This document shows positions 1-64,000 of a DNA stretch of 64,000 nt, one piece after another. The DNA is taken from contig NZ_CP035914.1 of NCBI RefSeq assembly GCF_004209775.1, positions 682,001-746,000 of the forward strand. The letters are read 5' to 3'. The notes under the pieces are model-generated. The model was not told where the DNA came from. It saw nothing but the letters and a program-made list of their open reading frames with translations, and made no database searches. The first letter of the stretch is position 1; each line of letters begins with the position of its first letter. Source of the stretch: Synechococcus sp. WH 8101 (GTDB taxonomy: Bacteria; Cyanobacteriota; Cyanobacteriia; PCC-6307; Cyanobiaceae). Position numbers and translations under genes: made by a program.

Positions 1-1167
1 GTCCCCGCCCTTGTGGAACGCGCCCGCTGGCTGCACACCCGGTCTGTTCCCTTGATCCTGTTGGCGGGGGGTGGTCTGCTCGCCACCGGCAATTCCGGTG
101 GGGCGGCCGGCCTGTTGCAGTTCGATCCCGCCAGCGACTGGCAGTTGAGCTGTTCGCTGCTCTACGGCGCCGTGCAGCGAGATGCCCTCAACCTCGGCGT
201 GGTGCTCAAGCGTCCGGAGGTGAGTGATGGGATCGCCCACAGCCGTCAGCTGCTGATCACCGAAGCGGTGCTGGAGCGGCTCGGCCAGCGATCTCTCGCC
301 GGCATTCACCCGCTCGACGACACCACGGTGGAGGAGTTGGCCCAGATCGTGGCCGGCTTCCGATGCCGCCAGCGCCCATTCGGGCTCACGGCGTTCCTGC
401 CCCTGCTGCATGCGCTGGATCTGGACCCGTACATCGTTGATGACCTGGAGCCGATGCATCCCTTCGGCTGGCGGGGCATCATTCGCGGTGAACGGGTGGA
501 ATTGGGCGGTCCCCGGCTGCTGCAGTCCCGGCATCTCCGCCACGATCCTTCCTTCGGACGCCATGCCGACCAGACCTGGATCTATGTGCTCCGCAGCGGC
601 CGGCTGATCGGTGCGATCGATCTCCGGGTGCACCTCTCCAGGCGTTTGATCCGTTCCCTCAAGCGGATTCAGCGGATGGGGATCGGGATCCGCTTGCTGA
701 TGGCGTCAGATCTGCAGCTGGCGGATCTGCTCTGTCAGCGCCTCGATCTGCCCGCTGAGGCCGTTGTCGTGGCACCGGAACCGGAGCGTCAACTCGCCCA
801 AGTGAACCGCTGCCGCAAGGCTGGGCCGGTGATGCTGCTTGGCGGTGCCGATGCTGATACGCCCCTGATCGCTGCCGCCGATGTGGGCATCACGATGGTG
901 GAGTCCCAGCCTCAGGTGAGTCAGTCGGTTGCCGATGTGATGATCGCCGCCCGATGCATCGACCGGCTGCCCGCTGCGATTGTGCTTTGTCGTCGCTCCC
1001 ATGGCGATCAGGCCGGTCAGGCAGCTCTGGTGCTGCTGCCCCATCTGTTGGTGGTGCTGGTGAATCTGGTGCTACCGATTCACCCCCTGCTCGCGGTGTT
1101 CCTGGTCGACATGCCGATCCTCACCAGCGAGCTGCTGCTGGTGAGGGCCGGACGTCAGCGTCGCTGA
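1..1167 (+). CDS. Partial P-type ATPase-like protein lacking catalytic motifs (C-terminal part)
   Basis: The reading frame is open at base 1, so the gene is cut by the window edge; 388 codons are seen. It aligns by eye with the C-terminal half of the intact ATPase at 5490-8012: a membrane segment with FD near codon 41, an N-domain-like GWRG..RGE stretch, a P-domain and a final hydrophobic pair. The catalytic residues are gone. Where the intact protein has VVFDKTG this one has QLLITEAV, with Thr in place of the phosphorylated Asp. TGD is replaced by ASD and GDGIND by GGADADT. There are no internal stops, so it looks maintained rather than decayed. The stop lies one base from the stop of the convergent DUF5132-like gene. 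I infer a pseudoenzyme partner or scaffold. Family placement is fairly secure; function is unknown. Confidence 0.7.
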   Translation, partial: VPALVERARWLHTRSVPLILLAGGGLLATGNSGGAAGLLQFDPASDWQLSCSLLYGAVQRDALNLGVVLKRPEVSDGIAHSRQLLITEAVLERLGQRSLAGIHPLDDTTVEELAQIVAGFRCRQRPFGLTAFLPLLHALDLDPYIVDDLEPMHPFGWRGIIRGERVELGGPRLLQSRHLRHDPSFGRHADQTWIYVLRSGRLIGAIDLRVHLSRRLIRSLKRIQRMGIGIRLLMASDLQLADLLCQRLDLPAEAVVVAPEPERQLAQVNRCRKAGPVMLLGGADADTPLIAAADVGITMVESQPQVSQSVADVMIAARCIDRLPAAIVLCRRSHGDQAGQAALVLLPHLLVVLVNLVLPIHPLLAVFLVDMPILTSELLLVRAGRQRR

Positions 1168-1168
1168 G

Positions 1169-1483
1169 TCAGGAGCGGCTGCTGCTGATCGAGGTGGTGC
1201 GCTTGGCCTTGCTCTGCTCCAGGTCGGCTTTGGCTTCCGCCAGCAGATCGGTGAAGCTCTCACCCACTTCCGAGAAGCCCTGGCCGATCCCCCGCAGCAG
1301 GCCACCCGTGCTGTCGGCGAGGCGGATGCCCAGCTTGAGCCCCTGCTTGGTGATGGCGCGGCCGGTGTCGCCGATGGAGCGGCTGACGCGGTTCTCGCCG
1401 CCACCCACAGCCTTGACGGCGGGGGCGATGGCCACGAGGGCAGCACCGAGGCCCATGGCGATCAAGAGTTCTAGTTCAAACAT
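1169..1483 (-). CDS. Small DUF5132-like membrane protein, paralogue A
   Basis: This 104-residue protein starts MFELELLIAMGLGAALVAIAP, a short hydrophobic N-terminus, followed by an amphipathic region (RSIGDTGRAITKQGLKLG) and a charged, helical C-terminus (FTDLLAEAKADLEQSKAK). It is clearly paralogous to the protein at 8009-8347: same length class, same MFELE start, same Gly/Ala-rich segment, same acidic tail. I place both in or near the DUF5132 family from memory. The gene is convergent with the ATPase-like gene ending at 1167. It probably sits in the membrane beside a P-type ATPase, but no activity can be assigned. Confidence 0.65.
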   Translation of the reverse strand: MFELELLIAMGLGAALVAIAPAVKAVGGGENRVSRSIGDTGRAITKQGLKLGIRLADSTGGLLRGIGQGFSEVGESFTDLLAEAKADLEQSKAKRTTSISSSRS

Positions 1484-1570
1484 CGCGGGTCAGAAAACAA
1501 CCATCACACCCTGATTGCAGCATGAAAGGGGCACGTCGTCGCGTGTTCCGGGCATAGCCGCAGCTGTTTG

Positions 1571-2164
1571 TCAGCTGGCGCTGACCGGGCCAAGCCACTC
1601 AATATCGCCTTTCTCCAGGGTGTAGCAGGCGGCTTCGATCCGCAGGGTTCCCTCCGCCACCCTGGAGCGCATCAGCTCACTGCCCTGGAGCAGACGCCGG
1701 GCCGCCACCCGGCTGTTGGCCCGGAAGGCCCGATCCAGCTCCGAGCCCACGCCTTCCTCATCGAGGCCGCTGCGGATGTTGAGCACCAGGTCCTGCAGGG
1801 CCGGGGTCATCGCTTCTTGGGGGGTGCAGGCCGCGGTCACCGCGCCGCAGCCTTCATGGCCCATCACCACGATCAGCTGCAGGTTGAGCCCCAGCACGCC
1901 GTAATCCAGGGAGCCGATCGTGTCGGTGAAGCTTGTGTTTCCTGCCGTGCGCACCACATACAGGTCGCCGAAGCCGGCGTCGAAGAGCAGCTCCACCGGC
2001 ACGCGCGAATCGGAACAGCTCACCACCGCCGCCAGCGGATGCTGGCCCTCCACCAGCTGGTGGAGCCGATAGGCAGAGGAGTGGGGGTGACGGGATTCCC
2101 CCGCCATGAAGCGGGCATGGCCCTCCTGAAGCATCTCCAGGAGTTTCTGGGGGTCATGGTGCAT
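1571..2164 (-). CDS. Beta-class carbonic anhydrase
   Basis: This predicted 197-residue enzyme interconverts CO2 and bicarbonate. The zinc-site motifs of beta carbonic anhydrases are present: CSDSRV near residue 50 (zinc Cys and the Asp-Arg pair) and GHEGCGAV about 60 residues later (zinc His and Cys). Length is normal for the family. I chose the ATG giving MHHDPQKLL; the frame stays open 15 codons further upstream, but those residues are not family-like. No signal peptide is seen, so the protein is probably cytoplasmic. It lies between a DUF5132-like gene and the HTH gene at 2288, inside the P-type ATPase block and away from any carboxysome genes in view. Confidence 0.93.
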   Translation of the reverse strand: MHHDPQKLLEMLQEGHARFMAGESRHPHSSAYRLHQLVEGQHPLAAVVSCSDSRVPVELLFDAGFGDLYVVRTAGNTSFTDTIGSLDYGVLGLNLQLIVVMGHEGCGAVTAACTPQEAMTPALQDLVLNIRSGLDEEGVGSELDRAFRANSRVAARRLLQGSELMRSRVAEGTLRIEAACYTLEKGDIEWLGPVSAS

Positions 2165-2287
2165 TGCTGGCCGAGGGGAATCACGCGCGTTGGCCGCAGG
2201 GTGGCACAACAGACCCGATTCTGTTGTTGTCTGTTTCGGCCATTGGCTCGATCATGGCGGCCAAAGACCTGCTGGCCGGTGTCCCCC

Positions 2288-2809
2288 ATGAGCGAAGAAC
2301 TGGTGCCTCTCGCCAAACTGGAGACCGATCTGGGTCTGTCGCGGGCCGATGTGCTGCTCCTGCTGCATCGCCTCAAGCTTGAGCCGGTGCGTCGTGGCCT
2401 GCGCACCTATGTTCAGGCCGCTGATGTGGCTCAGCTGCTGGCCGCTGCGGGGGCTGGTGATGCGGAACCGGTGGCGGCCGAGCTGGTGCTTGACCCCGTC
2501 GGTGTGGAGGCGTCCTTGCCCGTGCCAACCGGAGATCGCGACTGGAGAAAGGCGGAGCTCTACGCCGATCTGAGGCTCTTCCGCGAGCGGCTCGACATCC
2601 TTGAGCAACTGGTGCGCACCGGCATTGAGGTGGAGAGTGGTGAACTCGCCGACCTGTTGCAGCTCAAGCGGCTGCCCTCGGTGGAGTCCCTGCCGGAAGG
2701 ACCTGGTTTCATCCGCCGTGGTCTGCGCTGCCAGAGGATGCAGCGTCCAGGTCAGCGGGCGTCCTGGCGCTTGTTTCGCGATGGCAGCGGGTGGCCGGAT
2801 GCGGCATAA
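2288..2809 (+). CDS. Small HTH protein, possible regulator of the ATPase block
   Basis: From the ATG at 2288 this gives 173 residues. Residues 5-50 (LAKLETDLGLSRADVLLLLHRL then a basic RRGLRTYV and a second helix) read like a MerR- or excisionase-type winged HTH. Residues 95-125 are helical and charged (WRKAELYADLRLFRERLDILEQL), a possible dimerisation helix. The frame continues upstream, but that part is antisense to the carbonic anhydrase and is rejected. The gene is divergent from the carbonic anhydrase with a gap of about 120 bases, and its last 58 bases overlap tail-to-tail with the ATPase-like gene ending at 2752. Regulation of the neighbouring operon is inference. The family is not identified. 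Confidence 0.7.
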   Translation: MSEELVPLAKLETDLGLSRADVLLLLHRLKLEPVRRGLRTYVQAADVAQLLAAAGAGDAEPVAAELVLDPVGVEASLPVPTGDRDWRKAELYADLRLFRERLDILEQLVRTGIEVESGELADLLQLKRLPSVESLPEGPGFIRRGLRCQRMQRPGQRASWRLFRDGSGWPDAA

Positions 2810-4914
2810 CCCGCCGTCTGCACGCTCAGAATGTTGTTGAGCTCCGCCAGCAACATCGGCAGGTCGTAGAAGAGGATCGCTTGCATCGGAGCGATCCAGC
2901 CGGTGGCGGTGATCAAGGCGGTGGCGATCTGGGAGCCAGTGATCAGGCTGAAGTTCCCGGTTTCCGCCTGTTGCAGTCGCCGGCTCATGGTCACCAGGCG
3001 CGGCAGCCAGGAGGCATTGGTGGGGATCATCAGGTCGCAGAGCCGCGCCACCATGAGGCTGTCGTCGGGGGTGGTCATGCCCATCGACACGTCGGCCTGC
3101 TCCAAAGCGGCCAGATCCTGGAGCAGGTAGCCCATGTAGGCGACCCCGTCTCGGCCGTTGCCCTGTAAGCGACGAATCAGGGCGAGGCGTGCTTCGGCAT
3201 CGCAAGCACCATGCCGCTGGTCATCGGGGAGCTGCAGCGCTTCAGTACAGGTTTCCAGCTGGTCATCGGGAAGCGACGACACCACATGCAGGCGGATGCC
3301 GAGCCGGTTGAGCATCTCTGCAGCCTCCAGCCAGTGGTCATCCGGCAGGAACTCCAGCACAATCCGCCCGATGGAGGCACCATTACGGCTCACCCGCAGG
3401 GATGTCAGCAGATCGTCGGGCCGTTCCGCTTCGATCACCACGCTGTCGCCGGCACGGGTGCGCAACCTGTAACGACTCCCTTCCGCCTCGATCGCCACGG
3501 AGGTGATCGCCGTTGGCGTTTCGATCTCCTGCAGCTGCCGGGTCCAGATCGCCATGCCATTGATTCCGCTCAACCAGCTTTGAATGCCGGCGAGCAGGCG
3601 GAGCAGCTCTCCTTTGATCGGGTTGGTGCCCGGGGCCGCTTCTTCCTTCAGTCGCATGCCGCCGGCCTGATTCAGGCAGCTCTGGGTCACCACCAGATGG
3701 CGGATGCGTCCCAGGCTGCTGAGCACATTCGGGTTGCGGATCCGCACCTTGTGCAGGGCCAGATCGGCCACGGCGGTGAGCCTGGAGGCGGTGACGCTGT
3801 CGCTCCAGTTGTGCAGCGGGCTGAAACGGAGCGCCGCCAGGGCAATCTCCCCCGATCCCCGCGCCAGCATCACGCCGCCACCGGCCAGCAGCAGCGGACT
3901 CATCCAGTCGGAGAGTCGCTGCAGGCGCCGATCGAGCACACCGGTTTCGATCCGGCTGCGGTCGTGCTGTTCGTGCAGCAGGGCGTAGGTGGGATCGCTG
4001 ATCAGCGCTTCGCTCAGTTCGAGAGTTCCCTGGCCGCGGATCACCAGAGAACCGGTGGGAATCACCTCGCCCCGCTTCAGCCAGCGCGGATGCCAGTGGC
4101 CGTTGATGCGGCGATTGCTCACCAGCAGACGGCCCGACACCAGCGTCGAGCGCAAGGGGCAGAGCTGCTGGCCATGAATCAGGTAGTGCTGGCCCGGTTT
4201 GGCCTCGGCCAGGGGGATCGGATCGGCCGCACTGTCTGGCGGTTGCAGTTGCACCACCCGGCCGAGACGAGCCAGCAGGCGGTCGCCATCCACAACGTCT
4301 TCATCCGGTTGCATCACCCCCTGGACGGCACCGGTGGCATCGTGAATGCCCAGGTCGGTGAGGGTTTCGCGGGGCAGACCCTCCAGCAGCATGGCGGTGG
4401 AAAAGCCCAGCTCCAAGGTCTCCACATCGAGCCGGCCCTGCCGCAGTTGCCGCAGGGCGGCGTTAATCCTGGGCCAGAGCAGCAGGGAGGAGAGACCCAG
4501 CAGCAGGGTGAGCGGCAGGGGGGTGATGGCATCGATCAGGAGGATCGAGGCGCAGGAGAGACCATGGCGGATCAGGGGCCGTCCGGGTGCGAACAGCGAC
4601 TGTTCCGGATCGGCGAGGTCGAGGCCGCTTCCAGGGAGCGGGGGCGTCAGTGCTCGCTCCAAGAGCGTTTTCAGGTCGCGCCGATGCTGCGGTGGGTAGT
4701 GGAGGCAGATGCTTCCCGCCAGGGGATTGATCCGGAAACCGCGCAACCAGTGACAGCTGCTCAGGGTGAGCCGGCAGTGGTGCAGCAGGGTGGAGTCGAG
4801 CCGGTTGCTCGCCGGTTCCCCGACGGGGTTCAGGCCATGACATCGCACCCGCAGCCGCCCGGGCAGGTCGCTGACCTGGGTCCAGTGCCGGGAGTGGGCA
4901 AGGTCGGCAACCAC
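2752..4914 (-). CDS. Full-length P-type ATPase-like pseudoenzyme (720 aa)
   Basis: The architecture matches a P1B ATPase: N-terminal HMA-like fold (residues 15-90), membrane pair (115-150), A-domain region, second membrane pair (335-365), P/N-like region and a C-terminal pair (655-695). The catalytic residues are replaced. TGES becomes INGHWHPR (270-277), DKTGT becomes VVTQSCL with Thr410 at the Asp position, and GDGIND becomes MGYLLQD (594-600). No frameshift or stop occurs in 720 codons. It is the last gene of a tight minus-strand set after the intact ATPase and the 182-residue protein, with a 30-base gap and a GTG start. I infer a non-hydrolysing partner of the intact ATPase. Substrate is unknown. 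Confidence 0.8.
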   Translation of the reverse strand: MVADLAHSRHWTQVSDLPGRLRVRCHGLNPVGEPASNRLDSTLLHHCRLTLSSCHWLRGFRINPLAGSICLHYPPQHRRDLKTLLERALTPPLPGSGLDLADPEQSLFAPGRPLIRHGLSCASILLIDAITPLPLTLLLGLSSLLLWPRINAALRQLRQGRLDVETLELGFSTAMLLEGLPRETLTDLGIHDATGAVQGVMQPDEDVVDGDRLLARLGRVVQLQPPDSAADPIPLAEAKPGQHYLIHGQQLCPLRSTLVSGRLLVSNRRINGHWHPRWLKRGEVIPTGSLVIRGQGTLELSEALISDPTYALLHEQHDRSRIETGVLDRRLQRLSDWMSPLLLAGGGVMLARGSGEIALAALRFSPLHNWSDSVTASRLTAVADLALHKVRIRNPNVLSSLGRIRHLVVTQSCLNQAGGMRLKEEAAPGTNPIKGELLRLLAGIQSWLSGINGMAIWTRQLQEIETPTAITSVAIEAEGSRYRLRTRAGDSVVIEAERPDDLLTSLRVSRNGASIGRIVLEFLPDDHWLEAAEMLNRLGIRLHVVSSLPDDQLETCTEALQLPDDQRHGACDAEARLALIRRLQGNGRDGVAYMGYLLQDLAALEQADVSMGMTTPDDSLMVARLCDLMIPTNASWLPRLVTMSRRLQQAETGNFSLITGSQIATALITATGWIAPMQAILFYDLPMLLAELNNILSVQTAGYAASGHPLPSRNKRQDAR

Positions 4915-4944
4915 AGCTGAGGAGAGTGCACGTTTGGAGGCGCT

Positions 4945-5493
4945 TCAGTGCGCTGAAGCGATGAAGGGGCGCCGCAACAGAAAGGCCAGTTCGATCAACC
5001 AGGCCGCGAGCAGCAGCAGCAGGGCGCCGGGAGAGAGGGGGAGCAGCAAGCCGGGGACCCCGATCAGGATCAGGCTGAAGGCTGTGAGGGTGAGAAGCAA
5101 ACTGAGGGAGACGGTCATCAGGTTGGTCAGGCCACCCAGCAAGGCCACAAGCCATCGCCAACGACGCTCAGGCCTCTGGCGCAGCGGCGTGGCGATGTTG
5201 CGTAGGGGAATCGTGATCACCTCCGGTGCCGGCGCTGCGGCGCCGATCTCCTCCAGCGCGGCCACCAGAGCCACGGCCGCCGGTTGCCAGTCTTGATCAT
5301 TGCTGGCACTGATCCCGGAGATCACTACCGATTGGGCAAGTGGATTGAGCCGAAACCGGAAGGGTGTTCCCGTGAGCCTGACCCGCAGGGTGTCGGCGAG
5401 GGCCGACCAATCGATCGGCTCCTCAAACCGGAGGGAGTAGCGCCGACGCCCCCGGCCGCGATGACGAAGCCTGAGGCAGTCGGCAGCACTCAT
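4945..5493 (-). CDS. HMA-like domain plus two membrane helices
   Basis: This 182-residue protein has an N-terminal alpha/beta domain (residues 1-95) resembling the HMA_2-type fold that also begins the ATPases here. It has the basic RHRGRGRRRYSLRF start and strands around VVISGIS, but no CxxC metal motif. Residues 118-175 form a hydrophobic hairpin (LTNLMTVSLSLLL, then LIGVPGLLLPLSPGALLLLL). Its ATG overlaps the stop of the intact ATPase (ATGA), so the two are probably translationally coupled. The pseudo-ATPase follows 30 bases downstream. A membrane subunit or adaptor of the ATPase is the simplest reading, but this is inference. Confidence 0.65.
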   Translation of the reverse strand: MSAADCLRLRHRGRGRRRYSLRFEEPIDWSALADTLRVRLTGTPFRFRLNPLAQSVVISGISASNDQDWQPAAVALVAALEEIGAAAPAPEVITIPLRNIATPLRQRPERRWRWLVALLGGLTNLMTVSLSLLLTLTAFSLILIGVPGLLLPLSPGALLLLLAAWLIELAFLLRRPFIASAH

Positions 5494-8012
5494 GCGGCAG
5501 CCAACGCCTCGGGCACATACACCTTGCGGCGCTCGCAGTAGCTCCAGCTGTGGCCATCGGGATCGTTCTCCCGGCTCCAGCGGTGCAGTTCACCCTTGCG
5601 ACGCAGAGAACTCAGCTGTTGATGGCTGGTGCCAAGCCGCTTGGCCAGTTCCCTGGCGCGCAGGGGCTGGATCGCCGTTTCGGAGTCGGCGACCTCCGTT
5701 GTGGTGCTGGCGTCGCTGCGGCCAGGGCGAGCCTTTCGCACGCCGCCGGCCTCCAGTTCGGGTAGGGGTTCCGGGCGGAACTGCAGCGTGCGCATGGCAT
5801 TGCCCGCTGCCACCAGGGAGGAGCCGTTGTTGATCAAAACGGCGGCCACCGGTCCGAGGGGGAAGAAGGTGCCGATTACCAGGGCGGTGAGGTTGGGCAC
5901 TCCCACGATGCCGATGTTCTGGTTGATCAGGCGGAAGGTGCGGCGGGATAGGTCCTGGGCGGCGATCAACCCCGACACCTTGTCGTTGGTGAGCACGATG
6001 TCGGCGGTTTCACGGGCCAGATCACTGCCGGATGCGAACGACACCGACACATCGGCGTAGGCCAGGGCGGCGGAATCGTTGATGCCGTCACCCACAAACA
6101 CCACCCGACGTCCCTGCTCCTTGAAGCTCTTCACCAGCTCGGCCTTCTGGTCGGGCAGCGCTTCGGCGTGCACCTCTTCGGGATACAGGCCAAGGCGTTC
6201 GGCTACGGCATGGGCCACGGTTGCCACATCGCCCGTCAGCATGTGGGCTTCGATGCCGCGACGATGCAGCTCCTGCACCAGGGCCTTGCTGTCGGGCCGC
6301 AGCTCATCAGCGGCGTGGAACACGGCCGCCATGGCGCCATCCACAGCGAGATACACAGGGGTGGAAGCGTTCAGCTCGGAGCGCTCAGGCAGCTTCGGCT
6401 CGCTCAGGCCTTCCTCATGCAGCAGGCGAGCGTTGCCGATCAGCACCTGATGTCCGTCGATCACGGCGGCAACACCACGGCCGATGCGGTAATCCCAGGC
6501 GTCCGGGCTGACACCCGCCACGTCTTCGGCTGCAGCGAACTGAATGATCGATTCGGCGATCGGGTGGTTGAGACCCTGCTCGGCGCTGGCGGCGAGGCGA
6601 ATCAGTTGTTCCCGGGAGTAGGCATTGTTGAGCACATCCAGGTGAACCACCGAGGGGTGACCCTGGGTGAGGGTGCCGGTCTTGTCGAAGACCACCACAT
6701 CCACATCATTGAGCAGCTCGAGGGCGCGGCCGCTGCGGATCAAGAGGCCCTGACTGCCGGCTCGGGTGAGGGCCGCCATGATCGCGGTGGGCACCGACAC
6801 CCGCAGGCCGGTGCCGAGGTCGAACATCAACAGAGAGGCCGCCTGGGCCAGGTTGCCGGCACTCAGTAGTAGGGACACACCGGCGAGAGCCAGGGTTGGC
6901 AAGACGAACCGGTTGGCAATCCGCGCTGCCACATTGCCCACTCGCGTGTCGAACACCGGAGCGGAATCGATCATCGCCGTGATCTGGCCGATCCGGGTCT
7001 GCTCACCCACGGCGGTGGCGCGCATGATCAGGGTGCCTTCGAGAAGAATGAATCCAGCCAGCACCTCATCGCCGGCTTCGGCATGGCGTGGCACGGATTC
7101 ACCGGTGAGCTTCACCACATCGAAGCTCACTTCTCCCTTCTCCACCTCTCCATCCACAGGAATGCTATCGCCGGGATAGAAGATCAGACGGTCGCCAGCG
7201 ACGACTTCCGTACTGGGAATCACCTCTTCTTGACCCGCATCATCGAGCCGGCGCACATCGGCCTGCAGGCTGGCAAGCAGATCGGTGCTGGCGGAATGGG
7301 CAATGCGCTGAGTCGCGTCGCGAACGGCTTCGCCGCCCTCGATCATGCTGATCATCAGCGCTGGACCCGTCAGGAAGCCCTCCAGGCTGTGGATCGTCAC
7401 CGCCAGGGCATCGAGAGCATCCACATTGATGCGGCGCTCTTGGCGCAGGCCGTCCCAGGCTCGCTTGAAGCTGAGGCGTGCGGCCACCAGGATGAAGGCG
7501 GCCACCGCCAGGGGAGGCAGCGAGAGCGGACCCGCCAACAGGGCCAAGGCCAGTGAGCTCACCGGCAGCACAATCCGGGAGGGAACAAACGGTTCCTCTT
7601 CATCACCCCCAGCGTTTTGCTCCGCCGGGCTCGCCGGCGTGGCATCAATCGCCACTTCGTCGAGACGATGATCACCGCTGCGGGGCAGCTGCTCGAGCCA
7701 GGCTTGAAGCTGCTGCTCATCCCAGCTCTTGGCCGTTGGGGCCAGTTGCAGCACAAGACAACCTCCGATGCGGTTGTGGCGAACGCTGCTGATCTCAGCC
7801 TGAGACTCGATCCATCGGGCCAGGCGCTGGCTCTCAGAATCGGTGCTGGGCAGGCGCAGACGTAGGCGCGCGCCGCAGCGGTGCACGATCTGGATGTCGC
7901 TGGGATGCCAGGGGGTCAAGGCCCTGGCACTGGGAACGGCCTTGAGGCCGGATCGATGTCCGTTCGGTGACGGGCTATCGACTGCAATGGAAACTGCCAC
8001 TGATGCCGTCAC
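5490..8012 (-). CDS. P1B-like P-type ATPase without CPx motif, with C-terminal HTH-like domain
   Basis: This 840-residue protein is a catalytically intact P-type ATPase: TGES at 303-306, DKTGTLTQ at 443-450 (phospho-Asp 443), HP at 483-484 as in heavy-metal ATPases, TGD at 593-595 and GDGIND at 641-646. Residues 38-110 form an HMA-like domain without CxxC. The membrane motif that is CPC, SPC or TPC in metal pumps is here FDLGTG (397-402), so the substrate is not predictable. Residues 785-840 look like a cyanobacterial HTH domain ending in DPDGHSW, which is unusual on a transporter. It starts at GTG inside a GTGA overlap with the DUF5132-like gene and is followed by an ATGA-coupled membrane gene. 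The predicted pump and its neighbours form one operon. Confidence 0.93.
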   Translation of the reverse strand: MTASVAVSIAVDSPSPNGHRSGLKAVPSARALTPWHPSDIQIVHRCGARLRLRLPSTDSESQRLARWIESQAEISSVRHNRIGGCLVLQLAPTAKSWDEQQLQAWLEQLPRSGDHRLDEVAIDATPASPAEQNAGGDEEEPFVPSRIVLPVSSLALALLAGPLSLPPLAVAAFILVAARLSFKRAWDGLRQERRINVDALDALAVTIHSLEGFLTGPALMISMIEGGEAVRDATQRIAHSASTDLLASLQADVRRLDDAGQEEVIPSTEVVAGDRLIFYPGDSIPVDGEVEKGEVSFDVVKLTGESVPRHAEAGDEVLAGFILLEGTLIMRATAVGEQTRIGQITAMIDSAPVFDTRVGNVAARIANRFVLPTLALAGVSLLLSAGNLAQAASLLMFDLGTGLRVSVPTAIMAALTRAGSQGLLIRSGRALELLNDVDVVVFDKTGTLTQGHPSVVHLDVLNNAYSREQLIRLAASAEQGLNHPIAESIIQFAAAEDVAGVSPDAWDYRIGRGVAAVIDGHQVLIGNARLLHEEGLSEPKLPERSELNASTPVYLAVDGAMAAVFHAADELRPDSKALVQELHRRGIEAHMLTGDVATVAHAVAERLGLYPEEVHAEALPDQKAELVKSFKEQGRRVVFVGDGINDSAALAYADVSVSFASGSDLARETADIVLTNDKVSGLIAAQDLSRRTFRLINQNIGIVGVPNLTALVIGTFFPLGPVAAVLINNGSSLVAAGNAMRTLQFRPEPLPELEAGGVRKARPGRSDASTTTEVADSETAIQPLRARELAKRLGTSHQQLSSLRRKGELHRWSRENDPDGHSWSYCERRKVYVPEALAAA

Positions 8013-8347
8013 TCCACCGTTACTTCGGTGGTCGCAGTCGAGGCTTTGCTGGCCTTGGCCGGAGTGGCAGCACTGTCGTCGCTGCTCTGCATTTCATGGC
8101 GGGCTTCCGCCACCAGATCGCCGATCGATTCGGCCGCTTCAGCGGCCCCCTTGGCCACGCCTCGGGCCGCTGCACCAGCCGCACCGGCCACGGTGACGCC
8201 CAGCTTGATGCCGCTCTTGGCCATGGAGCGACCGGTGTTGTTCATGGAATCGCCGAGCTGGGGATTGCCAAAGCGTTTGACCATCGGCGCCAGGGCCACC
8301 AGGCCCGCTCCTACGCCAAACGCCAGAACTGTTTCCAGTTCAAACAT
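8009..8347 (-). CDS. Small DUF5132-like membrane protein, paralogue B
   Basis: I chose the ATG giving MFELETVLAFGVGAGLVALAP (112 residues), because it matches the start of the paralogue at 1169-1483; the frame stays open 34 codons upstream. A hydrophobic N-terminal segment is followed by KSGIKLGVTVAGAAGAAARGVAKGAAEA and an acidic helical tail (ESIGDLVAEARHEMQ). It is the first gene of the minus-strand ATPase operon, and its stop overlaps the GTG start of the ATPase. The repeated pairing of this family with ATPase-like genes in the window suggests it belongs to the same membrane complex, possibly as a small subunit. Function is unknown. Confidence 0.72.
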   Translation of the reverse strand: MFELETVLAFGVGAGLVALAPMVKRFGNPQLGDSMNNTGRSMAKSGIKLGVTVAGAAGAAARGVAKGAAEAAESIGDLVAEARHEMQSSDDSAATPAKASKASTATTEVTVE

Positions 8348-8367
8348 GAATCCACCAGCCATCAACG

Positions 8368-8392
8368 CAGCGGATCTTACGCCGATCTGCTG
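8368..8392. promoter_or_regulatory. Imperfect inverted repeat, candidate operator
   Basis: CAGCGGATC (8368-8376) and GATCTGCTG (8384-8392) are complementary at 8 of 9 positions with a 7-base spacer. The site lies in the roughly 120-base gap between the divergent DUF5132-like gene (start 8347) and the ArsA-like gene (start 8466), where promoters of both must lie. It could bind the HTH protein at 2288 or the HTH tail of the ATPase. It is a single copy judged by eye, so chance is possible. Confidence 0.3.
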
Positions 8393-8465
8393 AAATGTGG
8401 CGATTCTGCGCAACCCTCTCGGGGAGTTGGTATTGGGCCACACATCCAACCGTGATCCGGCTGCG

Positions 8466-9515
8466 ATGGCTGTGGTGTTGCTGGTGGCTGATCAGCCCCA
8501 ACAGGGGCTGGATCTGGTGAATGCGCAGCAGCAGCTTGCCGCTTCGGGGCTGGTGGTGCTCGATCTCAATGGCGAGAGCAGTCACCTGCTTGAGGGGCGT
8601 GATCCCCAGGGCGGCAGCCTGCGCTGGGAGGCCTTTGTGGCCCAGGAGCACGCGGCGGCGCTCTGGCCCGACCTGGAGGGTCCCTTGCGTCCCTGGGCGG
8701 CGATGCTCGGATTGTCGATCGACTCGCCGACGCCTCCTTGGCTGGTCCCCGGATTGGAAGATCTCCAGCGTGTGCTCTGGCTGGCGGACCGTCTTGCGGC
8801 GGCGACGGCAGATCCCGAGGTTCAGATGGTCACGGTGCTGCTGCCGCCCCTGGCCCAGGCCTTGCCGCTTCTGCGGCTGGCCCAGCGGGCGCCGGAGCTG
8901 ATCCTCAGCCTCTGGGATCCCCTGCTGAATTGGTGGAGCGAGACCCGTCAGCGCCTGTCCCACCTCGAATTGGTGCTGCGTTTGCAGTTACCCAGCGCCG
9001 AATCCCTGCGTCCTCCCACTCCATGGCTGGAGCGTTGCCGGTTGCTGGCTGACCGTCTGAATGACGAGCAACGTCTCGATGTGGTGCTGGCCCTCAGCGG
9101 CGATGCCGACACCTGGCCGCTGCAGCGTCGCCGCCTGGCAGCGTTGCCCTTGAGCGGCTACCCCCTGCATCGCCTCTGGATCCAGGGGCAGGGCTGGTCA
9201 ACGCCGCTGCTGGAGGGGTGGTCGCCGCCCTTGCTGCTGGGCGACTCCTCGTGGGCGGATCGGCAGGATCCACTGGTGACCCTGCTGGCACAGCAGGCCC
9301 CGTCGATCCCTCTGACCCATTGGGAGGACCAGCTCTGCCGCGTGTTCGCCCCTGGCGTTGGCCGTGAGGATCTGCGTGTGCAGCAGCAGAAGGACGCTCT
9401 GGTGATCTCCGCTTTGGGGCAGCGGCGGATCATTCCGCTGCCGGAGGCCTGCCGTCAGCGCGAACCCGCTTCCGCCAGGGTCTCTGCACCATTCGTGGAG
9501 GTGGTGTTTCGCTGA
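8466..9515 (+). CDS. ArsA/Get3-like protein without a P-loop
   Basis: This protein of about 349 residues follows the ArsA-family outline. It starts with a beta strand MAVVLLVAD where ArsA has its deviant Walker A, then LVVLDLNGES where ArsA has the LLVSLDPAHS strand. A central VVLALSGDADTWPLQR segment resembles the ArsA PEE region. The last 55 residues (FAPGVGREDLRV...ALVISALGQRRIIPLP) resemble the HSP20-like domain that ends cyanobacterial and actinobacterial ArsA proteins. The GKGGVGKT P-loop is replaced by ADQPQQGLD, so ATP binding is unlikely. It is divergent from the ATPase operon and its end overlaps the next minus-strand gene by 61 bases. The ATG at 8466 is preferred over codons 23 upstream. 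Assignment is by pattern only. Confidence 0.55.
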   Translation: MAVVLLVADQPQQGLDLVNAQQQLAASGLVVLDLNGESSHLLEGRDPQGGSLRWEAFVAQEHAAALWPDLEGPLRPWAAMLGLSIDSPTPPWLVPGLEDLQRVLWLADRLAAATADPEVQMVTVLLPPLAQALPLLRLAQRAPELILSLWDPLLNWWSETRQRLSHLELVLRLQLPSAESLRPPTPWLERCRLLADRLNDEQRLDVVLALSGDADTWPLQRRRLAALPLSGYPLHRLWIQGQGWSTPLLEGWSPPLLLGDSSWADRQDPLVTLLAQQAPSIPLTHWEDQLCRVFAPGVGREDLRVQQQKDALVISALGQRRIIPLPEACRQREPASARVSAPFVEVVFR

Positions 9516-9976
9516 GAGGGTTGGGGCGGTCGCCAGCCCAGCCACCAGGCCATCAAAAAGAAGGGGGTGCCGGGCAGCACCGGCAGGGCCCAGCCCGCCA
9601 CCGCCAGGGCCATCAGCATCTTGATGCTGCCGAGGCGTGAGCGTTGCAGCACTCCCGGCAGACCCCGCTCTGGTGGGGCGGCAAGGTGGGCAGGCGGCAG
9701 CTGGATGGTCTGCTCCAGCAGCTGCAGGCCCTGGTGGATCGACTGCTCGGGATCGAGGCTCCAGAGCACGAGCCCGCGACCGGAGGAGGCAGGGCGCAGG
9801 GCGAACCCGGCCTGTTGCTGTTCCATCAGCCAGAGCAGGCTGCGCATGCGGTGCGAACAGAGGGGCTGCCGGAAGCGGATACGGACGCGGTGATGGAGAC
9901 GGTGCTCCACCACGTAGGCCTCTCTGGCGACGGGCGCTTCAGGGCAATGCATGGGGAGGCCCTGGTTGGCATTCAC
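9455..9976 (-). CDS. Second small HMA-like membrane protein
   Basis: This 173-residue protein has residues 24-95 resembling a ferredoxin-like HMA_2 fold (VVEHRLHHRVRIRFRQPL at the start, LVLWSLDPEQSI later), with no CxxC. A hydrophobic C-terminal hairpin follows (MLMALAVAGWALPVLPGTPFFLMAWWLGW) with an LPGTPF turn. The order matches the protein at 4945-5493. It may start at residue 1 or at the Met at residue 9. The gene converges on the ArsA-like gene with a 61-base overlap. It is probably part of the ATPase block, with no assigned function. Confidence 0.6.
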   Translation of the reverse strand: MNANQGLPMHCPEAPVAREAYVVEHRLHHRVRIRFRQPLCSHRMRSLLWLMEQQQAGFALRPASSGRGLVLWSLDPEQSIHQGLQLLEQTIQLPPAHLAAPPERGLPGVLQRSRLGSIKMLMALAVAGWALPVLPGTPFFLMAWWLGWRPPQPSQRNTTSTNGAETLAEAGSR

Positions 9977-10061
9977 TGAACATTGTTCATCAGCCTATGC
10001 CGCCTCAAGCAACCATTGCTTGACTGCAGGCCGTTCCTCCGGCTTGGTCGAATCGCAGCCC

Positions 10062-10751
10062 GTGAATTTCTCCGAAACCACGTTCCGAAATTTCCATGAT
10101 CTGGCCAGGGCGCGGCGGGCGTTGCCGATCGGGATTGTGGTGACCCTGGTGGCCCTGTTCTGGATGGGCGGACGGCCCGGTCGCCTCGATGAGGCGTTTT
10201 CCATGGGCTTCTTGATTGCGATGCTGGTGGATCTCTGGCATTTCAATCGGGCGGCTTATCGTCTCGGTGCCGAAGAAACACGCGTGTTGTTTGGCCATGA
10301 ACGGGCGCGCCGGCAGCGGCTGATCGCCCGCACCGTGGTGTTCACGTTCATGAGTATTGGTGTGCTCAGCCTGAGTATTCAGGATCTGCACCATGCCAAG
10401 GGGGCGCTGCCGGAATGGTTGCGGATTCTGGTGTATTTCGCGGCCATGTTCGCCACCTGGATGCAGTTGCACTATGGCTTTGGAATTCATTATGCCAAGG
10501 CCTATTTCCAGCTCAATCCGATCGCCCGAGGCGACGGTGTGGATCCCCAGGGCTTCATTTTTGAAGGCGATGATCCGATCTTCACCGATTTTCTTTATGT
10601 CGCTTTCGCCGTAGGGCTCACTTACGCCATGAGTGATGTGACCCTGGAAGACGCCCGGGTGAGGCGAACGGTGTGGTTCCATTCCTTGATGAGCTTCCTG
10701 TTCTATTCCACAGTGATCTCGGCTGTGCTGAATCTGTTCACCAGCGCCTGA
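10062..10751 (+). CDS. DUF1345 family membrane protein
   Basis: This protein of about 229 residues has five to six predicted membrane helices. The conserved DUF1345 stretch is visible at the end (DPIFTDFLYVAFAVGLTYAMSD, then VRRTVWFHSLMSFLFYS). The GTG at 10062 is preferred; the upstream open frame is antisense to the 9976 gene start and is not family-like. The role of DUF1345 proteins is not established. The stop abuts the stop of the convergent 85-residue gene, separated by a CCTGATCAGG palindrome. Whether it belongs with the ATPase block upstream is unclear. Confidence 0.85.
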   Translation: MNFSETTFRNFHDLARARRALPIGIVVTLVALFWMGGRPGRLDEAFSMGFLIAMLVDLWHFNRAAYRLGAEETRVLFGHERARRQRLIARTVVFTFMSIGVLSLSIQDLHHAKGALPEWLRILVYFAAMFATWMQLHYGFGIHYAKAYFQLNPIARGDGVDPQGFIFEGDDPIFTDFLYVAFAVGLTYAMSDVTLEDARVRRTVWFHSLMSFLFYSTVISAVLNLFTSA

Positions 10752-11009
10752 TCAGGAGTGGAACAGCAGCACCAGGCCGTGGCTCACCTGGTGGAACTCC
10801 CGCTCTTCACGACTGAGATCCAGACCAACTTGAAGGCCTTCTTTGAGGGCGTCGTCGAACGGTGGGGTCAGCGGTGACTGGCTTTTGTTCCAGAGAGCAG
10901 CGATGCCGACGGGGGTGGCGTGCCAACGGAAACACGTGGTCTCGCCGATGGAAGGTTCGTTGAGGGATTCTTCCAAGAGGGCGTTGATCGCCATGGTTGT
11001 GCTGGACAT
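10752..11009 (-). CDS. Conserved-looking 85 aa protein, unknown function
   Basis: The frame gives 85 residues (or 80 from the second Met, MAINALLEESLNEPSIG). The protein is soluble and acidic, with aromatic and charged patches (TCFRWHATPVGIAALWNKS, then DLSREEREFHQVSHGLVLLF). Codon use matches neighbouring genes, and the frame lies between two clear plus-strand genes with little overlap, which supports it being real. No motif is recognised. It is convergent with the DUF1345 gene and divergent from the glycosyltransferase that follows. Confidence 0.6.
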   Translation of the reverse strand: MSSTTMAINALLEESLNEPSIGETTCFRWHATPVGIAALWNKSQSPLTPPFDDALKEGLQVGLDLSREEREFHQVSHGLVLLFHS

Positions 11010-11083
11010 GCACCAAGCTTCGTGAGCGTGTTCGTGGGCGGCAACCGGCTGAGAGACTTCGTGATGAAACTGTTCATCGCGTC

Positions 11084-12322
11084 ATGTTTGGTCAGGCCAG
11101 GGCTGACCTGCCCAGCAAGATTGCCTTGGTGCACGAGTGGTTCACCCCTCGTTCCGTTGGTGGTGCTGAGCAGGTGGTGGCTGCCATCGACACCTGTCTG
11201 ACGCTGCGAGGCCACCAGCCCGACCTCGTGGCTCTGGTGGATGGGGAGAGCGGTCGGTCCGGCAGCCCCTGGCAGGGACGGCGCATCCTCACGAGCCCGA
11301 TTCAGCAGCTGCCCTGGGGGATCAGCCATGTGCAGCAGTATCTGCCGCTGTTGCCGCTGGCGATCGAGCAGATCGACCTGGCCGCTTATCCCTTGGTGAT
11401 CAGCAGCAGCCATCTGGTGGCCAAGGGAGTCCTGACGTCCCCCGAGCAGCTGCATGTGAGTTACGTGCACACACCCGTGCGTTACGCCTGGGATCAGATG
11501 CATGCCTATCTGCGTCGCTCGGCGCTGGCGCGTCGCGGGCTTGGGCCCCTGATCCGCTGGCAACTGCATGCCTTGCGTCAGTGGGATCAGCTCAGCGCTG
11601 CCCGCGTGGATCACCTGCTGGCTAATTCCCGCTTCACGGCCCGGAGGATTCGGCGCTTCTGGGGGCGGGAGGCCCAGGTGCTGCATCCGCCAGTGCAGGT
11701 GGAGCGGTTCCGCTGGGATCAACCCCGCGATGCGACCTATCTCTGCGTCTGCCGCCTGGTGCCCTACAAGCGCGTCGATGTGGTGGTGGAGGCCTTCAAT
11801 CGTCTCGGCCTGCCCCTGCTGGTGGTGGGCGATGGGCCGGAACGTCGCTCCCTTGAGCGGCTGGCTGGTCCCACGGTGCAGATCCTTGGTCGCTTGCCCT
11901 CGTCGCGGGTGGAGGCCCTGATGGCCCGCTGTCGCGCCTTTGTGTATGCGGGGCTGGAGGATTTCGGCATCGCGCCGGTGGAGGCGATGGCGGCCGGCGC
12001 TCCCGTGATCGGCCTGGGTCGTGGCGGTCTGCTCGACAGCGTGCGCTGCGCCTCCTCCGGTGTCAGCGCTCCGACCGGTGTGCTGTTCCCCGAGCAGACT
12101 CCCGCCTCGGTGGCCGCTGCCGTCAGCTGGTTTGAGGAGCGTCGCCTCTGGCGTGAGCTGGCGCCGGAGCGGATGCGCGCCTGGGCCGAGCGCTTCAGCC
12201 CGGATCGGTTTGCGTCCCGTTTTGAGACAGTGCTGGAACGGCTCTGGTCTGGTCATCAGCAGGCCTGTGCCGCAGCAGGGAGTGACCCCGGCCAGCTGCC
12301 AGGTCTCGCTGCCTGCGATTGA
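11084..12322 (+). CDS. GT4-family glycosyltransferase
   Basis: From the ATG at 11084 the protein has 412 residues with the two-domain GT-B layout. The N-terminal acceptor domain starts KIALVHEWFTPRSVGGAEQV. The C-terminal nucleotide-sugar domain contains CRLVPYKRVDVVVEAF, VVGDGPER and the E-x7-E donor motif around EDFGIAPVEAMAAGAPVIG, typical of GT4 retaining transferases. It probably adds a hexose or deoxyhexose to a lipid-linked glycan. The next gene overlaps its stop and encodes a polyprenyl-phosphate sugar transferase, which points to exopolysaccharide or O-antigen synthesis. The sugar is not predictable. Confidence 0.88.
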   Translation: MFGQARADLPSKIALVHEWFTPRSVGGAEQVVAAIDTCLTLRGHQPDLVALVDGESGRSGSPWQGRRILTSPIQQLPWGISHVQQYLPLLPLAIEQIDLAAYPLVISSSHLVAKGVLTSPEQLHVSYVHTPVRYAWDQMHAYLRRSALARRGLGPLIRWQLHALRQWDQLSAARVDHLLANSRFTARRIRRFWGREAQVLHPPVQVERFRWDQPRDATYLCVCRLVPYKRVDVVVEAFNRLGLPLLVVGDGPERRSLERLAGPTVQILGRLPSSRVEALMARCRAFVYAGLEDFGIAPVEAMAAGAPVIGLGRGGLLDSVRCASSGVSAPTGVLFPEQTPASVAAAVSWFEERRLWRELAPERMRAWAERFSPDRFASRFETVLERLWSGHQQACAAAGSDPGQLPGLAACD

Positions 12323-13107
12323 GTGGCGTGAGACGCGTGGGAAACAGGATGGTGAGCACCGCGCGTCGTCTGCGCTTGAACACTGCCCCGGCCGCACTGC
12401 GGCGCAAAGCCAGTCGCCGCCATCTCGAGCTTCTGGCGGCACCGCCCTCTGAGCTGCCTGTCAAGGCGTTGGTGCGTCAACAGAGCACCCTGGGCCGCAG
12501 TATTAAGCGCACAGGTGACGTGGTGTTCGCCCTGGCCGTGCTTGCCCTCGGTTCGCCGCTGCTGGTGGTTCTGGCGCTGTTGGTGAAGATCAGCTCACCA
12601 GGTCCTGTTTTTTATGTGCAGCGCCGTGTGGGGCGGGGCTATCGCCGCTTCGGCTGCATCAAATTCCGCACGATGCGTGCTGATGCAGATCAGGTGTTGA
12701 GTCGTGTGCTGGCGGAATCGCCCGACATGCGCGCCGAATTTGAACGTGATTTCAAGCTGCGCCAGGATCCCCGCATCACGCCGATCGGCCGTTTTCTGCG
12801 CCGTTCCAGCCTCGATGAACTGCCCCAGTTTTTCAATGTGTTGCGCGGAGAAATGAGTGTGGTGGGTCCACGCCCGATTGTGGACAAGGAGATTCAGCGT
12901 TACGGCCCTTACATGGATGAGGTGCTGGCGGTGCGTCCTGGTCTCACTGGGCTCTGGCAGGTGAGTGGGCGCAACAATCTCAGCTATGCCAAGCGGGTGC
13001 GTCTCGATCTTGCCTACGCCCGGGGGCGTTCATTCCGACTCGACCTGGCCATCATCCTGCGCACCTTCGGTGTGTTGTTGCTGCCCATGGATCGTGGCGC
13101 TTACTGA
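12319..13107 (+). CDS. Undecaprenyl-phosphate sugar phosphotransferase (bacterial sugar transferase)
   Basis: This 262-residue membrane enzyme initiates a glycan by moving sugar-1-phosphate to a polyprenyl phosphate carrier. One long hydrophobic segment (residues 65-90) precedes the catalytic domain with GPVFYVQRRVGRGYRRF, FKFRTM-like CIKFRTMRADAD, LRRSSLDELPQFFNVLRGEMS and VGPRP, then RPGLTGLWQVSGRNN. All are hallmark motifs of the PF02397 family. It lacks the extra N-terminal membrane region of full-length WbaP types. The start is probably the TTG overlapping the previous stop; GTG at 12328 or ATG at 12349 are alternatives. It works with the upstream GT4. Confidence 0.92.
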   Translation: MSGVRRVGNRMVSTARRLRLNTAPAALRRKASRRHLELLAAPPSELPVKALVRQQSTLGRSIKRTGDVVFALAVLALGSPLLVVLALLVKISSPGPVFYVQRRVGRGYRRFGCIKFRTMRADADQVLSRVLAESPDMRAEFERDFKLRQDPRITPIGRFLRRSSLDELPQFFNVLRGEMSVVGPRPIVDKEIQRYGPYMDEVLAVRPGLTGLWQVSGRNNLSYAKRVRLDLAYARGRSFRLDLAIILRTFGVLLLPMDRGAY

Positions 13108-13122
13108 GATTCCGCCACGCCC

Positions 13123-13847
13123 TTGAGCCGCTTCACGCGCGATCAGATCCATCGCCTGCGCAAGCGCCATCACGGTTACATCGTGATGTTGATGTGCGAG
13201 TTGGCCTTTCTGATTCTGCTCCCGCTCTGCGACATCTGGCCGCCGCTGTTGTCGGTGCTGTTGATCAGTCTCACGGTGGTTCTGGTTCGTCTGATCGGCC
13301 GTTATTCGCTCCTTCCCCGCCACCAGGCACTCGTGCTCAACCTGGGTCTGCTGGCGATTGCCCTGGAGGTGACCTGGCAATTGTCGCTGCGTTGGTTGTA
13401 TCCGCTCGGGCATTGGCTCACGCTGCCCCATGTGCTCATCTGGCTGCTCTTCTTCTTTCTCACCACCCTGCGGATGATTCAGTCGTTGATCCGCGAACCG
13501 TTTGTGACCCTGGCGGTGGTGATGGGGGCGGCTCAGGGTTATTTACTGATCGGTGTGGCCGGAGGGGTGCTGCTCACGGCCACCTACGAACTGCATCCTC
13601 TGGCCTTTGATCCGGCCGTGTTGAATGCATCGCTGCACAGCAACCTCACGGAGCGGTGGGGAGATGCCGGGTCGGTGTTGCAGTTCGCGCCGGTGTTGAT
13701 GGCGGCCTCGTTCAACCTGCTCACCACGGTGGGATCCGGGGTGATGAACTCAGGCGATGTCACCTCTCAGGTGGTGGTCACAGCCATCACGGTGAGTGGC
13801 CAGCTGTATGTGGCTATCTTGATTGCCCTGATTCTTGGCCGTTTTCA

Positions 13848-13857
<10 letters not shown>
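13123..13857 (+). CDS. Six-helix membrane protein resembling a K+ channel with altered filter
   Basis: This 244-residue protein has about six hydrophobic segments after a basic N-terminus (RDQIHRLRKRHHG). Near residues 196-215 the sequence FNLLTTVGSGVMNSGDV sits where two-pore-helix ion channels have TTVGYGD. It is followed by a last helix ending GQLYVAILIALILGR, as in Ion_trans_2 proteins. The potassium filter is not intact, so selectivity is doubtful. It starts with TTG 15 bases after the sugar transferase and overlaps the convergent cbiB gene by 10 bases. An ion-channel-like protein is the best description. Confidence 0.65.
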
Positions 13858-16494
<2,637 letters not shown>

Positions 16495-16553
16495 GGGTCC
16501 GGGCTGAGAGGGGAACGGGGAAAGGGAAAAGAGCGCCTCGGGCGCTTATGGGT

Positions 16554-17228
16554 TTAGACCGCTGCTGGCGCAGCGGTCGGCAGCTCCTTGCGGCTGCCCA
16601 GCACCCGATCGATCAGGCCATACTCCACAGCCTGCTCAGGTGTGAGGTAACTCATCCTGTCGGAATCCTTGGCGAGCTGTTCAACGCTGCGACCGGTGTT
16701 CTCAGAAAGGATCTCGAGCATCGCCCGCTTGTTGTGCAGCACTTCCTTGGCCCGGATCTGGATGTCCGTAGCCTGCCCTCGGGCACCGCTGCGGGGCTGG
16801 TGCAGCACGATCGACGCGTGGGGCAGTGCAGCCCTTTGCCCTTTGGTGCCGGCGGAGAGAATCACCGCCGCCGTGCCCATGGCCTGACCAATGCAGATGG
16901 TGTGGACAGGGGGCTTCACATAGCGGAGGGTGTCGCAAATGGCGAAGGCTTCTGTTTCGAAGCCGATCGCATCACCGGTGTACCAGCTGGTGCCTGTGGA
17001 ATTGATATAGAAATAGATCGGTTTCTCCGGATTGTCGAACTCCAAATACAGCAGCTGGGCAATGATCAACTCGGTCACATCAAGCCCGAGTTGTCGCTTG
17101 GTGTCGTCATCGGAGAACAGCGGCAGCCCTAGATACACGATCCGCTCCTTGAGCATCAGAGAGGGCAGATCCGGGGGCGGTGTGCGCAACACCGTTGATT
17201 CCCCGTAGTAGGGCGCAGACGTGGTCAT
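16554..17228 (-). CDS. clpR: ClpR, inactive ClpP-like subunit
   Basis: This protein of about 224 residues aligns with ClpP throughout, but the nucleophile motif reads CIGQAMGTAAVIL, so Ala replaces the catalytic Ser; the His (IVLHQP) and Asp (KDSDRM) are kept. This is the known signature of cyanobacterial ClpR, a structural partner of ClpP3. The ATG at 17228 (MTTSAPYYG) is preferred, and a Met three codons upstream is possible. It lies directly upstream of clpP on the same strand and 58 bases after the PIN/TRAM gene. Confidence 0.93.
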   Translation of the reverse strand: MTTSAPYYGESTVLRTPPPDLPSLMLKERIVYLGLPLFSDDDTKRQLGLDVTELIIAQLLYLEFDNPEKPIYFYINSTGTSWYTGDAIGFETEAFAICDTLRYVKPPVHTICIGQAMGTAAVILSAGTKGQRAALPHASIVLHQPRSGARGQATDIQIRAKEVLHNKRAMLEILSENTGRSVEQLAKDSDRMSYLTPEQAVEYGLIDRVLGSRKELPTAAPAAV

Positions 17229-17286
17229 CCTCAGCACATCCCCTGGCGTTTCGGGAGCCTAGCGGGGGCTGGCTGGTCAGGTGTGT

Positions 17287-18414
17287 TCATGGGCCTGGCT
17301 TGGCGGGGCGGGAGGGCCGATTCGGTTTGCTGGGCTTTCCCGCGGGAGCCTCCTTTTCCAGACGGGCAAACACCATGCGTCCGGAGGGACTCTGCAGCGC
17401 GCCGGTCACCACCACGGGACGTCGCTCGCCGATCGCCGATCGCGCCCCTTCCACCACGACCATCGTGCCGTCCTCGAGGTAGCCCACCCCCTGGTTGTCT
17501 TCCTTGCCCTCACGCACGATTTTCAGCAGCAGCTCATCACCGGGTTGCACCTCGGGGCGCAGGGCGATCACAAGGTCGCTCAGATTCATCACCTTGAGCT
17601 CCTGAACCTGAGCCACCTGGGCGAGGTTGTAGTCGGCCGTCACCAGCGTGCCGCCGGTGTCGGCGCTCAGTTTGAGCAGGCGGTCGTCAGTGCCGTCACC
17701 CTCGTAGCGGGTGGTGTTGATCACAAGGCGACGGCCGTAGGCCTCCCGGAGTTCGGTCAGCAGTTTGAGGCCGCGGCGGCCACGGGCGCGCTTCTCCGGA
17801 TTGTTGGAATCAGCGAGTTGTTGCATTTCATCGATGACCGTCTGGGCGACGATCACCTGGCCCTCGAGCAGGCCGCAGGCCAGGAGGCCGCTGACGCGGC
17901 CATCGATAATCACGCTGGTGTCGAGAATCTTGGCGCTGGCTGGGGTGAGGACCCCATCGGCCACCAGCAGGGCTTCAGCCGAGGATGGATTGAACAACCT
18001 GAGCAGAGTGCGGCCATGCACTTCGGCGAGGTTGTAGCCCAGCACTCCGAAAAACACATTGCTCAGCACCGCCGCCAGGGGTTTCAGCAGCGCAATCGCC
18101 CCCCCCAGGGGCAACAGCAGGATCGGCGCCAGCAGCAGATTGGCCACCAGTAGCCCCAGGATCAGGCCCACGGCCCTGCTCACCAGCAGATCGGTGGGCA
18201 TGCTGCGCACCTGCCGCATCAACTGCTCGCGCAGGCGTTGAAACACCAGGCCAGCGATCAGGCCGAAGAAGGCGCCGAAGCCCGTGAGCACCCATCGCAC
18301 GCCAGCCACGTTGGTGCTCTCGTCGAGCAGCTCCTGAGGCAGCAAATGCACACCCATCCATCCGGCCGAGGCGCCGGAGAGCAGGAACACAAGCAGGATG
18401 AGCGGTTCCACCAT
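17287..18414 (-). CDS. Membrane-anchored PIN/TRAM domain protein (YacL-like)
   Basis: This 375-residue protein has about four N-terminal membrane helices (residues 1-130). A PIN nuclease-like domain follows with KILDTSVIIDGRV, QTVIDEMQQLADS and DDRLLKL..TGGTLVTADYNLA, which carries the acidic active-site residues. A TRAM domain (PGDELLLKIVREGKEDNQGVGYLEDGTMVVV) then precedes a Pro/Lys-rich tail. Homologues such as Bacillus YacL have no firmly established role. The ATG at 18414 gives MVEPLILLVF, a membrane start. It is head-to-head with hemW, 71 bases apart. Confidence 0.93.
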   Translation of the reverse strand: MVEPLILLVFLLSGASAGWMGVHLLPQELLDESTNVAGVRWVLTGFGAFFGLIAGLVFQRLREQLMRQVRSMPTDLLVSRAVGLILGLLVANLLLAPILLLPLGGAIALLKPLAAVLSNVFFGVLGYNLAEVHGRTLLRLFNPSSAEALLVADGVLTPASAKILDTSVIIDGRVSGLLACGLLEGQVIVAQTVIDEMQQLADSNNPEKRARGRRGLKLLTELREAYGRRLVINTTRYEGDGTDDRLLKLSADTGGTLVTADYNLAQVAQVQELKVMNLSDLVIALRPEVQPGDELLLKIVREGKEDNQGVGYLEDGTMVVVEGARSAIGERRPVVVTGALQSPSGRMVFARLEKEAPAGKPSKPNRPSRPAKPGP

Positions 18415-18485
18415 GGATTTAGGTCGTGGCTGCTCAGTCCGTTTGCAGGCAGCATGCACCATCTTCTGTCGCTATGCCCGGGCTG

Positions 18486-19775
18486 ATGTCCGCACCCCGT
18501 AGCGCCTACGTGCACATCCCCTTCTGCCATCGGCGTTGCTTCTACTGCGATTTTGCCGTTGTGCCCCTTGGTGACAGGGCTGATGCGGCGGCGGGGCCCG
18601 GGCGGACCTCGATCCAGGCCTATCTCGCTCTCCTGCATGAGGAGATCGACCTTTCCCCGGTAGGGCCTCCCCTGGCGACGGTGTATGTGGGCGGCGGCAC
18701 ACCCTCCCTGCTCACTCCTACCCAGATCGCCGATCTGCTGCAGCGGTTAGAGCGGCGTTTCGGCTTTCAGGCCGGGGCGGAGATCACCTTGGAGATGGAT
18801 CCGGCCAGTTTTGACCAGCAGCACCTGGAGGCTGTCCTCGACGCCGGCGTGACCCGGGTGAGCCTGGGCGGACAGAGTTTTGATGATGCGGTGTTGGCCA
18901 GCCTCGGGCGGCGCCATCGCCGGGCGGACCTGCAGACGGCCTGCTCCTGGCTGCAGGGGGCGTTGCGGCAGGGACGTTTGACGAGCTGGAGCCTCGACCT
19001 GATCCGCAATCTGCCAGGGCAGACCGAGGTGCAGTGGCGGCAGCAGCTGGAGCTGGCCCTGTTGGTTGACGCGCCCCATCTATCCGTTTACGACCTGTCG
19101 GTGGAGCCCGGGACCGTGTTCGCTTGGCGGCAGCGACGGGGGGAGCTGGAGCTCCCTGATGACGGGGAGGCGGTGGAGCGGATTCGGCAGACCGGCGAGC
19201 GCCTGCGACAGGCGGGGTTCTGCCGCTATGAGGTATCGAATTACGCCCGGCCTGGGCATGCCTCGCGCCACAACCGTGTGTATTGGAGCGGTGCCGGCTG
19301 GTGGGGTTTCGGGCTTGGGGCCACCAGTGCCCCCTGGGGCCGGCGCCTGGCGCGGCCGCGCACCCGTGAGGCCTACGCCAGCTGGTTGGTGACGCAACGG
19401 CAGCAGCCCGACCGTTCGCTTCTGGCGTCAGCGGCGGTGCCGCTGCCCCTCGATGATCTGCTGTTGGTGGGGCTCAGGCGGCGCGAGGGCGTCGATCTGT
19501 GGCGTCTGGCTGCCGCCAGCGGCTGGGACGCGGCCACATGCGAGCGCCATCTGCCCGATCTGGAGCGCCGCTGGTCGGAGGCGGAAGCCCAGGGCCTGAT
19601 CGAGTTGTGCGGACGCCGCTGGCGCCTGCGAGATCCCGAGGGCCTGGCCCTCAGCAATCAGGTGCTGGTGGAGGTGGTGCGCTGGTGGGAGACCCTGCCG
19701 GCTGCCGTTGTGCAGCCACCCAGCCCTGAAGCGCCTCCACCAGCAGTTGCCGCCCCGGGATCAGGGCCGGGCTGA
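18486..19775 (+). CDS. hemW: Radical SAM heme chaperone HemW (coproporphyrinogen oxidase-like)
   Basis: This protein has 429 residues from the ATG at 18486; a Met at 18474 is also possible. The radical SAM cluster motif is CHRRCFYC near residue 15, preceded by [34 protein letters not shown] and [10 protein letters not shown] are HemW/HemN hallmarks. HemW proteins lack the residues needed for true HemN activity and deliver heme to targets. The last 125 bases overlap the convergent panB gene. The tail (PPSPEAPPP..) is low-complexity and probably arose from that overlap. Confidence 0.93.
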
Positions 19776-20469
19776 AGGGCGGTTGCAGGGGGGTAAGCCC
19801 GAGCAGATCGGCGCTCACCCGCACCTGACCGTCGCAGTCGTCTCCGGCACCGATGCCGATTACAGGAATGCGCAGCGCCTGGCGCACCCGGCTGGCTAAC
19901 TGGGCTGGCACATGTTCCAGCACCAGGGCGAAACAGCCGTTGGCTTCCAGCGTTGCCGCTTGGCGGAGCAGGGTGTCCTGGCTGCGGGGATCTTCCGCCT
20001 GCCGCCGGTAGCCGAGGCGATGCACCGCCTGCGGCGTGAGCCCCAGATGGCCCATCACCGGAATCCCCATCCGCACCAGCCGGTCGATCACTTGCACGAT
20101 CTCCGGCTCAGCTCCCTCCAGCTTCACGGCGGCGGCTCCGGAGTTCTTCAGCAGGGTTCCGGCGGCTGCCACGGCCTGCTCCTCGCCGCATTGGTAACTG
20201 AGAAAGGGCAGGTCGCACACCACCAGGGGCTGGCGCTCCAGCGGTCCACTAAGGCCACGACAGACCGCCTGCGTGTGTTGCAGCATCTGCTCCAACGTCA
20301 CCGGCAGGGTGGTGGCATGGCCCAGCACCACCATGGCGAGCGAATCACCCACCAGCACCAGATCGGCGCCGGCTGCCTGCACCATGGCCGCCGAAAGGGC
20401 ATCCCAGGCGGTGAGCATGGTGATGATTTGCCCCGACTGCTTGAACCGGATCAGGTCGGCTGGTCGCAT
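19651..20469 (-). CDS. panB: 3-methyl-2-oxobutanoate hydroxymethyltransferase
   Basis: This 272-residue enzyme is the first step of pantothenate synthesis: it adds a hydroxymethyl group from methylene-tetrahydrofolate to ketoisovalerate. Motifs seen are [30 protein letters not shown] with the Mg-binding Asp, [29 protein letters not shown] and IGIGAG. It begins [13 protein letters not shown], a normal start. The C-terminus ends in a Pro-rich stretch ([12 protein letters not shown]) within the 125-base overlap with hemW, so it may be longer than ancestral. Confidence 0.97.
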
Positions 20470-20500
20470 CCGCCTCTCCAGGCCAACGGGGGTTCATTGC

Positions 20501-20506
20501 TAGCAT
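20501..20506 (+). promoter_or_regulatory. Extended -10 promoter element for ffs
   Basis: TAGCAT at 20501-20506 is preceded by TG one base away (TGCTAGCAT), the extended -10 form. It lies about 11-12 bases upstream of the start of the predicted SRP RNA fold, fitting a start near 20517. No convincing -35 was found in the GGCC-rich stretch upstream, which extended -10 promoters often do without. Confidence 0.45.
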
Positions 20507-20516
20507 TCCAGCGACT

Positions 20517-20608
20517 CGGACCCATGCGGTTCAGACGCCTAAACCTGGTCAGAACCGGAAGGGAGCAGCCACACGGGATGCTCTGAGCAGGCGTGGACTC
20601 CGGGTCAC
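20517..20608 (+). ncRNA. ffs: Signal recognition particle RNA (4.5S type)
   Basis: The conserved SRP domain IV sequence CCTGGTCAG..CCGGAAGGGAGCAGCC is present at about 20544-20570, with the GGAA tetraloop and the asymmetric loop that binds Ffh. The outer stem GACCC/GGGTC (20519-20523 with 20602-20606) and an inner TTCAGA/TCTGAG helix close the hairpin. The size of about 90 bases is typical of bacterial SRP RNA without an Alu domain. Ends are estimated from pairing. Its protein partner Ffh is at 50061. Confidence 0.93.
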
Positions 20609-20623
20609 CCCATCCTGGAAGCG

Positions 20624-21781
20624 TCAGTCGTTGGTCGACTCGCGACGAAGCTGACGCTGGCGCAGAAATTGAGGGATGTTGGCGCCGGAATCCTGGCTGG
20701 ATGACGGGGTGTAGGGCGTGGATTCAGATCGTGTCGCGGCGCGTTCGGTGCGATAAGGCTGGCCGTTCTCAAACCCGGTGGCGATCACCGTCACGTGGAT
20801 TTCTCCCTCCAGTCGCTCATCGACGACGGCACCCACGATGATGTTGGCTTCCGGATCCACCACGTCGTAGATCACTTCGGAGGCGGTGGTCATGTCTTCG
20901 AGGGTCATGTCTCGACCACCGCTGATGTTGATCACACAACCCTTGGCGCCATCGATGCGGGCTGCCTCCAGCAGTGGGCTGTTGATCGCCGTCTGGGCGG
21001 CTTCCACGGCACGGGAGCGGCCAGAACCGACGCCGATACCCAGCAGGGCGGTGCCGGCCTCGGTCATCACCGAGCGCACATCGGCGAAATCCACATTCAC
21101 CAGGCCTGGGCAGGTGATGATGTCACTGATGCCCTTCACGCCCATGCGCAGCACGTCATCAGCGCTGCGGAAGGCTTCCTGCAGGGGGGCTCCGGCAATC
21201 GCATCCCGCAGACGATCATTGGGGATCACGATCAGGGTATCGACATGCTCGGCCAGGCGGGCGATGCCTTCATCGGCCTGGCGCATGCGGCGCCGACCTT
21301 CAAAGCTGAAGGGTTTCGTGACGATGCCCACGGTGAGGGCGCCGCTCTCCTTGGCCACTTCGGCCACCACAGGAGCAGCGCCGGTGCCGGTGCCACCGCC
21401 CATGCCGGCGGCGATGAAGACAAGGTCAGCCCCTTGAAGCGCCTGTTGCAAATCGGCGCGGGATTCTTCTGCTGCCTTCTGGCCGATGCTGGGATTGCCG
21501 CCCGCTCCTAATCCGCGGGTGAGGGTCTGGCCCAGTTGCACTCGATGATCTGCCGCCGACTGGAGCAGGGCCTGGGCATCGGTGTTGAGCACCCGGTAGG
21601 CCACACCTTCCAGATCGCTCTGGATCATGCGGTTCACGGCATTGCTGCCGCCCCCACCCACCCCGATCACCTCAATCCGCGCAGACTGGCTGGGGAGGAT
21701 GCCAGTGGAATCGGCATGGGGGGATTGATGTGCTCCCATCATCTCCATCGTTGCGGCCGAACCATTGAGCTGTGGGTGCAT
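20624..21781 (-). CDS. ftsZ: Cell division protein FtsZ
   Basis: This 385-residue tubulin-like GTPase polymerises into the division ring. The GTP loop GGGTGTG (residues about 125-131), the [12 protein letters not shown] start of the core, NVDFADVR and the T7 loop region are present. An unstructured linker of about 30 residues leads to the C-terminal peptide [11 protein letters not shown], the docking site for partners such as Ftn2/ZipN and SepF. The N-terminus has several possible Met starts (residues 1, 12, 14, 15). Upstream on the same strand are ftsQ, a small membrane gene, ddl and miaB. The Ftn2 gene lies at 47925. Confidence 0.98.
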
Positions 21782-21855
21782 TATGTCCTTGCGGGTTGCA
21801 TCCGCCGCAGATTCTGATCAGCCTTGTCGCCCGAATCCCGATCTGCAACGAAGCG

Positions 21856-22674
21856 TCAGGATTCGCTGGCGGGAGTCTTGCCGGCACGGAGCTGGAGTTC
21901 CGGCTTGGCGGGATCACTGAGATCGATGCTTGTGCCCGCTTTCTGGCGCAAGTGGCTGGGGAGGCTGCGGCTGAGCTCGGCCATGCTCACCACCTGTTGA
22001 TCCAACAAGTTGGGGTCTGCGCCCAGGTCCACCCTGCCGAGAGCGGCCGTCTGAATGCTGATGGCACCATCCGGAGCAATGCTGATGCGTTGCAAGGGGC
22101 TCCCCAGGGCATCGCGTCGCTCCAACAGTCGGGCGATCATGGGCCGTTGGCGAGCGGTCCAGCCCGTCACCAGGATCGAGGTTTCCGGCTGATCGCCCCG
22201 CGAGGCCACGGTCTGGGGCATCCACTGGCCGTTGCGATCGACCATGCCCCTCTCCATACCACCGGGGCTGACTCGACTGGCGGCCGCCATGGGGCGACGG
22301 TCCTCCAGGTCCACATCCAGGGCGGGGGGCAGGAGTCGGCGATGCACAGCAGCTGATTGCACCGGCAGTTCCCGCAGCAGGGTGCGTTCCAGCGCCCTGG
22401 GGTCGAGGCTCAGCAGGGGCAGGGGGAAACGGAGACCTGCCGCCTGGGTCACGGCTTCGCTGCTGATCCGCTCGCTGCCGTTCACCCGCAGTTGCTCCGG
22501 GCTGCGCAGGGTCCAGCCCATGCTCAACAGGAGCCAGGCAAGAGCCATGGCACTGCCGCTGAACAGCAGCAGGCGCCACAGCTGAATCAGCCGGTCGCGG
22601 CGCCGTTCCTGGCGTAGGCGACGGCGGCGTTCAACGCCGGGGGGGAGAGGGCGGGCAGATCGCTGGCGGCTCAC
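21856..22674 (-). CDS. ftsQ: Cell division protein FtsQ
   Basis: This 272-residue single-pass membrane protein has a basic cytoplasmic N-terminus (RRRRLRQERRRDRL), one membrane helix (LLLFSGSAMALAWLLLSMGW) and a POTRA domain (RSPEQLRVNGSERISSEAV..AAGL). A beta-rich FtsQ domain follows. It scaffolds divisome assembly in the periplasm. I chose the GTG at 22674 because it forms a GTGA overlap with the stop of the preceding gene; a TTG three codons upstream is possible. It sits just before ftsZ. Confidence 0.88.
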   Translation of the reverse strand: MSRQRSARPLPPGVERRRRLRQERRRDRLIQLWRLLLFSGSAMALAWLLLSMGWTLRSPEQLRVNGSERISSEAVTQAAGLRFPLPLLSLDPRALERTLLRELPVQSAAVHRRLLPPALDVDLEDRRPMAAASRVSPGGMERGMVDRNGQWMPQTVASRGDQPETSILVTGWTARQRPMIARLLERRDALGSPLQRISIAPDGAISIQTAALGRVDLGADPNLLDQQVVSMAELSRSLPSHLRQKAGTSIDLSDPAKPELQLRAGKTPASES

Positions 22675-23081
22675 AGGTCGCAACGCGCCTTGGACATCAA
22701 TTGGTTCATCCAGCTGCGCGCCCGTTGCGCATCGGAGAAGGGCACATCCATCTGTTGGCCATCGCCGATCAGGCGCAGGCGGCAGCGACCCTCCGATTCA
22801 TGGGCCAGGGGGGCCTCTCCGGAGGCCAAGGCCATCAGCTCCACCAATTCGAGGGAGTTGATCGTGAACCGCCCTTGTTCTTCGAAGCGACCGGCAGAAA
22901 AGCTGCACCACTGCAGTTCCCCATCCATGACCCTGGCGGCTCCGCAGCCATCCAGCTTGGAGAGTTCAGCCCCTTCTGCCCAGCGGCGAAACAGGGTCTG
23001 GCGTCGACGCTCGAGCCAGCCGAGGGCGGCGAGGAGCACGAAGGCCAGAAGCAGGGGAAACCAGAGCAGACCGTGAATCAT
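22671..23081 (-). CDS. Small membrane-anchored protein between ddl and ftsQ, unknown function
   Basis: This 136-residue protein has an N-terminal membrane helix (GLLWFPLLLAFVLLAALGWLE), a basic patch (RRRQTLFRRW) and a soluble domain of about 95 residues (DGELQWCSFSAGRFEEQGRFTINS, RCRLRLIGDGQQMDVPF). The stop overlaps the GTG of ftsQ, so translation is probably coupled. The position between ddl and ftsQ suggests an envelope or division role, but no family is recognised. Confidence 0.75.
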   Translation of the reverse strand: MIHGLLWFPLLLAFVLLAALGWLERRRQTLFRRWAEGAELSKLDGCGAARVMDGELQWCSFSAGRFEEQGRFTINSLELVELMALASGEAPLAHESEGRCRLRLIGDGQQMDVPFSDAQRARSWMNQLMSKARCDL

Positions 23082-23113
23082 CGCTGGATCAGGGGAGCGC
23101 TGCTGGAAGGTGC

Positions 23114-24175
23114 TTATTCTCGCGCGCTCTCCACGAGCTGTGCCACCAGATCCTCAAGGGGCAAGCCACTGGCCTCCCAGAGCATGGGATACATGCTCTG
23201 GGAGGTGAAGCCCGGCAGGGTGTTCACCTCATTGATCCAGAGGCGCTCCTGGCTCTCGTCGTAGAAAAAATCCACCCGGGCCTGGCCCACCACCCCGAGC
23301 ACCCGACAGGCCTCCAGGGCCATCGCCTGCAATTCAGCCTGCCTCGCTGCGGAGATCGGGGCCGGAATCAGGGTGTGGCTCAAGCCATCGCTGTATTTCG
23401 TGGTGTAGTCGTACCAATCCGCATCGAAGCGGATCTCCCCTACGACCGAAGCCTTGAGCTGACGCACCCCGAGCACGGCACACTCCAGTTCCCGGGCCTG
23501 CACGCCCTGCTCCACCACCAGGCGGTGATCCAGCTCTGCGGCGACCGCCAGGCCGCGCTCCAGTTCCGCCCGGTTCCGGACCTTGCTGATCCCCACCGAC
23601 GAACCGAGATTCGCCGGCTTCACGAAACAGGGGTAGCCCAGCTCCGTTTCAATTCGCTCGAGCAGAGTCGCGCGAGTGGCGGCACTGTCGAGGCTTGAGG
23701 CGTCCAGGCCCACGTAGGGGACCTGGGCGAGGCCGGCGGCGGCGAAAGCCGCTTTCATCGCCAGTTTGTCCATGCCCATGGCCGACCCGAGCACGCCCGC
23801 TCCCACAAACGGTTTGGCCATCAGGGTGAACAGACCCTGCACGGTGCCATCTTCGCCATTGGGGCCATGCAGCACCGGATACCAGATCTCCACGGTTTCG
23901 GAGCCTGCCGGCAGCTGGGAGAAGCCAGGTGCGGGCAAGGGTTGGGGCAAGTCAGTCTCCTCCGCTGCTTCGCCGCTCTGCAGCACGCTTTCGGCCACCG
24001 CCGCCGGCCACCAGCGTCCGGCGCGGTCGATGTAAAACGGCACCACGTCGAAGCGCTCCCGGTTGCGTCCGCTGCGCAGGGCCTGAACCACCGTGGTGGC
24101 CGAGCGGATGGCGATGGCGTGTTCCCCGGATGCACCGCCAAACACCACGCCGACGCGAACAGGGGAAGTGGGCAT
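23114..24175 (-). CDS. ddl: D-alanine--D-alanine ligase
   Basis: This 353-residue ATP-grasp enzyme makes the D-Ala-D-Ala end of peptidoglycan precursors. Motifs are [52 protein letters not shown] (ATP-binding), [14 protein letters not shown] and the Mg-binding [26 protein letters not shown]. The protein is complete. It lies between miaB and the small membrane gene of the division run on the minus strand. Confidence 0.98.
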
Positions 24176-24217
24176 GGAGAGGGGCCGGCACTGGCAGGAG
24201 CGCCAAACGTATCAGCC

Positions 24218-25615
24218 TCAGATGGGGGTGCCACTGAGGGAGAAGGACCTCACGGCCTCGATCCGAACCTCCACAAGATCACCCGGCTGCCACCGGCTGC
24301 CATCGCTGCGGGCGGCGGGGAAGAAGGTGAGTCGGTTGGTGCGGGTGCGGCCCATCACCTGCTCGGGGTCTTTGGGGTTGGCGCCTTCCACGAGTACCTG
24401 TTCGGTGCGGCCGGCATAACGGGCGCTGCGGGCCTTCGCTACCCGCTCCACCAGGGCGTTGATCTCGCGCAGGCGCTCCACCTTCACCGCCTCGCTCAGC
24501 TGGTTGGGCCAGTCGGCGGCGGGGGTGTTGGGGCGTGGGGAATAGGCGGCGGTGTTCACCTGATCGAAGCCGATCTCCTCAATTAGCTCAAGGGTGCGGC
24601 GGTATTGGGCTTCGGTTTCTCCTGGGAAGGCCACGATCACATCGGCGCTGATCGCCGCATCGGGCATGCGATCGCGGATGCGGTCGATGATGCGGCGGTA
24701 GCGATCCACCGTGTAGCCACGGGCCATCGCCTTGAGCACGGCGTCGTCGCCGCTCTGGAAAGGAATGTGGAAGTGTTCGCACACCTTCGGCAGCTCGGCG
24801 CAGGCGTCGATCAGGCGCTCCGTGAAATAACGCGGGTGGCTGGTGGCGAAGCGAATCCGCTCGATGCCTTCCACGCTGTGCACCCTCTGAAGCAGATCGG
24901 TGAGTGTGTGTTGCCTGCGGCCCTCCGGAGTGATGCCGGGGAGATCGCGGCCATAGGCATCGATGTTTTGCCCCAGCAGGGTGATCTCCTTGAAGCCCTG
25001 GGCGGCCAGGCCCTCCATTTCCAGCCGGATCGCTTCCGGCAGCCGTGATTGCTCCTTGCCGCGCACGGAGGGCACCACGCAGTAGGTGCAACGTTCGTTG
25101 CAGCCATAGATCACATTCACCCAGCCGCAGATGGCGCTGTCGCGGCGGGCGGTGGTGATGTCTTCCAGGATGTGGTGCTCTTCGGTGGCCACCACCTGCT
25201 GGCCCTGCTCCACCCGGGCGAGCAGCACATCAAGGCGGTTGGCGTGCTGGGGGCCCATCACCAGATCCAGCTCGGGCACGCGCCGTAGCAGGGATTCACC
25301 CTCCTGCTGGGCGACGCAGCCGGCCACCACCAACGTGAGATTGGGGTTGGTGCGTTTGCGCTGCGCCTGGCGCCCCAGATAGCTGTAAACCTTCTGTTCG
25401 GCGTTGTCGCGGATCGTGCAGGTGTTGTAAAGCACCAGATCGGCCTCCAGCTCGGCCTCGGCCTCGCGGTAGCCCATCGATTCCAGGATTCCGGCCATGC
25501 GCTCGGAATCGGCCTTGTTCATCTGGCAACCGAAGGTGGTGACCCAGTAGCTGCCGCGGCTCGAAGCGCGCTCATGGCTAAGGGGTTGGCTGCTGGTGGA
25601 GGCGGAGACGGTCAA
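24218..25615 (-). CDS. miaB: tRNA-2-methylthio-N6-dimethylallyladenosine synthase
   Basis: This 465-residue radical SAM enzyme adds the methylthio group to i6A37 of tRNAs. The N-terminal domain has the three auxiliary-cluster cysteines ([20 protein letters not shown]). The radical SAM motif is CNERCTYC near residue 180. A C-terminal TRAM domain ([24 protein letters not shown]) follows. The gene is head-to-head with the epimerase gene at 25712, which sets the promoter region between 25616 and 25711. Confidence 0.97.
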
Positions 25616-25711
25616 GGGGAACGGCGTTTCGGAGAACCGCGGAGCGGACGGCTTGAATCAGTGTCGGTCACGGCGGTGCTGTGCCAGTTTGAGGATCGGT
25701 GCGATCAAGGG

Positions 25712-26797
25712 ATGGGCTGGTGCCTGCGGCGGTTTCCACTCACCAAGGCGGTGCCCCTGGCCATCAGTCGCGGCACCACCGCAGGGGTTGAGCACCTTTT
25801 GTTGCGCTGTGAGGCCGAGGGGGTGGTCGGCCTCGGTGAGGCCGGTGGTCTCGACACGGGACACCGCGCCTACGACACGGCGGCTATCGCGGCCGAATTG
25901 GCGGCGATGCTGCCCGCACTGGATGAGCTCGATCCCAGCCAGCGTCACACCTTCGCTCCGCTGTTGCCGCTTCTGTCGCCACCAGCTCGTTGCGCGGTGG
26001 ATCTGGCGCTGTGGGACTGGTGGGGACATCGCCTCGGCAAGCCTCTCTGGCGCTTGTTCGGGCTTGATGGCGATTGCGCCGTGGCCACCAGCGTCACCCT
26101 CGGACTCGGCCGTGTGGAGCAGGTGCTGCAGCGGCTCGAGCGTTGGTGGCAGCAGCGACCGGCCACCCGGATCAAACTCAAGCTGGGCAGTCCTGACGGG
26201 CTCGACCACGACCGGCAGCTGTTGGACGCTGTCGCTGCTGCGCTGCAGCAGGAACAGCAGCGGCGCCAGCAGCCCCTTGAACTCCAGGTGGATGCCAACG
26301 GTGGTTGGTCGCTCGATCAGGCGCGACGGTTCATGCCCCAGCTCCAGGCCCATAGGGTGGTGTTGCTAGAGCAACCGATGGCTGCCAGTGCGGATCCGGA
26401 ACTCGATCGCACCGCCTTCGCCAGGCTCAAACCCGACTGCCCGCTCCCCCTGGTGGCCGATGAGAGTTGCTGGGATCTGGAGGACCTGCTGCGCCTGGCT
26501 CCCCATGTGGATGGCATCAATCTGAAGCTGCTCAAAACCGGTGGCCTCAGCGAGGCCTTGCTCATGGCTCGAGTGGGTCGGCGGCTCGGGCTCGATCTGA
26601 TGGTGGGGTGCTACTCCGACAGCAGCCTGCTCAATGGGGCAGCCGCCCAGTTGCTGTCCTTGATCCGCTGGCCGGATCTCGACAGTCATCTCAATCTTCT
26701 GGATGACCCATTCCAGGGTCTGCCGATTGAGGTCGACCGGCTGCGCCCGCCCCAGGCGGTGGGGCTCGGCATGGCTCCGGTGGCGGAGGTGGGCTGA
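25712..26797 (+). CDS. Enolase-superfamily dipeptide or N-acyl amino acid epimerase
   Basis: From the ATG at 25712 the protein has 361 residues. Superfamily catalytic residues are seen: KLKLG (KxK acid/base pair), VDANGGW, LLEQPM and VADES as metal ligands, and NLKLLKTGG for the second lysine. The N-terminal cap (LTKAVPLAISRGTTAGVEHLLLRC) fits the muconate cycloisomerase group that includes L-Ala-D/L-Glu epimerase and the N-acetyl-D-glutamate racemase DgcA. The stop shares one base with the next start (TGATG). The neighbouring DUF1611 gene favours a D-amino-acid role, which is inference. Confidence 0.9.
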   Translation: MGWCLRRFPLTKAVPLAISRGTTAGVEHLLLRCEAEGVVGLGEAGGLDTGHRAYDTAAIAAELAAMLPALDELDPSQRHTFAPLLPLLSPPARCAVDLALWDWWGHRLGKPLWRLFGLDGDCAVATSVTLGLGRVEQVLQRLERWWQQRPATRIKLKLGSPDGLDHDRQLLDAVAAALQQEQQRRQQPLELQVDANGGWSLDQARRFMPQLQAHRVVLLEQPMAASADPELDRTAFARLKPDCPLPLVADESCWDLEDLLRLAPHVDGINLKLLKTGGLSEALLMARVGRRLGLDLMVGCYSDSSLLNGAAAQLLSLIRWPDLDSHLNLLDDPFQGLPIEVDRLRPPQAVGLGMAPVAEVG

Positions 26798-27861
26798 TGC
26801 TGGGGGCGGATCAGGCGGTGGTGTTGCTCCAGCACGGGGGCCTGGACAGCCTCACCGGCAAAACCGGACTGGCGATGCTGCGCCATCGCCGTGGGCCGGT
26901 GGTCGCGGTGATCGATCCCCACCATGCCGGGGCGTCCCTTGAGGCGGTGACGGGGATTCACCGTTCGGTGCCGGTGGTGGGTGATCTGCAGGCGGCCCTG
27001 GCCTTCGGCCCCGAGGTGGCCGTGGTGGGCTTGGCGCCGTCCGGAGGCCGGCTGCCGGATCCGGTGCGCGCCGATGCGCTGGCGGCTCTGCGAGCTGGGC
27101 TCTCCCTGGCCAGTGGGCTGCATACCCGGCTGGGGGATGACCGGGAGTTGCGGGCCGCCTGTCAGCCCGGGCAGTGGATCTGGGATCTCCGGTGCGAGCC
27201 TGCAGGGCTGCAGGTGGCCCAGGCCAGGGCCGCCGCTCTGCCCCAGCGCCGGGTGTTGGCGCTGGGCACGGACATGGCCGTGGGCAAGATGAGCGCCTGC
27301 CTCGCGCTGCAGGCTGCTGCTGAGGCACGGGGACTGGCGTCGGGCTTCGTCGGCACCGGGCAAGCGGGCATCCTGATCAGTGGCGCCGGCGTGGCGCTCG
27401 ATGCGGTGCGGGTCGACTACGCCGCCGGTGCGGTGGAAGCGGCCGTGCTCCGCTGTGCCGAGCGCTTGCCTGCCGATGGCCTGGTGCTGGTGGAAGGCCA
27501 GGGTTCGCTTTGTCACCCGGGGTCGTCTGCCTCCCTGCCCTTGCTGCGGGGCAGCCAAGCCACGGCATTACTGCTGGTGCATCGGGCCGGCCAGGCGACG
27601 ATTGACCGTCTGCCCCAGGTGCCGCTGCCCCCCTTGGCTGATCTGGTGCAGCTCAGTGAGGCACTCGCCGCTATCGCGCGACCCGCAGGAGCGGGGCCGG
27701 CCCCCAGGGTGCGGGCCCTGGCGCTCAACACGGCGCGTCTGACTGCTCCTGACGCACAGCGGGCGATCGCAGAAGCAGAGCAGGCACTTCAGCTGGTGTG
27801 TGCCGACCCACTGCGAGGCGGCGCTGAGACCTTGCTTCAGGCTCTGGTGGAGGTGAGTTGA
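26797..27861 (+). CDS. DUF1611 family protein, DgcN-like
   Basis: This 354-residue protein has an N-terminal Rossmann-like domain (VVAVIDPHHAGASL...PVVGDLQAAL) and a C-terminal P-loop domain starting LALGTDMAVGKMSACLAL, the DUF1611 hallmark. VGTGQAGILISG and LVLVEGQGSLCHPG are also typical. Members called DgcN have been described as D-glutamate N-acetyltransferases working with a DgcA racemase; the coupled upstream epimerase fits that pairing. Specific function here is unproven. It is translationally coupled to the epimerase and ends one base before tRNA-His. Confidence 0.88.
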   Translation: MLGADQAVVLLQHGGLDSLTGKTGLAMLRHRRGPVVAVIDPHHAGASLEAVTGIHRSVPVVGDLQAALAFGPEVAVVGLAPSGGRLPDPVRADALAALRAGLSLASGLHTRLGDDRELRAACQPGQWIWDLRCEPAGLQVAQARAAALPQRRVLALGTDMAVGKMSACLALQAAAEARGLASGFVGTGQAGILISGAGVALDAVRVDYAAGAVEAAVLRCAERLPADGLVLVEGQGSLCHPGSSASLPLLRGSQATALLLVHRAGQATIDRLPQVPLPPLADLVQLSEALAAIARPAGAGPAPRVRALALNTARLTAPDAQRAIAEAEQALQLVCADPLRGGAETLLQALVEVS

Positions 27862-27862
27862 G

Positions 27863-27936
27863 GGCGAGCGAGGGGATTCGAACCCCCGAATAGCGGCGCC
27901 ACAAGCCGCTGCCTTAACCACTTGGCGACGCCCGCC
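27863..27936 (-). tRNA. tRNA-His (anticodon GTG)
   Basis: The reverse strand folds as a tRNA with the seven-pair acceptor GCGGGCG/CGCTCGC plus the G(-1):C73 pair unique to tRNA-His. The anticodon loop is CTTGTGG and the T arm has GGTTCGAATC. CCA is not encoded. A possible -10 (TAGATT on the minus strand, 27948-27953) lies 11 bases upstream. Confidence 0.96.
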
Positions 27937-28023
27937 GCGTCGGTAAGAATCTAACAATTCGCCTTCAGCGCCCTGCAGCCCGCCACTTCCACGCGTCGCG
28001 GGCCCAGCGCTGCCCACCTGGCC

Positions 28024-28407
28024 TTGGCCGTTGCTGTAGTGGGAGCTGGGGCCGCCCTGGTGGTCACCAATCCCTCTATGGCTGACTATCAGCAGCATGC
28101 CGGTGCCCAGCTGGTGCAGCTCGCCACCGAGGAGCTCTGTGATCGGCAGGGCCTGCCGATGGTTCTCCGCCTCTGGATTCGCGACTGTCCGCGGCTGATT
28201 GCTGATCAGCGCGGTGCACTCACGGCCCTGGCCGCCCAGGTCACCCGTCGCCGTTCCTTCGGGCTGTTCAGCGTGTTCACCACCCAGCTGGGGGGGCAGG
28301 ATCTGCTGCCATCGCTGCGGCTGCCCGGTTACACCGTGACCACGATCGGCATTGCCGGTCAGTTCCTCACGGTGCAGACCAAGGCCGACGGGGGCAAGCT
28401 CGAGTGA
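28024..28407 (+). CDS. DUF4359 family protein
   Basis: This 127-residue protein has a short hydrophobic N-terminus (LAVAVVGAGAALVVTNPS), then a helical region (YQQHAGAQLVQLATEELC) and a final FGLFSVFTTQLGG...TTIGIAGQFL pattern matching DUF4359. It is probably exported or anchored in the membrane. The TTG at 28024 is the first plausible start; no ATG is available nearby. Its stop overlaps the GTG of the amidohydrolase, so the two are likely co-translated. Function is unknown. Confidence 0.82.
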   Translation: MAVAVVGAGAALVVTNPSMADYQQHAGAQLVQLATEELCDRQGLPMVLRLWIRDCPRLIADQRGALTALAAQVTRRRSFGLFSVFTTQLGGQDLLPSLRLPGYTVTTIGIAGQFLTVQTKADGGKLE

Positions 28408-29690
28408 GTGCGATGGCTGGTGGTCCAGCTGCCGCTGGGACGCTTCACGCCTGGTGTCCCGCCAGCCTGCTCGAACAGCCCGGGTTGGGTGATGCCCGTA
28501 GAGATGGCCTGGTGGCGATCGAGATTGCCTGGCGGGACGGGGTGATCAGCGCCCTGCGTGCTCTCCCCCCCGGAGCTGCTCCACCCACCGAGCTGATGCT
28601 GCCGAGGTTGGTGGAACCCCACGCCCATCTCGACAAGGCCTTCACCTGGGCGGACCACCCCAATCACGAGGGCACCTACGCCGGGGCGATGGCGGCCAAT
28701 CGGCAGGAACACGCCACGCGCAACGTGGAGCGGGTGGTGGCCCGCGCCGAGCGGGGCCTGCAGCTGGCCTGGCGCCATGGTCTGCGGGGGATGCGGAGCC
28801 ATGTCGACAGCCTGGGGCCCGGGGCCGCGTGCAGTTGGGAGGCGCTGCAGGACCGCCGCCAGCTCTGGCGTGGGCGGATTGAGCTTCAGCTGGTGGCTCT
28901 GGTGCCGATCAGCCACTGGAGCACTCCGGAAGCGGGCGTGCTCGCCCGCCAGGTCGTTGCGGTGGGGGGGCTGCTGGGGGGCGTGCTCGTGCCCCCTTGC
29001 CGCGATGCCCAGACCCGCCGCGGCTTGGAGGATCTGCTCGCCCTGGCGGATCGCCTTGGTTGCGGCATCGATCTGCACATTGATGAAGCGGATCAGGATC
29101 CCGCCGCAGGCCTGCGGCTGCTGGTGCATTGCCTGGATCGGCGCCCGGTGTCGGTGCCGATCACCTGCAGTCATGCCAGCAGCCTCTCGTTGCTGTCTGC
29201 TCGCGCCCTGGCCCAGCTGGCGGATCGCATGGCGACCCATCGACTCGGCGTGGTGGCCCTGCCGCTCACCAATGGCTGGTTGCTGGGGCGTCGCCCGCAG
29301 CAAACCCCCCTGCAGAGGCCGCTGGCGCCGCTGCAGCAGCTGCAGCGGGCCGGTGTGGTGGTGGCTGTCGGAGGCGACAACGTGCAGGATCCCTGGTTCC
29401 CCGGTGGCAGTTTCGATCCGATCGCCCTGATGGCAGCCTCCCTGCCCCTGGCCCAGCTGGCGCCTTGGCAGCGCCGCGGTCTGATGCCGTTCACCACGGA
29501 GGCCGCCCGCTTGCTGGGGCTGGCCTGGGACGGTCGGCTGCAGCTGGGCGCTCCAGCCGATCTGATCCTGCTGGAGGCCACGCACTGGGGTGAGGTGCTG
29601 GCCTCTCCCCCTCGGCGGCGGGTGCTGGTGGCAGGACGTTGGCTGACGGAGACTGGTGCCGATCACAACACGGCGGCCAGCGGCTCATGA
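28404..29690 (+). CDS. Cytosine deaminase-like amidohydrolase
   Basis: This 428-residue protein belongs to the metal-dependent hydrolase superfamily and is closest in pattern to CodA-type deaminases. It shows HAHLDKAFTW (HxH metal pair), IDLHIDEADQDP, CSHASSLSLL and AVGGDNVQDPWFP with the catalytic Asp, ending in GAPADLILLEA. Substrates of this group include cytosine, isoguanine, triazines and N-isopropylammelide; none can be singled out. It starts with GTG overlapping the previous stop and its own stop overlaps the FAD oxidase start (ATGA). The three form an operon. Confidence 0.88.
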   Translation: MSAMAGGPAAAGTLHAWCPASLLEQPGLGDARRDGLVAIEIAWRDGVISALRALPPGAAPPTELMLPRLVEPHAHLDKAFTWADHPNHEGTYAGAMAANRQEHATRNVERVVARAERGLQLAWRHGLRGMRSHVDSLGPGAACSWEALQDRRQLWRGRIELQLVALVPISHWSTPEAGVLARQVVAVGGLLGGVLVPPCRDAQTRRGLEDLLALADRLGCGIDLHIDEADQDPAAGLRLLVHCLDRRPVSVPITCSHASSLSLLSARALAQLADRMATHRLGVVALPLTNGWLLGRRPQQTPLQRPLAPLQQLQRAGVVVAVGGDNVQDPWFPGGSFDPIALMAASLPLAQLAPWQRRGLMPFTTEAARLLGLAWDGRLQLGAPADLILLEATHWGEVLASPPRRRVLVAGRWLTETGADHNTAASGS

Positions 29691-31033
29691 CCCAGGGATC
29701 GGCAGCCCTTCAAGCGCTCCAGGCGGAGTTGACATCGCTCCCGCAGCTCAGCCTGTTGCTGGGGGAGGCCGATGTGCTGCGCTTTTCCCGGGATGCCTAT
29801 GACTATTCACCCGTGCTGCGGGAGCGGTTGACGCACTGTCGAGCCGGCCTGGTGGTGCGCCCCGAGAGCGTGGCTGCCGTGTGTGCCGTGGCTGCCGCCT
29901 GTGCCCGTCACGGCGTGCCCCTCACCCTGCGCGGTGCGGGCACGGGCAACTACGGCCAGTGCGTGCCACTGCAGGGCGGTGTGGTGATGCTGATGGGCGC
30001 CCTTGCGGCGGTGCGTTCGATCGATCCGCACTCCGGGGTGGTGGAGGTGGAGAGTGGCTGCCTGCTACGGGATCTCGATCAGGCGGTGGCGAGCCACCAT
30101 CGCCAGCTGCGGCTGCTGCCCAGCACCTGGCGCACGGCGACGATCGGTGGCTTCATCGCCGGGGGCTCGGGGGGAATCGGCTCGGTGCGCTGGGGGTTTC
30201 TGCGCGATCCCGGTCATCTGCTTGGGGTGGAGGTGGTGACGCTGGAACCGGAGCCCCGCCTGCTGCAGCTCGATGCGGCGGATGCCGAAGCCCTCAACCA
30301 TGCCTATGGCACCAACGGCATCATCACGGCGCTGCGTCTGTCGACGGCCCCGCGGCAGGCCTGGCATGAGCTGAGCATTGATTGCGCCGATTGGGAGATG
30401 GCGGTGCATTTGGCGCAACGTTGTCAGCAGGCAGCACTGGAGTTGCATCTCTGCACGGTGCTGGAGCGTTCGATCGTCGATCAACTGCCGAGCTGGAGCG
30501 GTGCCTCAGCCGGCTGCCACCGGCTGCTGTTGCTCGTGGCTGCCGATGGCGTGTCCACGGTGGAGCGGTTGGCTGCTGCGGTGGGGGCTGTTTGCCGCCA
30601 CCTCGGCCCGGAGGCGGACAATCACGGCAACGGCCTGCGGGAGCTCAGTTGGAACCACACCACCCTTCATTGCCGCAGCCTGGATCCGAGCTGGACCTAT
30701 CTGCAGATGCTGCTGCCCCAGCCCGAGCTGCCCCTGCTCAACCAGCTGAGCGCCGACTGGGGGGACAACCTGTTGTGGCACCTCGAGGGTGTCCGGCAGG
30801 GTGGTGCTGCCCGCCTGGCAGCCCTGCCCCTGGTGCGCTGGCAGGGGGCTGATGCTCTTGAGCGCCTGATCGCTCAGTGCCGCGATCTGGGCGCCGTGAT
30901 CTTCAACCCCCATGTGCTCACCGTGGAGGATGGCGGTCTGGGGGTGATTGACGGTGATCAGGTGGCGGCCAAGCGGCACCACGACCCCATGGGGCTGCTC
31001 AACCCAGGAAAACTCAGAGGCTGGTCAGCCTGA
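29687..31033 (+). CDS. FAD-binding oxidase (GlcD/vanillyl-alcohol-oxidase type)
   Basis: This 448-residue flavoprotein has the PCMH-type FAD domain: VRPESVAAVCAVAAACARHGVPLTLRGAGTGNYGQC, then TIGGFIAGGSGGIGSVRWG. The C-terminal cap holds the substrate pocket and ends NPHVLTVEDGG...DPMGLLNPGKL, as in GlcD and D-lactate dehydrogenases. It oxidises a 2-hydroxy acid or similar compound. The ATG at 29687 overlaps the amidohydrolase stop (ATGA), so the pair probably acts in one catabolic route. Substrate is unknown. Confidence 0.9.
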   Translation: MTQGSAALQALQAELTSLPQLSLLLGEADVLRFSRDAYDYSPVLRERLTHCRAGLVVRPESVAAVCAVAAACARHGVPLTLRGAGTGNYGQCVPLQGGVVMLMGALAAVRSIDPHSGVVEVESGCLLRDLDQAVASHHRQLRLLPSTWRTATIGGFIAGGSGGIGSVRWGFLRDPGHLLGVEVVTLEPEPRLLQLDAADAEALNHAYGTNGIITALRLSTAPRQAWHELSIDCADWEMAVHLAQRCQQAALELHLCTVLERSIVDQLPSWSGASAGCHRLLLLVAADGVSTVERLAAAVGAVCRHLGPEADNHGNGLRELSWNHTTLHCRSLDPSWTYLQMLLPQPELPLLNQLSADWGDNLLWHLEGVRQGGAARLAALPLVRWQGADALERLIAQCRDLGAVIFNPHVLTVEDGGLGVIDGDQVAAKRHHDPMGLLNPGKLRGWSA

Positions 31034-31053
31034 GCCGGCCGCTCGCCTCTGGA

Positions 31054-31596
31054 TCAGCAGCCCAGGCTCTCGCGGGTGGAGACCCCCGTCTGCGGATGAC
31101 TCCCTTCCGCATCGCGACACAAACGCCGCACGTCATCGCGATCGAGCAGGGCATCGCTGAAGTCGGCCCCTTCGATCTGTGCGCCGGCAAAACTGCTGCC
31201 TGAGGCGATCACGCCACTCAGCAGCGTGCCGCGCAGGTCAGTGCCGCTGAAGTCGGCACGGTCCATCAGGGCATCGGAGAGATCAGCGCCGTGGAAATCG
31301 GCGTCGGCGAATGCACCTTGGGTGAAGATCGCACCATGGAGGTTGGCGTCGCTGAAGTCGGCGCCGCGACCCACCGCCCCGGCAAAGGAGGTGTTACGCA
31401 GATCCTGACCATGAAAGTCGTGGTCGCTCTGGTTGGTGAGGGTGTAATCGACCCGTTCCTGAAACAGAGCCCGATCCTGCAGCCCCGTTCCCGTGCTTGT
31501 GTCGAGTGCCTGGGCGGGGCTGCTGTTCAGCGCCAGTAGGGCGAGCAGCAGTCCGGCGAGCAACCAACGTCTGGGCTGGAGGAGACGGGAGGCCAT
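31054..31596 (-). CDS. Exported pentapeptide repeat protein
   Basis: This protein of about 180 residues from the ATG at 31596 starts with a signal peptide (RRWLLAGLLLALLALNSSPAQA, cleavage near AQA-LD). It then has about 12 pentapeptide units of the A(D/N)LxX type (DLRNTSFAGA, ANLHGAIF, ADLSDALMDRADF) that form a right-handed beta helix. It ends with CRDAEGSHP and a terminal Cys. Such proteins in cyanobacteria are often in the thylakoid lumen. The longer upstream frame runs into folC and is rejected. Confidence 0.85.
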   Translation of the reverse strand: MASRLLQPRRWLLAGLLLALLALNSSPAQALDTSTGTGLQDRALFQERVDYTLTNQSDHDFHGQDLRNTSFAGAVGRGADFSDANLHGAIFTQGAFADADFHGADLSDALMDRADFSGTDLRGTLLSGVIASGSSFAGAQIEGADFSDALLDRDDVRRLCRDAEGSHPQTGVSTRESLGC

Positions 31597-31618
31597 GGCG
31601 GCAGCAAGCGGCTGAATC

Positions 31619-32839
31619 TCACTCTGCATGCAGCAGGTCGCGTCGCAGCAGGTCGCCGAGCAGATAGAGGGACCCGGCAATCACCGGCGGGGCCTGCGGC
31701 CACCCCCTGCACTCCAGCCTGTCCAGCACGCTCAGCACGGGATCCGGCCCGCTCGTTTCGAGCAGTTGGTGGGCCAGGTCTGGGCAGAGGCGCTGCAGCG
31801 CCTCGGCGCTCCAGCTTCGGTGCTCAGGCACCGGCACGATCCAGGCCCGATCCGAGGGTTGCAACAAACTCTGCAACATCGGTTGGGCTTGCTTGTGGGC
31901 CTGGATGCCCAGGATCCAGTCGATGCCCTCACGCTCCCCAGGCCAGTGCCGCCGTTCTGCTGCGAGGCGGGCCGCCGCCGGTGGGTTGTGGGCCCCATCC
32001 AGCAGCAGCCGATGCCCTCGCCAGCGCATCGGCTGCATCCGTCCGGGCCAGCGGGCCGCGGCGAAGCCGCTGCGGATGCTGCTGGGGGAGATCGGCCAGC
32101 CCAGGGCGCCGATCCGTTCCAGCACGGCCAGGGCCACGGCGCCGTTCTCCCGTTGCCAGGCGCCTTGCAGGCCAAGCCTCCAGTCGTCCGGGAGCGGTGG
32201 CACCCAGTGCAGTGCAGCGCCCACATCGTGCACACGTTGCTCCAGCACCGCCTCCACCTCAGGGGCCTGTTGGGCGCTGATCACCGTGGTTCCGGCCTCG
32301 ATCACGGCCGCTTTCTCTGCGGCCACGGCGGCGAGCGTGTCGCCGAGATGCTCGCAGTGATCCAGTCCGATCGAGGCCACGGCCACCAGCGGCCGATACG
32401 GGTGCGCGGTGGTGGCATCGAGACGACCGCCGAGGCCCGCCTCGAGCACCATCCAGTCCACGGCTTCTGCTTTGAAGTGCATCAGCGCAGCGCTGATCAG
32501 CAGCTCAAACGGCGTCAGCCGTTCGCGCTTCGCCAGCGGTTGCAGCGCGATCAGGTGGTTCTCCAACTCCTGGGAGCTGATCATCCGACCCTCCACACGG
32601 ATGCGTTCACACCAATCGATCAGGTGCGGAGAGGTGGTGAGGCCGGAGCGGATGCCGGCGGCCCTGAGGCCGCTGTCGATCAAGGTGGCCACCGACCCTT
32701 TGCCGTTGGTGCCCACCACCTGAACGGCTGGAATGCTTTGGCTCGGCGATCCCAGGGCCGCAAGAGCGCGTTGGATTCTGATCAGTGACAGATCCATGCC
32801 GCGCTGCTCAAAGGGGGGCAGCAGCTCCTGCAGCGTCAC
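31619..32839 (-). CDS. folC: Folylpolyglutamate synthase / dihydrofolate synthase
   Basis: This 406-residue Mur-ligase-fold enzyme adds glutamates to folates. The P-loop VVGTNGKGSVATLI, the TSPHL folate loop, EAGLGGRLDATT and LLLDGAHNPPAA are family motifs. Its ATG overlaps the stop of argD by four bases (ATGA). Just downstream is the pentapeptide gene (start 31596). The enzyme supports one-carbon metabolism, for example the panB reaction. Confidence 0.96.
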   Translation of the reverse strand: MTLQELLPPFEQRGMDLSLIRIQRALAALGSPSQSIPAVQVVGTNGKGSVATLIDSGLRAAGIRSGLTTSPHLIDWCERIRVEGRMISSQELENHLIALQPLAKRERLTPFELLISAALMHFKAEAVDWMVLEAGLGGRLDATTAHPYRPLVAVASIGLDHCEHLGDTLAAVAAEKAAVIEAGTTVISAQQAPEVEAVLEQRVHDVGAALHWVPPLPDDWRLGLQGAWQRENGAVALAVLERIGALGWPISPSSIRSGFAAARWPGRMQPMRWRGHRLLLDGAHNPPAAARLAAERRHWPGEREGIDWILGIQAHKQAQPMLQSLLQPSDRAWIVPVPEHRSWSAEALQRLCPDLAHQLLETSGPDPVLSVLDRLECRGWPQAPPVIAGSLYLLGDLLRRDLLHAE

Positions 32840-34035
32840 GCCTGGGTGGTGCGTGCAGGCAGGGAGGCGAGGCTGGCATCGAGCCGCTGAAGCAACAGCG
32901 TGACCTCACGCCGATTGATCACCAGGGGCGGCACCATGCGCACCACTCGGGCACCGGCCGCCACCAGCAGCAGCCCCTGGTCCAGGGCCGCCCGGACCAC
33001 ATCCACGGCATTGACGTCCCAGTCGTCGCGTAACACCAGGCCCTGCAGCAGGCCCCAGCCCCGCACCGCTTCGAGGCGATCCGGGTAGCGCCGGATCAGG
33101 GATTCGAGGCCTTCGCGCAGCTGCTCGGCACGGGCGTTCACATGAGGCAGGAGCCGTCGGCGCTGCAGTTCCCGCGCCACGGTGAGTCCGGCCCTGCAGG
33201 CAAAAGGGTTGCCGCCGAAGGTGCTGGCGTGGTCGCCGGGCGCGAAGTGATCGGCATGGGTCTGCACCAGCAGGGCACCGATGGCATGACCACCACCCAG
33301 CCCCTTGGCGAGGGTGAAGGCATCGGGTTCGATTCCGAGATGCTCATAGCCCCAGAGCTGGCCCGTTCGTCCCATCCCCGTCTGCACCTCGTCGAGGATC
33401 AGCAGGATGCCGCGTTGGCTGCAGTGCTGCCGCACGGCCTGGAAAAAAGCGCCATCGCCTGGGTTCACGCCCCCCTCACCCTGCAGGGGTTCGATTAGCA
33501 CGGCCGCCACCCGGGGGCCCTCAGACTCCCAGCGCTTCAGGGTGGTTTCGAAGCCTTCCAGATCGTTGTAGGGAAAGGTGTCAAAGCCGGCCACCATCGG
33601 CTCAAACCCCTGGTGGTACTTCGGCTGACCCGTGGCGCTCACGGCGGCAAGCGTGCGGCCATGGAAGCTGGCCTTCGCCGTGAGGATTACGGGCGCCTCG
33701 ATCCCTCGCACCGTGTGGCCGTGTTTGCGGGCTAGCTTGATCGCCGCCTCATTGGCCTCGGCGCCGGAATTACAGAAGAACACGCTGTCGGCGCAGCTGT
33801 GGTCCACGAGCCATCGCGCCAGGTCTTCCTGCTCCTGGATCCAATACAGATTGGATACGTGCTGAAGTTTTCTCAGCTGCTCGCTGAGGGCCCGACGCAA
33901 GGCTGGATCGCTGTGACCCAGGGTGCAGGTGGCGATACCGGCGACGGCATCGAGGTAGCGACGTCCGCGTTGGTCACGTACCCAGCAGCCCTTGCCACGC
34001 ACCAGCGTGAGCGGAAACCGACCGTAGGTCGCCAT
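32836..34035 (-). CDS. argD: Acetylornithine aminotransferase
   Basis: This PLP enzyme of 399 residues from the ATG at 34035 converts N-acetylglutamate semialdehyde to acetylornithine in arginine synthesis. Motifs include FFCNSGAEANEAAIKLAR, FHGRTLAAVSATG, LIEPLQGEGGV, LILDEVQTGMGRTG and the lysine in TLAKGLGGGH. The frame stays open for 28 codons upstream, but that part is the antisense of the tRNA-Leu gene and is not coding. It is translationally coupled to folC. Confidence 0.96.
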   Translation of the reverse strand: MATYGRFPLTLVRGKGCWVRDQRGRRYLDAVAGIATCTLGHSDPALRRALSEQLRKLQHVSNLYWIQEQEDLARWLVDHSCADSVFFCNSGAEANEAAIKLARKHGHTVRGIEAPVILTAKASFHGRTLAAVSATGQPKYHQGFEPMVAGFDTFPYNDLEGFETTLKRWESEGPRVAAVLIEPLQGEGGVNPGDGAFFQAVRQHCSQRGILLILDEVQTGMGRTGQLWGYEHLGIEPDAFTLAKGLGGGHAIGALLVQTHADHFAPGDHASTFGGNPFACRAGLTVARELQRRRLLPHVNARAEQLREGLESLIRRYPDRLEAVRGWGLLQGLVLRDDWDVNAVDVVRAALDQGLLLVAAGARVVRMVPPLVINRREVTLLLQRLDASLASLPARTTQA

Positions 34036-34043
34036 CACTGCAG

Positions 34044-34125
34044 TGGGAGCGGTGGGACTCGAACCCACATGCCCGAGGGCGCTCGATTTTGAGTCGAGTC
34101 CGTCTACCAATTCCGGCACGCTCCC
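34044..34125 (-). tRNA. tRNA-Leu (anticodon CAA)
   Basis: The minus strand gives the acceptor stem GGGAGCG/CGCTCCC with A73, an anticodon stem CTCGA/TCGAG around CTCAAAA (anticodon CAA, reading UUG), a class II variable arm and GGTTCGAGTCC in the T arm. CCA is not encoded. It sits eight bases upstream of argD and would be read in the same direction. Confidence 0.95.
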
Positions 34126-34168
34126 ATGCGGCTGATGTTATGCGACGAGCAGCCGAGGCACCGCCGAA

Positions 34169-35467
34169 TCAGCCAGCTTGCCGTTGCAATCGGGCACCGC
34201 TGGCTCCGAGTTTGGCTTCGATCGCGTCGTAGCCCCGGTCGAGATGGTTCAGGCCCGAGACCTGGCTTTTGCCGCGGGCAGCCAGTGCGGCCAGCACCAT
34301 GGCGGCTGCGGCACGCAGATCGCTGCCGGTCACCGGGGCGGCGCTGAGTTGGGGCACCCCTTCCACCACGGCCGTGTTCCCCTGCAGGCGGATGGAGGCT
34401 CCCATCCGTTGCAGCTCGGCCACGTGCTGCATGCGGTTTTCGTAGATCTTTTCGGTGATCACGCTGGTGCCGCGGGCTGTGGCCAGAAGGGCCATGAAGG
34501 GAGCCTGCAGGTCGGTTGGGAAGCCTGGAAAGGGCTGGGTGGTGAGATCAACGCCCTGGATGTCGCCCGGCGTGATGGTGATGCCTTCGTCATCGATCTC
34601 GAGATCGCAGCCGCAGTCGCGCAGTTTCTGCAGCACGGCACTGAGATGTTCTGGCACCACCGGCGCTACTCGCAGCCGGGAGCGGGTGATGGCCGCTGCG
34701 AGCAAAAACGTTCCCGCTTCGATCCGATCTGGAATCACGGCGTAGGTGCAGCCATGAAGGGCTTCGACGCCTTCCACGGTGATGGTGGGGCCGCCGGCGC
34801 CCGTGATCCGGGCTCCCATGGTGTTCAGCAGGTTGGCCAGATCCTGCACTTCAGGTTCCTGCGCTGCGTTTTCGATCACGCTGGTGCCATCGGCGAGGAC
34901 GGCCGCCATCAGGATGGTTTCTGTTGCGCCCACGCTCGGACAATCCAGCACGATGGAGGCACCCCGTAGGCGCTTGCTGCGTCCAGGGACGGCAGCCGAC
35001 ACCACGCCGTGCTCCACATTGACGACGGCGCCGAGGGCCTTGAGTCCGCGGATGTGTTCCACCACGGGCCGGGCGCCGATGCGACACCCACCCGGGAGCG
35101 GCACCTTGGCACTGCCCAGGCGTCCCAGCAGGGGGCCAATAGCGAAAAAGCTGGCCCGGAGGCCATTCACTAAGTCATACGGAGGTTCGCCGTGCTGCAG
35201 CTGGCCGGCGTGAATCTCCACCGTGGAGCCGTCGCGCTTCACGTGCACACCCAGGGCACGCAGGATCTCCGACATGCCGTCGATGTCGGTGAGTTCCGGC
35301 ACATTGCTGAGACGGAGCGGCTCGTTGCAGAGCAGCGCCGCTGTCATCAGAACCAGAGCTGAATTTTTGGCACCACTCACCTTCAGCTCCCCGCTCAGGC
35401 GATGCCCGCCTTCGATCTCCAGAAGCGGCTTGAGAATCTCCTGAGACACGGGTGCCGCAGCCGGCAT
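34169..35467 (-). CDS. murA: UDP-N-acetylglucosamine 1-carboxyvinyltransferase
   Basis: This 432-residue enzyme makes the first committed peptidoglycan precursor. The catalytic Cys is in PLPGGCRIGARPV, so the fosfomycin-target residue is intact. LKVSGAKNSALVLMTAALL at the start and GGFPTDLQAPF-like FPGFPTDLQAPFMAL near the middle are hallmarks. I prefer the ATG at 35467 (MPAAAPVSQE); a Met ten codons upstream exists. It is transcribed toward tRNA-Leu and argD. Confidence 0.97.
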   Translation of the reverse strand: MPAAAPVSQEILKPLLEIEGGHRLSGELKVSGAKNSALVLMTAALLCNEPLRLSNVPELTDIDGMSEILRALGVHVKRDGSTVEIHAGQLQHGEPPYDLVNGLRASFFAIGPLLGRLGSAKVPLPGGCRIGARPVVEHIRGLKALGAVVNVEHGVVSAAVPGRSKRLRGASIVLDCPSVGATETILMAAVLADGTSVIENAAQEPEVQDLANLLNTMGARITGAGGPTITVEGVEALHGCTYAVIPDRIEAGTFLLAAAITRSRLRVAPVVPEHLSAVLQKLRDCGCDLEIDDEGITITPGDIQGVDLTTQPFPGFPTDLQAPFMALLATARGTSVITEKIYENRMQHVAELQRMGASIRLQGNTAVVEGVPQLSAAPVTGSDLRAAAAMVLAALAARGKSQVSGLNHLDRGYDAIEAKLGASGARLQRQAG

Positions 35468-35624
35468 AGCTGGAAATCCTTGAGATGTCGGACACATCTT
35501 GACAACGACGTCTGAGACCGTCTAGACGGCCGGCCCTCAAACTGGTTCTCGCTGGCTGGCTGCAGTCGGTGAGGACGGCGGGGCGATGCCGTATGTTCGT
35601 CAACGTCGCCTGTGCGACACGCCA

Positions 35625-35708
35625 GCGGATGTGGCGGAATTGGTAGACGCGCTAGTTTCAGGTACTAGTGGCAGCAATGTCGTGGGAGTTCAAGTCTCCC
35701 CATCCGCA
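35625..35708 (+). tRNA. tRNA-Leu (anticodon CAG)
   Basis: The acceptor is GCGGATG/CATCCGC with A73. The anticodon stem CTAGT/ACTAG encloses TTCAGGT (anticodon CAG, reading CUG). A class II variable arm and GAGTTCAAGTCTC in the T arm are present. It is followed by a T-rich TTATTTTGT that may aid termination. CCA is not encoded. Confidence 0.95.
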
Positions 35709-35743
35709 TTATTTTGTAGGGAAGCCAACGCCGTGTCCCGCCC

Positions 35744-35992
35744 ATGATCGTCCTCAAGATCTCCAATTCCTCCGAGGTCGTGGCCTCCAAAGTGGGCAAA
35801 TTCCTTGAATTTCTCACCCCCGATGCGGTCGACCAAAGCGCCGTTGAGGATCAGGTGATCAAGAAGTTGATTGAGAATCTGGCTGCGGAGGGCATCAAAG
35901 GTGAGATCGCAGCTGTGCGCGGCCTTGATCTTGATGGCCAAGAGCTCAGCCTTCACGATGGTTTGAAGGTGCGGAAGCACGAGGCGTTCTGA
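35744..35992 (+). CDS. Conserved-looking 82 aa protein, unknown function
   Basis: This 82-residue acidic protein (MIVLKISNSSEVVASKVGKFLEFL to LHDGLKVRKHEAF) has alternating helix and strand signatures. Codon use matches the neighbours and it sits alone between tRNA-Leu and the methyltransferase gene, without competing frames. I recall similar small proteins in marine Synechococcus but no named family. It may be co-transcribed with the downstream methyltransferase, which begins 17 bases after its stop. Confidence 0.75.
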   Translation: MIVLKISNSSEVVASKVGKFLEFLTPDAVDQSAVEDQVIKKLIENLAAEGIKGEIAAVRGLDLDGQELSLHDGLKVRKHEAF

Positions 35993-36009
35993 CACAGCGT
36001 TCTGACGCT

Positions 36010-36843
36010 TTGATCACCAGCCGTCGCAACCCGCTGGTGCGGAGGTTGCGGGCCTTAGGTCAGCGTTCCGGACGGGAGCAGGAGGGTCTGCTCTTGTTGG
36101 AAGGGTCCCACCTGCTGCAGGAGGTGCTGCGCAGCCAATCGCCCCAGATCGGCTTGGAGTTGATCGTGACGCCCGCCTGGCTTGAGGCCCATCCCAATGC
36201 CCTGGGTGCGTGGGAGGGGCCGGTGCGCTGGCATCACGTCACTGAGGAGGTGCTGCGGGCGGCGTTGTCGACCGTGCACCCTGATGGTGTGGCCTGTCTG
36301 CTGCCCCTCAAGGCCCTGCCGGAGCCTCCCGGGCACACCAGTTTTGTGCTCGCGCTCGATCGTGTGCAGGATCCAGGCAATCTCGGCACCTTGCTGCGCA
36401 CTGCTCTGGCGGCCGATGTGGAGCTGGTCTTGCTGGCCTCCGGTGCCGATCCCCTCAGTCCGAAGGTGGTGCGCAGCTCCTCCGGTGCGGTGCTTAAGCT
36501 GGCCCAGGAGCGCCTTAGGCCCGAGGAGCGGCTGGGGGTGAGGGCTCTCGCGGAACGCCTCCAGGATCTGCGCCGTGATGGCCTGCAGGTGGTGGCCACG
36601 CTGGTGCCGGATGCCTCAGCACCTGTGGAGGTGGTGCCCTACTGGGAGCTCGACTGGACCCGACCCACGGCCCTGGTGCTGGGAAACGAGGGATCAGGGC
36701 TGCATCCGGAGTTGCTCGCCTGCTGTAGCCATGGCGTCACCCTCCCCCACAGCCCGCGGGTGGAATCCCTGAATGTGGCCGCGGCTGCGGTCCCGCTCCT
36801 GTTGGAACGCCGACGGGCGACAATGACCGCTCCACGCAGCTGA
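36010..36843 (+). CDS. SpoU/TrmH-family RNA 2-O-methyltransferase
   Basis: This 277-residue SPOUT methyltransferase has an N-terminal RNA-binding domain (SRRNPLVRRLRALGQRSGREQEGLLLLEGSHLL). Its C-terminal knot has the three motifs LALDRVQDPGNLGTLLRTALA, ALVLGNEGSGLHPELL and PHSPRVESLNVAAAAV. It methylates ribose in rRNA or tRNA; the target is not predictable. The start is TTG at 36010. It is followed closely by lpdA on the same strand. Confidence 0.92.
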   Translation: MITSRRNPLVRRLRALGQRSGREQEGLLLLEGSHLLQEVLRSQSPQIGLELIVTPAWLEAHPNALGAWEGPVRWHHVTEEVLRAALSTVHPDGVACLLPLKALPEPPGHTSFVLALDRVQDPGNLGTLLRTALAADVELVLLASGADPLSPKVVRSSSGAVLKLAQERLRPEERLGVRALAERLQDLRRDGLQVVATLVPDASAPVEVVPYWELDWTRPTALVLGNEGSGLHPELLACCSHGVTLPHSPRVESLNVAAAAVPLLLERRRATMTAPRS

Positions 36844-36847
36844 CCGG

Positions 36848-38290
36848 GTGAGCGACGCCACTTTCGACTTCGATGTGATCGTGATCGGTGCGGGTTACGG
36901 CGGTTTTGATGCCGCCAAGCACGCTGCCGAGCACGGCCTGAAGGTGGCGATCATCGAATCTCGCGACATGGGCGGCACCTGCGTCAATCGCGGTTGTGTT
37001 CCTTCCAAGGCCCTGCTGGCGGCCAGTGGTCGGGTGCGGGAGCTGGCGGATGCCGACCATCTCGCCGGCTTTGGCATCCATGCGGCACCGGTGCGTTTCG
37101 AGCGCCAGAAGATCGCCGACCATGCCAATGCTCTGGTTGCCACGATCAGAGCCAATCTCACCAAGACCCTGGAGCGGGCCGGCGTCACGATCATCCGCGG
37201 CAAGGGCCGTCTGGAGGGAAGCCAGCGTGTGGGGGTGCGGGAGGTCAGCGGTGTGGATCGGGTGTTGACGGCCCGCGATGTGATCCTGGCCACCGGTTCC
37301 GATCCGTTCGTGCCACCGGGGATCGACACCGATGGGCGCAGTGTCTTCACCAGCGATGAAGCGGTGAATCTGGAATGGCTGCCGCGCTGGATCGCCATCA
37401 TCGGCAGTGGCTACATCGGCCTGGAGTTCGCCGATGTGTACACCGCCCTTGGCTGTGAGGTCACGATGATTGAAGCCCTGGATCGGGTGATGCCGACGTT
37501 TGACCCCGACATCGCCAAAATCGCAGCCCGCAAACTGATCGATGGTCGCGATATCGAGGCCCGCTCGGGGGTGCTGGCCAAAGCGATCCGCCCCGGATCT
37601 CCCGTTCAGATCGAGTTGGTTGACATGGAGACCCGCGAGCCGGTGGAGACGCTCGAGGTGGATGCGGTGCTGGTGGCCACCGGGCGTGTGCCCAGCAGCA
37701 AGGATCTCAATCTTGAATCGGTCGGTGTCGAAACCCAGCGGGGCTTCGTGCCGATCGACGACAGCATGCACGTTCTGGTGCATGGCCAGCCCTTGCCGCA
37801 CCTCTGGGCTGTGGGTGATGTGACCGGCAAGTTGATGCTGGCTCACACGGCGGCCGCCCAGGGCACCGTGGCCGTCGACAACATCCTCGGCCATGGCCGC
37901 ACCATTGATTACCGCAGCATCCCTGCGGCCACCTTCACCCACCCTGAGATCAGTTCCGTGGGGCTGAGCGAAGCCGACGCCAAGCAGTTGGCTGCCGATC
38001 AGGGCTTTGAGCTCGGTGTGGTGCGCTCCTATTTCAAAGCCAACACGAAGGCCCTGGCGGAATTGGAAAGTGATGGTCTGATGAAGCTTCTTTTCAACAA
38101 GTCGAGCGGAGAAGTGCTGGGTGCCCACCTTTATGGGTTGCATGCCGCTGATCTGATTCAGGAGATCGCCAATGCGGTGGCAAGGCGCCAGAGCGTGACG
38201 CAGCTGGCCCAGGAGGTGCACACCCATCCCACCCTGAGTGAACTGGTGGAAGTGGCTTACAAGCAGGCTGCAACAGCGGTGGGGGCCTGA
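36848..38290 (+). CDS. lpdA: Dihydrolipoyl dehydrogenase
   Basis: This 480-residue flavoprotein is the E3 component of pyruvate dehydrogenase and related complexes. FAD loop GAGYGGFDAA, the redox disulphide GGTCVNRGCVPSK, NAD loop GSGYIGLEFADVY, AVGDVTGKLMLAHTA and the C-terminal HTHPTLSEL with the catalytic His-Glu are all present. The GTG start lies five bases after the methyltransferase stop. Its E1-alpha partner (pdhA) is at 46786-47877. Confidence 0.98.
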   Translation: MSDATFDFDVIVIGAGYGGFDAAKHAAEHGLKVAIIESRDMGGTCVNRGCVPSKALLAASGRVRELADADHLAGFGIHAAPVRFERQKIADHANALVATIRANLTKTLERAGVTIIRGKGRLEGSQRVGVREVSGVDRVLTARDVILATGSDPFVPPGIDTDGRSVFTSDEAVNLEWLPRWIAIIGSGYIGLEFADVYTALGCEVTMIEALDRVMPTFDPDIAKIAARKLIDGRDIEARSGVLAKAIRPGSPVQIELVDMETREPVETLEVDAVLVATGRVPSSKDLNLESVGVETQRGFVPIDDSMHVLVHGQPLPHLWAVGDVTGKLMLAHTAAAQGTVAVDNILGHGRTIDYRSIPAATFTHPEISSVGLSEADAKQLAADQGFELGVVRSYFKANTKALAELESDGLMKLLFNKSSGEVLGAHLYGLHAADLIQEIANAVARRQSVTQLAQEVHTHPTLSELVEVAYKQAATAVGA

Positions 38291-38293
38291 GTC

Positions 38294-39178
38294 ATGGAGA
38301 TCCGTCGCCGTCCTCCCAATCCCCGCATCCAGGTGGCCCACCTGGAATACGCCATTCCCCATGAGGAGAGTGAGCCCCGTCACATTCTTGAGAAGATTGT
38401 TTGGGAGAAGGATCGAGAGATCACCACAGCCAGGGAGCGCATGCCTCTGGAGCAACTCAAGAGCAAGGTCGCCCAGCTGCCTCCACCCAAAGATTTTCTT
38501 GCTGCCCTGCGGTCAGCACCTGTTGCCCCGGCGGTGATTGCCGAGGTCAAAAAAGCCAGCCCCAGCAAAGGGGTGATTCGTGAGGATTTCGATCCGGTGG
38601 CCATCGCCCGTGCCTATGCCGCCGGCGGGGCCAGCTGTCTGTCGGTGCTCACCGACAAAACCTTTTTTCAGGGTGGCTTCGACGTGTTGGTGGAGGTGCG
38701 CGACAGCGTTGAGCTTCCCCTCCTCTGCAAGGATTTCATCCTCAGCCCCTATCAGCTGTATCAGGCCAGGGCCGCCGGAGCTGATGCTGCCTTATTAATC
38801 GCAGCCATCCTCAGTGATCAGGATCTTCGTTATCTCCGCAAGGTGGCCGCAGCTCTGGGGCTGACCGTGCTGGTGGAGGTTCACGACGCCAAGGAAATGG
38901 AGCGAGTGCTTCAGCTCGGTGGATTTCCCTTGATCGGCATCAACAATCGCGACCTCACCACGTTTGAGACCAACCTGGCCACAACGGAAGGGTTAACGAC
39001 AGAGTTTGGTGTTCGCCTTCAGGAGCAGGGTGTGCTCCTGGTGAGTGAATCGGGCTTGTTTGAGCGCTCCGATCTGGATCGGGTTCAGAGTGCAGGAGCG
39101 GCTGCTGTGTTGGTGGGAGAGGCGTTGATGCGAGAGGCCGACGTGGAAGCCGGCCTGCGCACGCTGCTTCAGGGCTGA
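38294..39178 (+). CDS. trpC: Indole-3-glycerol phosphate synthase
   Basis: This 294-residue TIM barrel catalyses the ring closure in tryptophan synthesis. [20 protein letters not shown] carries the catalytic Lys and Ser; [42 protein letters not shown] and LLVSESGL are further motifs. The N-terminal extension of about 45 residues before IVWEKD is typical of cyanobacterial TrpC. It begins three bases after the lpdA stop. Confidence 0.98.
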
Positions 39179-39190
39179 GAGAAACTCAGC
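39174..39190. terminator. Possible bidirectional terminator between trpC and the convergent gene
   Basis: GCTGAG (39174-39179) and CTCAGC (39185-39190) form a six-pair stem with a five-base AGAAA loop, followed on the plus strand by TCTTCT. It spans the stops of the convergent trpC and the 174-residue gene. The stem is short and the T-run broken, so strength is doubtful. Confidence 0.4.
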
Positions 39191-39710
39191 TCTTCTGCCA
39201 GCACTGTTGGGGGGTGCTGGTGGTCAGCAGCATTCCCTGAATCGGGGTGGTCGTGGTGTGCAGGGTGTAGCTGAATTCGCTCGGCCGCACACCGCTCGGC
39301 CGTGCACACACGAAGGTGGCACCGCTGGTGTTGGTGGTGGGCACCGTGCTGATGTTGTACAGCTTCAGCAGATTGACCATGGCGGCGTCGTAGTCGACCT
39401 CCGCCTGGTTGTTGCCCAGGAACAACTGGGAACGGCTGGCACCACAGCGGGTTTTGGAGGTGGTGACCTGGGGATAGAGGGCCTTGGAGGTGTAAGTCAC
39501 ATCGCAGAGCATCCCCTTGGAGGTGTTGCTCGGTCCGCTGATCGCCAGGATCGCCACCGACTGGGGTGTGGCTTCACGCACAAACACTGACTTGGGAATC
39601 AACCCTTTCAGGTCGATGGCCTTGGCAGCGGGGCTCAGGGCCGTGATGGCACTGAAACCGGCGCCGCCGAGGGCGATCGCAAGGGCGCAGGAGTGGAGGG
39701 CAGAACGCAT
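39186..39710 (-). CDS. Exported cyanobacterial protein of unknown function
   Basis: From the ATG at 39710 it has 174 residues. A signal peptide (RSALHSCALAIALGGAGFSAITALSPAAKA) is followed by a soluble domain with four Cys (MLCDVTY, KTRCGAS, TFVCARP, QQCWQKS) that could form two disulphides. It is Thr/Ser-rich near the end (LHTTTTPIQGMLLTTST). No family is recognised. A TTG six codons upstream is a possible start. It lies downstream of sodB on the same strand. Confidence 0.78.
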   Translation of the reverse strand: MRSALHSCALAIALGGAGFSAITALSPAAKAIDLKGLIPKSVFVREATPQSVAILAISGPSNTSKGMLCDVTYTSKALYPQVTTSKTRCGASRSQLFLGNNQAEVDYDAAMVNLLKLYNISTVPTTNTSGATFVCARPSGVRPSEFSYTLHTTTTPIQGMLLTTSTPQQCWQKS

Positions 39711-39750
39711 GGGCGCGGTGATCGTCAAGAACGGTTGTCAGGGGTTGGAA

Positions 39751-40350
39751 TCAGGCGGCGGCCAGATTGGCGGCCACGAAATCCCAGTTCACCAACTTGT
39801 CGAGATAGGTGCTGATGTAATCGGGACGGCGATTCTGGTAGTCGAGGTAGTAAGCGTGCTCCCACACATCCATGGTGAGCAGGGCCTTCTGACCATGGGC
39901 CAGGGGCAGGTCGGCGTTGGCGGTTTTGGTGATCTTCAGGCTGCCGTTGTCGAGCACCAGCCAGGCCCAGCCGCTGCCGAACTGCGTGGCACCAGCGGCC
40001 TTGAACTGCTCGACAAAAGCGTCGTAGCTGCCGAAGTCGGCGTTGATCTTTTCAAGCAGGGCACCGCTGGGCTGGCCACCGCCACCGGGCTTCATGCATT
40101 GCCAGTAGAAGCTGTGGTTCCACACCTGAGCGGCATTGTTGAACACACCGGCCTTGCTGGAATCACCGGCCACGGCGGTGATGACCTCCTCAAGGCTCTT
40201 GCCGTCAAGATCGGTGCCTTCAATCGCCTTGTTCAGATTGGTGACGTAGGCGTTGTGGTGTTTGCCGTGGTGGAACTCCAGCGTCGAGCGGGAGATGTGC
40301 GGCTCGAGGGCATCGAGGGCGTAAGGCAGGGCAGGAAGGGTATGGGCCAT
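39751..40350 (-). CDS. sodB: Iron superoxide dismutase
   Basis: This 199-residue enzyme has the metal ligands of Fe/Mn SODs: His in LEFHHGKHH, His in [13 protein letters not shown], and Asp and His in [20 protein letters not shown]. The FNNAAQ.WNH and GSGWAWLV sequences favour the Fe form. It detoxifies superoxide in the cytosol. No signal peptide is seen. It is upstream of the exported protein gene. Confidence 0.96.
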
Positions 40351-40376
40351 GGGAAGGTCATCCGGGCGGCGGGATC

Positions 40377-41054
40377 CTAACGGCCCTTCACCTCCAGCAG
40401 CTCCACATCGAAAATCAGGGTGGCGTTGGGAGGAATCACGCCACCGGCACCGCGGCTGCCGTAGCCGAGATCGGGGGGGATCACGAGCTTGCGCTTGCCA
40501 CCCACCTGCATGCCCTGCACGCCTTCATCCCAACCTTTGATCACCCGGCCGGCGCCGAGAGGGAAACTGAAAGGGGTGCCGCGGTCGTAGCTGGCATCAA
40601 ATTGCGAACCGTCTTCGAGGGTGCCGCGGTAGTGCACAACCACGGTGTCGCCTGGGCTCGCCTCGGCTCCGGTGCCCACGACCACATCGGTGATGCGCAG
40701 GCCGCTGGCCGTGAGTCGGGATTTCTCCACATCCATCGGGCCGCCGAGGGCGGAGGCATCAGCCTGGGCGATGTCGGCAGGCTGGGTCTGGTCAGCAGCC
40801 ATGGCAAAAAGGGTGGGGTTGGGGTCATCTGGATCGAGCTCCATCGGCGCCGAAGCCGATGCACCGCTGGTGGCGATGGCCGGGGCTGTGAGGCTGGTGC
40901 TTGAGGCACCGGGGGCGGCGGCAACCACTGTGGAGGGTGCCACGATCTGGCTGATCAGGGCCACCATCAGGCAGGCCACACAGACGGCGGAGCTGATCAG
41001 AATGTCGCGCACGACGGCTTTTAAGGAACGTGAGCCTGATTGTGGCAGGTTCAC
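40377..41054 (-). CDS. FKBP-type peptidyl-prolyl isomerase, membrane-anchored or exported
   Basis: The first 45 residues hold a hydrophobic segment ([22 protein letters not shown]), then a Ser/Ala/Pro-rich linker of about 65 residues, then an FKBP domain ([65 protein letters not shown]). The domain has the usual aromatic pocket residues. The layout suggests a thylakoid lumen or periplasmic foldase. The GTG start forms a GTGA overlap with the upstream 109-residue gene. Confidence 0.94.
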
Positions 41055-41380
41055 TCCTGACGGTCGCGTTGGCGCAGCTGTTGCTCCAGGCGATCGATGC
41101 GGCCGCGCAGTTCATCCATTTCCTTCTGGCTGGCCAGGCCGAGATCCTGAAGAAGATTGTCGCGGTTCCGCTCCAGGTTGCGGCCCATCTGCTGTTCGAG
41201 CTCAGGCGTCTCACCTCGGAGCGCCTTGAGCACATCGTCCACCAGGGCGGAGGCATGGGAGGGATCCAGCCGGCCGCTGCTCACCCACTCCTGGGTGACA
41301 TAACGGAGGCGATCCGCCACCAGTGTGGTGGTGCCAAGGCCACGCAGCAGCAGCTGCTGAAGGGGGTTGGCGCTCTCCAT
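41051..41380 (-). CDS. Small coiled-coil protein (phasin/UbiK-like)
   Basis: This 109-residue protein has an N-terminal helical part ([37 protein letters not shown]) and a C-terminal coiled coil ([23 protein letters not shown]). The pattern resembles poly-granule-associated or UbiK-type proteins. It is coupled to the FKBP gene and divergent from lnt with about 54 bases between starts. Role is unknown. Confidence 0.7.
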
Positions 41381-41434
41381 GGCACATCCTGGTCCGGGTT
41401 GACTTCAGGATGGCGATCCCCCTCTCCGTTGACC

Positions 41435-42988
41435 ATGGGCGATGACCGATCCATGGCTGTTCTTCAGGCGGCCAGCGGTGGTGTGTTGGCGGGCCTGGCC
41501 CTCAGCCTCCATGGCGGTTGGTGGCTCGGGGGGCCGCTCTGGATGACGCCGGCCCTGGCCCTGCTCTGGTCGGTGCTGCGGCAGCCATTCGCAGCGGCGC
41601 TCTGGGGCGTGGTGGCCGTCCTAGTCAGCCATCGCTGGCTGCTTGCGCTCCATCCGCTCACCTGGATCGGTGTGCCCGCCCCCCTCAGCCTGCCGGTGGC
41701 GATGCTGATCTGGTTGCTGTGCGGTCTCGCGGCTGGGGTGCTGGTGGGGCTCTGGGCCTGGCTGGCGACGCTCACTGGACGCAGGAGCTGGTCGGCCGCT
41801 CTTCTGCTTGCTGGTTGCTGGGGGCTGGCGGAGGTCGCTTTGGCGCGAACGCCCCTGTTCTGGATTGGCGTGGGCGGCTCGCTGCTGCCAGCCGATCCCT
41901 GGCTGGCGGGTCTGGCGCGCTGGCTCGGTGCCGGCGGCCTGGCGGCCCTGTTGCTGCTGCTGGGGTGGTGGCTCTGGCGTCTGGTGCGACTGGTGCAGCT
42001 GCGGGCCAGGGGGCAGCGATCCACCCTGCTCGTGGGGCTGGTGCTGCTGGTGCTGGCCCATTGGCTGGGTGGATGGGGGAACCGGAGGGTGCCCACGGCC
42101 CAACCGGCGCTGAGCGCTCCTCACCCGGCCGCACCCTGGCACGTCGCCTTGTGGCAGCCGGCGATTCCCACCCGGGAGAAATTCCTTGCCGAGCAGCAGC
42201 TCCGCCTGCCGGCCCGGCTCGACGCGGCGCTGGTGGAGGCGGCGCGGGCACAGGCGGACTGGTTGGTGGTGCCCGAGGGCACCTTGCCCCTGCAGGGACG
42301 CCTGCAGGAGCCAGCTCCCCTTCCCCTGCTCACGGGGGGTTTCCGTTGGCACCGCGGCCGGCAACGCAGTGCCCTGTTGCTGATCCCTGCCGGCGAGCGT
42401 CAGCCGAGCGATTCGATCGACAAGCATCGCCTTGTGCCCCTTGGGGAGTGGGTGCCGTCCTGGCTTGGAGCCGGTCCGGGCTTGTCGGCGGTGGGGGGCC
42501 TGGAGCCCGGGGAGCCTTCGCGCCTCTGGCGTTGGAACGGGCCACCGGTAGCGGTGGCGATCTGCTACGAGATCAGCAATGGTGCGGCCCTGGCCAGGGC
42601 CGTGGCCGATGGTGCCCAATGGCTGCTCACGATCGCCAACCTGGACCCCTATCCCGTGTTGCTGCAACGCCAGTTCCTGGCCTTGGCCCAACTGCGCAGC
42701 GTCGAAACCGCCCGACCCCTGCTCAGCGCTGCCAACACCGGACCCACCGCAACAGTGGCGGCCACAGGAGAGGTCCGCTGGTTGCTGCCTTCCGGAGCGG
42801 CGGCGGTGGCGATCGCGCCCCTGGTTCCCGCCGATGGATTCAGTGCCTACGTGCGTTGGCGCGAGGCACCTCTGATTGGGCTCACCCTGCTGGCGGCGCT
42901 GCTGGTGCTGAGGCAGCGTCTCGCTGGATCAGGCCCCCGCCCAGCAGCCGTTCCCCCGCGTAGAACACCGCCGCCTGACCCGGGGTGA
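41435..42988 (+). CDS. lnt: Apolipoprotein N-acyltransferase
   Basis: This protein of about 517 residues has six to seven membrane helices in the first 210 residues and a CN-hydrolase domain. The triad is visible: Glu in VVPEGTLPL, Lys in [13 protein letters not shown] and Cys in VAICYEISN. It transfers the third acyl chain to lipoproteins at the inner membrane. The ATG at 41435 or 41453 is the likely start. The last 107 bases overlap the end of the convergent mnmA. Confidence 0.92.
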
Positions 42989-44069
42989 TCGAAAACTGTG
43001 GCTCCGCAAAGTCGAGCCGACAGCGGTGGGGGCGACCCGCCGCCGCATCGGTTGCTTGGGCCGGCAAGGGGGTCAGGCGTGCCGCAACAGCACCGCTGCG
43101 GTAGCGCACTTGCACCTCCACATCGATCGGATGCTTCGGCTCAGGGATCGACACCCAGTTCACGGCGCCCACCTCCGCGCCGGCGCGGGCCGCATCGCGG
43201 CGCGGAGCCACCACGACGCGATTCAGGGCGCCATCCAGTTGGACCACGTGCAAGGGCTCACTCCAGGCCACCCCAAGGCCCTTGCGCTGGCCGATGGTGA
43301 AATGTTCGATCCCATCGTGCTCGCCCACCACGGTGCCATCGCGCAGCACGATTTCTCCCTGACGTGGCGCCAGGTAGGTGTCGAGAAAGGCCCGCATCGA
43401 GCCGTGGTGATCCGCCAGGCAGAGGTCCTGGCTCTCCGTTTTCTTGGCGGTGCGGAGGCCGTGACGAGCCGCTTCGAGGCGGGTGTCGCTCTTGGTGAGT
43501 TCCCCCAGCGGAAATACCAGTCGGCCGAGCGCCTCCTGGGGTAGGTCGTAGAGGAAATAGCTCTGGTCTTTGTGGCTGTCGCAGCCGCGCAGCAATTGGT
43601 GGCGTCCGTTGTCGCTCTGGGCGCCATGGCGGATGCGGGCGTAGTGGCCCGTGGCGATGCGCTCAATGCCTCGCTCATCGAGAGCCCACTGCAGCATCGG
43701 GCCGAATTTCACCTCCCGGTTGCAGCGGGAGCAGGGCAGCGGTGTGATGCCCTCGCCATACCCCTGCACGAGGAAATCGACGATCTGCTCCTTGAAATGG
43801 GAACGGAAATCCACCACGTGGTGGGGAATGCCCAGTTGGTCGCAGATCCCGGCCGCATCCACCAGCCCTTCGGCGCAGCAGGCTCCCTTGCCGCTCATCA
43901 GCCAGAGGGTGAGCCCTTCCACCTGCCAGCCCGCCTCCACGAGCAGAGCCGCCGTCAGGGAGCTGTCGACCCCACCGGATAGGCCCACAGCCACCCGATG
44001 CTCGCCCGGCCAGCAGTGCAGCTTGGCGAGGGCCTGATGCCCTGCTTCGGTGACCGGAGCTGAACCCAT
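42882..44069 (-). CDS. mnmA: tRNA-specific 2-thiouridylase MnmA
   Basis: This 395-residue enzyme thiolates U34 of some tRNAs. PP-loop [17 protein letters not shown], catalytic cysteines in [15 protein letters not shown] and [15 protein letters not shown] and [13 protein letters not shown] are family motifs. From the ATG at 44069 the N-terminus is [10 protein letters not shown]. The C-terminus ([11 protein letters not shown]) is low-complexity and lies in the overlap with lnt. It is head-to-head with nnr, 48 bases apart. Confidence 0.96.
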
Positions 44070-44117
44070 GGGCGATGGCACTGGATCTCTCCATAGTGAG
44101 GTTCCGCCTGCCCGTTC

Positions 44118-45677
44118 GTGACCTGGCCCCGTCCCGATGCTGCCCACTGGCTGGTGAGGTGCGAGCTGATGGCAGCCCTCGAACAGGACTGGTTGGCCAG
44201 TGGTCTGCCGGTGCCGTCCTTGATGGAAAAGGTGGGGCTAGCGATGGCCGCCTGGCTGCTCGAGCGCCCCACGTGGCTGAGCGCAGGGGTGCTGGTGCTG
44301 GTGGGGCCCGGTCATAACGGCGGCGATGGTTTGGTGGTGGCCCGGGAATTGGCCCAGGTCGGTGTGGCGGTGCGGCTCTGGCTGCCGTTGCCGATTCGTG
44401 CGCCTCTCACGCAGCAACACCTGGACCATGCCCGCTGGCTTGGGATCCCCGTCCTGGAGTCGGTTCCCGATCCCGCCGATCCCGCCCTCTGGATCGAGGC
44501 CCTTTTCGGTCTTGGCCAGAGTCGGCCTCTGCCGCAGGCGCTGGCTTCCCTGCTGCGCCAGCGGCAGCAGCAGCGACCCCACCAGCTCGTGAGCCTGGAT
44601 CTCCCTGCCGGCCTGGATGGTGATCACGGCCACGCCCTCAATGGTGAGGCGGCGGTGGCGCGGGCCACCCTCACGGTGGCCTTGATCAAGGAGGGGTTGG
44701 TGCAGGATGCGGCCCTGGAGCATGTGGGCGAGCTACATCGCATCGATGTCGGCTGGCCCGATCGCTTGATGCCTGATCCGTCCACCCCCCTGCTGCTCGG
44801 GGTGAGACCGGACGATCTTGAAGACCTCGTCTGGCCCCAACCGCCTTGTTCGGCGATGAAATACCAGCGGGGTCGGGTGCTGGTGATCGCTGGCAGTGAT
44901 CGCTATCGCGGCGCGACGCTTCTGGCGCTCAGGGGTGCGCTGGCCAGCGGTGTGGGCAGCATTCAGGCGGTGGTGCCAGAGACGGTGGCGCAGGCGCTGT
45001 GGCAAGTGTTACCGGAAGTGGTGCTGGCTGGAGCTGCAGGCCCTGACGCTGAGGTTGGGCGGCTCTGGCCCGAGACCGTCGCAGAGCTCGACCTGAGTCG
45101 TTTTGACGCGGTGTTGCTCGGGCCGGGGCTGGGCCCTGGTTCTGCTGACTGGGATCGGGCCGCGGCTCCCCTGCTGGCCTTTTCAGGCGTTCTCGTGCTC
45201 GATGCCGATGGCCTGAATCAGCTCGCTGCATCGCAAGGGGGTTGGCGTTGGTTGACGCAGCGGCAGGGACCCACCTGGCTCACGCCCCATGCCGCGGAAT
45301 TCCAGCGTCTTTTCCCCACCCTTTTGCTGTCGTCTCCCGTCGCGGCAGCCCGGGAGGCCGCCACCTGCAGCGGTGCCGTGCTGGTGCTCAAAGGTGCGCA
45401 CAGCGTGATCGCCGCGCCGGATGGCAGCGCCAGGCAGTTGCTCCATACCGATCCCCATGTCGCCCGCACCGGCCTGGGGGATGTGTTGGCTGGATTCGCG
45501 GCTGGCTGGGCGGCGCAGCGACCGGCCATGACCTGGGGGGCGGAAGCGCTGGCGGCAGCGGTGGCGCTGCATGCGGAGGCGGCGCGCCGTTGCAGGGTGT
45601 CGAGTACTGCTGGAGATGTGGCCCAGGCCTTGGCCAAGCTGTGCCGACGGCAACAACGGCAAGCCGGACGAGAGTGA
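44118..45677 (+). CDS. nnr: Bifunctional NAD(P)H-hydrate repair enzyme (epimerase + dehydratase)
   Basis: This 519-residue fusion joins two repair activities. The N-terminal NnrE domain has the loop [17 protein letters not shown] and [13 protein letters not shown]. The C-terminal NnrD ribokinase-like domain has [33 protein letters not shown] and [13 protein letters not shown]. It restores damaged NAD(P)HX. The start is a GTG at 44118. Confidence 0.95.
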
Positions 45678-45843
45678 TTCGCTGGAGATTTCATGCGGAA
45701 ACCGCAATCTCCCTGAGGCTTGGGGGGTCGCTCAGGCGCTTCTGTGTCGTTTTCCTTTCATGAATCTGAAGGGTTGCTGAAAACACATCGCCGTTCCGAT
45801 TTTTCATAAGACAGTTTTGCCACGAACTGTGCGGCAGACATCC

Positions 45844-46782
45844 ATGGCATCCCTGGCGGCTGGTCTTGCTGAGTCCCAGCGTCGTCGGAGTAGTGACCCG
45901 ATCAGTTGGTATCTGGCGACGATTGGCAGGATTCCTTTGCTCACCCCCGCTGAGGAAATCGAGCTCGGCAATCAGGTGCAGGAAATGATGCGTCTCACTG
46001 AAGACGGCACTCTGGCGCCGGATCATGACAGCTTCAGCTCCCATGATCGCCGCATGATCCGCGTCGGCAAACGCGCCAAAGAGCGGATGATGAAAGCCAA
46101 CCTTCGCCTTGTGGTGAGTGTTGCGAAGAAATATCAAGGCAAAGGATTGGAGTTGCTGGATCTCATCCAGGAGGGATCCCTTGGCTTGGAGCGTGCGGTT
46201 GAAAAATTCGATCCCACCCGCGGCTACAAGTTTTCCACCTACGCCTTCTGGTGGATTCGCCAGAGCATGACCCGGGCGATTGCCTGTCAGTCGCGCACGA
46301 TTCGCCTGCCGGTGCATCTGAGCGAACGCCTCACCACGATTCGCAAGGTCAGCCTCGATCTCGCCCACAAGCTCGGTGCCATGCCCAGCCGGGTGGAGAT
46401 CGCCGAGGCGATGGACATGCCTCTGGATGAGCTGGATGCCTTGTTAAGACAGGCGCTCACCACCAGCAGCCTCGATGCTCCGGTGAATGGAGAGGAGGGG
46501 CGCAGTTTTCTGGGGGATCTGATCGCGGACACGTCGTACGACGAGCCCCTCGACAAGGTGGAGCAGAGCATCCATCACGAACAGCTCGGTCGCTGGCTCA
46601 GCCACCTCAGCGAACAGGAGCAGTATGTGCTCGGACTGCGCTTCGGCCTCAATGGCAATGAGCGCCACACCCTGGCTGAGATCGGTCGTCTGATGGAGGT
46701 TTCACGGGAGCGGGTGCGTCAGGTGGAGCTCAAGGCTCTGCGCAAACTGCGCAATCTCACCCGCAGAATGCCGAGCCTCTGA
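45844..46782 (+). CDS. Group 2 RNA polymerase sigma-70 factor
   Basis: This protein of about 312 residues has region 1.2 (DPISWYLATIGRIPLLTPAEEIELG), region 2 (NLRLVVSVAKKYQGKGLELLDLIQEGSLGLERAVEKFDPTRGYKFSTYAFWWIRQ), region 3 and region 4 (LGLRFGLNGNERHTLAEIGRLMEVSRERVRQVELKALRKLR). It lacks the long region 1.1 of the primary sigma, so it is group 2. Cyanobacteria have several of these for stress and circadian control. A TTG at 45817 is an alternative start. Upstream lies a 166-base leader with a CCTGAG/CTCAGG hairpin around 45711-45735. Confidence 0.94.
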   Translation: MASLAAGLAESQRRRSSDPISWYLATIGRIPLLTPAEEIELGNQVQEMMRLTEDGTLAPDHDSFSSHDRRMIRVGKRAKERMMKANLRLVVSVAKKYQGKGLELLDLIQEGSLGLERAVEKFDPTRGYKFSTYAFWWIRQSMTRAIACQSRTIRLPVHLSERLTTIRKVSLDLAHKLGAMPSRVEIAEAMDMPLDELDALLRQALTTSSLDAPVNGEEGRSFLGDLIADTSYDEPLDKVEQSIHHEQLGRWLSHLSEQEQYVLGLRFGLNGNERHTLAEIGRLMEVSRERVRQVELKALRKLRNLTRRMPSL

Positions 46783-46785
46783 GGC

Positions 46786-47877
46786 TCAGTCCTCAGCCCA
46801 GATGTAACGGGTGAGCTCGGCCCCGTCGGGTTCGGGCGCGGCGAGAGCGAAGTCAACGCAGTCCTGCACTTCGGCATCGATCTCTTTTTCGATCGCGCGT
46901 AGGTCGTCGCTGGTCACCAAACCGGCAGCCACCAGGTCGCGTTCCAGAGCTTTGAGAGGGTCCCGCTGGGCCCAGAACTGTTTCTCTGCTTCCGCCCGCA
47001 GCTCGTCGGGGTCGGCGAGGGAGTGGCCGCGGAAGCGGTAGGTGAGGCACTCCAGCAGGGTGGGGCCTTCTCCGGCCCGGGCCCGCTCAAGGGCCCGTTG
47101 CGTGGCGGCGCGCACCGCCAGCACATCCATGCCATCCACTTCTTCGCCGGCCATGCCGAAGGCTGCGGCCTTGCGCCAGATCTCCGGGTCGCTGGTGGCT
47201 CGGTCATGGGCCATGCCGATGGCCCACTTGTTGTTCTCCACCACAAAAAGGATCGGCAGCTTCCAGAGCTGGGCCATGTTCAGGCATTCAAAGAATTGGC
47301 CGTTGTTGCAGGTGCCATCACCGAAGAAAGCGGCTGTGACGGCATTGCTGGAGGCGTCACCCAGGGCATCGCGCTTGTAGCGACTCGTGAATGCGGAGCC
47401 GAGCGCCACGGGAATCCCCTCCCCGATGAAGGCGAAGCCACCGAGAAGGTGATGCTGCTTGGAGAAGAGGTGCATGGAGCCACCACGCCCCTTGCTGCAG
47501 CCGGTTGCCTTGCCGAAGAGCTCACTCATCACCTCCCGGGCTGGCACACCGGCACTGAGGGCATGCACGTGGTCGCGATAGGTGCTGCAGAACCAGTCGT
47601 GCTGACGCTTCATGGCGCCGATCACCCCGGTGCTGACAGCCTCCTGGCCGTTGTAGAGGTGCACGAAGCCGAACATCTTGCCCCGGTAATACATCTCGGC
47701 GCACTTGTCTTCGAAGCGCCTGCCCAGGGTCATGTCGCGATACAGCGCCAGGCCTGTGTCTCGATCAACCTCGGCCCGCTGGGCCGTCACCAGCGACGAC
47801 AACCGCTCGGCATGGGGCCCTGCCAAGGAGGCTGTCGCGGTCGTCGGATCGCTGTTCACTGCGATGTTCTGACTCAT
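46786..47877 (-). CDS. pdhA: Pyruvate dehydrogenase E1 component, alpha subunit
   Basis: This 363-residue TPP enzyme begins [10 protein letters not shown] at 47877. It shows [50 protein letters not shown], the TPP motif [19 protein letters not shown] and the regulatory-loop-like [15 protein letters not shown]. It decarboxylates pyruvate to acetyl-CoA with E1-beta and E2 (not in the window) and E3 (lpdA). It is convergent with the sigma gene (three-base gap) and divergent from ftn2 (47 bases). Confidence 0.96.
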
Positions 47878-47924
47878 CCCCAGGCCCGTATCGATGCGCA
47901 ACTTTAAGGGGCAGCCCACATCCA

Positions 47925-49964
47925 ATGGGCAAAAACCCTGACACTGCCTACAGTCTGCAGCCAACAGCACCGGTGCCGGTGGATTTGCCGATCGATCATT
48001 TCCGTCTGCTCGGTGTCAGTCCGTCGGCGGAATCCGAAACGATCCTGCGCACGCTCCAGCTGAGGATCGATCGCTCTCCCGATCAGGGATTCACCCACGA
48101 GGGTCTGCAGCAACGCGCCGATCTCCTCCGCCTCTCTGCCGATCTGCTCACCGATCCCACCCGGCGTCGCGACTATGAGGCGGCGCTCATGGAACTCGGG
48201 CGGGACCACCCTGGCGAAACCGCTGGCCTGGAAGTGGCGTCGAGTCGTGAAGTGGGCGGACTGATCCTTTTGTGGGAGGCCAACGCCCCCCATGAGGCGT
48301 TTCAGTTGGCGTGCCAGGCCCTGCAGCCCCCACAGGCTCCTGCCCTGGGCAGTGGCCGTGAGGCCGATCTCGCCCTGCTTGCGGCCCTCGCTTCCCGGGC
48401 AGCCGCCGAGCAGGATCAGGAGCAGCGCCGCTATGAATCAGCTGCCGGGCTGCTGGGGGAGGGGCTTCAGCTGCTGCAAAGGGTCGGCAAATTGCCGGAT
48501 CAACGCCTGGTGTTGGAGCAGCGCCTCGAGCAACTCAAGCCCTACCGCATTCTCGATCTACTCAGTCGCGATCTGTCCGAACAACAGGCCAGGAGCGAGG
48601 GGCTCGATCTTCTCGATCAGCTGGTTCAAGACCGGGGAGGCCTGGAAGGCCTGGATCAGGGCGAGATCGGCCTCAGCCAGGGGGAGTTTGAACTGTTTTT
48701 CCAGCAGATCCGCCGTTTCCTCACCGTGCAGGAGCAGATCGATCTGTTTGAGCGCTGGCAGGGGCTGGGGTCGAGCGATGCCGCCTTCCTGGCGGTGATG
48801 GCGTTCTCCGCCGCCGGCTTCTCCCGCCGCAAGCCCGAGCGTCTCGATGAAGCGCGTCAGCGGCTGCGTGATCTCCCCCTGGAGGGTCTCGACACCCATC
48901 CGCTTCAGGCCTGTCTGGATCTGCTGCTGGGCGATGTGGATCACGCCATGACCCAGATGCGGGCGAGTGCCGATTCTGAGTTGCAGACCTGGCTCAAGCG
49001 CCACCCCGGCGATGATCTGGCGGCACTCTGCGATTACTGCCGCTCCTGGTTGCGTCGGGATGTGCTGCCCGGCTACCGCGACGTGGATGCCGATGCGGTG
49101 GATCTGGAGGCCTGGTTCGCGGATCGCGATGTGCAGGCATTTGTGGAACGCCTGGAGAGGGTTCAGGGTCGACGGCTCCCCGAGCCGGCGGAGACCTGGT
49201 CACCGACCGATCCCTATCCCGCCTTCCCCCTCGATCCTGACGGCACGCTTCCCCTGGCGATCCCCTCACCCCCCAACGCCTCTCCTAGCGCTGAGAGCGA
49301 TCGTGGCGCTGAGGTTGATGGAGAGGCGCCGCCGTCCTGGCGCGAGCGCTTGCCACTCGATCGGTTCAGCCCTGCCCGCTTCCAGGTCGGCCGACCCTGG
49401 CTGTTGGGATCCGTGGTGTTTGTTCTGCTGGTGGCGGTAGCAGCGGCCTTTGCCCTGGTGGGGTTGCGGCGTGAATCGGAGTCGGAGTCGCCACCGACAC
49501 CGCCGCCATCCACGCCCGTGCAGGCCAGATTGAAGCCGGAGGCGGATCCGGCCCCAGCTTCCCTGAAGCCACTCGAGGCGGACGCCCCCAGTGAGGCCCA
49601 GCTGCAGACCCTGTTGCAGGCGTGGCTTGATCGCAAGGCACGCGTGTTGGCTGGGAGCTCCCAGGCCGACGCCCAGCTGGAAACGGTGGCCAGGGATGGC
49701 CTGATTCAACAGCTCAAGGCTGAACGCCAGGCTGATGCGGCGGCAGGTGCCCGCCAGACCGTGAAGGCGACCATCACGTCAGTGGAGGTGGTCAGTCGCT
49801 CCCCGCAGAGGATTGAATTGCGGGCCCGGGTGGCTTACAGCGATCAGCGCCTGGATGCCGATGGAAAAGTGATTGAACGCACGCCTCCCACCACTCTCCC
49901 GGTCACGTACATCCTCGGACGCGATGGCCGCGCCTGGCGCCTGCACGCTTACATCACCGGCTGA
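47925..49964 (+). CDS. ftn2: Cell division protein Ftn2/ZipN (ARC6 homologue)
   Basis: This 679-residue protein has an N-terminal J-like domain (residues 18-90, [33 protein letters not shown]), a long helical region, and one membrane helix near residues 488-510 ([22 protein letters not shown]). A C-terminal IMS domain follows ([18 protein letters not shown] to the end), as in plant ARC6. It anchors FtsZ to the membrane in cyanobacteria. The ATG at 47925 precedes the family start by about 16 codons, so a later GTG near 47970 is possible. Confidence 0.93.
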
Positions 49965-50060
49965 ATTTCACTCTGGTGGACCGAATCGGTTGGAGGGGGA
50001 TGCCGGTCGGTTGAAGGCGGCTTTTTACGATCGGAGCTGCGTCTTCCAGGATCCCCTTCC

Positions 50061-51554
50061 ATGTTCGATGAGCTGTCAGCCCGCTTTGAAGATGCGGTCA
50101 AGGGGCTGAGGGGCCAGGACAAGATCTCTGAAACCAATGTGGAGGGTGCCCTCAAGGAGGTGCGCCGTGCCCTCCTTGAGGCGGACGTGAGCCTGCCGGT
50201 GGTGAAGGACTTCGTCGCAGAGGTGGGCCAGAAGGCAGTGGGCGCCGACGTGGTGCGCGGCATCAGCCCGGATCAGAAGTTCATCCAGGTGGTTCACGAT
50301 CAACTGGTGGAGGTGATGGGGGGCGGCAACGCGCCGCTCGCCCGGGCGGAGCAGGCGCCCACGGTGGTGCTGATGGCGGGCCTGCAGGGAGCTGGTAAAA
50401 CCACGGCCACCGCCAAGCTGGGCCTCTACCTCAAGGATCAGGGCCGCCGGGCCTTGATGGTCGGTGCCGATGTGTATCGCCCTGCTGCCATCGATCAGCT
50501 CAGAACCCTCGGGGAGCAGATCGGCGTGGAGGTGTTCAGCCTCGGTGCGGAGGCGAAGCCGGAAGAGATCGCCAGTGCCGGTCTGGCCAAGGCCAGGGAG
50601 GAGGGGTTCGACACCCTGTTGGTGGACACCGCTGGCCGGCTCCAGATCGACCAATCGATGATGGAGGAGATGGTGCGGATCCGTTCCGCCGTGCAGCCCG
50701 ATGAGGTGCTGCTGGTGGTGGATTCGATGATCGGCCAGGAGGCGGCCGAGCTCACCCGGGCCTTCCATGAGCAGGTGGGGATCACCGGTGCGGTGCTCAC
50801 CAAACTCGATGGCGACTCCCGTGGCGGCGCCGCCCTGTCGATCCGCAAGGTGAGTGGTCAGCCGATCAAGTTCATCGGCACCGGCGAGAAGGTGGAAGCG
50901 CTGCAGCCCTTCCATCCGGAACGGATGGCCAGCCGGATTCTGGGCATGGGGGATGTGCTCACCCTGGTGGAGAAAGCCCAGAAGGAGGTGGAGCTGGCCG
51001 ATGTGGAGAAGATGCAGAAGAAGTTGCAGGAGGCGTCCTTCGACTTCTCCGACTTCCTGCAGCAGATGCGTCTGATCAAGCGCATGGGCTCCCTCGGCGG
51101 CTTGATGAAGATGATCCCGGGCATGAACAAGCTCGATGACGGCATGCTCAAACAGGGTGAGCAGCAGTTGAAGAAGATCGAGGCGATGATCGGCTCGATG
51201 ACCGTCGCCGAGCGTCAGCAGCCGGAATTGCTCGCGGCCCAACCCTCGCGTCGGCGCCGGATCGCTTCCGGCAGCGGCCATTCCCCCGCCGACGTGGACA
51301 AGGTGCTGGCCGACTTCCAGAAGATGCGCGGCTTCATGCAGCAGATGACCCGAGGTGGCGGCATGCCGGGCATGCCTGGGATGGGGGGATTCCCTGGCAT
51401 GGGGGGATTTCCGGGGATGGGTGGTCCCGGCGGCGGCATGCCTGGCATGGGGGGCATGGGGGGCATGGGGGGCATGGGAGCCCGTGGCGGTCGTGGTGGT
51501 CCGCCCCGCCGTCAGCGCCCGGCCAAGAAGAAAAAAGGCTTCGGAGAGCTCTGA
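50061..51554 (+). CDS. ffh: Signal recognition particle protein Ffh
   Basis: This 497-residue SRP GTPase has an N-domain (ALKEVRRALLEADVSLPVVKDF), a G-domain with MAGLQGAGKTTATAKL, LVDTAGRLQID and TKLDGDSRGGAALS, and a Met-rich M domain (residues 310-440) that binds SRP RNA and signal sequences. The tail is long and Met/Gly-rich (PGMPGMGGFPGMGG...). Together with ffs at 20517 it completes the particle. The gene is followed by rpsP. Confidence 0.98.
   Translation: MFDELSARFEDAVKGLRGQDKISETNVEGALKEVRRALLEADVSLPVVKDFVAEVGQKAVGADVVRGISPDQKFIQVVHDQLVEVMGGGNAPLARAEQAPTVVLMAGLQGAGKTTATAKLGLYLKDQGRRALMVGADVYRPAAIDQLRTLGEQIGVEVFSLGAEAKPEEIASAGLAKAREEGFDTLLVDTAGRLQIDQSMMEEMVRIRSAVQPDEVLLVVDSMIGQEAAELTRAFHEQVGITGAVLTKLDGDSRGGAALSIRKVSGQPIKFIGTGEKVEALQPFHPERMASRILGMGDVLTLVEKAQKEVELADVEKMQKKLQEASFDFSDFLQQMRLIKRMGSLGGLMKMIPGMNKLDDGMLKQGEQQLKKIEAMIGSMTVAERQQPELLAAQPSRRRRIASGSGHSPADVDKVLADFQKMRGFMQQMTRGGGMPGMPGMGGFPGMGGFPGMGGPGGGMPGMGGMGGMGGMGARGGRGGPPRRQRPAKKKKGFGEL
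51446..51479 (+). repeat. 9-base tandem repeat in the ffh 3' end
   Basis: Units of CATGGGGGG run in tandem from 51446, three perfect copies and one divergent copy (CATGGGAGC). In frame they encode Met-Gly-Gly steps. Longer imperfect units (GGGGATTCCCTGGCATGG type) lie just upstream in 51370-51440. Confidence 0.85.
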
Positions 51555-51632
51555 CGGGTCGCAGGGTATGGTGGCTGTTTGGCGCGCGATTCAGCATCAG
51601 CGCCGACGTCCACCCATCCACGCAGCGCCACG

Positions 51633-52049
51633 ATGATCAAGCTCCGCCTGAAGCGGTTCGGTAAGAAGCGGGAAGCGAGCTTCCGCCTTGTGGCCTGCAA
51701 CAGCACGTCACGCCGTGATGGACGGCCTCTCCAGGAGCTCGGGTTCTACAACCCCCGCACCAAGGAGACCCGTCTCGATACGGAGGGACTGCGTGCCCGC
51801 CTCAGCCAGGGAGCCCAGCCCACCGATGCGGTGCGCTCCCTGCTGGAAAAAGGTGGGTTGATCGAGGCCAAGGTGCGCCCGGCCGAGATCGTCGGCAAGG
51901 CCAAGCAGGCGGCAGCCCGTGAAGCGGCAGCCAAGCAGGCTGCCAAAGAAGCGGCTGAAGCCAAGGCAGCAGCTGAAGCCGAAGCCAAAGCCGCCGCTGA
52001 GGAGGCGGCCACCGGCGATGCCGAAGGCGGTGAGAGCGCCGAGGCCTGA
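51633..52049 (+). CDS. rpsP: 30S ribosomal protein S16 with long Ala/Lys tail
   Basis: The first 80 residues are standard S16 ([42 protein letters not shown]). The remaining 55 are a low-complexity Ala/Glu/Lys helix ([21 protein letters not shown]). Typical S16 is about 80-90 residues; long tails are known in marine Synechococcus. The start is the ATG at 51633. The gene is followed by phoH with a few bases between. Confidence 0.97.
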
Positions 52050-52055
52050 TTGTTG

Positions 52056-53042
52056 ATGTCCGAAGCTGCCGCATCGGGCCGCTTCGTTGTTGATCTCCCC
52101 CACCCCGAGGCGGCGCTGGCCCTTTCAGGCCCCTCGGAACAGATCCTGCGTCAGCTGGAGGCCCTCACCGGTGTCTCCCTGGTGATGCGGGGTCTTCAAC
52201 TGGACATCACCGGACGGCCCAGTCAGCTCGAACGTGCTGCAGCTGTGGTGGAGCTGTTGCGGTCGTTTTGGCAAGAGGGCGATGCGATCTCGACGGTGGA
52301 CCTGCAGACGGCGCTTCAGGCACTCGATACGAACCGCCGTCAGGACCATCAGGCGATGGGGCAGCAGGTGCTGGCGCGCTCCCAACGGGGGCAGCTGCTG
52401 CGGCCGCGCACCCTGCGCCAGAAGACCTACGTCGAGGCGATGGAGCGCCACGATCTCACCTTTGCGCTAGGCCCTGCTGGCACCGGCAAGACCTTCCTGG
52501 CCACCGTGTTGGCGGTGCGCATGCTCAGTGAACGCAAGGTGGAGCGACTGATCCTCACCCGGCCGGCGGTGGAGGCCGGCGAGCGTCTCGGTTTTCTCCC
52601 CGGGGATCTGCAGCAGAAGGTGGACCCCTACCTGCGCCCCCTCTATGACGCCTTGCATGCCTTGATGGGGCCGGAAAAAACGGCGGCGCTGCTCGAGAAA
52701 GGCGTGATTGAGGTGGCGCCTCTGGCTTACATGCGCGGCCGCACCCTGGCGGAATCCTTCGTGATTCTCGATGAGGCGCAGAACACCACCCCTGCGCAGA
52801 TGCGCATGGTGCTCACCCGTCTGGGCGAGCGTTCCCGCATGGTCGTGACCGGCGACATCACCCAGGTGGATCTGCCTCCAGGGCAGCTAAGCGGCCTGGT
52901 GGAGGCGGCTGAGGTGCTGGATGGTGTTGAAGGCGTGGCGGTGTGTCGCCTCACCGCTGCCGATGTGGTGCGCCATCCCTTGGTGCAGCGGGTGGTGGAG
53001 GCCTACGCCCGTCGTGACAAGGGCCGCACCCGGCGCGGATGA
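52056..53042 (+). CDS. phoH: PhoH-like ATPase
   Basis: This protein of about 328 residues has the PhoH core: the P-loop ALGPAGTGKTFLATVLAV, LTRPAVEAGERLGFLPGDLQQKVDPYLRPLYDAL, Walker B VILDEAQNTTPAQM and TGDITQVDLP. An N-terminal KH-like domain (residues 15-75) is also usual. PhoH proteins bind ATP and RNA; the exact role is unsettled. The start is ATG at 52056, with TTG two codons upstream. It follows rpsP tightly. Confidence 0.95.
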   Translation: MSEAAASGRFVVDLPHPEAALALSGPSEQILRQLEALTGVSLVMRGLQLDITGRPSQLERAAAVVELLRSFWQEGDAISTVDLQTALQALDTNRRQDHQAMGQQVLARSQRGQLLRPRTLRQKTYVEAMERHDLTFALGPAGTGKTFLATVLAVRMLSERKVERLILTRPAVEAGERLGFLPGDLQQKVDPYLRPLYDALHALMGPEKTAALLEKGVIEVAPLAYMRGRTLAESFVILDEAQNTTPAQMRMVLTRLGERSRMVVTGDITQVDLPPGQLSGLVEAAEVLDGVEGVAVCRLTAADVVRHPLVQRVVEAYARRDKGRTRRG

Positions 53043-53118
53043 GGGGATCCGCACCGTTGCCGCCAGCGCCGCTCTGTCAGGACTGGCAGAGTACGTAAGT
53101 CATGTGATCTGGGGCGCC

Positions 53119-53853
53119 ATGCCAGCCAGCAGCAATTTCCAGGAAGCGATCCGCGAGGCCCAGTCGAGTGCCCTCGTCGGCCCCAATGTGGTGAACAAGG
53201 CCTTGCCCTATGTGGGGGGTGGCATGGTGCTCACCGCCGGTGGCGTGTTGGGTGGGATGGCCACCATGGCCTCGATCGGTTTCCAGGCGTTCAACACGAT
53301 CTCCCTGATCGCGATCATCCCCTGGTTCATCCTTTTCTTCGTGGCTCAGAACGCCGCGAACAAGGCCAACAACGGCACGGCGCTGCCGCTGATGGCCACC
53401 TTCAGTCTGCTCACAGGATTCACACTCACCGGCCTGGTGGTGCAGGCGATTGCCGTGGCGGGTGCCGCTTCGATCGGCATCGCCGCGCTGGCCACCGGCA
53501 TCACCTTCGCGGTGGCTTCGGTGGCCAGTCGTCGCATGAGCGACAGCGTCGGTCAGGCCCTCAGCGCCGTGGTCGGCCTCGGTCTGATCGGTCTGGTGAT
53601 CGCCATGCTGGGCATTTTTGTTGCCGGCTTCTTCGTGCCCGGCATCTTTGCGGCCACCAACCTGGCCATCGCAGGCTTCGGCACGGTGTTGTTCGTTGGC
53701 ATGGCGTTTGTCGACTTCTACACCATGCCCCGCACCTACCGGGATGACCAATACCTGGCTGGTGCTCTGGGGATGTATCTCACTTACATCAACCTGTTCA
53801 TCTTCATCCTCCGTTTGATCATCGCCCTGCAAGGCGGCGGCCGCCGCGACTGA
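53119..53853 (+). CDS. Bax inhibitor-1/YccA-like membrane protein
   Basis: This 244-residue protein has seven predicted membrane segments and the BI-1 C-terminal pattern (GTVLFVGMAFVDFYTMPRTY...YLAGALGMYLTYINLFIFILRLI). The ATG at 53119 gives MPASSNFQEAIREAQSS, a usual cyanobacterial start; the longer frame overlaps phoH. Such proteins are linked to calcium leak or protease control in other bacteria. Role here is unknown. Confidence 0.9.
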   Translation: MPASSNFQEAIREAQSSALVGPNVVNKALPYVGGGMVLTAGGVLGGMATMASIGFQAFNTISLIAIIPWFILFFVAQNAANKANNGTALPLMATFSLLTGFTLTGLVVQAIAVAGAASIGIAALATGITFAVASVASRRMSDSVGQALSAVVGLGLIGLVIAMLGIFVAGFFVPGIFAATNLAIAGFGTVLFVGMAFVDFYTMPRTYRDDQYLAGALGMYLTYINLFIFILRLIIALQGGGRRD

Positions 53854-53903
53854 TCGCCACCACCGCTGGCTTGGGCACCCCTCGGGTTGCCCTCCGCGTC
53901 AGA

Positions 53904-53927
53904 CCCCGGTCGCCAGGCCGGGGTTTT
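53904..53927 (+). terminator. Rho-independent terminator after the BI-1 gene
   Basis: CCCCGG (53904-53909) pairs with CCGGGG (53918-53923) around an eight-base loop and is followed by TTTT (53924-53927). A second hairpin (GGGCA/TGCCC) lies just upstream. It ends the ffh-rpsP-phoH-BI-1 run before the divergently regulated sugar genes. Confidence 0.78.
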
Positions 53928-54001
53928 CCGTTTCAGGCTGTGACAGCACCCAGACGAAACCAGGTTGGCTCGCTGGATTAGGAGCGCTTAGTGACAAGTG
54001 G

Positions 54002-55411
54002 ATGGCCTCCAGTCTTCAGCGCCGCGAAGCCGATCAGCGGATGCAATTCATCCTGAGGCTTGCGATTGCGGCGGCCTTAGGCGGCTTCCTTTTCGGGTAT
54101 GACACGGCGGTCATCAATGGGGCCGTGTCTTCGATTCAGGCCACGTTCAACGCCTCGGCCGTGGGACTCGGTCTGGCGGTGTCTTCAGCCTTGCTCGGTT
54201 CTGCCGCGGGTGCTCTCGGTGCGGGCTGGCTTGCGGATCGCATCGGTCGCCGGCGCAGCATGTGGCTTGCGGCGGTGCTCTTCATCGCCAGTGCGGTGGG
54301 GTCCGCCCTGGCACCGACGCTGCGCGATCTGGTGATCTGGCGTGTGATCGGTGGTGTGGCCGTTGGCTTTGCCAGTGTGCTGGCGCCGGCTTACATCGCT
54401 GAGATTTCTCCTGCCAATTTGCGGGGGCGCACCGGTTCGTTGCAGCAGTTGGCGATTGTGGTGGGGATTTTTATCGCGCTTCTGTTTGATTACGTGATCG
54501 TGCTGGCCACGGTGGATCAGGAGCCGCTCTCCAGTGTGGGCCCGCTGCCGGCCTGGCGCTGGATGTTGATGTCTGAGTTAATCCCGGCGCTGTTATACGG
54601 CGGCATGGTGCTGCGGATTCCCGAAAGCCCTCGCTATCTGGTTCAGATCGGTTGCATTGAGCATGCCCGTGAGGTGATCCTCAAGACCCTGGGTGAACCT
54701 ACCCAGGAGGTGATTGATCGCATTCAGGCCAGCCTCGGCCATCGCAATGGTGGACAGATTCAGGATCTGTTCTCGAAGCGTTCTCTGCTTCTACCGGTGG
54801 TGTGGACCGGCGTGTTGTTGGCGATATTTCAGCAATTCGTTGGCATCAATGTGATCTTCTATTACTCCAGCTCTCTCTGGAAGGCCGTGGGATTCAGCAC
54901 CACGGATAGCCTCAGCATCACGGTGGTGACCTCAATTACCAATGTGGTCACGACGTTCCTAGCGATTGCCACGATTGATCGACTCGGGCGGCGGCCCCTG
55001 CTGTTGGTTGGTTCTGTGGTGATCACGATCAGCCTGGGATTGATGAGCTGGACGTTTGCCGGCGCTCCGATTGTGAACGGCGAACCCCAGTTGACCGGCG
55101 CCGCCTCGTTGGTGGCCCTGATTTCGGCGAACGTGTTTGTGTTTGCCTTCGGTTTCTCCTGGGGGCCGGTGATGTGGGTGCTCTTGGGTGAGATGTTCAG
55201 CAATCGCATCCGCGCCCTGGCCCTGGGGCTCTCCGCCACCGTGAACTGGCTGGCCAATTTCCTCATTTCCACCACCTTCCCCGTGTTGCTCCAGTCATCG
55301 GGGCCTGCGCTCGCCTATGGCTTGTATGCCACAGCTGCAGCGATCTCCTTCTTCTTTGTGCTGTTCATGGTGCGGGAAACGAAGGGACGTGAGCTGGAAG
55401 ACATGGCCTGA
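54002..55411 (+). CDS. Sugar porter of the major facilitator superfamily (possible glucose transporter)
   Basis: This 469-residue protein has 12 predicted helices and sugar-porter signatures: LFGYDTAVINGA, DRIGRRRS, AEISPANLRGR, PESPRYL, QQFVGINVIFYYS, DRLGRRPL and RETKGREL. It is close in pattern to GlcP/GlcH proteins that take up glucose in Synechocystis and marine picocyanobacteria. The OprB gene starts three bases after its stop, so both are probably one operon. Substrate is inferred. Confidence 0.92.
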   Translation: MASSLQRREADQRMQFILRLAIAAALGGFLFGYDTAVINGAVSSIQATFNASAVGLGLAVSSALLGSAAGALGAGWLADRIGRRRSMWLAAVLFIASAVGSALAPTLRDLVIWRVIGGVAVGFASVLAPAYIAEISPANLRGRTGSLQQLAIVVGIFIALLFDYVIVLATVDQEPLSSVGPLPAWRWMLMSELIPALLYGGMVLRIPESPRYLVQIGCIEHAREVILKTLGEPTQEVIDRIQASLGHRNGGQIQDLFSKRSLLLPVVWTGVLLAIFQQFVGINVIFYYSSSLWKAVGFSTTDSLSITVVTSITNVVTTFLAIATIDRLGRRPLLLVGSVVITISLGLMSWTFAGAPIVNGEPQLTGAASLVALISANVFVFAFGFSWGPVMWVLLGEMFSNRIRALALGLSATVNWLANFLISTTFPVLLQSSGPALAYGLYATAAAISFFFVLFMVRETKGRELEDMA

Positions 55412-55413
55412 TC

Positions 55414-56784
55414 GTGATGTCAAAATCACAGCCACGTCGGCCCCAACGCTGGGCCTCTCTCCTGGCTCTGATCCTCGCCATGGGGGCACCATGGGCTGCT
55501 GCAGCGCCCAGCCTCGCTGAGGAGGTGGATGCATCAGAGTCAGCCAAGGAAACGATTGACAACACTCCCCAGCCCTGGCTGCAGAACTGGCTGGATATGC
55601 CCGACTGGATGGCGATCTCCCTGGGATACGTCAATGAAATCAACGGCAATCCATCCGGTGGCTTGCAGCAAACGGCTACCTACACCCACAACATCTCGCT
55701 CAACACGAGCTATTCCAGCGGCTACACACGACCCGTTGATCAGTGGGGCGAATTTGATCACTGGAAACTGGTGGCCAATCTGTCGCAGCGTTCTGGCACC
55801 AGCTTGTCGCAGAAGATTCCCAATGCATTGGCTGTGCAGCAGATCTTTGGCTATGGCCAGACTTTTCGTCTGGCGGGCCTTTGGGTGGAGCGCGGTCAGC
55901 AAGAGAGCGGTTTGCTCACTCTCAAGCTGGGCAAGATGGCTACGTTTGATGATTTCGCCTCGTCGCCGTTGTATTGCTACTACACCAACAATGGCTTCTG
56001 CGGGCAGATCTGGGGCATTCCCAATTCTTTGCCCGTCGCCGCCTATCCGGCCAACCATTATGGGGCTGTTGTGCATGTGGGTGATCGCAAGCGCGGCACG
56101 CTGCGCTATGGCCTTTATCAGATCAATCCCGAGGGATTTGAACCCGGATATCACGGTGCCGACTTTCAGATCAGCTCCTCCAATGGCCTGGCTCAGTTTT
56201 TGCAACTCGATATCCCCTTCGCCCCGGCTGGCACGATTCCCTTGAAGTGGATGGCCGATGGCCGCTTGCAGCGCGTGCCGGAGGATGAGAAAGATCTTGA
56301 TTATGTGTCCGGTTTGCCGGCTCCCGGTTTGCAGCTTGGTGGTTGGTTGGGGAGCTGGGATTTCCCTCTGTTGGAGAACAGTGCGCTGACCGCGTCTCAG
56401 AACAATGGGGTGTATGGCCTGGTGGCGGTGCCGCTGACGCTCGGGGGGCTGGCTTTGGATGGTCGTCTCTGGGCCAACCTGGCCTATGGCTTCAACCCTG
56501 ATGTGCAGACCATTCCCGTGAACTATGCCGGTGGCTGGGTAGGGAAGGGCGTGTTTCGCAATCGACCGAATGACGCTCTGGTGATCGGGTTTTCCCATGC
56601 CGGTTGGAGTCCGGACATGCCCACGCCACAGGTGTGGGAGTCGGTGATCGAATTGGGGTATCAGGTCGCGATCGGCACCAATGCTTCGATTCAGCCCAAC
56701 CTCCAATACGTGTTCAATCCCAGTGGCACCGGTGCGGTGCCCGATGCGTTCGTGTTGGGGGTGCAGATGACGTTGTTGTTCTGA
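55414..56784 (+). CDS. OprB-family carbohydrate-selective porin
   Basis: This 456-residue outer-membrane protein has a signal peptide (RWASLLALILAMGAPWAAAAPSLA), then beta-strand-rich sequence with the OprB pattern (LKLGKMATFDDFASSPLYCYYTNNGFCGQIWG, GTLRYGLYQINPEGF, AQFLQLDIPF...) and a terminal aromatic residue (QMTLLF) needed for barrel insertion. No SLH domain is seen. It starts GTG at 55414, or ATG three bases later. With the porter it forms a two-membrane sugar uptake pair. Confidence 0.92.
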   Translation: MMSKSQPRRPQRWASLLALILAMGAPWAAAAPSLAEEVDASESAKETIDNTPQPWLQNWLDMPDWMAISLGYVNEINGNPSGGLQQTATYTHNISLNTSYSSGYTRPVDQWGEFDHWKLVANLSQRSGTSLSQKIPNALAVQQIFGYGQTFRLAGLWVERGQQESGLLTLKLGKMATFDDFASSPLYCYYTNNGFCGQIWGIPNSLPVAAYPANHYGAVVHVGDRKRGTLRYGLYQINPEGFEPGYHGADFQISSSNGLAQFLQLDIPFAPAGTIPLKWMADGRLQRVPEDEKDLDYVSGLPAPGLQLGGWLGSWDFPLLENSALTASQNNGVYGLVAVPLTLGGLALDGRLWANLAYGFNPDVQTIPVNYAGGWVGKGVFRNRPNDALVIGFSHAGWSPDMPTPQVWESVIELGYQVAIGTNASIQPNLQYVFNPSGTGAVPDAFVLGVQMTLLF

Positions 56785-56794
56785 TCTGGCTGGA

Positions 56795-57313
56795 TCAGTC
56801 GGCGACGGCCTCCACCGCTTCCCGGATCGCTTGCTTCTGCCGCTCGTCGTAGCCCCAGCGCTCCAGGAAGGCCAGGTCGTCGCCGCGGCTGTGATGGGCC
56901 GCATCGAGCAGGGTTTCGAGACGTTCTTTCACTTGGTGGGGATCGAGTTGACGCAGCAACTCGCAGCAGCGGGCATTGACCCGTTCCGAACCAGAGGCCT
57001 GCGCGTCGTCGCCATTATTGCGATGGTGCACCACCATCGCTGCACTCATCGCCAGGTTGCGAGCGGTGAGGTCCACCACCCCTTCTCCCGCATCGCGCAG
57101 CTTGATCACAAGGGGTTCCGGCAGGCGATCCATCAGGGCGCTGTCGCCGGCGAGGCTCACCACGAAGAAGCCGCGAGCCCCATCGCGACTGGCCACCAGC
57201 TCCGCCACCCGATCGGCCAGCACTTCGTCGCTGATCTCCTCCCCATCCCACTGTTGCAACCAACCGGCGGCGATCTCCATCGCCTGCTGAAAGGTGGGTT
57301 CGAGCGCACTCAT
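56795..57313 (-). CDS. Conserved cyanobacterial protein, unknown function
   Basis: This 172-residue acidic soluble protein is helical (TFQQAMEIAAGWLQQWDGEEISDEVLADRVAELVAS), with a GFFVVSLAGDSALMDRLPEPL segment and a C-terminal helix ending RQKQAIREAVEAVAD. I believe similar proteins occur across cyanobacteria, but I recall no function. A perfect CTGATC/GATCAG hairpin at 56781-56798 separates it from the convergent porin gene. It is divergent from era. Confidence 0.8.
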   Translation of the reverse strand: MSALEPTFQQAMEIAAGWLQQWDGEEISDEVLADRVAELVASRDGARGFFVVSLAGDSALMDRLPEPLVIKLRDAGEGVVDLTARNLAMSAAMVVHHRNNGDDAQASGSERVNARCCELLRQLDPHQVKERLETLLDAAHHSRGDDLAFLERWGYDERQKQAIREAVEAVAD

Positions 57314-57378
57314 GCTCTGCCATCACTGCGGCGATCAGCCTATGGGCAACGGGTGTGCTTGCAAGCGATGCTGAAGCC

Positions 57379-58314
57379 ATGGATCTCACCCCTGGCGCCC
57401 AGACCCCTCACCGCTCTGGCTTCGTCGCCCTGATCGGACGCCCCAACGTGGGCAAATCCACCCTGGTGAATCAGCTGGTGGGAGACAAGGTGGCGATCAC
57501 TTCGCCGGTGGCCCAGACCACGCGCAACCGTCTGCGCGCCATTCTCACCACCCCCGAGGCCCAGCTGATCCTGGTGGACACCCCAGGCATCCACAAGCCG
57601 CATCATCTGCTCGGCGAACGCCTGGTGCAAAGCGCCCGATCCGCCATTGGTGAAGTGGATCTGGTGCTGCTGCTTCTGGAGGGGTGTGAAGCCCCTGGCC
57701 GCGGCGATGCCTTCATCATCCAGTTGCTGCAACAGCAGCGCCTGCCGGTGCTGGTGGTGCTCAACAAATGGGACCGGGTGCCCGCAGAGCGCAGGCCGGA
57801 GGCCGATCTCGCCTATCGGGAGTTGCTGGAGACCACCGATTGGCCCATGCATCACTGCAGCGCCCTGAGTGGAGCCGGTTGCCCGGAGCTGGTGCAGGCG
57901 ATTGTGGCTCGCTTGCCCGAAGGGCCCCAGCTCTATCCCGCCGACATGGTGAGCGATCAGCCGGAGCGGTTGTTGATGGCCGAACTGATCCGCGAGCAGG
58001 TGCTCACCCATACCCGTGAAGAGGTGCCCCACAGCGTGGCGGTGCAGATCGACCGGGTGGACGAGATGCCGTCGAAGGGAAAGGGCAAGCCCCGCACCGC
58101 CGTGCTCGCCACCGTGCTGGTGGAGCGCAAGAGCCAGAAGGTAATTCTGATCGGTAAGGGCGGAGCGATGCTGAGAACGATCGGCCAAGGCGCCCGTCTC
58201 CAGATGCAGACCCTGATCGATGGGCCGGTGTATCTGGAGCTGTTTGTGAAAGTGGTGCCCGACTGGCGCAGCAAACCGGCGCGCCTGGCCGAACTCGGCT
58301 ATGGCGTGGAGTGA
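57379..58314 (+). CDS. era: GTPase Era
   Basis: This GTPase of about 311 residues acts in 16S rRNA maturation. The G1 motif is GRPNVGKSTLVNQLVG, G3 is VDTPGIHKP, G4 is LNKWD, and the C-terminal KH domain has KVILIGKGGAMLRTIGQGAR and LELFVKVVPDWRS. The start is the ATG at 57379 (MDLTPGAQTP). Its neighbours downstream are the bilin lyase and trmD. Confidence 0.97.
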   Translation: MDLTPGAQTPHRSGFVALIGRPNVGKSTLVNQLVGDKVAITSPVAQTTRNRLRAILTTPEAQLILVDTPGIHKPHHLLGERLVQSARSAIGEVDLVLLLLEGCEAPGRGDAFIIQLLQQQRLPVLVVLNKWDRVPAERRPEADLAYRELLETTDWPMHHCSALSGAGCPELVQAIVARLPEGPQLYPADMVSDQPERLLMAELIREQVLTHTREEVPHSVAVQIDRVDEMPSKGKGKPRTAVLATVLVERKSQKVILIGKGGAMLRTIGQGARLQMQTLIDGPVYLELFVKVVPDWRSKPARLAELGYGVE

Positions 58315-58346
58315 AACGGGGGACCCGCGGCTGAGAAGATGGCGGC

Positions 58347-58817
58347 ATGAGCGACCTCCCCTTCCCTCCTGCTGATCTCGATTCGTTCCTGCAGCTCTGT
58401 GACGGCCGCTGGATGAGTCTGCGCAGCATTTTTCAACTCGACGGCAGTGACGACTGGCACAGCAGTGAGCGGGGAGAACTGGTGATGCAGAGCGAGCAGG
58501 AGGGAGCGGATGGCGGCGCCAGGCTGAAGGTGTGCGCGGCGGATGGGCGCCAGCTGGCTGCCATGCACTTTGCCCCAAGAGGTGTGTTGACCCTGGCGGC
58601 AAGTCCTACTGAGTCAAGCGGCCATTGGCAGCTGCATGGTGATGGCTGTCTGGAGCTGACCTTGCCCGCCGCGAACGGCGCCAGCCTGCGCGAGCGGATC
58701 TGGTTCACCAAGGCGAACCTGCGTCTGCGCAGCACCACCCTGGTGGATCAGGACGGCACACCGCGTCAGGCCAGTTTCTGCTCGGAGATCCGCCGGGTCA
58801 CGGCCCCTCAGGGCTGA
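58347..58817 (+). CDS. CpcS/CpeS-type phycobiliprotein lyase family protein
   Basis: This 156-residue protein has the CpcS fold signature: an N-terminal LCDGRWMSLRSIFQL in place of the SxGxWxSxRxxH-like motif and a C-terminal ERIWFTKANLRLRSTTLVDQDGTPRQASFCSEIRRV. S-type lyases attach bilins to Cys-82-type sites of phycobiliproteins. The His of the usual RSxH motif reads RSIF, so activity or substrate may differ. It lies between era and trmD. Confidence 0.88.
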   Translation: MSDLPFPPADLDSFLQLCDGRWMSLRSIFQLDGSDDWHSSERGELVMQSEQEGADGGARLKVCAADGRQLAAMHFAPRGVLTLAASPTESSGHWQLHGDGCLELTLPAANGASLRERIWFTKANLRLRSTTLVDQDGTPRQASFCSEIRRVTAPQG

Positions 58818-58821
58818 GGGG

Positions 58822-59535
58822 ATGGCTGCGTTGCGCCTCGATGTGGTGAGCCTGGCGCCTCAGGCGTTTGCGCCGTTGCTGGAGCTGGGGGTGATCGGTC
58901 GGGCCTTTGCGGCGGGGCGTGCGGAGTTGCACCTGCACAACCCGCGCGATCACGCCACGGATCGCTACCGCAAGGTCGACGATGAGCCCTACGGCGGCGG
59001 TGCCGGTATGGTGCTGAAGCCGGAGCCGGTGTATGCCGCTGTTGAGGCGATCCCGGTGTGTGGGCGGCGGCGTGTGCTGCTGATGACACCCCAGGGTCAG
59101 CCCCTGCGGCAGGCCGATCTGCAGCGTTGGTCGGAGACGTGCGATCAATTGGTCTTGCTCTGCGGCCACTACGAGGGGTTTGATGAGCGGATCCGCGCCC
59201 TTGCGGATGAGGAGGTGTCGCTGGGAGATTTTGTTCTCACGGGCGGTGAGCTGCCGGCGATGACGATCATCAACGGGGTGGTGCGTCTGCTGCCGGGCAC
59301 GGTGGGGACGGCCCACTCCCTGGTGGAGGAGAGCCACAGCGATTTGCTGTTGGAGCATCCCCACTACACGCGGCCGGCGGATTTCCGGGGGATGGCCGTG
59401 CCCGAGGTGCTGCGCAGTGGCGATCATGGTGCGATCGAGCGTTGGCGGCAGGCCCAGCGCGAGCAGCGCACGGCTGAGCGCAGACCCGACCTGCTCACCC
59501 GCTGGCGCCAGCAGCAACAGCAGGCGCAGCAGTAG
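58822..59535 (+). CDS. trmD: tRNA (guanine37-N1)-methyltransferase
   Basis: This 237-residue SPOUT enzyme methylates G37 next to the anticodon. [21 protein letters not shown] at the start, [59 protein letters not shown] and [14 protein letters not shown] are hallmarks. The tail is Gln-rich ([10 protein letters not shown]) and overlaps a short direct repeat. It begins a few bases after the lyase stop. Confidence 0.98.
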
Positions 59536-59550
59536 CAGGCGCAGCAGTTC
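59521..59550 (+). repeat. 15-base direct duplication across the trmD stop codon
   Basis: CAGGCGCAGCAGTAG (59521-59535, ending in the trmD stop) is followed directly by CAGGCGCAGCAGTTC (59536-59550). The first 13 bases are identical. It looks like a recent slippage duplication in the CAG-rich 3' end. Confidence 0.8.
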
Positions 59551-59591
59551 GGCCGCGGTTCATCAAGAATGGAGCTCTTGACCTGGCCCCC

Positions 59592-60077
59592 ATGCAGCTG
59601 CGGATTGGCAACGGCTACGACATGCACCGCCTTGTGCCTGGCCGGCCCCTGATTCTGGGTGGACAGCGATTGGCACACCCCGATGGCCTGGGCCTGGATG
59701 GCCACAGCGATGCCGATGTGTTGGTGCACGCGATCATGGATGCCCTGCTTGGGGCGCTCTCTCTGGGCGATATCGGCCAACACTTCCCCCCGGAGGATCC
59801 CCGCTGGAAAGGGGCCGACAGCCTGGTGCTGCTGGAGCAGGTGGTGGCCTTGGTGCGGGATCGTGGCTGGGGTGTCGCCAATGTGGATTCGGTGGTGATC
59901 GCTGAGCGCCCCAAGCTCAAACCCCATATCGAGGCGATGCGTCGTGCCATTGCCACGCGTATCGGCATCGCACCGGAGCAGGTAGGGGTGAAGGCCACGA
60001 CCAACGAACAACTCGGACCCGAAGGACGGGAAGAGGGGATCTCCGCTCAGGCGGTCGCGCTGCTTCAGGCTCTGTGA
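59592..60077 (+). CDS. ispF: 2-C-methyl-D-erythritol 2,4-cyclodiphosphate synthase
   Basis: This 161-residue enzyme of the MEP isoprenoid pathway has the metal-site motifs [17 protein letters not shown] (Asp-x-His), [30 protein letters not shown] and [13 protein letters not shown], and [17 protein letters not shown]. It is complete. It supplies precursors of carotenoids and phytol. The next gene overlaps its stop with GTGA. Confidence 0.98.
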
Positions 60078-60517
60078 CCCGCCGCTTTTCAGGATTGCTA
60101 CGTAGGGTTTTAAGCCTTGCCCTGTCGTTGGCTGTGCTGTTCAGCTCCCCTGCCCAGGCGCGGTTCGTCGCCTTCGCCGATCCGGAGGGCGGCTACGACG
60201 TTGCCGTGATCGAGCATCTCAAGGTGAAGGTGCCAGAGGCTGCACGGCAGGCTTGGTTGGAGGCGGAGCGGGGCAGCTGGGAACCCTGGCTGGCGCGTCA
60301 GCAGGGATTTCTGGGCCGGGATCTGCTCTGGAATCCTGAAACCGAAGAAGGCACGCTGCTGATCCGCTGGCGCAGCAGAGAGGCGTGGAAGGCGATTCCT
60401 GAGCAGGAGGTGGATGCTGTGCAACAGCGCTTTGAGCAGCTGGCCCGTGAGGCCACCGGTGAGCGTCTGGGTAATCCGTTTCCGCTCCTCTACGAAGGCG
60501 AACTGCTGCCCCAATGA
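60074..60517 (+). CDS. TIGR03792-like exported cyanobacterial protein
   Basis: This 147-residue protein has a signal peptide ([20 protein letters not shown]) and a domain of about 115 residues ([57 protein letters not shown]) resembling the monooxygenase-like TIGR03792 family. Function is unknown. It starts with GTG overlapping ispF, and its end overlaps the larB start (ATGA). Confidence 0.85.
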
Positions 60518-61209
60518 CGGCGACAGCCCATCTCGACTGGGATCGTCGCCGCCGCATCGGCATCAGTGAGGCGATCTGGGGGGAGCACAAGACAGCGGAA
60601 CAGATCGCGGCGATTCTGGAGTCGTTCTATGGCCGCGGTGAAGCTGCGTTGGTCACCCGCGTCGATGCTGCCAAGGCCGCTGCTGTGGCGGCATTGCTGC
60701 CCGAGCGCGACCTGCAATGGCATGACCAGGCCCGCTGCCTCAGCAGCGTTCCAATCTCGCTCGAACAGAGCGACGCAGAGGCGCCGGTCACCATCCTCAG
60801 CGGTGGCACAAGCGATTGGCCCGTGGCCAAGGAAGCGCAGCTGGCTCTGGCGTTCCAGGGCATCGCCGCCTCGTTGATGCTGGATGTGGGGGTGGCCGGC
60901 TTGCACCGTCTGCTCGAGCGGTTGCCCCTGCTGCGCACGGCGCAGGTGCTGATCGCCTGTGCCGGCATGGAGGGGGCTCTGCCCACCGTGCTCGCCGGAC
61001 TTGTGCCCCAGCCGGTGATCGGTGTGCCCGTGTCGGTGGGGTATGGCGTCAGCGCTGGAGGACGGGCCGCCCTTGATGGAATGCTCGCCAGCTGTGCGCC
61101 TGGCCTCACGGTGGTGAACATCGACAATGGCTACGGCGCAGCGATGGCTGCGTTGCGCATCCTCAGCTCCTCAGTGGAGCGGGTTGTGGCCGATCGGGTT
61201 GAGGAGTGA
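60514..61209 (+). CDS. larB: LarB, nickel pincer cofactor biosynthesis protein
   Basis: This 231-residue protein matches LarB (TSDWPVAKEAQLALAFQGI, LIACAGMEGALPTVLAGLVPQPVIGVPVSVGYGVSAGGRAALDGMLASCAPGLTVVNIDNGYGAA). LarB carboxylates and cleaves nicotinic acid adenine dinucleotide to start the pincer cofactor. No larC or larE is in the window. It ends a trmD-ispF-60074-larB run. The small minus-strand ORF at 61171 overlaps its end. Confidence 0.95.
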   Translation: MTATAHLDWDRRRRIGISEAIWGEHKTAEQIAAILESFYGRGEAALVTRVDAAKAAAVAALLPERDLQWHDQARCLSSVPISLEQSDAEAPVTILSGGTSDWPVAKEAQLALAFQGIAASLMLDVGVAGLHRLLERLPLLRTAQVLIACAGMEGALPTVLAGLVPQPVIGVPVSVGYGVSAGGRAALDGMLASCAPGLTVVNIDNGYGAAMAALRILSSSVERVVADRVEE

Positions 61210-61350
61210 GCTTTTCGGTTCGGACCCATCCAGTTCGAACAATTGCTCCACCCACAGCCGCATGGAGTGAGGCAAGGAGCCCTGCTCATAACGCAACATC
61301 GCTTCCAACAAAACAGGCGAATTCACCCATTGGATCGTGCGGCTGGCCAT
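61171..61350 (-). CDS. Possible 59 aa small protein
   Basis: From the ATG at 61350 the frame reads MASRTIQWVNSPVLLEAM then an acidic amphipathic stretch (RYEQGSLPHSMRLWVEQLFELDG) and ends within larB, overlapping it by 39 bases. The composition is protein-like (Trp, Leu, Glu spacing), but the frame could be chance. Together with the ORF at 61419 it is all that fills 61210-61683. No family is recognised. Confidence 0.4.
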   Translation of the reverse strand: MASRTIQWVNSPVLLEAMLRYEQGSLPHSMRLWVEQLFELDGSEPKSSLLNPIGHNPLH

Positions 61351-61418
61351 GGCGCAGGCAGCTTTGGTTGCACGATGCGGCTTGCTCAGAGGGTTGGCAA
61401 GGCTGCCGGCGTCGCGAT

Positions 61419-61586
61419 CTAGTCGGCTTTGTCGTATTTTCTGCCCAAGCGCCACAGTTCATTGCTGTGGGAGGGAGATTCGACGATGCGAAGCTTGCGC
61501 ACGAGTTCAAATAAATCGGCCTGATCAAGTTCCCCGTTGCTTTGCCACTGCATGGCACGTGGATCGGGTTGTGGAGCAGCGGACAA
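61419..61586 (-). CDS. Possible 55 aa small protein
   Basis: From the TTG at 61586 (or ATG at 61553, 44 residues) the frame reads a Pro-rich start, then MQWQSNGELDQADLFELV and KLRIVESPSHSNELWRLGRKYDKAD. The composition is that of a real hydrophilic protein with mixed charge and helix periodicity. It precedes the small ORF at 61171 by 68 bases on the same strand, so the two may be co-transcribed. The region 61587-61683 between it and the DUF1517 gene shows nothing I recognise. Confidence 0.4.
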   Translation of the reverse strand: MSAAPQPDPRAMQWQSNGELDQADLFELVRKLRIVESPSHSNELWRLGRKYDKAD

Positions 61587-61683
61587 GGAGGGACGGTTTG
61601 AAGTCCGATCAAGCTAATCAGCGTTGGACCCGGTTTCTTCCCTGAAGCGCCGCTTTGCAGTGGAAGATTTTCTGAAGCCTGAT

Positions 61684-62640
61684 TCAGAGATGCTGCAGAT
61701 TCGGATAAGCGGTCACCAGTTCATCGGCGCTGAGCACATCGCCACTGCCATCGGGTTGCCAGATCACCTCAAGGGCGATCAGGTCGCTGGAGGCCGTGGA
61801 GCCGAGGATGCGCAGGGTTTCACGCAGCGCTTCGCCATTGTCGGCTTGCTTGATCGTCATTGGACGACGGCTCGCCACTAGCAGGGTGACGACGATGTAT
61901 TCACTGGTCGCATCGGCATCGCCGCGTTGGGCCAGGTCGCCCGAGGTGGTGCGAACGCCGCCCACATTGCTGGTGAGCTCCTGCCGCAGTTTGCTGCGCT
62001 CGGTCATCGACAACCGATTGAAGGTGCTTTCTGCGGCACTGAAGGGAACGCTGCCGCATTCAGCATTGGCGTACACCCACAACTCAGGCTGGCGCAGGAG
62101 GGCGAGGGTGGTGTCTTGAAGCACGCGTTGCAGACCGGAAGCCTGGCTCGTGTCGGCCGTGGCGGCCAGTTGGCGCAGGTCGCTCTGCAGGGCTTTGGCA
62201 CTTGCCAGCAACCCCACCTGCACCTGGATCAGGCTCACGGGCCCTGGATTGATCGTGTTGACCCGATCGCCGCCGATCGCAGTGCCGCCGCCACTGCCAG
62301 CGCTACGGAAGGCATTCACCAGCACCCCCACGATCGCCATCAGGATTAGAAAACCGAAGAGACCGCCGCCCCCGAATCCGAAGATCGGGATGATGAACGG
62401 AAAGCCGATGCCACCGCCATAGCCGCGGCTGTAGCCACCGCCGTAGCTGCGGTTCAGCCCACCGCTGCGCGGCATCGATGGGGCCCGGAAACTGCCGCCG
62501 CCGATGCGGCCGCCGCTGGCGGCTTCACTCACCTGGGGCTGAATGATCAACACGCTGATGAGCAACAGCGGGATCATCAAGATCGACAGGCTGCGCTGCA
62601 GCCAAGGATGCAGCGGTGATTGGCTCCGGTGCTTCGGCAT
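61684..62640 (-). CDS. DUF1517 family membrane protein
   Basis: This 318-residue protein has an N-terminal membrane or signal segment (LSILMIPLLLISVLIIQPQ), a Gly/Ser-rich, glycine-tyrosine region (GGSFRAPSMPRSGGLNRSYGGGYSRGYGGG), a second membrane segment (LFGFLILMAIVGVLVNAF) and a cytoplasmic or lumenal domain of about 190 residues ending DVLSADELVTAYPNL. This matches DUF1517, found in cyanobacteria and plastids. Function is unclear. It lies 35 bases after thiS on the same strand. Confidence 0.93.
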   Translation of the reverse strand: MPKHRSQSPLHPWLQRSLSILMIPLLLISVLIIQPQVSEAASGGRIGGGSFRAPSMPRSGGLNRSYGGGYSRGYGGGIGFPFIIPIFGFGGGGLFGFLILMAIVGVLVNAFRSAGSGGGTAIGGDRVNTINPGPVSLIQVQVGLLASAKALQSDLRQLAATADTSQASGLQRVLQDTTLALLRQPELWVYANAECGSVPFSAAESTFNRLSMTERSKLRQELTSNVGGVRTTSGDLAQRGDADATSEYIVVTLLVASRRPMTIKQADNGEALRETLRILGSTASSDLIALEVIWQPDGSGDVLSADELVTAYPNLQHL

Positions 62641-62675
62641 GCGTTCTCCAGCGGCTCACATCGTTGAAAACGACT

Positions 62676-62891
62676 CTAGGAACCGCCACCCACGATGGTG
62701 ACAATCTCCAACGTGTCGCCATCGCGGACGGTTTGGCTGTCCCACCGATCTGGGGTCAGGATCAAGCCGTTGAATTCCACCACCACCAGGCGTGGATGGT
62801 GCCCCAGTTGCTCGATGACCGCCGCCAGGTTGGCCGGGGCAGGGCTGAGCTGGCGTAGCTCTCCATTCACCTGCAGTTGAAGCGTGGGCAT
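62676..62891 (-). CDS. thiS: Sulfur carrier protein ThiS
   Basis: This 71-residue ubiquitin-fold protein delivers sulfur for the thiazole of thiamine. [20 protein letters not shown] and [13 protein letters not shown] are typical. ThiS normally ends in Gly-Gly, which is adenylated and thiocarboxylated; here the gene reads IVGGGS then a stop, so one Ser follows the glycines. It is 42 bases downstream of thiE. Confidence 0.9.
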
Positions 62892-62933
62892 CGCGGTTGA
62901 GGGCGGTCAGAACAAGTCAGAACACGGGAGCGG

Positions 62934-63980
62934 TCACGACAGCGCCGTGAGCAGTTCGTGGCTGGCCGCATGGGCATCGGTGGCTTCCATGATTGCGCGC
63001 ACCACCGCCACCCGATGGGCGCCGGCCGCACGCACCGCGTCGAGCCGTTCTGCATCGATGCCGCCGATGGCGAACCAGGGAATGGAGGCATGGCGACTGG
63101 CTTCCTCAACCCACTGCAGGCCGCGTGCGGTGCGATCCGGTTTGGTGGCCGTTGCATACACCGGACCGACGCCCACGTAGTCGCAGCCTTCGTTTTGGGC
63201 CGTGAGCAGCTGCTCGAGCTGGTGGGTGCTGCGCCCTAACAGGCGATGGGGGCCGATCAGGGCACGCGCTTCCTGTGTAGGGAGATCTTCCTGGCCCAGG
63301 TGCACGCCATCGGCATCCACCAGGAGGGCCAGATCAATCCGGTCGTTCACGATGAATAGGGCCTGATGCCGCTTGCAGAGCTCGGCCAGGGCGCGTGCCT
63401 CCTCGAGCCGCTGTAGGTCATGGCCTTCTTTCGCTCTGTATTGCACCAGGGAGACGCCCGCCTGGAGGGCAGCGGCGACCTGGGCCTCCAGGTTTGGCAC
63501 CGGCGAGGTCACGAGATAGAGCCGGCTCTTCTGCAGGCGCCGCAGGCGTTCCTGATGGTCTCCAGCCTGCAGGATCGTGACCTCGAGGTCGTAGATGCCG
63601 TAGCGGATCTCCGCGGCCGTCGCCGCCAGCTCTGGGTCGCGATCGCGTCCGAATTCCTCCAATACTCGGAGCGCTTCCTGAATCCGTCCGCAATTGGCGG
63701 CCACGATCTGTTCCGAGTGATCCCGCTGCTGCTGGGCGGGGTGGCCCAGGCCGGCGCCGCTGTCGGTGGCGGTGGACCGTGCTTCCTTGTAACCCCTGTG
63801 GTGGTGGACGCCGAGTCGCTGGCGCCAATCCTTGAGGCAGATCACCAGATCCTGCCGGTCGAGTCCGAAGCGGCACCAGTCTTCAACGACGCGAAGTCCT
63901 TCGCGGGCCCGGTCGAGATTGGCGTCGATCAGCCGGGCCACACGCTGATCGCCGAAGGCAGCGACAAGCATCGATTTCAT
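62934..63980 (-). CDS. thiE: Thiamine-phosphate synthase with N-terminal extension
   Basis: This 348-residue protein has an extra N-terminal helical domain of about 150 residues ([43 protein letters not shown]), usual in cyanobacterial ThiE. The TIM-barrel synthase follows with [47 protein letters not shown] and [13 protein letters not shown]...PWFAIGGI. It couples the thiazole and pyrimidine of thiamine. The start is ATG at 63980, or three codons later. It is upstream of thiS. Confidence 0.97.
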
Positions 63981-64000
63981 GGCAATCTTGGCAGGATCGC

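Follow-up and report, generated by a model that had tools for sequence, protein, structure and literature searches.

The window, a stretch of 64,000 nucleotides from Synechococcus sp. WH 8101, opens with a gene block built around one intact P1B-type ATPase (5490–8012, minus strand) and two pseudo-P-type ATPases, psA (1–1167, plus strand; 708 aa) and psB (2752–4914, minus strand; 720 aa). As the initial annotation held, the dead copies are full-length frames, psA only when the 959 bases upstream of the window back to its gene start (G000:C1:681041) are included. The remaining genes encode D1 (1169–1483, minus strand), a small single-transmembrane (TM) DUF5132-like protein of PacL-like layout; a conserved 173-aa protein (2288–2809, plus strand); HMA1 (4945–5493, minus strand), with a basic HMA-like stretch and a hydrophobic C-terminal stretch; D2 (8009–8347, minus strand), a second DUF5132-like protein whose gene overlaps that of the pump by 4 bases; an ArsA-like protein (8397–9515, plus strand; start codon uncertain); and HMA2 (9455–9976, minus strand), an HMA-like/DUF454-tail protein. 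D2, pump, HMA1 and psB form a tightly spaced run. The block also contains genes for a beta-carbonic anhydrase (1571–2164, minus strand; Pro_CA E 6.6e-31, CxDxR and HxxC recognised by eye) and a DUF1345 membrane protein (approximately 9951–10751, plus strand; E 9.7e-29, start codon uncertain), both unlisted in the initial annotation.

The intact pump carries DKTGT, TGES and GDGIND. Its TIGR01525 score of 473.5 bits, over a cut-off of 346, places it among the P1B-type ATPases; DKTGT, TGES and GDGxND are retained in 19/19 aligned intact pumps. Its TM4 (FDLGTGLRVSVPT) has GTG, without CPC or any Cys, and TM6 has NNGS, while (F/L)DLGTGLRVSVPT is found in 19/19 aligned pumps, a CPC-like metal motif being absent. 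The pump is under purifying selection (dN/dS 0.06–0.12, 6 pairs).

In an alignment of 30 psA/psB sequences (9 psA and 21 psB), Ser or Thr occupies the phospho-Asp position throughout and DKTGT, TGES and GDGxND were found in none, so that by these motifs neither protein is a catalytic P-type ATPase. The window copies have Thr, within TEAVL (psA) and TQSCL (psB) at the DKTGT site, in line with the earlier description of DKTGT and GDGxND in the pump only. Both are still recognisable as P1B relatives (psA, TIGR01525 E 1.1e-21; psB, TIGR01512 E 2.3e-9; each far below the curated cut-off), and psA gives the sole, weak HMA_2 match in the window's own genome (E 0.001, under cut-off). TM4 has been rebuilt, with FxP in 30/30 and F(D/N)PxxDW in 9/9 psA and 11/21 psB. 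The TM3–TM4 stretch is less hydrophobic than in the pump, and the fold may therefore be altered.

Conservation, scored without near-copies (18/21 psB, 8/9 psA and 17/19 pumps), is high in the three former catalytic loops of psB (0.45–0.61 versus a mean of 0.37), which hold new residues, and low in its HP and GxG motifs (0.26). In psA, unlike psB, the HP columns lie above the mean (0.47 versus 0.39) and the DKTGT columns slightly below it (0.36). The full length of both proteins and the conserved P-domain region of psB could be taken to mean that they still act as ATPases by other chemistry, but with all three motifs gone from 30/30 sequences and the HP and GxG columns of psB among its least conserved motif windows, we regard this as very improbable.

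Selection on the dead copies is also purifying, with dN/dS of 0.05–0.19 for psA (3 pairs) and 0.12–0.34 for psB (8 pairs). No stop codons were flagged in psA matches, and the TGA flagged in two psB matches (G177 and G127) lies in each at the frame's own end according to the open frames. The initial annotation had named single-genome relics, stops in sister strains or missing purifying selection as grounds for refutation; none of these was borne out (dN/dS 0.05–0.34). A conventional resistance cassette for heavy metals (Cu/Zn/Co), in which duplicates of the pump are decaying, would fit the P1B heavy-metal score of the pump and a broken second pump in another family (L135/L228), but dN/dS is well under 1 in 11/11 psA/psB pairs, no premature stop was flagged in the matches, the new residues in the psB dead loops are conserved and the pump lacks CPC, which makes such a cassette unlikely. 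The sequence data instead suggest that the full-length dead copies are kept by selection and serve a genuine function alongside the pump.

Of 201 genomes from the family, 19 in six genera carry the intact pump, and the same 19 carry a dead copy, with presence defined, after the tables had been seen, as E<=1e-130 for the pump and E<=1e-70 (psA) or E<=1e-50 (psB) for the dead copies; because the carriers are confined to six genera they do not amount to 19 independent cases. Relic duplicates were rejected on this recurrence together with the low dN/dS. Within the genus the block is accessory, since pump and dead copies are both missing from 7 of the 10 same-genus genomes drawn, the window's own genome being one of the 10. 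In three sister genomes the block is missing at the same site, the DUF1345 gene forming the right edge of the missing unit. The prediction that the same set would recur in several genomes was borne out, with the set present in six genera and a recurring gene order; the named scan covered the best 80 of 397 relatives. The order carbonic anhydrase–D1–HMA2–ArsA–D2–pump–HMA1–psB is found in 10 loci (L071, L077, L080, L083, L084, L086, L090, L092, L093 and L094), and in genus g44 (L081 and L082) psA occupies the place of psB. Wherever a cassette is readable on its downstream side, a dead copy adjoins HMA1 or the pump; the exception is L151, the only named locus without one beside the pump. That genome encodes a full-length psB relative without catalytic motifs on another contig, which rules out L151 as a case of a pump lacking psB.

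The other proteins were assigned with varying success. D1 and D2 themselves score below the Pfam cut-off for DUF5132 (E 0.015 and 0.43); 11 of 13 D1/D2 family members match it (best E 2e-6). They are small, single-TM by crude hydropathy and encoded with a P1B pump, as are the PacL proteins of effluxosomes. Among the 13 members scanned neither DUF1490 nor DUF6110 was listed at E<=1, a PacL-type C-terminal metal-binding motif was not seen by eye in the 13-row alignment, and DUF1490 was found in none of six genomes searched. HMA1 (alignment of 15 relatives) and HMA2 do share a basic strand of R..R pattern and a hydrophobic stretch at the C-terminus; the label HMA-like given to these membrane proteins rests on this motif by eye, as Pfam gives no match for HMA1 and a sub-threshold DUF454 match for HMA2. 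The ArsA-like protein was correctly described: it retains an ArsA_HSP20 tail (E 1.3e-8), and a P-loop was not seen. The supposed HTH gene is present and conserved, but the HTH label found no backing in Pfam or NCBIfam, where the 173-aa protein has no match; its relatives adjoin cassettes of g1, g5, g10, g44 and g47 and were not seen in g19 loci. Five block proteins had no PADLOC match at E<=0.001, and anti-phage defence was rejected.

Across loci, neighbouring genes encode, among others, Ca2+/H+, Mn and cation/H+ transporters, and also a carbonic anhydrase, which lies near cassettes of g1, g5, g10, g19 and g47 and was not seen in two g44 loci. Neighbours vary by genus, and g19 loci show no extra transporters. 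The sole cax-like gene of three g10 genomes (E about 1e-53, below the cut-off for the family) abuts a psB paralogue, two psB paralogues stand in tandem at a Ca2+/H+-exchanger-like gene in G165, and a cax gene above cut-off adjoins the pump in four loci from other families; the window's genome has one cax-like gene, far from the block. A hard divalent cation, Ca2+ or Mn2+, is the most probable substrate of the pump. A link to calcium-carbonate biominerals is a lead only.

Paralogues of psA/psB also lie at a distance from the pump (L072, L073, L076, L078, L079, L085 and L087), so psA and psB need not bind this pump. They might instead bind or sense ions independently, or provide passive routes for ions, in the service of several transporters and not as a subunit of this pump. 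The psB paralogues at the g10 exchanger-like genes, psA copies outside the cassette in g10 and g47 (both g47 copies beside GDT1) and the rebuilt TM4 speak for this, but the dead copies track the intact pump through the same 19 genomes and adjoin HMA1 or the pump in all readable cassettes but L151, and we find independence rather doubtful.

In other families, an intact pump is paired with a second, drifting pump in 9 of 20 loci retrieved, some of these second pumps having Asp->Ala, and across lineages a series runs from GEGxND through Asp->Ala to Ser/Thr with all three motifs gone. An LG+C20 mixture-model tree (55 hand-picked rows) nests psA/psB among the second pumps; FastTree (113 sequences cut to 94) places psA+psB outside all GTG pumps, a position rejected by the AU test (p 0.024) for a group named after the trees were seen and with long branches involved.

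Motif loss, sequence conservation, joint occurrence, synteny, the block's presence or absence at a single site and the families of its neighbours are observed directly, whereas the physical complex that the initial annotation had suggested, a role for the dead chain, a direction and a substrate are inferred. On balance, the block probably encodes a PacL-like divalent-cation efflux platform, perhaps for Ca2+ or Mn2+, with a non-catalytic, pump-derived subunit. One P1B-derived pump would hydrolyse ATP and move the ion; psB (psA in one genus), a putative relative of the second pump type that should be unphosphorylatable at the usual site, would bind, stabilise or gate the active pump as a non-catalytic subunit; the DUF5132 proteins would cluster pumps in the manner of PacL proteins; and the HMA-like proteins may dock at the membrane face. 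More tentatively, the unit could be a heteromeric P-type ATPase with one active and one obligate dead chain, derived from an ancient two-pump pair and scaffolded by DUF5132 proteins, through which picocyanobacteria would link primary Ca2+/Mn2+ pumping with Ca2+/H+ exchange and carbonic anhydrase.

Kinases, phosphatases and proteases all have familiar pseudoenzymes. The open-access literature searched, including the available part of a review (PMC10654040), yielded no description of a bacterial pseudo-P-type ATPase that is both conserved and dedicated, and no mention of DUF5132. Should the dead chain prove to be a subunit, this would add another way of regulating P-type pumps, and the GEGxND, Asp->Ala and Ser/Thr series, whose temporal order is not established, would record the passage from pump to regulator. 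DUF5132 would gain a testable role, and picocyanobacteria of fresh and marine waters would be candidates for a calcium or manganese system of this kind.

KdpFABC is a P-type ATPase with non-pump subunits and so resembles the arrangement proposed for the block; none of the partners of KdpB is known to be a dead P-type ATPase. CoBaHMA proteins have an HMA fold, one face of which is basic and conserved, and CoBaHMA domains and calcyanin are a cyanobacterial case in which basic HMA-like domains occur with glycine-rich partners and a link to calcium; the HMA1 alignment shows a conserved R..R strand. The poorly characterised P1B6 and P1B6-like ATPases, as discussed in PMC9374683, are accompanied by a DUF6110 helper and carry an HN motif in TM6, where some relatives of the window pump have HNG and the window pump itself NNG. 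The initial annotation knew of no described system with such a layout, but a related one exists: the nearest, judging from the portions available of PMC9374683 and PMC13043812, is the mycobacterial effluxosome, in which PacL1/2/3 (DUF1490) accompany the P1B pumps CtpC/CtpG/CtpV. Those portions mention no dead pump, whereas the block has psA and psB; CtpC has CPC in TM4 where the window pump has GTG, and the block helpers match neither DUF1490 nor DUF6110. Common to the two systems is a P1B pump whose gene is accompanied by that of a small helper with one TM and glycine, and in each several pumps and helpers occur in one cell.

Pseudo-P-type ATPases accompany the intact pump of the cassette throughout the family sample. 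The intact P1B-type pump (window 5490–8012, minus strand) occurs in 19 of the 201 family genomes sampled (E ≤ 1e-130), and the combined carriers of two full-length dead copies, psA (9 genomes, E ≤ 1e-70; ends at 1167) and psB (17 genomes, E ≤ 1e-50; 2752–4914), are the same 19 genomes, in 6 of 59 genera. In the 2.63-Mb, single-contig genome of Synechococcus sp. WH 8101, the block extends from psA, starting 959 bases upstream of the window, to the end of a DUF1345 membrane protein gene (9951–10751), and includes two DUF5132-like small proteins (D1, 1169–1483; D2, 8009–8347), two HMA-like membrane proteins (HMA1, 4945–5493; HMA2, 9455–9976), a beta-carbonic anhydrase (CA, 1571–2164) and an ArsA-like protein without visible P-loop (8397–9515). 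On the minus strand, 4-base overlaps link D2 with the pump and the pump with HMA1, and psB lies 30 bases downstream of HMA1. The terminal segment of the intact pump (5490–5700) matches HTH_17 very weakly (E 0.16), a feature unusual in a P-type ATPase. The order CA-D1-HMA2-ArsA-D2-pump-HMA1-psB was observed in ten fetched loci; the cassette is rearranged in the window's genus and reduced in genus g44, with psA replacing psB. Among the best 80 of 397 relatives in a collection of named records, 20 were cassettes (L146–L165), several from the same genomes as the family draw and carried mostly by Cyanobium, Vulcanococcus, Synechococcus lacustris and other Synechococcus. A dead copy lies on the downstream side in 14 of the 15 of these that are readable there (sequence stops earlier in L147, L153, L156, L162 and L164); in the genome of the exception, L151, a full-length dead copy sits on a different contig. 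Three cassette contigs titled Rhodopirellula (two) and Deltaproteobacteria (one) are probably misbinned.

Alignment with the pump revealed that DKTGT, TGES and GDGxND are absent from all psA (9/9) and psB (21/21) sequences, with Ser or Thr at the phospho-Asp position in all 30 (which include close pairs), whereas 19/19 intact pumps keep all three motifs. The dead copies all present FxP in TM4, extended to F(D/N)PxxDW in 9/9 psA and 11/21 psB, and many carry D(I/L)PxLLAEL or similar in TM6. Column conservation of the three former catalytic loops in psB is 0.45–0.61 against an average of 0.37, with HP and GxG columns below average (0.26), while psA is mixed (TGES 0.43, DKTGT 0.36, GDGxND 0.44, HP 0.47; average 0.39). 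On a crude hydropathy scale, the pump's first and last hydrophobic stretches are retained in the dead copies, and stretch 365–397 (TM3–TM4) scores ~0.75–1.3 compared with 1.5–1.7 in the pump. Nei-Gojobori dN/dS, with high dS in distant pairs, was 0.05–0.19 for psA (3 pairs), 0.12–0.34 for psB (8 pairs) and 0.06–0.12 for the pump (6 pairs); the TGA flagged in two psB matches (G177, G127) closes the open frame in both cases.

Seven of ten same-genus genomes (own genome counted) lack pump, psA and psB. In three such genomes (G123, G101 and G034), the flank genes are ~1.6, 3.2 and 2.6 kb apart, respectively, versus 12.9 kb in the window (right flank gene, 10752–11009), and the DUF1345 gene had no match at that site. 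G193 holds the cassette between the same two flank genes; in two further pump-free genomes of the genus, G075 and G141, the right flank gene was not found within the 9 kb fetched.

The intact pump's P1B branch carries the TM4 pattern (L/F)D(L/F)GTG(I/L)R(V/I)SVPT and, in TM6, (N/H)NG. A second P-type pump accompanies its relative in 9 of 20 loci from other families, chosen by score. These second pumps present GEGIND in L126–L131 and further losses in L134–L136. Ala replaces the phosphorylation-site Asp in L134/L226, L229 and L135/L228. L134/L226 and L229 are full length, but L135/L228 (L135:5137-8915, G335) is broken near its end, followed by an unrelated open frame and a C-terminal remnant, and is probably a relic, unlike psA and psB. 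Between the active pump and its Asp-to-Ala partner, L134 has a gene for a protein of 433 aa that matches a glycine zipper (5292–6593; E 9e-6), and in L142 (6865–10063) the gene next to a second-type pump encodes a bestrophin-like channel (PF25539, E 5e-92). Both trees unite psA and psB in a single clade. Under the mixture model this clade falls among the second pumps (support for the joint group 100/96), whereas FastTree places it outside all GTG pumps, a placement rejected by the AU test (p 0.024). Since the inner branch is 2.5 changes per column, derivation of psA and psB from within the second pumps is suggestive only.

Neighbour genes were searched with seven sequence queries across all fetched cassette loci. 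DUF1345 occurs near the cassette in the window's genus, g5, g10, g44 and g47, and in L126, L127 and L130 of other families; an additional HMA-like protein in g10, g44 and g47; a PF00999 cation/H+ antiporter (best NCBIfam match a K+/H+ antiporter, under cut-off) in g5 and g47; GDT1 in g5, g44, L135, L149, L151, L159, L163 and, beside psA, g47; and MntP-type genes in L084, L126, L127, L129 and L130. This search found none of these five in g19 loci. A Ca2+/H+ exchanger (cax) over the TIGR00378 cut-off adjoins the pump in L126, L129, L130 and L133 (PF01699 in three of four), L133 having a single pump only. Of 12 genomes, selected in part on earlier sightings of cax, 11 had matches at E ≤ 1e-20 (6 over cut-off); G112 had none at this threshold, and matches lie far from the cassette in the window's genome and away from the pumps in G335.

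An oxygen-liganded ion would fit the pump's Cys-free TM4 and two Asn in TM6; the neighbour genes suggest Ca2+ or Mn2+ as the putative substrate. The simplest reading would make the dead pump a non-catalytic subunit; its main rival is a free-standing dead pump serving several transporters. In G064, G165 and G177 the sole cax match, under cut-off, abuts a psB paralogue. Outside the main cassette, psB paralogues abut a cax-like gene at L085:6477-12233 (two in tandem), L076:7028-10571 and L087:5964-9407, with ABC-transporter-like genes, identified by eye, nearby. The window's ArsA-like protein may also be a dead ATPase, since the ArsA-type gene of L127 (PF02374, E 6.6e-32) has a degenerate P-loop, GKAGTGHTT. 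HNG-TM6 relatives of the intact pump in L141, L143 and L144, with DUF5132 or HMA_2 proteins, lie beside FeoB-like and, in L143 and L144, ferritin-like genes (both by eye), which suggests an iron branch within the same pump family. The pairing with DUF5132 may extend beyond cyanobacteria, because L166 (9528–12432; Actinomycetota-titled MAG) places a pump of the same TM4 type between two small proteins, one with a weak DUF5132 match (E 4e-4).

As regards known systems, for which a review was also drawn on (PMC10654040), the effluxosome papers (PMC9374683, PMC13043812) name DUF1490 and DUF6110 proteins as helpers; the passages drawn on name no dead pump, and the word 'cyanobacteria' is absent from their main text. 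The likeness of D1 and D2 to PacL is one of layout: a single TM, with glycines, lies close to the N-terminus and precedes an Ala/Glu-rich tail.
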